This document shows positions 1 to 22,039 of a stretch of DNA of 22,039 nucleotides, one piece after another. The stretch is taken from IMG/VR virus record IMGVR_UViG_3300042691_018495, positions 1-22,039 of that record; one strand, given 5' to 3'. Made by a program: the position numbers and the translations under genes. The stretch's first letter is position 1. Every line of letters starts with the position of its first letter. The notes under the pieces are model-generated. The model saw only the letters and a program-made list of their open reading frames with translations, had not been told where the DNA came from and made no database searches. The DNA comes from a virus.

Positions 1-227
1 GCAGGAACAAGGTATGAGTCGCGCTTCTGTAAGTGATTGAGAAGTGCTGAGATGAACTCACGAACTGTTGCTACCTTTTCAGTATCAAGATTGAAGAGGT
101 CGAGTGAATTAACAATCTCTTCAATCTCTGAGTAATGAACGCCTTTAACTCGTGGCTCGAATGAGTCGTGTGTAGAGCAGAACCAACTCGTATCGTTGAA
201 CGCATAGCGTGTATGTGTGGTCTTCAT
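1..227 (-). CDS. Hypothetical protein, 3' end cut off by the window edge
   Basis: The reverse strand is open from an ATG at 227 through to base 1, giving at least 75 residues with no stop. The product begins MKTTHTRYAFNDTSWFC and continues with a mixed acidic, probably helical stretch (SEIEEIVNSLDLFNLD). I do not recognise the family. Its start codon overlaps the stop of the upstream gene (224-349) in an ATGA arrangement, so the two are very likely translationally coupled. It belongs to a leftward set of small genes that diverges from the rightward block. The C terminus lies outside the window. Confidence 0.7.
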   Translation of the reverse strand, partial: MKTTHTRYAFNDTSWFCSTHDSFEPRVKGVHYSEIEEIVNSLDLFNLDTEKVATVREFISALLNHLQKRDSYLVP

Positions 228-349
228 TTAACTAGCCTTTCTTTGTGTTCTTTCCGGACATGGTTAGTAAGTGTTTCGTAGCCGAACTCATTGTTAGGAA
301 CTGTCATTTCCTTATCGCAAAGTGGGCATTGAACAATTTTTTGCGCCAT
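224..349 (-). CDS. Small C2H2-type zinc-finger protein (41 aa)
   Basis: This 41-residue reverse-strand gene starts at 349 after a good Shine-Dalgarno (AAGGAG, about 8 bases upstream). The product starts MAQKIVQCPLCDKEM and has one C-x2-C pair (C8, C11) followed by a helix ending NHVRKEH (H30 and H35), the layout of a single C2H2 zinc finger. Such tiny zinc-finger proteins are frequent in phages of actinobacteria and may bind nucleic acid or protein; no specific role can be assigned. Its TGA stop overlaps the ATG of the next leftward gene (1-227). Confidence 0.75.
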   Translation of the reverse strand: MAQKIVQCPLCDKEMTVPNNEFGYETLTNHVRKEHKERLVK

Positions 350-395
350 GAACTAACTCCTTTTCTTTCTTGTAATGGGTGTCTGTATGTAGTTG

Positions 396-575
396 TTATT
401 CAGTTGTAGGTTCAACATCAGGTGTCCATGTAGTCCAGCGAGTTTCGCCTTCTACATTCAACCTAACTTTCACTAGGTCACTTCGCACAGGAACAATCTC
501 TTCAATAACTCCGGTTACTTGTGACTTTGTAGAGGTGAATAAATCACCGATTGTGTATGTGTTTGTTGTTGCCAT
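396..575 (-). CDS. Small hypothetical protein (59 aa)
   Basis: A reverse-strand frame opens at the ATG at 575, after a purine-rich AGAAAGG about 8 bases upstream, and closes with TAA at 396-398. The product starts MATTNTYTIGDLFTS and reads as a compact beta-rich protein: alternating hydrophobic residues (VTGVIEEIVPV, VKVRLNVEG) and a Trp-containing end (RWTTWTPDVEP). This resembles small OB or SH3-like phage proteins, but I do not recognise a family. It is the first gene left of the gene-free hub, so its promoter should lie between 576 and about 1000. A forward frame over the same bases is its shadow: it has no ribosome site and worse composition. Confidence 0.7.
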   Translation of the reverse strand: MATTNTYTIGDLFTSTKSQVTGVIEEIVPVRSDLVKVRLNVEGETRWTTWTPDVEPTTE

Positions 576-602
576 TGTGTTGCCTTTCTATGTGAATACC
601 GC

Positions 603-646
603 GATTGCTAGTGAGTCACTTCGCTGAGTGATTGTCACTAGCAATC
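603..646. repeat. Perfect 12-bp inverted repeat with nested inner stem
   Basis: GATTGCTAGTGA at 603-614 is the exact reverse complement of TCACTAGCAATC at 635-646. Inside, TCACT (616-620) pairs with AGTGA (627-631) around the loop TCGCTG, giving a long two-stage hairpin. It lies 28 bases upstream of the start codon of the leftward gene at 396-575. No T tract follows in either direction, so an operator or leader structure fits at least as well as a terminator. Confidence 0.7.
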
Positions 647-1459
647 ACAGAAAACACATAGTGGAATTACTAAGTATGAATAACTCACCTTGTCATTACT
701 GTCATTGTTCTTATTTCAGATTGGTTACTGACGGCACTAACTATTGTTAGCAATCCATAAGTAATGAGTAATTGAGTTGTTCAACTTTCCATAACTCTCT
801 TCTAAGCCAAACGCTATTCACAATTAGTTTCGTAATCGTTAGGTCGTTACACCGAATGTGCGTGAGTCAATGTTTGCTCATTGTTTTTATTACAAGCCGT
901 TAGTAATAGGAATAAGCACTATTAGTAATTCGGTTTTTCTTGTAAGAACTCACACAGTAATCGCGTTCTTCTTAGCCTCTATTTAATAAAACGCAATCTA
1001 ATCTTTCGTCACTCTGTTTTGGTTATCAACCGCGAACCGAAGTTCTATTAACAGATACACCGCAGTTTTTATTTGCGTTTAGCCTTTTTCACTCTGCTAC
1101 TCATGAATCCGAATTAACTTGAAATCACTCGACAGGTGCTACTTTTTCAAGTTTCTTCGTATTCAGTTTTGGCGCGTGCGCTAGGCCAATTATGCCATAC
1201 CTGACCGACTCAGTTCGCCACCCCTGTTATGAGCGTGTTTTACGCATAAATAGCCCCAAGACCCCTAGTAACTCGCGCTTCTCGCCACCCCCGTCACGAA
1301 AGTCAGTTAGTGCGTGAGCGTGCGCCCCCACATAACTAATCGCGCCAAGATGTTTTTCTTTTCAGTAATGACTAATACAAAGAATGTAATAGATACATAG
1401 ATACATAAACAAGATAATAGATAAAGACAATTACAAATAAAGAAGTTTGTAATAGCCAC

Positions 1460-1514
1460 ATAACTAAGTAACTTTCGCTGTCGTATGTGTAAATCTGTGT
1501 ATAACTAAGTAACT
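1460..1514. repeat. Direct repeat, two 14-bp copies of ATAACTAAGTAACT
   Basis: ATAACTAAGTAACT occurs at 1460-1473 and again exactly at 1501-1514, a period of 41 bases. The flanks differ, so this is not part of a longer duplication. Related strings (AAGTTACTTACT near 1530, AGTAACTATC near 1565) continue to the right. The spacing is close to four helical turns, as expected for iterated protein-binding sites; that function is inference. Confidence 0.65.
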
Positions 1515-1694
1515 CATCTGGCGGAATCCCAAGTTACTTACTATTACCTGAAGAGAATCCGGAGAAGTAACTATCCCGATTAACTTGCTGCCACTTAATT
1601 AGTTAGTCATTACAAGGAGAATAACTCAGTTAGTCATAGTAACTATTTACCGGAGTTTCATAGTTAGTTGATTAGTTTGATAGTTGAAACAACT

Positions 1695-1718
1695 CATAAC
1701 TAATACACATAACTAATA
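1695..1718. repeat. Tandem CATAACTAATA copies
   Basis: CATAACTAATA is found at 1695-1705 and 1708-1718, separated by two bases. A third, one base shorter, copy CATAACTAAT is at 1331-1340. The unit belongs to the TAACTA-rich tract of the hub. Confidence 0.6.
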
Positions 1719-1725
1719 ACGGATT

Positions 1726-1753
1726 GCGTTACTAATAACGCGAAGCGTTACTA
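1726..1753. repeat. GCGTTA hairpin with duplicated arm
   Basis: GCGTTA (1726-1731), the four-base loop CTAA, and TAACGC (1736-1741) form a perfect inverted repeat. The left arm recurs as part of GCGTTACTA at 1745-1753, so TAACGC could pair with either side. Confidence 0.55.
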
Positions 1754-1773
1754 CCTAACTATGTGATAACAAC

Positions 1774-1843
1774 TAGCCGAAGTGGTAGGTGGCTTGGTAG
1801 TGGTCGCACGAACAATTAACAAACAAAGACAGTAGCCGAAGTG
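1774..1843. repeat. Direct repeat TAGCCGAAGTG, two copies
   Basis: The 11-mer TAGCCGAAGTG occurs at 1774-1784 and 1833-1843. The second copy sits in ACAGTAGCCGAAG, which shares CAGTAGCC with the GGCAGTAGCC elements found further right. Confidence 0.55.
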
Positions 1844-1904
1844 TTGTCACCAAAGTTGTCATCAAATAATTATTCACACCTGATAACAAAGCACGAGTTG
1901 AACA

Positions 1905-1935
1905 ATTACCACCTGATTAGTAGTCAGGTGGTGAT
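1905..1935. repeat. Inverted repeat ACCACCTGA / TCAGGTGGT
   Basis: ACCACCTGA (1908-1916) and TCAGGTGGT (1924-1932) are perfect reverse complements around the loop TTAGTAG, and the stem extends three more pairs to 1905-1935 with one G-T wobble. No T tract follows. It lies about 110 bases before the first rightward gene, where an operator would be expected. Confidence 0.6.
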
Positions 1936-2000
1936 GTGACTAGCGCATGACCCCCCCACCATTAAGTCAAAAAGCCCAATAGAACAGCCAGGTGAGAAAC

Positions 2001-2030
2001 ATGGTTGAGGGGTTTGAGCCAAGGCAGTAG
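2001..2030 (+). other. Possible nine-codon leader ORF before the ParB-like gene
   Basis: ATG at 2001 follows AGGTGAG by four bases and reads MVEGFEPRQ, ending at an amber TAG at 2028-2030 inside the GGCAGTAGCC element. It is in the same frame as the ParB-like gene at 2046, which has no clear ribosome site of its own. Termination and re-initiation is one reading; chance is the other. Confidence 0.25.
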
Positions 2031-2032
2031 CC
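2023..2032 (+). promoter_or_regulatory. GGCAGTAGCC start-associated element, copy 1
   Basis: The imperfect palindrome GGC-AGTA-GCC lies 13 bases before the ATG at 2046. The same ten bases occur at 3429-3438 and at 5176-5185, the latter 14 bases before the ATG at 5200. All three sit at module boundaries. Cluster K mycobacteriophages have comparable start-associated sequences, a different motif; that parallel is inference. Confidence 0.5.
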
Positions 2033-2045
2033 AAAAGATGGCAGA

Positions 2046-2321
2046 ATGGCCCACATGCCTAGTTTGTCTGCTGCCCAGTTCGCCAAGAAGTTCGCCCCAT
2101 CAGAGTACGGTGAGTCTTGGGATGAGGTAGGCCAGCATGAGGAGTTTCATCGCCCTGTAGAGGGCGCTCTCAGTCATGAAGAGATGGTCAAGAGCGTTAA
2201 AGCCCGTGGAATTGATGTCCCAGTAATAGTCCAGGGCAAGCATGTCATTGATGGACATCATAGAGCACTAGCCGCTATGGAGGCTAATGTGCGGATTCCT
2301 TACGATAGGGCGCCAGAGTAA
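2046..2321 (+). CDS. ParB/sulfiredoxin-like domain protein (91 aa)
   Basis: The 91-residue product carries a compact ParB-N-like signature near residues 55-80: a VPVIVQGKH strand and turn followed by VIDGHHRALAAMEAN (G70, H71, H72, R73). In ParB and sulfiredoxin-fold proteins the G-x-H-R part binds phosphate or nucleotide. The family's C-terminal helix-turn-helix is absent, so this is a stand-alone domain of the kind often found in phages and in polyvalent proteins. The N terminus has PSLSAAQF (residues 5-12), matching the L-S-x-x-Q-F motif of proteins encoded at 5200-7330. The ATG at 2046 has no clear Shine-Dalgarno; ATG at 2055 is an alternative start. Activity cannot be read; nucleotide binding, CTPase or nuclease action are all possible. 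Confidence 0.75.
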   Translation: MAHMPSLSAAQFAKKFAPSEYGESWDEVGQHEEFHRPVEGALSHEEMVKSVKARGIDVPVIVQGKHVIDGHHRALAAMEANVRIPYDRAPE

Positions 2322-2337
2322 CCTGTATATTGGTCAC

Positions 2338-2535
2338 ATGGACCAAGAAGACGCATGGGCAGAGGCCGTAGCACGCAAGCACATGAGGCGAAGTGGCATC
2401 AGAAGGCTCTACGTCTACCCAAATGGCCTCAGAAAGGCTCCTGGGTACCTAGAATTGGAGTTTGTGGTCTGGGGTCACGTCTTTTTTCGCCTGAGATTAT
2501 GGAAAATACGTCCTTTTCTCAGTAATGATGATTAG
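2338..2535 (+). CDS. Small hypothetical protein (65 aa)
   Basis: A frame from ATG at 2338 to TAG at 2533-2535 encodes a product starting MDQEDAWAEAVARKHM. The first half is an acidic then basic amphipathic stretch; the second half is hydrophobic and basic (ELEFVVWGHVFFRLRLW). I recognise no family. There is no good ribosome site; a longer start at 2287 would overlap the ParB-like gene by 35 bases and is less likely. It may be real, since it fills the space between the ParB-like gene and the RNA-like region without other competition, but support is limited. Confidence 0.45.
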   Translation: MDQEDAWAEAVARKHMRRSGIRRLYVYPNGLRKAPGYLELEFVVWGHVFFRLRLWKIRPFLSNDD

Positions 2536-2735
2536 TGTGTTAGGATAACTGCAGGGCCTAACAGGAATTCGACCTCTCGTTAGGTACAACTGCCCCGAAA
2601 ATTACGCTGGTGCTCTCATTGGACAACCTGTGTCGAACAGACCCAAGAAGAAAGCATCTAGGGAACAGAGCCAGTGGTTGATTCTGCCGTCGAAACGGCC
2701 TCCGCGACTGGCACCACTTATTTTTTTTTTTTTTT
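2536..2735 (+). ncRNA. Candidate structured RNA or leader ending in a T15 terminator
   Basis: This 200-base gene-free stretch is full of complementary segments. CCTAAC (2557-2562) can pair with GTTAGG at 2539-2544 or with GTTAGG at 2579-2584, two mutually exclusive hairpins. Further right, GCCGT (2686-2690) and ACGGC (2695-2699) close a CGAA tetraloop. Around it either GCCAGT/ACTGGC (2670-2675 with 2707-2712) or AGTGGT/ACCACT (2673-2678 with 2713-2718) can form. The second stem ends two bases before fifteen consecutive T residues (2721-2735), the classic layout of an intrinsic terminator. A riboswitch-like attenuator for the downstream zinc-ribbon genes or a free small RNA would both fit. No known RNA family is recognised. 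Confidence 0.5.
2670..2735 (+). terminator. Intrinsic terminator with fifteen T residues
   Basis: A GC-rich nested hairpin (GCCGT-CGAA-ACGGC within AGTGGT/ACCACT) is followed after TA by T15 at 2721-2735. This is by far the longest homopolymer in the window. The next gene starts only 22 bases later, at 2758, so complete termination would require a separate downstream promoter or regulated read-through. Confidence 0.65.
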
Positions 2736-2757
2736 CAATAACAACTAGGCGGGTCAC

Positions 2758-2886
2758 ATGTCAAAGGTAGGAACTAAGGGCTATTGTAGCGATTGTGGCA
2801 ACTGGGCAACAGACTGCAAGACGATTATCGTGTATTCAATCCCAGAAAAGGTCTGCCAAGATTGTCGGGAAGAGAGAAATGCCTAA
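2758..2886 (+). CDS. Small zinc-ribbon protein (42 aa)
   Basis: The 42-residue product starts MSKVGTKGYCSDCGNWATDC. It has C-x2-C at C10 and C13, a further C20, and a second C-x2-C at C33 and C36, so it should fold as a zinc ribbon. There are 22 bases between the T15 tract and the ATG; no strong Shine-Dalgarno is visible apart from a weak GGCGGG. The last eight bases overlap the start of the FmdB-like gene at 2879, so the two should be coupled. Function is unknown; tiny zinc ribbons of this type are common phage accessory proteins. Confidence 0.65.
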   Translation: MSKVGTKGYCSDCGNWATDCKTIIVYSIPEKVCQDCREERNA

Positions 2887-3049
2887 TTACGACTATCTCT
2901 GTTCTCTCTGTAACAGCGTTCAGGAGATTTATAGAACATTCGATGAGGCCAAAACTCCTCCTGTCTGCTGTAACCATGATATGAAGCGTATCTATACGCC
3001 CAATGGAGTTATTTTTAAAGGTGGCGGCTTCTACAAGACTGGAGGATAG
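2879..3049 (+). CDS. FmdB-like zinc-ribbon protein (56 aa)
   Basis: The product starts MPNYDYLCSLCNSVQEIYR and ends IFKGGGFYKTGG, both typical of the FmdB/CxxC_CxxC_SSSS putative regulatory family (N-terminal M-P-x-Y-x-Y-x-C-x2-C; C-terminal F-K-G-x-G-F-Y-x-T). The second metal pair is degenerate: the family's C-P-x-C is replaced by C30, C31 and H33. The ATG at 2879 follows GGGAAGAGAGA and lies inside the preceding gene, indicating coupling; the FmdB-like reading decides this start over upstream in-frame codons. FmdB-type proteins are presumed transcriptional or assembly regulators; the role in a phage is unknown. Confidence 0.8.
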   Translation: MPNYDYLCSLCNSVQEIYRTFDEAKTPPVCCNHDMKRIYTPNGVIFKGGGFYKTGG

Positions 3050-3053
3050 GCAG

Positions 3054-3407
3054 ATGTCAGAAAGTCAACGACCATGGGGCAACTATGAGGTGCTACAGGA
3101 CGACCCTAGCCACAAGGTTAAATGTATTTATGTGCTACCAGGCAAGCGCCTGTCATATCAGACACATAAATTTCGTGCCGAACACTGGTTCATCGTCTCT
3201 GGTGATGCCGAAGTGACTCTTGATGGTCGTACATTTACCGTCTCATCAGGAAACGCCGTAACCATTCCTGTCGGAGTTGCTCATCGTATTGCAAATATTG
3301 GCGATAGACGACTCTGCTTTATTGAAGTCCAGACTGGTACCTACTTTGGAGAAGATGACATCGTAAGACTCGATGACGATTTTGGACGTACCTCCCCTAG
3401 TTCATAA
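3054..3407 (+). CDS. Cupin protein, C-terminal domain type of mannose-6-phosphate isomerase / GDP-mannose pyrophosphorylase
   Basis: The 117-residue product is a single cupin resembling the isomerase domain of type II mannose-6-phosphate isomerases. It begins with RPWGNYEVL (residues 6-14), has PGKRLSYQTHKFRAEHW (29-45) carrying metal-ligand candidates H38, E43 and H44, then IPVGVAHRIAN, and ends with EVQTG and EDDIVRLDDDFGR. Family members interconvert fructose-6-phosphate and mannose-6-phosphate for GDP-mannose synthesis. The guanylyltransferase half is missing, as in many phage and bacterial stand-alone copies. The ATG at 3054 follows GGAGG by 8 bases, so longer starts are rejected. The 3' end lies in a 50-bp element repeated at 5136-5185. 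A role in sugar metabolism, perhaps with the carbamoyltransferase next door, is inference. Confidence 0.85.
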   Translation: MSESQRPWGNYEVLQDDPSHKVKCIYVLPGKRLSYQTHKFRAEHWFIVSGDAEVTLDGRTFTVSSGNAVTIPVGVAHRIANIGDRRLCFIEVQTGTYFGEDDIVRLDDDFGRTSPSS

Positions 3408-3438
3408 GATTTTGCGCTTAAAAGTTTAGGCAGTAGCC
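3389..3438 (+). repeat. 50-bp direct repeat, copy A (left of the carbamoyltransferase)
   Basis: This copy aligns without gaps to 5136-5185 at 38 of 50 positions. The first ten (TACCTCCCCT) and last ten (GGCAGTAGCC) bases are identical, and ATAAGATTT is nearly conserved. It contains the last codons and stop of the cupin gene (ACC TCC CCT AGT TCA TAA). The other copy has the matching frame ACC TCC CCT AAG AAA TAA, as if it carried the remnant 3' end of a related gene. Confidence 0.7.
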
Positions 3439-3467
3439 AAAACGTTTACACCTGCTGTTAGGTTTAC

Positions 3468-5072
3468 CTACTTTACAAAGACTTCTCCGTTAAGAACCAA
3501 GATGTCTACTAGAGGATTATTTCTAAAGAAGGTCATTACATTTTGAGATGACTCAACGATAGGTTCTCCAGGTCCATTCAGACTAGTGTTTAATAGCAGT
3601 GGTATGCCTGTAAGTTCTTTGTATTCTTTTAACAGGTTATACATGTGAAGATTGCTATCTTCAGTGACCGTCTGCATACGTGCCGTGTTATCTACGTGAG
3701 TAACAGCAGGTATAAGTTCAGGCTTCTTCACTGTTGCAGTAAAGAGCATGAAGGGACTTGGACCTTCCCAGTCAAACCATTCAGAGCAATGCTCCTCCAT
3801 GACTACAGGAGCAAATGGCCTAAACCATTCACGTTTCTTTATTAAGAAATTTATAACCTCCCGCGTGTGATACTGCCGTGGGTCTGCTAGGAGGCTTCTG
3901 TTACAGAGCGCACGAGGACCAAACTCAGACTTGCCCATGAACCAGGCAACTATCTTGCCATTGGCAATCTCTTTAGCAAGGCGCTTATAGTCAGGCGTCT
4001 TATCGGTGTAGGACCTGCCTAAATAGGCAATGTCTTGAGGCTTATACGTCTGTCTTGGAAAGTCTAGAATGTGATGGGCAACATATAGGGCGGCTCCGAC
4101 AGCATTACCGTCGTCTGTACAGCCGGGAAATAGGTGCAGGTTGTTAAATCGTGTCTCTTTCTTTATTCTAGAGTTTACATTACAGTTTAAGAACGAGCCT
4201 CCTGCTAAAACTAGGTTGTCTACACCATTCTTCTCAATACTGGAATTGATTACATGCAGAATTGCTTCTTCGAATAGATACTGGACATTTGAGGCAGCCT
4301 GTAACTCCACAGACGTTAGGTTATTTGCTGCATTCAGAACAGCGCTTGTGCCGGAAAGTCTTTCCCACAATTCGTGCTCTACAAGAGAGTAGTCATAATA
4401 ATCTGCATCTAAATCAAAAATAGTTTTAGCAATGAGTTCTTTTATGTTTTTTACAACTGACTCAGAAGGCGGTAAGTATGAAGCCATGCCCATTAAAGAG
4501 CCAGCCTTAAAGTTTGCCTCCCCAATTCCGCTCAAGTAACAAGCGCTGGAGTAAAGATGTCCAACCATAAGGCCTGGACAAGATACTGCAGTAAGTTTGT
4601 TCCCTTCCCCGTAAGCAATTAAACTGTTTGAACGAATATTGCCACCACTTGCATCCATAGTAAAAGCCCAAGACTTGTCAAAAGAACTTGTATAGAACGC
4701 AGATGCAGCATGGGCTAGATGATGAGGAAGAATGTAGGCATCCATCTTTTTGCCTAAAATTGACGCTTCGGCTTTCTTTACATCGTTAAAGAAATAACTC
4801 TGGTCTCTTTTGCGAACGAGTTCTCCATCTACATACAGTTTAAACTTTGTATCAAAAACAAGGTCTTGGTCATAGTCAGCAAACGTGACAATATCGATAT
4901 CTTCTATGGTCAGCCCGTTTTCAGAAAGAACATAATCAACAAGTTCAGCGCTTAATATTCGGTGTTTTTTTACCCTACTTAATCTTTCAGAGGTCAACGC
5001 TGTTACTAATCTGCCATCTTTTACCAGAGCAATGGAAGCGTCGTGCCCTACGTGTACACCCAATATGTTCAT
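3468..5072 (-). CDS. Carbamoyltransferase, NodU/CmcH/TobZ family (534 aa)
   Basis: The 534-residue product is a full-length O-carbamoyltransferase. The Kae1-like N-terminal domain has HHLAHAASAFY with the metal pair H117-x3-H121, then MDASGG near 139-144, GSLMGMASY (191-199), LAGGSFLNCNVNS (289-301) and PGCTDDGNAVGAAL. The YrdC-like C-terminal part has GKSEFGPRALCNRS (380-393), REWFRPFAPVV (414-424) and LLNTSLN (493-499). Family members transfer carbamoyl from carbamoyl phosphate through carbamoyl-adenylate to a hydroxyl of a sugar or antibiotic; some phage homologues are proposed to act on hydroxymethylated bases. The acceptor here is unknown. C390 replaces the usual Gly of F-G-P-R-A-L-G-N. 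The gene runs against its neighbours, has a strong AGGAGGAAG site 5 bases from the ATG, its own candidate promoter, and direct repeats on both sides, all typical of a moron. Confidence 0.93.
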   Translation of the reverse strand: MNILGVHVGHDASIALVKDGRLVTALTSERLSRVKKHRILSAELVDYVLSENGLTIEDIDIVTFADYDQDLVFDTKFKLYVDGELVRKRDQSYFFNDVKKAEASILGKKMDAYILPHHLAHAASAFYTSSFDKSWAFTMDASGGNIRSNSLIAYGEGNKLTAVSCPGLMVGHLYSSACYLSGIGEANFKAGSLMGMASYLPPSESVVKNIKELIAKTIFDLDADYYDYSLVEHELWERLSGTSAVLNAANNLTSVELQAASNVQYLFEEAILHVINSSIEKNGVDNLVLAGGSFLNCNVNSRIKKETRFNNLHLFPGCTDDGNAVGAALYVAHHILDFPRQTYKPQDIAYLGRSYTDKTPDYKRLAKEIANGKIVAWFMGKSEFGPRALCNRSLLADPRQYHTREVINFLIKKREWFRPFAPVVMEEHCSEWFDWEGPSPFMLFTATVKKPELIPAVTHVDNTARMQTVTEDSNLHMYNLLKEYKELTGIPLLLNTSLNGPGEPIVESSQNVMTFFRNNPLVDILVLNGEVFVK

Positions 5073-5092
5073 TTCTTCCTCCTGTTTTCCTT

Positions 5093-5123
5093 ATCCTAGC
5101 AGGAAAGGGCTTTTAATGGTCAA
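5093..5123 (-). promoter_or_regulatory. Candidate promoter of the carbamoyltransferase gene
   Basis: On the reverse strand TTGACC (bases 5118-5123) and TAGGAT (5093-5098) are separated by 19 bases, near the sigma70-type -35 and -10 consensus though the spacer is long. Transcription would begin near 5086, a few bases before the AGGAGG ribosome site. This would give the leftward gene independent expression. Confidence 0.4.
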
Positions 5124-5135
5124 ATCATGAGGTCC

Positions 5136-5185
5136 TACCTCCCCTAAGAAATAAGATTTCACGCTAACTTTTTGAGGCAGTAGCC
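5136..5185 (+). repeat. 50-bp direct repeat, copy B (right of the carbamoyltransferase)
   Basis: This is the second copy of the element at 3389-3438, with 38 of 50 bases matching and both ends identical over ten bases. Here GGCAGTAGCC is flanked to make the perfect palindrome GAGGC-AGTA-GCCTC (5174-5187 region). It ends 14 bases before the ATG at 5200, which lacks a clear Shine-Dalgarno, so the element may contribute a start-associated or promoter function. Confidence 0.7.
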
Positions 5186-5199
5186 TCATACTTAGCGGT

Positions 5200-5382
5200 A
5201 TGGCTGCGGTAGTAAAAAAGAACCCACAACAGAAGTTCCACCAAGAGCGCATGCATCGCGCTATCTCTGGGGAACAGTTTTACTTCCGCAAAGAGATGCC
5301 CAAATCAATGTATGTAAATGTCGCCATGCAGATGATGCCACCATCAGGCGCAAGTAATACAGCATCGAGTACCAAGGCATGA
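5200..5382 (+). CDS. Small basic protein carrying an I-S-G-x-Q-F motif (60 aa)
   Basis: The 60-residue product starts MAAVVKKNPQQKF, is Lys, Gln and Met rich, and contains AISGEQF at residues 21-27, the same kind of string as the L-S-x-x-Q-F motif of proteins encoded downstream. The rest (MPKSMYVNVAMQMMPPSG) is not recognisable. The ATG at 5200 lies 14 bases after the GGCAGTAGCC element and no good ribosome site is visible. Its TGA stop overlaps the next ATG (ATGA at 5379), so it heads the coupled run ending at 7512. It could be a packaged internal protein or an adaptor; this is a guess. Confidence 0.6.
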   Translation: MAAVVKKNPQQKFHQERMHRAISGEQFYFRKEMPKSMYVNVAMQMMPPSGASNTASSTKA

Positions 5383-5912
5383 GAACAGACGAACACGGCG
5401 GCGACCTGCCCACAACTCGTATGGAGAACGGTGGAACCGTTACTGCATACCCAGGTCGTGCCTGCCCACACTGCCCTGCCGCCTTCTATAAACCAGAAAG
5501 CCAACAGAGCCACATCATCGAGAAGCATCCTGGTCAGCCCTATAACCATTCGGTAGAAGATGACAAGCATCGTATTGATTATTTCCACTGGTTCACACCA
5601 CAGCATCCTCACTTCTTTGTATTAAGTGACAAGAAGAGCGGGCAATATCTTTCTAACATGACTCTCGATAGAGAGGGCAAAGTATCTGGTGTAGAAACCC
5701 ATCCTAAACATCAGCGCCAAGGACTTGCTACAAAACTCTGGGACTATGCAAAGTCTCAATCTGCTATGGGAATCCCTGAACCGAAGCATTCTGGCACCAG
5801 AACTAAAGAGGGTGAGGCATGGGCCAAGAAGATTGGTGGCGAGTTGCCACCTCGTGGTCGACTACTGAGTGCTCGTCAGATGCAGGGCATGATTGACTTT
5901 GGGAGGGATTAA
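5379..5912 (+). CDS. C2H2 zinc finger fused to a GNAT acetyltransferase-like domain (177 aa)
   Basis: Residues 29-50 form a C2H2 finger, C29-x2-C32-x12-H45-x4-H50. A GNAT-like domain follows: beta strands around FVLSDKKSGQYLSNM and VSGVETHPKHQRQGLATKLWDYA, where Q112-R113-Q114-G115-L116-A117 is the acetyl-CoA pyrophosphate loop (family Q/R-x-x-G-x-G/A). GNATs acetylate amines of small molecules or proteins. The stretch PKHSGTRTKEGEAWAKKIGG near 135-154 recurs in the next protein, so the two are paralogues. The C terminus contains LLSARQM (162-168), a variant of the shared L-S-x-x-Q-F motif placed at the opposite end. Both gene ends overlap their neighbours. The target is unknown; a host protein is inferred from context. 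Confidence 0.8.
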   Translation: MRTDEHGGDLPTTRMENGGTVTAYPGRACPHCPAAFYKPESQQSHIIEKHPGQPYNHSVEDDKHRIDYFHWFTPQHPHFFVLSDKKSGQYLSNMTLDREGKVSGVETHPKHQRQGLATKLWDYAKSQSAMGIPEPKHSGTRTKEGEAWAKKIGGELPPRGRLLSARQMQGMIDFGRD

Positions 5913-6310
5913 TGAAGCAGACTCCTAGACCATCCGACCCGAATAAGCCAAGAAACCTATCGGGCGTTCAGTTCCGCTATAGCGCTCCGCAAAAGGATGG
6001 CTTTAGATGGCATGAACTTCAAGCGATTGCGCCAGAGGTAAAGAATCGCAATAGTCAAACAGGAAAGGGCCTCGTCGTGGGAACGCTTCAATGGCATCCT
6101 CAGACTGGTGATGTCAATTGGGTGCGCACACATCAAGATTATCGAGGTCTAGGTGTCGCAACAACGATGTGGGAAAAGGCACATAAGTTATCTGCCGATA
6201 CTGGGATAAAGGCACCCAAGCACTCTAAGCACAGAACAGAAGAGGGCGAAGCCTGGGCAAAACAAGTTGGAGGCGAGATGCCACAACGTTCACCTTACGA
6301 GTTGCCATGA
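5912..6310 (+). CDS. GNAT-family acetyltransferase-like protein (132 aa)
   Basis: The 132-residue product starts MKQTPRPSDPNKPRNLSGVQF; residues 15-21 (NLSGVQF) match the shared motif. The GNAT core is VVGTLQWHPQTGDVNWVRTH followed by D-Y-R-G-L-G-V-A-T (76-84), the acetyl-CoA loop with the canonical R-G-x-G-x-A. The C terminus repeats the PKHS-x2-RT-x-EGEAWAK-x2-GGE block of the preceding protein but lacks its zinc finger, so one gene probably arose from the other by duplication. ATG at 5912 overlaps the previous TAA by one base and follows GGGAGG. Likely cytoplasmic in the host after expression or delivery; substrate unknown. Confidence 0.85.
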   Translation: MKQTPRPSDPNKPRNLSGVQFRYSAPQKDGFRWHELQAIAPEVKNRNSQTGKGLVVGTLQWHPQTGDVNWVRTHQDYRGLGVATTMWEKAHKLSADTGIKAPKHSKHRTEEGEAWAKQVGGEMPQRSPYELP

Positions 6311-6606
6311 GTAATCTATCTAATCAGCAATTCGATACCTACTACCATCGCACAGACCCAGAGAGCGCTGGTCACATTGCAAAGACTGGAAAGTTAAAGG
6401 CCTCTCACTATGAGAACATGGTCTTCGTGTCTAATAAAGAGCACGGCGGCGCAAAGCCATTCGGGCGGTCTGTCGTGGAAGTTCAAGTGCCAAAGAAGGC
6501 TTCGGGTGTTGATGTCTCATCGAATCCAGAAGTTCATGACGATGAAGTCTGGTGGGGGTTCGCGCCCAAGGATGTCAAAGTGACAAGGGCGTGGTCTGAA
6601 CTATGA
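6307..6606 (+). CDS. ADP-ribosyltransferase-like protein, H-R-T type (99 aa)
   Basis: After the N-terminal tag MSNLSNQQF (1-9) the sequence reads YYHRTDPESAGHIAKTGKL (12-30) and then NMVFVSN (37-43). This is the layout of the first half of many small ADP-ribosyltransferase folds (Y-H-R/G-T, then A-x2-I-x3-G, then a V-F-V-S strand). VVEVQVPK and the final WWGFAPKDVKVTRAW resemble the later strands. Such enzymes move ADP-ribose from NAD+ to proteins or nucleic acids; T4 Alt, ModA and ModB are phage precedents acting on host RNA polymerase and ribosomal proteins. No clear catalytic Glu can be assigned, so activity is uncertain. The first 19 bases nearly match those of the next gene (17 of 19). 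Confidence 0.65.
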   Translation: MSNLSNQQFDTYYHRTDPESAGHIAKTGKLKASHYENMVFVSNKEHGGAKPFGRSVVEVQVPKKASGVDVSSNPEVHDDEVWWGFAPKDVKVTRAWSEL

Positions 6607-6947
6607 GCAATCTATCTAACGAACTATTTTTTGAGGCACATCGTGGCGTAGGTCAACCACTAGAGAAGCCGTTGGGTCGCCACTGGTCTGCTCAATACTC
6701 TACTGCTGGTGACTTCGCCTTCTGGAATCATGAAAAGGGCATCGTAGTAAGTGCAAAGATTCCAATGTCATCTGTTGAAACACATACCGAGACATTGAAA
6801 GATTTAGAAGTAGGCGGTAAGTATGCGGCAGAGAAAGAGATTCCAGTAAAACCTGGTGCACCTGTTTATGTAACTCGAACTATACGAGAGACAGACAAGC
6901 GCTTCCGTACTCGTAAATACAATCCACCACGGGAGATGAGAGCATGA
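6603..6947 (+). CDS. ADP-ribosyltransferase-like protein, H-R-G type (114 aa)
   Basis: The N terminus is MSNLSNELF, nearly the same tag as the preceding protein, running into FEAHRGVG (10-17). GRHWSAQYSTAGDFAFW (25-41) follows, then IVVSAKIPMSSVETHTETL. R-G at the first strand, a G-R-x-W-S strand and a following A-x2-F-A helix are the outline of R-S-E type ADP-ribosyltransferases. The C terminus (TRTIRETDKRFRTRKYNPPREMRA) is basic. The ATG overlaps the upstream TGA by four bases. The tag may shade into the first beta strand, so L-F here is weaker evidence for a shared motif. Substrate unknown; a host protein target is inferred from context. Confidence 0.65.
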   Translation: MSNLSNELFFEAHRGVGQPLEKPLGRHWSAQYSTAGDFAFWNHEKGIVVSAKIPMSSVETHTETLKDLEVGGKYAAEKEIPVKPGAPVYVTRTIRETDKRFRTRKYNPPREMRA

Positions 6948-7330
6948 GCGCACCACTATCAGGCTCGTTATTTCACGGCACTATTGAAACTCTTAAACCA
7001 GGAGACCTTATCAAGCCTCGTTACAGTGGCGCTAAAGCCTGGGCAACTCCATCTTTTGAAGATGCAGAGAAGCACGCTAAAGACCGCATTTCTTCTGGCT
7101 TAGGTTTTGAATCTGAAGGCAAGCATCCACATCACGGCAATATCTACGAAGTAGAGCCTGTTGCTCCTAATCTTCACTCTGATGCATCAAGTCAAGACTT
7201 TCCTGGGGCACGTTCTAGCAATGTAGGTTTTGTTGTAAAGAATCACGTAGCCTCTGTGTTGAATCCATACATTGAAGCACGTTCAGGTCGTGACCCTTAT
7301 ACCAACAGTGCTTACCACAGAGGCATCTAA
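6944..7330 (+). CDS. Arr-like ADP-ribosyltransferase (rifampin ADP-ribosyltransferase family) (128 aa)
   Basis: The product starts MSAPLSGSLFHGTIETLKPGDLI. Residues 10-23 match the opening of Arr enzymes (F/Y-H-G-T, then L-K-x-G-D-L-I), with H11 in the position of the family's NAD-contacting His. A-T-P-S-F-E-D-A (34-41) follows, then GNIYEVEPV (65-73), the family's I-Y-x-V-E-P strand, and a S-x2-F-P-G-A-x-S-S-N segment resembling the Arr C terminus. W33 stands where Arr enzymes usually have an aromatic Tyr. The size, 128 residues, is close to the roughly 140 of Arr. Known Arr proteins inactivate rifamycins; in a phage effector cluster another target, for example RNA polymerase or nucleic acid, is equally plausible. 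The N-terminal PLSGSLF fits the shared motif. Confidence 0.75.
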   Translation: MSAPLSGSLFHGTIETLKPGDLIKPRYSGAKAWATPSFEDAEKHAKDRISSGLGFESEGKHPHHGNIYEVEPVAPNLHSDASSQDFPGARSSNVGFVVKNHVASVLNPYIEARSGRDPYTNSAYHRGI

Positions 7331-7512
7331 TGACCTGCAAGCACGTCTATGAAATTATTGGCGCGGATATCTGTCCCGCGTGCGGGCGCGATACCCACGA
7401 GACTAACTTCAGGGTCCAGAACGACCTACATAGGCAGTGGATAGCCGACGGCAAGGCCGACTGGAACGTCTGTCCTCAGGGCGGCACCATACGTGGCTGG
7501 TGGAGCATTTAG
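7330..7512 (+). CDS. Small zinc-binding protein (60 aa)
   Basis: The product starts MTCKHVYEIIGADICPACGRDTHETN. Candidate ligands are C3, H5, C15, C18 and H23, forming a zinc-ribbon-like C-x-H...C-x2-C site. The remainder (HRQWIADGKADW, GGTIRGWWSI) is Trp-rich. The sequence type is familiar from actinobacterial phages but I cannot name a family. The ATG overlaps the upstream TAA by one base, so it closes the coupled run that begins at 5200. Base composition is somewhat GC-richer than its neighbours by eye. Confidence 0.7.
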   Translation: MTCKHVYEIIGADICPACGRDTHETNFRVQNDLHRQWIADGKADWNVCPQGGTIRGWWSI

Positions 7513-7590
7513 GGCAATTCGGACACAAAGTTAGCAGAAGCGCCCCTCATACCCCCCTGGTATCCTTGGCCTAAAGCGAAGGGAACCCCA

Positions 7591-8142
7591 ATGACCACGA
7601 TAATCGGTGTCCAGTATGACGATTCGTGCTTATTGATGGCAGACAATCAAGTAACACTTGATGGTGGACGCAGATATAAGCATCCTGATATGAAGAAGAT
7701 TAGCAAGGTAGGCGAATACCTCGTTGCTGGTTCCGGTGAAGTTGCGCCCTGCGATATTGCGCAACACCTATGGAACCCACCTGCTATGACTGCCAAAGAT
7801 AGAAAAGATACGTATCACTTCGTTATTGCAAAGTTAATGCCATCGCTACGCAAATGTCTTGAAGATAATGGTTATGACTTTGACGATGGCAAGGCTGACG
7901 GTAAGTCCGGTGAGACCAGATTTAATCTGTTAATTGCCGCTAATGGTCAAATATTTGATGTTGCTGACGATATGTCAGTCTGTATGTCAGATGTAGGGTT
8001 CTATGGCGTTGGTTCTGGTTCTCCTTATGCTTTAGGTGCTTTATATGCTGGTGTAAAGCCAGAGAAGGCTATGGCTGTTGCTGAGAAGATAGACGTCAAC
8101 ACTTCTGGGCCGTTTCAAAAGGAAGTCCAGTACAAGAAGTAA
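7591..8142 (+). CDS. Ntn-hydrolase, HslV/proteasome beta-subunit-like (183 aa)
   Basis: The product begins MTTIIGVQYDDSCLLMADNQVT, the signature of 20S proteasome beta and HslV subunits after removal of Met. T2 would be the N-terminal nucleophile, D18 corresponds to Asp17 of the mature enzyme, and K35 or K36 in MKKISKVGEYLVAGSG to the catalytic Lys33. The later GFYGVGSGSPYALGALYAG matches the family's G-S-G-x2-A-x-G-A strand and helix. No propeptide is present. The length fits HslV (about 175). No HslU-like ATPase is visible in the window. In a phage it could be a maturation protease or degrade or process delivered proteins; its substrate is unknown. The gene starts 78 bases after the effector operon with an AAGGGA ribosome site. 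Confidence 0.85.
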   Translation: MTTIIGVQYDDSCLLMADNQVTLDGGRRYKHPDMKKISKVGEYLVAGSGEVAPCDIAQHLWNPPAMTAKDRKDTYHFVIAKLMPSLRKCLEDNGYDFDDGKADGKSGETRFNLLIAANGQIFDVADDMSVCMSDVGFYGVGSGSPYALGALYAGVKPEKAMAVAEKIDVNTSGPFQKEVQYKK

Positions 8143-8146
8143 CTTC

Positions 8147-8162
8147 TGTGAAATAAATCACA
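8147..8162. promoter_or_regulatory. CRP/GlxR-type operator, exact consensus match
   Basis: TGTGAAATAAATCACA at 8147-8162 fits TGTGA-N2-TA-N2-TCACA, the consensus for actinobacterial GlxR and close to that of CRP, with all twelve defined positions matching. It is intergenic: five bases after the stop of the Ntn-hydrolase gene and 68 bases before the hsp20 start. Regulation of hsp20 by a host cAMP-responsive regulator is inference from the site. Confidence 0.65.
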
Positions 8163-8230
8163 TTCTGCTATTGTTACTTATACGGCTTGCCGATTGGGAG
8201 CCTTTAACTAGTCTCGTCTAAGGAGAGATT

Positions 8231-8725
8231 ATGATGTATGAACTATCTAAACCAAAGCAATTAAAAAAGTATCCAGATTACGATTACGGAAAAATAGTAG
8301 AAAAACCAACGGACCCATTTCAGCAACTCAATTCATTCTTAAGTTCATGGACTGTTGGATTTGATAGACATTTCCAACTTCTTGAAGAGTTACGTAATAC
8401 AAGTAAGTCAACATATCCACCATATAACATTATCCAAGTCGATGATGAAGAGACCTACCTCATCGAGATTGCAGCGGCTGGTTTCACCAAGTCGGATATC
8501 GAGATTACTTCTCAAGGTAACAGCCTTACCGTTACAGGGAAAAAAGACACAGATTCTGCCGACTATGTTCACAAGGGCATAGCCGCTCGTAACTTTGAGC
8601 AAAAGTTTGCATTAGCAGATGACGTGAAGGTCATCTCTGCTCAGATGAAGGACGGAATCTTGACTATCCGTCTAGAGCGAGAAATTCCTGAACATAAGAA
8701 ACCACGGACTATAAATATCAAGTAA
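8231..8725 (+). CDS. Hsp20-family small heat-shock protein (164 aa)
   Basis: Residues about 62-164 form an alpha-crystallin domain: YPPYNIIQVDDEETYLIEIAAAGF, then KSDIEITSQGNSLTVTGKK, AARNFEQKFALADDVKV and KDGILTIRLEREIPE, ending in KPRTINIK. The A-x2-G-F and G-I-L-x-I/L motifs are typical. The roughly 60-residue N-terminal arm is unrelated, as usual in the family. Hsp20 proteins form oligomers that hold unfolded proteins without ATP; phage copies (for example in cyanophages) are thought to help scaffold or virion assembly. AGGAG precedes the start; two ATG codons (8231, 8234) are possible. A perfect GlxR/CRP-like site lies upstream. Confidence 0.92.
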   Translation: MMYELSKPKQLKKYPDYDYGKIVEKPTDPFQQLNSFLSSWTVGFDRHFQLLEELRNTSKSTYPPYNIIQVDDEETYLIEIAAAGFTKSDIEITSQGNSLTVTGKKDTDSADYVHKGIAARNFEQKFALADDVKVISAQMKDGILTIRLEREIPEHKKPRTINIK

Positions 8726-8804
8726 CCTACGTCACACAATTTAATAAGAGGCTCCTGGGTATGAGCACGCAAAAACTGCCCATTCAATCTGCTAGGCTCT
8801 CCGC

Positions 8805-9311
8805 ATGATTGTTAGCCTAAGCAAAGAAGAAGTCAGAGCCTGCGCAGATATCGCATTAAATCGATGGATGATGAAATGGGGCAGTGTTGACCGCCCAAAT
8901 TATGCAGGCGATAATAAAGTTAAATTAGAGCCAGAGATTGCAGCAAATGTTCGTACTATCGTTGCAGAGTACGCTGTTGCAAAACTCTATAAAATGCCAT
9001 TGACATTTCCGTTCTATCCAAATGAAGAACATGTGTATCGCCAACATATTCCTGATGTCGGCACACAGGTTGAAGTAAAGAGCGTTAGAACACGTGATGA
9101 GATTCCAGTCTTTCCTAAAGACATAAAGCCTGGTCGTCTTCTCGTGGGCGCACGCGTACTTGACCGTGATTACTACTCAGAAGTAGAGGTATACGGTTGG
9201 CTTCGCATGGAGGATGTACAGCGAGATGAATGGAAGTACGCACCAGAAGGTTCATGGAGAATCCCACTAACCGAATTTAATGATTCGATACCAGAGGAAG
9301 TTCATGTCTAA
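8805..9311 (+). CDS. PD-(D/E)XK nuclease-like protein (168 aa)
   Basis: A PD-(D/E)XK core is visible: E55 in a helix (IVAEYAVAKLY), D84 in IPDVGTQ, and E90-V91-K92 in VEVKSVRTR, followed by a strand LLVGARVLD and a YSEVEVYGWL strand. The spacing fits small Holliday-junction-resolvase or restriction-like nucleases found in phages. Such an enzyme could process replication or packaging intermediates or degrade host DNA; the target is unknown. The ribosome site upstream of ATG 8805 is poor. The last eight bases overlap the next gene. Confidence 0.75.
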   Translation: MIVSLSKEEVRACADIALNRWMMKWGSVDRPNYAGDNKVKLEPEIAANVRTIVAEYAVAKLYKMPLTFPFYPNEEHVYRQHIPDVGTQVEVKSVRTRDEIPVFPKDIKPGRLLVGARVLDRDYYSEVEVYGWLRMEDVQRDEWKYAPEGSWRIPLTEFNDSIPEEVHV

Positions 9312-9567
9312 AACACAGGATAAGAGAAAGCAAAGAAGAATCGAACAAGCAGAATTTTTATGGGAGCAGGCACAACTGACTGCTGCCCTTGCAAAGACCA
9401 ATCTAGACTTAGCCATAGAGTCTTTTAAGGATGCCATGGGTGAACTAACAGAGGAACAGGTAAAGGCAACCGAAGAAAAGGCTCAAGAGCAGTACAAGCG
9501 CCTGGAGGATTACCTTATGACCGAAAAAGAGAAGTACTTAGAAAGACTAGGAATCCAACAAGACTGA
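9304..9567 (+). CDS. Coiled-coil protein (87 aa)
   Basis: The product starts MSKTQDKRKQRRIEQAEFLW and is almost entirely charged helix (Glu, Lys, Gln, Ala; heptads such as LAIESFKDAMGELTEEQVKATEEK). A long coiled coil is predicted by eye. The start at 9304 follows GAGGAAG and overlaps the preceding stop by eight bases; a longer frame from 9280 lacks this site. The family is not recognised. A scaffold, lysis-accessory or regulatory role is possible. Confidence 0.75.
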   Translation: MSKTQDKRKQRRIEQAEFLWEQAQLTAALAKTNLDLAIESFKDAMGELTEEQVKATEEKAQEQYKRLEDYLMTEKEKYLERLGIQQD

Positions 9568-9579
9568 TAAAATCAGTGT

Positions 9580-9801
9580 GTGCTAAAACTGACTACTTTC
9601 CTCTTGGCTCTTACAGCCCTTCTATCTGGCTGTGGGTACGATGGTCATTACCGTTATCCGTGCCAAGACCCAGCAAATTGGGAACTAGAGGAGTGTAAAC
9701 CGCCTATCTGCACAACTAACGGAGCCTGCCCAGAAGACTTGGTGGGTCCTGACATATTTAATGGAACATCAGACACAACAGAGGAAACAACAAATGAGTA
9801 A
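9580..9801 (+). CDS. Small lipoprotein (73 aa, GTG start)
   Basis: A GTG start at 9580 gives LKLTTFLLALTALLSGC, a lipoprotein signal peptide with lipobox L-S-G-C and acylated Cys at residue 18. The mature part is about 56 residues with four more Cys (C28, C39, C44, C50), Pro and acidic residues. It should be exported and anchored to the outer face of the host cytoplasmic membrane. It lies directly upstream of the candidate holin and endolysin and overlaps the former by eight bases. Phage lipoproteins of this size include superinfection-exclusion proteins and lysis accessories; the choice cannot be made here. Confidence 0.75.
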   Translation: MLKLTTFLLALTALLSGCGYDGHYRYPCQDPANWELEECKPPICTTNGACPEDLVGPDIFNGTSDTTEETTNE

Positions 9802-10198
9802 ATATAGGTACACATCTGCGGAACTAGATGCACGATTAAAATTTGCACTAGGCATCATGCTTGGAGTTATCCTTCTATCAACAACGCTAGGAATTCTCTA
9901 CGCTCTCATTTTCGTAACTCAGCCAGTAAACGCACAGTCTGAGAACGACAAGATGTTCTTTAACGTACTGGGTAGCGTTGCTACATTCATTACTGGAACT
10001 CTGGCGGGTCTTTTAATTGGTAAGAGTGGTGCGCAAGAAATGAAAGAAGCAATGGAGACTTCGTATACAAGCACTACTGAAGAACCAGTTGCTCCAGTTG
10101 CGGTAGAAGAAACTGTTACAGAAGAAGTTCCAACTGGTAAGCCTGAAGGTGAAATGCCAGAAGAGCAACCTATTGATGAAGATTGGGATAAAGACTAA
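9794..10198 (+). CDS. Two-helix membrane protein, candidate holin (134 aa)
   Basis: The product starts MSKYRYTSAELDARLKFALG. Two hydrophobic segments are seen, about residues 17-38 (FALGIMLGVILLSTTLGILYAL) and about 55-72 (FNVLGSVATFITGTLAGLLIG). A long acidic, Pro-rich cytoplasmic-looking tail follows (EEPVAPVAVEETVTEEVP). Two membrane helices and a charged tail directly upstream of a CHAP endolysin, with a TAATG overlap, make a class II-type holin the leading guess; a lysis regulator is the alternative. The start at 9794 follows AGAGGA by 8 bases. Confidence 0.7.
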   Translation: MSKYRYTSAELDARLKFALGIMLGVILLSTTLGILYALIFVTQPVNAQSENDKMFFNVLGSVATFITGTLAGLLIGKSGAQEMKEAMETSYTSTTEEPVAPVAVEETVTEEVPTGKPEGEMPEEQPIDEDWDKD

Positions 10199-10770
10199 TG
10201 GCAGAAATGGGAACAGCAGCCAAACTAATTGAGGTTGCAAAAGCAGAGATTGGGACTATTGAAGGTCCAAAAGACAACGAAACAAAGTATGGCAAGTTTA
10301 CTAAAGCAAACTTTCAGCCATGGTGTGGTTCGTTTGTTATGTGGTGTGGTGACCAGGCCGGAGTAAAGATTCCAAACACTGTGTATACACCTGGTGGTGC
10401 AGCAGCATTTAAGAAGGCTGGTCGTTGGTATGATGCACAAATTTGTGACCCAGAACCAGGAGACATCGCTTACTTTGATTTCCCAGCAGATGGTGTAGAC
10501 CGCATCTCACATGTAGGTATCGTTATCAAAGACAACGAAGACGGGACTGTCTGGTGCATTGAAGGCAACACCACCAATCGCAAAGGCGGAAGCCAAAGAA
10601 ATGGTGGAGAGGTCTGCAAACAACTTCGTGCCTATAAGAAGAACAAGGCTGGAGTACAGGTTTCAATCGTAGGATTTGGTCGTCCAAAGTTTAAGGGAGC
10701 GGCAAAGACTGAGGCTGCAGCACCTGCTGCTGAAGCCAAGGTATGTAGCGAGTGCAAGCGACCATTGTAA
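10198..10770 (+). CDS. CHAP-domain peptidoglycan hydrolase, endolysin (190 aa)
   Basis: Residues about 7-150 form a CHAP (NlpC/P60-like) domain. C43 in QPWCGSFVMWC is the nucleophile, H105 in RISHVGIVI the base, and E122 or N124 in CIEGNTT the third residue; DPEPGDIAYFD is also typical. CHAP enzymes cut peptidoglycan as amidases or endopeptidases. An Ala/Glu-rich linker leads to a C-terminal CSECKRPL, which looks like half of a zinc ribbon and may be a minimal wall-binding or dimer element. No signal peptide is seen, so release would need the upstream holin candidate. It overlaps both neighbours through TAATG junctions. Confidence 0.9.
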   Translation: MAEMGTAAKLIEVAKAEIGTIEGPKDNETKYGKFTKANFQPWCGSFVMWCGDQAGVKIPNTVYTPGGAAAFKKAGRWYDAQICDPEPGDIAYFDFPADGVDRISHVGIVIKDNEDGTVWCIEGNTTNRKGGSQRNGGEVCKQLRAYKKNKAGVQVSIVGFGRPKFKGAAKTEAAAPAAEAKVCSECKRPL

Positions 10771-10979
10771 TGACCTCTACCGACACTAGAGCGCCTCTAA
10801 CCGCCCAGGATAGATGCGACAAGTGTGGAGCGGCAGCAATGGTTCGTGCAATGCTACTAACTGGAGAGTTGTACTTTTGTGGGCATCATGCTCGAAAAGT
10901 TGCAACTTCTCTGGTGTTGAAATCTATTGAGGTCTATGACCCAGAAGGTGTGTTCAACTATGGCAAGCAATCTTTATAG
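10770..10979 (+). CDS. DUF7455-like zinc-ribbon protein (69 aa)
   Basis: The product contains LTAQDRCDKCGAAAMVRAML (10-29) and LYFCGHHARK (34-43), giving the metal ligands C16, C19, C37 and H39 or H40. This matches the small actinobacterial DUF7455 family in both motif and length. Host genomes and phages of Actinobacteria commonly carry it; its function is unknown. The start at 10770 overlaps the lysin stop by one base, and the 3' end overlaps the next gene by 20 bases. Confidence 0.8.
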   Translation: MTSTDTRAPLTAQDRCDKCGAAAMVRAMLLTGELYFCGHHARKVATSLVLKSIEVYDPEGVFNYGKQSL

Positions 10980-11316
10980 AGTTGGCGTAGGAATGATGGG
11001 TGGCGTAAAAGGCACCTATGGTCGTTACAGCATCGGCCCACGAGTTAATGGTCTAGCGTCTCAATTTAACCAAATGCCAAATGTTGAAGAACAACAAATG
11101 CGTAGATTTGGACGGAAAAAAGAATCAGGTTATACAGGTGCTGGCTATTGGTACGGTAATTACCCAAACATGATTGGAGCAATGGGCTCTGGTGAGGTTA
11201 GGAATGAAATTCCTAACCCACCAAAAAAGATGAGCAAGTCAAAGAAAACAGCAACTGCTGCAGATACTATGGGAATTGGTGGAACAACATTCAATGGCGC
11301 AGCAGGAGTAAGTTAA
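10960..11316 (+). CDS. Gly/Tyr/Met-rich hypothetical protein (118 aa)
   Basis: The product starts MASNLYRVGVGMMGGVKGTY and is rich in Gly, Tyr, Asn and Met with few charged residues in the middle (YTGAGYWYGNYPNMIGAMG) and a basic patch (PKKMSKSKK). Low-complexity composition suggests disorder or a structural virion component. ATG at 10960 follows AGAAGG and sits inside the preceding gene. No family is recognised. It contains LASQF (residues 32-36), loosely like the shared motif, but this is probably chance. Confidence 0.7.
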   Translation: MASNLYRVGVGMMGGVKGTYGRYSIGPRVNGLASQFNQMPNVEEQQMRRFGRKKESGYTGAGYWYGNYPNMIGAMGSGEVRNEIPNPPKKMSKSKKTATAADTMGIGGTTFNGAAGVS

Positions 11317-11546
11317 TGGATGAAGTATTTGGCTCTCCTAAAATGCAAAGACAAACACTACGTGTTAATCAACGTCGTGGAATAAAGCAACATTTTGGTT
11401 ACAACACAAATTTAGGCTATAAATCAAAAGCAGAACCTAGCGTTGTGTCTTGGTCAAATCGTGGTAGAGGTGTGCAAGGCGAGTCTGTTAATTCACAAAA
11501 TCCTGCATCGAAATTTATAGTGCGAAGAAACTGGAAACCAGTATAA
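11316..11546 (+). CDS. Basic hypothetical protein (76 aa)
   Basis: The product starts MDEVFGSPKMQRQTLRVNQR and is strongly basic, with Arg, Asn and Gln throughout and Trp near the end (FIVRRNWKPV). It overlaps the preceding gene by one base (TAATG). Together with the preceding gene it looks like a pair of small virion or nucleic-acid-binding proteins. No family is recognised. Confidence 0.65.
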   Translation: MDEVFGSPKMQRQTLRVNQRRGIKQHFGYNTNLGYKSKAEPSVVSWSNRGRGVQGESVNSQNPASKFIVRRNWKPV

Positions 11547-11590
11547 TTTAATATTCGAGGGGTACAAACAAAAAGATTCCGAGGGGTTTC
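11542..11590 (+). promoter_or_regulatory. TATAAT box and duplicated CGAGGGGT upstream of the secreted protein
   Basis: TATAAT at 11542-11547 overlaps the stop of the preceding gene; no good -35 box is seen 17 bases upstream. CGAGGGGT occurs at 11556-11563 and 11580-11587, 24 bases apart. The second GAGGGG is four bases from the TTG start at 11591 and would serve as the ribosome site. The first copy may be a decoy or part of an operator. Confidence 0.35.
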
Positions 11591-14104
11591 TTGAAACTAC
11601 TGCGTTCATCCGCAGCACAATCTGGTTTCTTTAGTCGAGTTTCATTTCTTTTAGGTGCAAGTTTTATTTACTTGCTTTTAACTGTCACGCCATCATATGC
11701 TGATGAGACAACTACAGTTACAATGTCTCCTACTCCTAGTGAGAGTCCTTCCACATCAACTTCGAGTTCACCCGCTCCAAGTCCGACTCAAGAGCCAGTA
11801 TCCGAGCCTTCGCCCACTTTAACTCCTCAGTCAACTTCCGATTCCTCTGCTCCCACTGCAGAATCCTCTCCATCTTCTGAGCCGAGTTCATCTCCAGAAC
11901 CCGTTGTAGAACCTTCACCTTCTTCTTCAACGGAGTCGACCCCTGAACCCACCCCACAACCATCCCCAACAGAAAACCCAACACCGACAACAACATCCAC
12001 TGATACTCCACCTGCTGTTACCTCCCAACCTGAACCTGAACCAGTTGTTACTGAAACAGTAACTGCTGGTGGTGATGACGTGTCTTATAGAATTCCGTTA
12101 ACTACAGCAGTTGTGTTCAACGGAGTTACATATACGGACGTGTATGCTACTACGAATTCTGTAATTACCTTTGGTCAGCCTGATGGAACTTATTGGACAT
12201 ATCCAAACACTCCCTCTATCTCTGTTGAATCTCGTGACTGGTGGGCTTTGCCTAACCAAATGCCAGACACACATTTCATCATCAGAACTAGTGATGGAGG
12301 ATTTCAAGTAGACGGCTCTTATCGTCCATTTGGAAGTATGAGTGGTGACACCACACAGATTGTTATTACTGGACAAATTCAAACTGATGGAACTGTTTCC
12401 TACACCTACACAGTTGATGGGCCTCTATCTGGAGGCGAAAGGACTGGAGCCAGATTACAAGATGGCTCTATAGTTACTCTTGAACAAGCAGGAGTTACTG
12501 AAGTAGAAGAACCTGTTGAACTTGCGCCTACTCCCGTTGAGCCGACTCCTGAACCCGAACCTGCTCCAGAACCAACTCCTACACCAACACCAGAGCCTGA
12601 ACCTACCCCTACACCGACACCTGAACCAGAGCCAACCCCAACTCCAGAACCTACTCCTCAACCTGAGCCAACTCCCGAACCTTCGCCCTCTCCAGAACCT
12701 GAGCCCACTCCGACTCCCACACCCACACCAGAACCCACACCAGAACCAACCCCAGAACCACAGCCAGAACCAACCCCGACACCATCCCCCGAACCAACAC
12801 CGACTCCTGAACCAACTCCCACACCCAGCCCAGAGCCGCAGCCGCAGCCAGAGCCCACACCAACGCCTTCACCAGAACCTACTCCTCAGCCTCAACCTCA
12901 GCCGACTCCAGAGCCTGAGCCAACTCCCGAACCGCAACCAGAGCCAACGCCACAGCCGCAGCCAGAACCGACACCACAGCCAGAACCACAACCCGAACCT
13001 TCACCTGAACCAACTCCTAATCCCGAACCACAACCTGAACCACAACCAGAACCTACTCCTCCTGCTCCTGAGCCCACGGTTCCAGAACCTCAACCTGAGC
13101 CTCAACCTCAACCAGAGCCCGTTGTACCGCAGCCTCAACCAGAGCCTGAGCCTCCTGTGACGGTAACTCCTGAACCTCCCGTAGAACCTGAACCACCTGC
13201 AGAAGAGAATCCTGAAGAACCTTCTGAAGAGGAAACACAAAATCCGGAAGAGGACTCAGAGGATAACTCTGAAGGTGACACTCCCGAAGACACTCAAGAC
13301 GACTCAGAGAATCCTCAAGACACTCCTGAATCTTCCGATAATCCGTCAGAAGATACGGATTCATCTACTGACCCAGATACAGAGCCAGAGCCGACCCCCA
13401 CAGAAGAAGAGTCAGAACCCACATCGCCCGAAGAAACTGACGAAAACGAAGACTCTGAGGACGTACCCCCTTCTGAAGAATCAGAAGAGCCAGAACAAGA
13501 CAACCAAGAGCAAGAAAATCAGTCTGAAGAATCACAAGATACTCCTATCGTTGAACCAAGTGACCCAGAGCCTACACCAGAAGCAGTCATCTCGGATGCA
13601 CTTGCTGATGGCAAATTAACAGAAGAAGAGAAGGCTGCTGTTGTCACAGCAATTGTTTCTGACCTTGCTCCAGGTGAGGCTGTATCTACAGAGACACTTA
13701 TAGAGGCTGGAATTACGTTTGAAGACTTGCCACCAGAAACACCTGTCGATGTTAGAACAGATGAAAATGGTAATGCAGTTATCATTACTGCAGAAGTCGC
13801 AGCCGCTCTTACACTTATCGAGAATCCTTCAGAATTAATTGGCGCCCTATTTGAAGACCCAGGTCAAGTTCTTCTTGCATTGGGAAGTATTGGTGCAGAT
13901 ATGTCAGAAGAAGAACGTGAAGAAGCAACAAAGATGGTTGTAGCAACTGTAGTCGCTGCAGGTGCTGCTATCAATGCAGCAACAGCAGCCGCTGCTGCCG
14001 CTGCTGCCGCAGCAACAACCACTGGAGGGAGTTCAACAGGAGGCAACTCAGGTGGCGGAGCGCCAACCGGAGATGCAAAAGCCGTTAGGAGACGACGTAA
14101 ATGA
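11591..14104 (+). CDS. Large secreted Pro/Glu-rod protein (837 aa, TTG start)
   Basis: The 837-residue product has a Sec signal peptide (basic start, hydrophobic core at residues 17-32, likely cleavage after A37 in TPSYA). A Ser/Thr/Pro-rich stretch (40-155) leads to one globular beta-rich domain (about 161-303) with [22 protein letters not shown], resembling the start of NIDO-like extracellular domains. Then comes a rod of about 230 residues dominated by E-P, T-P and Q-P repeats (311-545), an acidic Glu/Asp/Ser tract (545-655), a helical region (665-780), a long Ala-rich hydrophobic segment, a Gly/Ser linker and a basic tail VRRRRK. It is exported and probably wall-spanning or membrane-anchored on the host. 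No LPxTG motif is seen in the correct position. A host-surface or superinfection-related role is inferred; a virion fibre is the alternative. Confidence 0.85.
12525..13225 (+). repeat. Degenerate Pro/Glu/Thr codon repeat tract inside the secreted protein
   Basis: Within the gene at 11591-14104 this tract repeats hexamer to nonamer units of CCA/CCT/CCC, GAA/GAG and ACA/ACT/ACC codons without exact periodicity. It encodes the E-P-T-P rod. Open frames on the opposite strand and in the +1 frame across this tract are artefacts of the repeats. Confidence 0.85.
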
Positions 14105-14268
14105 TTAAGTTCCTCAAAGATATGCTAGACCAACTTTGGACTCTTCTAGGTATGTTTATTGCCTGGATTGTGCTTGATGGAAGCGCAAAAGATGTAGTTG
14201 GTTGGGCGACAATCGGAACTTTAGTTGCATGGATTGCAACATACCCCCTGCGCAATCGAGAAGACTAA
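14101..14268 (+). CDS. Small two-helix membrane protein (55 aa)
   Basis: ATG at 14101 overlaps the preceding stop (ATGA) and the frame ends with TAA at 14266-14268. The product starts [17 protein letters not shown] and has two hydrophobic segments, [16 protein letters not shown] and [17 protein letters not shown], joined by a short polar turn, with a basic and acidic end (LRNRED). Size and topology fit a small holin or a holin-associated membrane protein. Tight coupling to the secreted protein suggests action at the membrane in the same process. Confidence 0.7.
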
Positions 14269-14531
14269 TGAAAAAGTTACTTGTAGCAACACTAGTTGTT
14301 TTATTACTGCCTCTTAATGCGATTCCTACGCATGCAGAAATGCCTCCTGACCCAAGATTGGTAGTTGACAAATGTCCTGAGTTTTGTCCTCCAACAAATT
14401 GGAGTGTAAATAAGCCGCCCAAAAAGGTGTGTGCACAAGTTCTTATTCCTGTATCAGGAAAAAGGGGTTGGTTTTGGACGGACTCTTGTAAAACAAAGAT
14501 GATTAAAGCCCAAAATTCATCTAAACGGTAA
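14268..14531 (+). CDS. Secreted Cys-containing small protein (87 aa)
   Basis: The product starts [20 protein letters not shown], a classical signal peptide likely cut after THA (residue 23). The mature part of about 64 residues has C36 and C40 in KCPEFCPP and two more Cys (VCAQV and DSCKTK), suggesting two disulfides. Its end is basic. The ATG overlaps the preceding TAA by one base. No family is recognised. It is the third exported or membrane product in a row, which supports an envelope-directed role for this set. Confidence 0.7.
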   Translation: MKKLLVATLVVLLLPLNAIPTHAEMPPDPRLVVDKCPEFCPPTNWSVNKPPKKVCAQVLIPVSGKRGWFWTDSCKTKMIKAQNSSKR

Positions 14532-14570
14532 GAGAATAGGTTTGAGAAGGGCATCTCATTTAGGAGATAT

Positions 14571-14768
14571 ATGGATAAGAAAGCACTAGAAGCAGCAGCA
14601 GCAACATACCTCCGTGCCGCTGCGGCAGCAGTTGCTGCTCTATACATGAGCGGTATCACAGACCCAAAGACTTTGCTTAATGCATTTATTGCAGGTCTTC
14701 TCGGCCCATTAGCAAAAGCACTAAACCCAAAAGACCCATCTTACGGGTTCGGCGCTAAGAAGAAGTAA
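14571..14768 (+). CDS. Ala-rich membrane protein, holin-like (65 aa)
   Basis: The product starts MDKKALEAAAATYLRAAAAA and contains two hydrophobic helices, about 13-30 and about 36-52 (LLNAFIAGLLGPLAKAL), joined by MSGITDPKT and followed by LNPKDPSYGFGAKKK. This arrangement is familiar from small actinobacterial phage membrane proteins often listed as holins. AGGAG precedes the ATG by 6 bases. With the membrane proteins at 9794 and 14101 the window has three holin candidates; which one forms the lysis pore cannot be decided. Confidence 0.65.
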   Translation: MDKKALEAAAATYLRAAAAAVAALYMSGITDPKTLLNAFIAGLLGPLAKALNPKDPSYGFGAKKK

Positions 14769-14779
14769 TAAGGAGAGAG

Positions 14780-15151
14780 ATGACGCTTGAGGCTATTGCT
14801 GGTGCAATTATTCTTATCGCATCAGTCGCAACTGCCTTGGGCGTCATCTTTCGCCCAGGCTACAAGAAGGCAAAAGAGTTTGGGGAATGGTTTGACCATT
14901 TTCGCAGAGATTGGATGGGCGAAGAAGAGTCCCCTGGTCGTGACCGGGTTCCTGGCGTTATGGAGCGGCTCAACAAGTTGGACGGTGAACTAAGCCAGAA
15001 CGGTGGTAAGTCCACTAAAGATGTGGCTAATAAAGTCCTATACAAACAAGAGAGACTAGAAGAGAAGGTCGACATTATGCTCGAAGCCTTCGTAGAGATG
15101 GGCGAACGCCTCATCAAGATTGAAGACTCGTTAAATACCCAAAAAGATTAA
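14780..15151 (+). CDS. DUF2746-like membrane-anchored coiled-coil protein (123 aa)
   Basis: An N-terminal membrane helix (about residues 5-24, AIAGAIILIASVATALGVIF) is followed by a polar region with PGVMERLNKLDGEL, NGGKSTKDVANK and a coiled coil (LYKQERLEEKVDIMLEAFVEMGERLIKIEDSL). The P-G-V-M-E-R-L ... N-G-G-x-S order matches DUF2746, a family of mycobacterial and related phages with unknown function, usually near lysis or tail genes. AAGGAGAG precedes the ATG. It likely sits in the host membrane with the coiled coil in the cytoplasm. Confidence 0.7.
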   Translation: MTLEAIAGAIILIASVATALGVIFRPGYKKAKEFGEWFDHFRRDWMGEEESPGRDRVPGVMERLNKLDGELSQNGGKSTKDVANKVLYKQERLEEKVDIMLEAFVEMGERLIKIEDSLNTQKD

Positions 15152-15171
15152 TCCTAAGGGAAGATTAGCGT

Positions 15172-15594
15172 ATGAGCATGCAACCTTCATTTTCTGGCAG
15201 TGACTGGAATCCCTTCTCTGCTCTTGCAAGAGCAGCAGGAAAACTGGGAAGTAAACCACAGTCTGATGTCGAAGCCCACGCTATGGCAATGCATCAGGCC
15301 CAGTATTCTGCTCATCAATACGGTATGCAGGCAGCAGAACATAAGGCTGGTCTAGAAGAGCAAGCACAACAGGCACAGCATGGTCGTAACATGGAGTTTT
15401 TTGGTTCAGTGCTTCGTCATGCAAAACACGAAACACCAATTCACTTGAGTATCGGTGATGTTAGTGCACAATTTACAAAGAAACCAAAAACGATGAGAGC
15501 ACCTAAGGCTGCTCCTACACAAGAGACGAAGGCTGCTCGTCCACTTCCAGTGCGTGACCCTAAAACAGGTCGTGCAATGAAGGCTCCTGAATAA
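15172..15594 (+). CDS. Hypothetical Ala/Gln/His-rich protein (140 aa)
   Basis: The product starts MSMQPSFSGSDWNPFSALAR, has a central Ala/Gln/His helix (AHAMAMHQAQYSAHQYGMQ) and a basic Pro-rich C terminus (KKPKTMRAPKAAPT). AAGGGAAG lies upstream of the ATG. I do not recognise the family. The composition suggests a structural or internal virion protein. It overlaps the next gene by one base. Confidence 0.7.
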   Translation: MSMQPSFSGSDWNPFSALARAAGKLGSKPQSDVEAHAMAMHQAQYSAHQYGMQAAEHKAGLEEQAQQAQHGRNMEFFGSVLRHAKHETPIHLSIGDVSAQFTKKPKTMRAPKAAPTQETKAARPLPVRDPKTGRAMKAPE

Positions 15595-15929
15595 TGCCAG
15601 CATCACTAGTAGGAGATGATGACTCTTACAAGCATTTTGGTGCAGGCTACAGTGATAGACATGCGCCTCTAACTCCTGCAGAAAAAAAGATGGTTAGATT
15701 TTCTAATCGTTCTTTCAATTCACTTGCAGATAGAGACAACGCTATCCGCTCACGTTTTGGAATGCACTCTATAGATTACTATCGTAAATTAGAAACAATT
15801 AAAGACCACCCACAACTAGGCAAACAAACACGTAGTCGTCTGTCTAACTTAATGTCTACGCCAGGTCCAATGACTGGCGGGTCACCTGTTCTAGACAGCA
15901 AACAATTCTCACACGGATTGGATTGGTAA
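15594..15929 (+). CDS. DUF3263-like protein (111 aa)
   Basis: The central segment LTPAEKKMVRFSNRSFNSLA, then RDNAIRSRFGMHSIDYYRKLETIKDHPQL, matches the outline of actinobacterial DUF3263: E-x2-I/M-x-F, then K/R-x2-A-I-R-x2-F-G-x-S-x2-Y-Y-x2-L-x2-L-I-x-x-P. That family looks like a small helix-turn-helix DNA-binding unit. Here it sits in a longer protein with an acidic N terminus and a Gly/Ser-rich C terminus. A DNA-binding or regulatory role is inferred. The start overlaps the upstream TAA. Confidence 0.6.
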   Translation: MPASLVGDDDSYKHFGAGYSDRHAPLTPAEKKMVRFSNRSFNSLADRDNAIRSRFGMHSIDYYRKLETIKDHPQLGKQTRSRLSNLMSTPGPMTGGSPVLDSKQFSHGLDW

Positions 15930-16207
15930 TGGCAAAGAAATCTGAAGCATGGCAAAGAAAAGAAGGCAAGAACGCTAAAGGTGGCCTAAATGAGAAAGGC
16001 CGCAAGTCATACGAGCGTGCTAACCCTGGCTCTGACCTAAAGCCACCAGTAAAGCGAGAACAGGCAAAGAAGTCTAAGAAGTCAGCCGCACGTCGTAAGT
16101 CATTCTGCGCTAGGATGGAAGGCATGAAGAAGAAGAACACTTCTTCAAAGACTGCTAGAGACCCTAACAGTCGGATTAATAAATCGCTACGAGCATGGGA
16201 CTGTTAA
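15929..16207 (+). CDS. DUF6321-like basic protein (92 aa)
   Basis: The product starts MAKKSEAWQRKEGKNAKGGL and contains GRKSYERANPGSDLKPPV, KSFCARMEGMKKKNT and DPNSRINKSLRAWDC. These strings are the hallmark of a conserved phage protein family also seen in cyanophages (DUF6321 as I recall it). The protein is rich in Lys and Arg and probably binds nucleic acid or lies in the virion. Function is unknown. ATG at 15929 overlaps the previous stop by one base. Confidence 0.75.
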   Translation: MAKKSEAWQRKEGKNAKGGLNEKGRKSYERANPGSDLKPPVKREQAKKSKKSAARRKSFCARMEGMKKKNTSSKTARDPNSRINKSLRAWDC

Positions 16208-16393
16208 ATGTTAAAGAATATATTGATTAAGTTGGGAATCCTCAAAGACCCAAAAACAAAAGAAATTATCAGCAAACTTATTGAAGAACTTAATAAGCCA
16301 GAACCTTCAACTGTCAAGGCAGTAAAGAAGCCAGCAAAGAAAACGGCTAAGAAGGCTCCTGTCAAGAAAAAGGCTGCAAAGAAGGCCAAATAA
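16208..16393 (+). CDS. Histone H1-like Lys/Ala-rich small protein (61 aa)
   Basis: The product starts MLKNILIKLGILKDPKTKEI, then changes at about residue 36 into a tail of K-K-P-A-K-K-T-A-K-K units (VKAVKKPAKKTAKK and PVKKKAAKKAK). Such tails are typical of histone H1 C termini and of bacterial H1-like and HU-extended proteins that condense DNA. The N-terminal half is a predicted amphipathic helix. The ATG directly follows the previous stop. DNA condensation in the capsid or on the host nucleoid is inference. Confidence 0.75.
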   Translation: MLKNILIKLGILKDPKTKEIISKLIEELNKPEPSTVKAVKKPAKKTAKKAPVKKKAAKKAK

Positions 16394-16653
16394 TGAAGTG
16401 TGCTAACTGCGATAGAGACGCCTTTTACATTTATCAAATAACCAAGCAAAAGGAAGTTCTCTATTGCGGCAAACATCTTCCAACCTTTTTAGAGCCACGT
16501 CGTAAGGCAGGTCTTCTAAAGACCACTGAACAGTTAAAGGTCGAGATTGATTCTGCTATTGCAATTTTAAGCACAGACGAGCCCACACAGGAAGTCCAGG
16601 CACCTAAGCCAAAACGCAAGAAGAAGGCGGATGAAGAACCGAGCGAAGAATGA
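16393..16653 (+). CDS. Zinc-ribbon protein with acidic/basic tail (86 aa)
   Basis: The N terminus MKCANCDRDAFYIYQITKQK, with LYCGKH at 23-28, gives ligands C3, C6, C25 and H28, a treble-clef or ribbon site similar in layout to the DUF7455-like protein at 10770. The tail is helical and then charged (PKPKRKKKADEEPSEE). It overlaps the genes on both sides. Function is unknown. Confidence 0.7.
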   Translation: MKCANCDRDAFYIYQITKQKEVLYCGKHLPTFLEPRRKAGLLKTTEQLKVEIDSAIAILSTDEPTQEVQAPKPKRKKKADEEPSEE

Positions 16654-16886
16654 AAGTGATTCGCAAGTTCGCAGTGCAAGGACATGCTGTACCATCAGCA
16701 TCACACAGTCCAAGAGGACCGTTTCCACCTGAAGTCCTAGCAGGGCCTCAGATGGCTTACGGCGACGAACATTCGGATTCCTTACATCCAGCACTAGACG
16801 AAGTACGCTTCTTCAAATGTCGCGACTGCGAAGAGGTGCTTTTTGAGACTGAATTAGACAACCACACATGTGAGGAAGAAGAATAA
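16650..16886 (+). CDS. Small protein with C-terminal zinc finger (78 aa)
   Basis: The product starts MKVIRKFAVQGHAVPSASHS and ends in FKCRDCEEVLFETELDNHTC, with C57, C60, H72 and C74 as a C-x2-C...H-x-C finger. The middle is Pro/Gly/His rich. The ATG overlaps the upstream TGA by four bases. The family is not recognised; it is one of several tiny zinc proteins in the window. Confidence 0.7.
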   Translation: MKVIRKFAVQGHAVPSASHSPRGPFPPEVLAGPQMAYGDEHSDSLHPALDEVRFFKCRDCEEVLFETELDNHTCEEEE

Positions 16887-17518
16887 TGGCAGTTAATGAC
16901 AATGGAACTCTTTTAGATTCCGCAGGAAATATCGCCGTTGATTTTGTATGGGGTAATTTCCCATTGCAACCAAACGACGCACGTAGTGAAGCCGTACAAG
17001 GCGACCTAGACGCAGCGCTCAATGACCACGTCATTGCTTATGCAAAGTGGAACGGGTATCCGCTCTACACTCCAAATGACGATGGAGCAGGCGTTGGTTA
17101 TGTCGTAGTACCAAACGTAGTAAACAAAACTACTGCAGTTGCTACAGACGTTATGGACGATGCTGGTCTAACAGTTACTGTTGCATCAGGTGCAACAAAT
17201 AACACAGTTTCTGTTACTGAAATCACCCGTCCTTCAGGCTCTGTAACAATCACCTTTGCATCAACAAACACATTCACCGCTGGTGAAAACGTACGTGTTG
17301 CAGCAACTGGAGATTCGTCACTTGACGCAGACTATGTAGTTAAGTTCTCAAACGGCGCAATCTTTACAGCAGATGGAACAGATACAGATGCAGTTGCTCT
17401 CTCAGGTTTGTCAGCAACAGCAAAGCGTGTACCTGGAACAATCAAGCAACAGAGCGTTTCTGCTGGTGCTGCAACCATCGCAATTGGTCAAGCAGTAACA
17501 ATCACTCCTTGGGCATAA
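16886..17518 (+). CDS. Probable virion protein with a PASTA-like segment (210 aa)
   Basis: The 210-residue product starts MAVNDNGTLLDSAGNIAVDF and is Thr/Val/Ala rich with beta-sandwich character. Residues about 73-100 (VVVPNVVNKTTAVATDVM, then DAGLTVTV) have the V-P-N-V...A...L-x-V order of a PASTA domain, a fold that binds peptidoglycan or D-Ala-D-Ala. The rest resembles beta-rich phage decoration or fibre proteins. Its place just before the packaging genes supports a head or capsid-surface protein; adhesion to the host wall through the PASTA-like part is inference. AGGAAG precedes the ATG. Confidence 0.65.
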   Translation: MAVNDNGTLLDSAGNIAVDFVWGNFPLQPNDARSEAVQGDLDAALNDHVIAYAKWNGYPLYTPNDDGAGVGYVVVPNVVNKTTAVATDVMDDAGLTVTVASGATNNTVSVTEITRPSGSVTITFASTNTFTAGENVRVAATGDSSLDADYVVKFSNGAIFTADGTDTDAVALSGLSATAKRVPGTIKQQSVSAGAATIAIGQAVTITPWA

Positions 17519-17532
17519 CCAAGAGTAAATAG

Positions 17533-18363
17533 ATGGCACGAGTCAGGGGAGGAGGAGCAGCCAATCGTCGGCCTGCCCTCCCCTCTGCTCAAGAATTATT
17601 AGGAGCAATGGGTAAGCCTTACGGCTTCGGCTCCAAAACAACTTCAGGAATGATGAAGGCCCTGTCACAAGAGGGCGGATTTCAAAGTCCATTCGCTGCA
17701 TTACCTACAGCAGCATCTGCTGGTGAATTCTTTGAAACAGTATCTTTATTAAACGCGGATGAAACTATGCGTTTCTATAATCCGCAGAGCCCTGATGATG
17801 TGGCTCGCAGAAATCAAGCAGGAGAGGCCGTGTTCCCCGGTCTTGGAGAAGACATCTACTACGTAGATGCTCAAGGTAACTTTGTTGACCGCTCTGCTGG
17901 TCGTAAATACTATGACGAAGATTTAGACACTGGTGAAGTTGTCATTCCTGGTGAAAAAGGACCACAGTTTGGCGAGTCTGATGCTCCGGCTCCCTTATCT
18001 CTCGTCCCCACTTCTACAACTAATCCAGAACGCCCCCGCACTGTAGCCGCTGGCTATGACCGTCAGCGTTCAGTGTTGACTGTTGTGTTCCGTGACGGAA
18101 CTTATTACAACTACTATGAAGTCAGCACTACCGAATGGCAGGACTTCAAACGCCGTGTTTCTAAGGGCCAATATATTTATCAAGTTCTAGACTATAAGCC
18201 TCGTGGTCCAGCAAGCGTCTCTGCACTTCCCGCGTACGCACGCACGGCTTTGTATAAGATTACTCGCGCTGTACAGTTGACCAACGAACGTAAGCAGTAT
18301 GACCGTATGGCAAAAAAGAACACCCCTAAACCACCAAAGGCAACTAAACCAAGAAAGCGATAA
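17533..18363 (+). CDS. KTSC-domain protein (276 aa)
   Basis: Residues about 169-220 form a KTSC domain: RTVAAGYDRQRSVLTVVFRD, then GTYYNYYEVSTTEWQDF and S-K-G-Q-Y-I, matching the family's Y-D-x(4-5)-L-x-V-x-F-x-x-G-x-x-Y-x-Y and S-x-G-x-Y/F pattern. The domain was named for similarity to the C terminus of lysyl-tRNA synthetases and is common in phages with no settled function. The N-terminal 160 residues are Gly/Ala/Phe-rich and unrecognised; the C terminus is basic (PKPPKATKPRKR). It is probably a virion or morphogenesis protein. Confidence 0.75.
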   Translation: MARVRGGGAANRRPALPSAQELLGAMGKPYGFGSKTTSGMMKALSQEGGFQSPFAALPTAASAGEFFETVSLLNADETMRFYNPQSPDDVARRNQAGEAVFPGLGEDIYYVDAQGNFVDRSAGRKYYDEDLDTGEVVIPGEKGPQFGESDAPAPLSLVPTSTTNPERPRTVAAGYDRQRSVLTVVFRDGTYYNYYEVSTTEWQDFKRRVSKGQYIYQVLDYKPRGPASVSALPAYARTALYKITRAVQLTNERKQYDRMAKKNTPKPPKATKPRKR

Positions 18364-18756
18364 ATGCCAAAGGCACACAACATCGGACCACTATTTGTAC
18401 AAGTAACTAACTTTCCGTATGAATGGGGTAGTAAGTTCGTCGTCAAGGGATGGACTCAAGAGATAGAAGAGCCATTCAGAACCTCTGAGCCCCTCATATT
18501 TAGACTGCCAAACTACAAAGCCATGGTCATTGGACGTTGGACTGGTGCTAAGAATGAAGAAGAAGCGCTAAACTCTGCCCTAGAAAGGCGGGATGTAACT
18601 TACGATGATTTTACGGAAGAAGCGGGATGGACACCAGCCCCAGACTCGGATAGAGAAGAGAGTGTCAACGATTTCCACCCCAGACTTGATAGCCTGGATG
18701 GAGCACTCGATGTACTTGATTGGGAAACATATCACGATATATCAAAAACAAAATAG
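18364..18756 (+). CDS. Hypothetical protein (130 aa)
   Basis: The product starts MPKAHNIGPLFVQVTNFPYE and has a beta-rich first half with several Trp (KGWTQEIEEPF, VIGRWTGAKNEEEALNSAL), followed by an acidic C-terminal half (APDSDREESVNDFHP). The ATG directly follows the stop of the KTSC gene. No family is recognised. The 3' end overlaps the next small gene. Confidence 0.65.
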   Translation: MPKAHNIGPLFVQVTNFPYEWGSKFVVKGWTQEIEEPFRTSEPLIFRLPNYKAMVIGRWTGAKNEEEALNSALERRDVTYDDFTEEAGWTPAPDSDREESVNDFHPRLDSLDGALDVLDWETYHDISKTK

Positions 18757-18841
18757 TGCTGCAGACCTTGATGAAGTTCTTATGGGTGCAGAAGCCTTTC
18801 ATGCCATTGCCAAGGAATTAAAGAAGCGTCATGTTTCATGA
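18710..18841 (+). CDS. Small helical protein (43 aa)
   Basis: ATG at 18710 follows GGAG by six bases and overlaps the upstream gene by 47 bases in another frame. The product starts MYLIGKHITIYQKQNSAADL and ends DEVLMGAEAFHAIAKELKKRHVS, an amphipathic helix familiar from small genes just upstream of terminases in actinobacterial phages. The same frame is open further upstream (from 18605), but that part runs inside the preceding gene without a ribosome site. A small-terminase-related or regulatory role is possible but not shown. Confidence 0.6.
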   Translation: MYLIGKHITIYQKQNSAADLDEVLMGAEAFHAIAKELKKRHVS

Positions 18842-18874
18842 TATGCTTTCTTCGCTTCGCCTCTCTACAGGTCT

Positions 18875-18906
18875 AGCGTTGACCCACCCAAAAGGTGGGT
18901 CACGCT
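18875..18906 (+). terminator. Strong hairpin just upstream of the terminase gene
   Basis: GACCCACC (18881-18888) and GGTGGGTC (18894-18901) pair perfectly around the loop CAAAA. The stem continues, after one bulged T, with AGCGT (18875-18879) against ACGCT (18902-18906), thirteen pairs in all. Only GTTT follows, so it is a weak-tailed terminator, a processing site or a packaging-related structure. The terminase ATG is 16 bases downstream. Confidence 0.65.
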
Positions 18907-18921
18907 GTTTAATGGGGACAT

Positions 18922-20499
18922 ATGGAAGAAGATAAGTTTGAAGAGATAAATCCGGAGTTCTATCTACAGGATGAACAGCCAGTAGAAGATGCTGTGGACG
19001 AGCCTCTTGATGAGTTATCTCAGCAGTTTGTAGACAAACTCATAGATAAGATGCTTGAGTTTCTTAAAGTACTTGTTGGGCATGATTTGCACCCTTACCA
19101 AAAGCCTCTTGCTCGTCGCATTATGGAATCCGTCATCATTAATGATGGCGAAGAAATCACTGCTCTTGCTTCGCGTCAGTCTGGTAAATCCGAGACTGTC
19201 GCAGACACTGTAGCCACAATGATGATTCTTCTTCCACGTCTTGCAAAGTTATATCCTGATTTATTAGGGAAGTTCAAAGACGGTATTTGGGTAGGACTGT
19301 TTGCTCCTACAGAGTCGCAGGCTGAAACACTGTTTGGTCGTACTGTTACTCGTTTAAGTTCAGAGCGTGCTTTAGAGATTATGGATGACCCTGAAATTGA
19401 CGACACAGCCGCACGTGTGGGCGGAGTAACAAGACAGATTAGACTAAAGAAATCTGGTTCTACCATCACAATGATGACTGCAAATCCACGTGCAAAAATT
19501 GAATCTAAATCTTTTCATCTTGTAATCATTGACGAGTGTCAAGAAGCCGACGATTTTGTTGTATCTAAATCTATTTCTCCTATGTTGGCGTACTATGCAG
19601 GAACAATGGTAAAGACAGGAACGCCAACAACTAGTAAAAATAACTTTTATCGTTCTATTCAACTAAATCGTCGTCGACAGACAACCAGAGGTAACAGACA
19701 AAATCATTTCCAATGGGACTGGAGAGATGTAGCGAAGTTTAATGCTAACTACGAAAAGTTCATTCGTAAAGAAATGCTACGCATCGGTGAAGAGTCTGAT
19801 GAATTTCAAATGTCGTATAACTGTAAGTGGCTTCTAGAGCGAGGCATGTTTGTTACTTCATCAATCATGGATGAACTTGGCGACACGTCACAAGAACTTG
19901 TTAAGTCTTGGCACAAAACTCCGGTTGTTGTTGGCATTGACCCTGCTCGTAAAACAGACAGCACTGTTGTGACTGTTGTATGGGTAGATTGGGATAGACC
20001 AGATGAATTTGGATACTTTGACCATCGCATTTTGAATTGGTTAGAGATGCAAGGAGATGATTGGGAAGAGCAGTACTATCAGATTGTCAACTTCCTTGAG
20101 AACTATGATGTACTTGCAGTTGGTGTAGATGCTAACGGTGTAGGTGATGCCGTGGCACAAAGACTAAAACTTCTTTTGCCTAGAGCAGAAGTTATGTCCC
20201 TAACATCAAGCCCATCCGAACAGTCAAAGCGTTGGAAACACCTACAGGCCTTAATCCAACGTCGAATGATTTCATGGCCTTCTCATGCAAAAACAAGGCG
20301 CCTAAGAACTTGGAAACGGTTCTATCAACAGATGGTCGACGCAGAAGTGCAGTACAAGGGTCCTAACTTCCTTGTAGCCGCCCCTGATGAGTCCTACGCA
20401 CACGATGACTTTGTAGATTCGTTATCTATCGCCTGCTCTCTTACCCAGGACCTTGTTATGCCAGAGATTGTTGCTTCAAGTAATCCTTTCTTTGGTTAA
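18922..20499 (+). CDS. terL: Terminase large subunit (525 aa)
   Basis: The 525-residue product is a two-domain packaging motor. The ATPase has a Walker A-like S84-R85-Q86-S87-G88-K89-S90 and a Walker B VIID-E (201-205, D204 and E205), with TGTPTTSKN near 232-240 as the coupling motif. The RNase H-like nuclease has D340 in VVGIDPARKTDS, D403 in GVDANGVGD and D495, D496 and D499 in HDDFVDSL. It cuts concatemeric DNA and pumps it into proheads through the portal encoded at 21295. The ATG follows GGGGA after a strong hairpin. The acidic N-terminal arm of about 50 residues includes ELSQQF (31-36), which matches the shared L-S-x-x-Q-F motif but may be chance. Confidence 0.96.
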   Translation: MEEDKFEEINPEFYLQDEQPVEDAVDEPLDELSQQFVDKLIDKMLEFLKVLVGHDLHPYQKPLARRIMESVIINDGEEITALASRQSGKSETVADTVATMMILLPRLAKLYPDLLGKFKDGIWVGLFAPTESQAETLFGRTVTRLSSERALEIMDDPEIDDTAARVGGVTRQIRLKKSGSTITMMTANPRAKIESKSFHLVIIDECQEADDFVVSKSISPMLAYYAGTMVKTGTPTTSKNNFYRSIQLNRRRQTTRGNRQNHFQWDWRDVAKFNANYEKFIRKEMLRIGEESDEFQMSYNCKWLLERGMFVTSSIMDELGDTSQELVKSWHKTPVVVGIDPARKTDSTVVTVVWVDWDRPDEFGYFDHRILNWLEMQGDDWEEQYYQIVNFLENYDVLAVGVDANGVGDAVAQRLKLLLPRAEVMSLTSSPSEQSKRWKHLQALIQRRMISWPSHAKTRRLRTWKRFYQQMVDAEVQYKGPNFLVAAPDESYAHDDFVDSLSIACSLTQDLVMPEIVASSNPFFG

Positions 20500-20570
20500 G
20501 CCACACAAAGTACGCAAAAGGGTGGAAACTATTACCAGGTATACCTAAACCTAGAAACAAGGAGTCTCCA

Positions 20571-20966
20571 ATGGCTATTTCTCCAGCACCTCGCTTTCCA
20601 GAGCGTGCCCCAAATGTCTACGAGCGCAAGATGGGCGATAACCCAGTACGCCGTGGACCACTACGCTTTGAAGAAGGCGTAGCAACTGACACCGATGTTC
20701 CAAACGATTTCCAAAAGGGAATGGCACAAGGTTCAGCAGTTGCTCCAGGTCGTCCAAACCGCAATGCACCTGTATGGCAGAAGCCTGCTGCTGAGACACT
20801 CTCAGAGCGTGCACACGTCGGTTCGGCTGCTTGGATTGAAGCACCAACTATGCTTGGCGAGTTTGCTCACGGCACATACACAGACCGTGCAGAGCAGATG
20901 ATTGAAACTGTAGTTCGCTCAGGCGGACGTCAACAGCGCCCAGCCCCAACTGTCGTAAACGACTAG
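20571..20966 (+). CDS. Hypothetical virion-associated protein (131 aa)
   Basis: The product starts MAISPAPRFPERAPNVYERK and is Pro/Arg/Ala-rich with few predicted secondary-structure elements until a C-terminal helix (YTDRAEQMIETVVRSGG). AAGGAG precedes the ATG by 6 bases. No family is recognised. A place between terminase and portal suggests a head or neck component or a decoration protein. The upstream gap of 71 bases holds the palindrome GGTATACC and no clear promoter. Confidence 0.65.
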   Translation: MAISPAPRFPERAPNVYERKMGDNPVRRGPLRFEEGVATDTDVPNDFQKGMAQGSAVAPGRPNRNAPVWQKPAAETLSERAHVGSAAWIEAPTMLGEFAHGTYTDRAEQMIETVVRSGGRQQRPAPTVVND

Positions 20967-20984
20967 TTATTTAGACAATCCGAA

Positions 20985-21012
20985 CCCGCCTATACGGTAG
21001 TGTATGGGCGGG
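20985..21012 (+). terminator. Hairpin between the virion-associated gene and the DUF5872-like gene
   Basis: CCCGCC (20985-20990) and GGCGGG (21007-21012) enclose ATAC/GTAT around the loop GGTAGT, with one T-G wobble between the two stems. No T tract follows (AACGGGATG), so a processing, stability or translational role is as likely as termination. Confidence 0.5.
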
Positions 21013-21037
21013 AACGGGATGTATTCGGAGGAGTTCA

Positions 21038-21295
21038 GTGAGAAAACCTGCTAACTTAAAACTGTATGCGATGTTTGTCGCACAGGCCAAAGCAAAATAT
21101 TCAAAGTGGCCTAACCCTGGCGCTAGTGCTTGGGTTGCAAAAAAATATCAACAAGCAGGTGGTCAATACGTAGAAACAACTGAAGCAGACCGTCGTCGTA
21201 AAATGGCACAAAAGAAACAACAACACGAGCAAGAAAAGAAACGCAGCACTAAAAAAGAAGATAAGAAATCCGAAAAGGATAAAGGCAAGAAGTAA
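21038..21295 (+). CDS. DUF5872-like basic protein (85 aa, GTG start)
   Basis: A GTG start follows GGAGGAG by five bases. The product has RKPANLKLYAMFVAQAKAKY, then WPNPGASAWVAKKYQQAGGQY, which fits a small domain seen in phages and eukaryotic viruses (L-Y-x2-V-x3-A-x2-K-x4-W/Y-P-S/N...A-x-W-x3-K-Y-x3-G-G-x-Y; DUF5872 as I recall it). The rest is a Lys/Glu/Gln-rich charged helix (EQEKKRSTKKEDKK). Nucleic-acid or capsid association is plausible. Its stop overlaps the portal ATG. Confidence 0.65.
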   Translation: MRKPANLKLYAMFVAQAKAKYSKWPNPGASAWVAKKYQQAGGQYVETTEADRRRKMAQKKQQHEQEKKRSTKKEDKKSEKDKGKK

Positions 21296-22039
21296 TGTCA
21301 TTTCTTGATTTCACGCCACCGTCGTATCGTGCGGCGTCATCTGACCTTACTATCTCTATTTCACCACTTGGTTTGGTTGAACTTGCTGATGAAGAATTTG
21401 AGGTCCACGGTCCTCGCTTAAACCGTTATTCACTAAACTGGGCAATGTATTTAGGCCATCACTGGGGTTATCGCCGTGAGCAAGGCGAAATGCAAATTGC
21501 AGTTAATTACTATCGCGCTTTCAATGACTATCTTGCACGCTTTGTATTTGGTCGTGGGGTTCACTTCCGTTCTCCAAAATCTACTGAAGCAATTATTCCA
21601 GACCGCCTTGAGCGTATTTGGGAGGTAGACAACGACAAGATGCGTGTGCTTCTTGAGATGGGACAGCAAGGCGGCATCACAGGTGACGTATTTGTTAAAA
21701 TAGCATACGAAGAACCATGGACAGACTCTGCTGGCATGTTTCATCCTGGACGTGTTCGCATTCTTCCAATGAACTCGTCATTCTGTTTCCCTGAGTTTCA
21801 CCCACACGATAGAACTCGTCTACTTCGTTTCAAGCAGAAGTACCGTTTCTGGGGAACTTCTCTAGAAGGTACTCGTCAAGTATTTACATACACTGAAATT
21901 TTGACTGATGACGTAATCGAAGAGTACATCAATGATGAACTAATTGATTCACGCCCAAATCCACTTGGTCTTATTCCAGTGGTACACATTCCTAATGTTC
22001 CTGTTTCAGGTTCACCGTGGGGTCTCTCGGACGCACACG
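21295..22039 (+). CDS. Portal protein, 5' part only (truncated by the window end)
   Basis: ATG at 21295 overlaps the preceding TAA by one base, and the frame is open to the right edge (248 codons). The product starts MSFLDFTPPSYRAASSDLTI. It contains VNYYRAFNDYLARFVFGRG, LEMGQQGGITGDVFVKIAYE, RILPMNSSFCFPEFHP and SRPNPLGLIPVVHIPNVPVS, the last with the G-S-P-W-G-L-S-D motif of SPP1 gp6/HK97-like portals in actinobacterial phages. Portals form the dodecameric ring at one capsid vertex through which DNA enters and leaves. It follows the terminase in the usual order. No unusual features are seen in the part present. Confidence 0.9.
   Translation, partial: MSFLDFTPPSYRAASSDLTISISPLGLVELADEEFEVHGPRLNRYSLNWAMYLGHHWGYRREQGEMQIAVNYYRAFNDYLARFVFGRGVHFRSPKSTEAIIPDRLERIWEVDNDKMRVLLEMGQQGGITGDVFVKIAYEEPWTDSAGMFHPGRVRILPMNSSFCFPEFHPHDRTRLLRFKQKYRFWGTSLEGTRQVFTYTEILTDDVIEEYINDELIDSRPNPLGLIPVVHIPNVPVSGSPWGLSDAH

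What the first reader, a model, noticed from the sequence alone, without database searches (positions are those of the whole stretch)
3389..5185. Carbamoyltransferase moron bracketed by 50-bp direct repeats
The only leftward gene in the rightward block lies between two 50-base copies (3389-3438 and 5136-5185) that match at 38 of 50 positions without gaps and are identical over both outer ten bases. Copy A includes the last codons of the cupin gene, and copy B preserves the same final frame (T-S-P then two residues and TAA). The gene also has its own promoter-like boxes and strong ribosome site. This is the footprint expected for a cassette gained, or able to be lost, by recombination between repeats.
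Basis: seen in the sequence. Interest (0 to 1): 0.7.

Follow-up and report, generated by a model that had tools for sequence, protein, structure and literature searches.

The report
Moron between two shared phage elements
A carbamoyltransferase gene in an uncultured, probably actinobacterial phage sits between two 50-base repeats, and these are copies of a control-like element found in dozens of related phages, usually once per genome, at places where accessory genes appear to have been swapped.

Summary
The repeats are real: 3389-3438 and 5136-5185 match at 38/50, with both outer 11 bases identical, flanking an apparently intact leftward carbamoyltransferase (3468-5072). They are not private to the gene. 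The same element, TACCTCCCCTA-n3-AATA(AGA)TTT-n15-AGGCAGTAGCC, with near-fixed spacing, occurs in about 35 IMG/VR phage contigs, usually once per contig, in the accessory island of this lineage. An ATG commonly follows 13-14 nt downstream, and unrelated genes abut it. I read it as a promoter or start-associated regulatory element; that function is inferred. Copy B matches one relative's element at 49/50 with unrelated DNA on both sides, so DNA has been exchanged at the element's edges. Copy A supplies the cupin's stop codon. But A and B share no identical run over 11 nt, B is far closer to other phages' elements than to A, and the gene's homologues elsewhere lack the element. So the repeats are not the insertion's footprint and are poor excision substrates. 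Best reading: a moron captured at a shared module-joining regulatory element, working like PeSLs of T4-type phages.

The parts
3389..3438 (+). Class II element, copy A (TACCTCCCCTA...AGGCAGTAGCC). It supplies the last five codons and stop of the cupin ORF and has no usable ATG within 60 nt downstream, so it is an orphan copy that runs into the 3' end of the carbamoyltransferase.
3468..5072 (-). Nol/TobZ/NovN/GdmN-type O-carbamoyltransferase, 534 aa, both Pfam domains complete
5077..5083 (-). Shine-Dalgarno AGGAGGA of the carbamoyltransferase
   Evidence: sequence
5136..5185 (+). Class II element, copy B; ATG of the 60-aa ORF follows after 14 nt, as in many relatives
3054..3407 (+). Cupin (phosphomannose-isomerase C-terminal type), 117 aa. 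Its native end DDFGR[A/S]* (as in L109 and G012) is replaced by FGRTSPSS* read from copy A.
5200..5382 (+). 60-aa ORF downstream of copy B; homologue 87% identical in G030, where two other genes lie between it and the element
1983..2032 (+). Class I element (CAGCCAGGTGAGAnACATGGTTGAGG...AGGCAGTAGCC) ahead of the first rightward gene; shares only the 3' core GGCAGTAGCC with class II

Best explanation
The 50-base repeats are two copies of a conserved regulatory element of this phage lineage, most likely a promoter plus start-associated leader that drives rightward accessory-gene modules, and the carbamoyltransferase is a moron caught between two such elements. Shown: the element occurs in about 35 viral contigs, nearly always once per contig, in one orientation, with a rigid 40-nt spacing between its two conserved boxes, often with ATG 13-14 nt downstream, and with unrelated genes or a tRNA abutting it. 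Shown: the close relatives that cover the locus have one copy and lack the gene. Shown: copy B and the element of relative G030 are identical at 49 of 50 bases while both 150-nt flanks are unrelated, so DNA on both sides has been exchanged since they shared an ancestor. Shown: copy A is fused to the cupin's 3' end and replaces its stop codon. Inferred: modules are joined at element edges by phage recombination that uses the element as short homology. Inferred: the window's locus is a composite in which copy A belonged to a left arm (zinc-ribbon, accessory gene, element, as in G032) and copy B to a right arm (element, 60-aa ORF, GNAT, as in G028 and G030), with the carbamoyltransferase brought in between them on its own ribosome site. 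Inferred from its family: the enzyme transfers a carbamoyl group to a sugar hydroxyl, perhaps on a host surface glycan.
For: Element spread, spacing and context. Island synteny, gene absence and kinship. Copy B 49/50 to G030 with flank z-scores -0.5 and 0.0, against about 79-84% identity in the syntenic backbone. Cupin native ends in L109 and G012. tRNA-Gln ends one base before the element in G017 (L237). No conserved RNA fold beyond 3 invariant base pairs, which points to a DNA-level site. Enzyme family.
Against: No transcription or binding data exist. The conserved boxes are not a standard sigma-70 promoter. No relative has the exact cupin-element-60-aa-ORF junction that a clean A x B deletion would give. 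One equally close relative (G003) ends just before the locus. A second element in one genome is not unique to this gene (G024 has two, around other ORFs), so bracketing could be incidental.
Confidence: 0.7

Rival explanations
1. One reading: a cassette (element + gene) inserted at a resident single element by recombination between repeats, and able to leave by A x B recombination.
For: Relatives without the gene have a single element; the gene with its own ribosome site fits tightly between the two copies (29 and 63 nt of extra DNA).
Against: A and B are only 38/50 identical with no identical run above 11 nt; neither is the other's closest match; homologues of the gene in 80 other viral loci have no element.
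Confidence: 0.15
2. The bracketing is coincidental: the region is hypervariable, holds one to a few regulatory elements at many gene junctions, and an independently acquired gene happened to land between two.
For: G024 has two elements around several other ORFs and G020 has a degenerate second copy. A different carbamoyltransferase, about 25% identical, lies in the same island of G006 without elements.
Against: Only two class II sites exist in the 22-kb window and they flank exactly this gene. A leftward gene also follows the element directly in L109/L110/G020.
Confidence: 0.25
3. The repeats are attL/attR-like sites of a site-specific recombinase, with the single element of relatives as the empty site.
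For: Single site in empty loci and two in the occupied one.
Against: No recombinase gene in 3439-5135. The copies diverge throughout the middle and have no shared core beyond the boxes conserved in all phages. Copy B matches an empty-site element over its whole length instead of being a hybrid.
Confidence: 0.03
4. The conserved 50-mer is a protein-coding C-terminal tag (T-S-P-x-x) and not a regulatory DNA site.
For: Several unrelated proteins end in TSPxx* at the element (cupin, ferredoxin in G032, ORFs in G020 and L253).
Against: In 11 of 27 distinct sites a stop codon lies immediately before the element. After a tRNA in G017 there is no protein. In G011 the stop is lost and the frame runs on.
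Confidence: 0.02

Closest known systems
PeSLs (promoter early stem-loops) of T4-type phages, Arbiol et al. 2010 and Comeau et al. 2014, seen here only as cited in PMC4503421 and PMC3950731
   Same: Conserved regulatory motif at gene junctions in a hypervariable region, proposed to mediate shuffling of gene modules.
   Different: Here there are one or two copies per genome, a rigid 50-nt bipartite site, and only a 3-bp invariant palindrome (GGC-AGTA-GCC) with no stem-loop supported by covariation.
Start-associated sequences (SAS/ESAS) of cluster K mycobacteriophages (PMC3203893)
   Same: Short, oriented, non-palindromic motif with symmetric ends (GGG...CCC there, GGC...GCC here) just upstream of start codons, sometimes with a longer conserved part upstream, in non-structural genes of different families.
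   Different: Unrelated sequence; 11-19 copies per genome and 3-7 nt from the start there, against 1-3 copies and typically 13-14 nt here; no ribosome-binding core here.
Nol-like carbamoyltransferase phage morons (PHROG 1601; cyanophages, Pelagibacter phage HTVC008M)
   Same: Same family and full-length domain architecture.
   Different: Only about 33% identical to isolate-phage proteins; the nearest IMG/VR homologues are 46-48% identical and are not flanked by the element.

Membership tests
Phage moron (independent accessory gene) | Present in one phage, absent from close relatives at the same place | tested here: met
   Absent from G023, G028, G030 and G032, terminase 95-97% identical
Phage moron (independent accessory gene) | Own promoter and terminator | tested here: inconclusive
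   Good ribosome site; promoter only by eye with a 19-nt spacer; the scan found no promoter and no terminator at its ends
Nol/TobZ O-carbamoyltransferase | Complete Carbam_trans_N and Carbam_trans_C domains with the conserved HHxxHA, GG-N and GPRAL-RS motifs | tested here: met
Cassette inserted by recombination between its flanking repeats | Single repeat copy in relatives lacking the gene | tested here: met
Cassette inserted by recombination between its flanking repeats | The two copies are each other's closest match or near-identical | tested here: not met
   A-B 38/50, B-G030 49/50, A-G032 40/50
PeSL-like mobile regulatory cassette | Conserved motif at junctions between swapped gene modules | tested here: met
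   (regulatory role inferred, not tested)
PeSL-like mobile regulatory cassette | Promoter plus stem-loop | tested here: not met
   No consensus fold beyond 3 invariant pairs and no covariation; promoter activity not testable here
SAS/ESAS of cluster K phages | Consensus GGGATAGGAGCCC within 3-7 nt of the start codon | tested here: not met
   Core here is GGCAGTAGCC, typically 13-14 nt from ATG

The most novel reading that the evidence does not exclude
A previously undescribed pair of lineage-specific phage elements (class I and class II, sharing the core GGCAGTAGCC) acts both as the control signal of accessory-gene modules and as the homology at which these modules are exchanged. The class II element also often provides a ready stop codon (T-S-P-x-x-stop) for a gene joined upstream, so arriving genes, with a reversed carbamoyltransferase between two copies, are fitted without breaking their neighbours.
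Probability: 0.35. Interest if true: 0.6.

Novelty: new variant of a known kind. Interest (0 to 1): 0.45.

Why it matters
How phages splice in and drop accessory genes without breaking their operons is an old question. Here a short shared element marks the joints in an abundant uncultured phage lineage (hundreds of contig stretches carry related terminases), so joints can be found by a simple pattern search and exchange tested across metagenomes. It also warns that direct repeats around a moron need not be its insertion scar.

Tried and rejected
Target-site duplication or recent tandem duplication: rejected because A and B are more different from each other than B is from other phages' elements. 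Coding C-terminal tag: rejected (G011 and G017 cases). RNA hairpin: no covariation beyond 3 invariant pairs. Known RNA family: the four Rfam matches in the window are all far below their gathering scores and none lies at the elements. Single-subunit phage RNA polymerase as the user of the element: no hit in 12 contigs, but the control genomes gave none either, so uninformative. The element in Streptomyces phage BRock: neither full box found in the 41.5 kb around its terminase. Close relatives of the gene by single-sequence scans of IMG/VR and GTDB genomes: none; an alignment query found homologues at 46-48% full-length identity at best. The exact-pattern scan gave one likely chance hit (L247), which was left out. 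One family search failed on wrong coordinates and was repeated in Pfam.

Full report
What is there. The window is a 22,039-bp virus record. Its large terminase is about 52% identical to Streptomyces phage BRock and 84-97% identical to the best 80 of at least 598 related IMG/VR stretches. Rightward genes start at 2046 after a roughly 1.4-kb region without long ORFs. Two 50-base copies, A (3389-3438) and B (5136-5185), match at 38 positions, with identical 11-base ends. Shuffling never produces the pattern. A weight matrix trained only on other phages finds exactly these two sites in the window, at 65.3 and 58.4 bits against 4.5 for the best random site.

The gene between them. The leftward 534-aa ORF at 3468-5072 has complete carbamoyltransferase N- and C-terminal domains and matches the Nol-like phage family PHROG 1601 and the solved enzymes NovN, GdmN and TobZ, with the conserved HHLAHA, GG-FLN and GPRAL-RS motifs. 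It has a good ribosome site, but the consensus scan does not support a promoter. No close homologue exists in IMG/VR or GTDB by single-sequence scans. Isolate phages are at about 33%. An alignment query reaches IMG/VR contigs at 46-48%. One of these, L276, carries distant homologues of other window genes, so it may be a distant member of the same clan with the gene in another place. None of the 80 loci holds the element.

The repeats are a lineage-wide element. The same bipartite site, TACCTCCCCTA then AATAAGATTT or AATATTTTTTT then AGGCAGTAGCC, occurs in many related contigs. A scan of 2.9 million viral contigs with both boxes returned 36 records with one exact match each, one of them probably chance. 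Most copies are exactly 50 nt long. An ATG follows 13-14 nt after the element in 11 of 24 distinct sites that have a usable ATG within 60 nt. The upstream neighbour varies freely: a stop codon lies directly against the element in 11 of 27 sites, a tRNA-Gln ends one base before it in G017, and other genes read into it and end in TSPxx (cupin here, ferredoxin in G032). The core GGCAGTAGCC also ends a second, class I element in front of the first rightward gene (window 1983-2032). In 2 Mb of loci the core occurs 32 times against once for its reversed control. There is no RNA fold beyond three invariant pairs. The rigid spacing and lack of structure point to a DNA-level signal. That it is a promoter or start-associated element is inference.

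Comparison with relatives. G023 (L166), G028 (L172), G030 (L174) and G032 (L176) have terminases 95-97% identical to the window's and cover the island; none has the carbamoyltransferase and each has one class II element. The equally close G003 ends at about window position 5,860, so it cannot tell. The island content differs each time: sulfotransferase, ferredoxin and an APS-kinase-like gene in G032, small GNAT and other ORFs in the rest. G006 has a different carbamoyltransferase (about 25% identical), also leftward, in the same island but without elements. L109, L110 and G020 have a leftward 236-aa gene directly after the element. G024 has two elements of different subtype around several ORFs.

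Exchange at the edges. Copy B equals the G030 element at 49 of 50 bases, while the 150 bases on either side are at background similarity (z -0.5 and 0.0), although the syntenic backbone is about 79-84% identical. The middle of the element is not generally conserved, so this block is best read as shared by descent with both flanks replaced. Copy A has cost the cupin its native end: homologues end DDFGRA or DDFGRS (L109, G012), here it runs FGRTSPSS* into the element. These are direct signs of joining at element edges. But A and B are not a matched pair, have no identical run above 11 nt, and homologues of the gene travel without the element. The simple model of a cassette that entered and can leave by A x B recombination is therefore weak.

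Verdict. The gene is a moron in an accessory island, and the repeats are resident, conserved, probably regulatory elements that serve as joints between exchanged modules. The working principle resembles PeSLs of T4-type phages (cited in PMC4503421 and PMC3950731; originals not held), and the position resembles start-associated sequences of cluster K mycobacteriophages (PMC3203893). It is not a member of either by sequence.

Noticed in passing
window 2046-7330 and L228-L244: Many otherwise unrelated small proteins of the island begin with a similar N-terminal motif, roughly M-x(1-6)-L-[SG]-x2-[QL]-[FW] (MSNLSNQQF, MSNLSNELF, MSAPLSGSLF, MSASDNLSKQLF), ahead of GNAT-like or other domains; it could be a shared targeting or virion-packaging tag.
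   Followed up: no
window 640-2040: About 1.4 kb without long ORFs between leftward and rightward genes, AT-rich and conserved in relatives (70-89% in blocks); no tRNA, and no Rfam match there.
   Followed up: partly
window 1826-1860: A third context of the core, (A)GACAGTAGCC followed by a conserved stretch with GTTGTCACCAAAGTTGTCATCAAA, with similar copies in G030, G014 and L175.
   Followed up: no
L232 7430-9173 (G032): At the corresponding element a relative carries a sulfotransferase, a ferredoxin and an APS-kinase-like gene, a possible sulfation cassette.
   Followed up: partly
L228 2324-3856 (G006): A different carbamoyltransferase (511 aa, about 25% identical), also leftward, in the same island without class II elements: an independent acquisition of the same function.
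   Followed up: partly
window 11591-14104: 837-aa protein with a long Pro-Glu-Thr repeat stretch and an acidic part; strong GC skew.
   Followed up: no
window 5379-6310: Two GNAT-like genes in tandem directly downstream of the 60-aa ORF.
   Followed up: no
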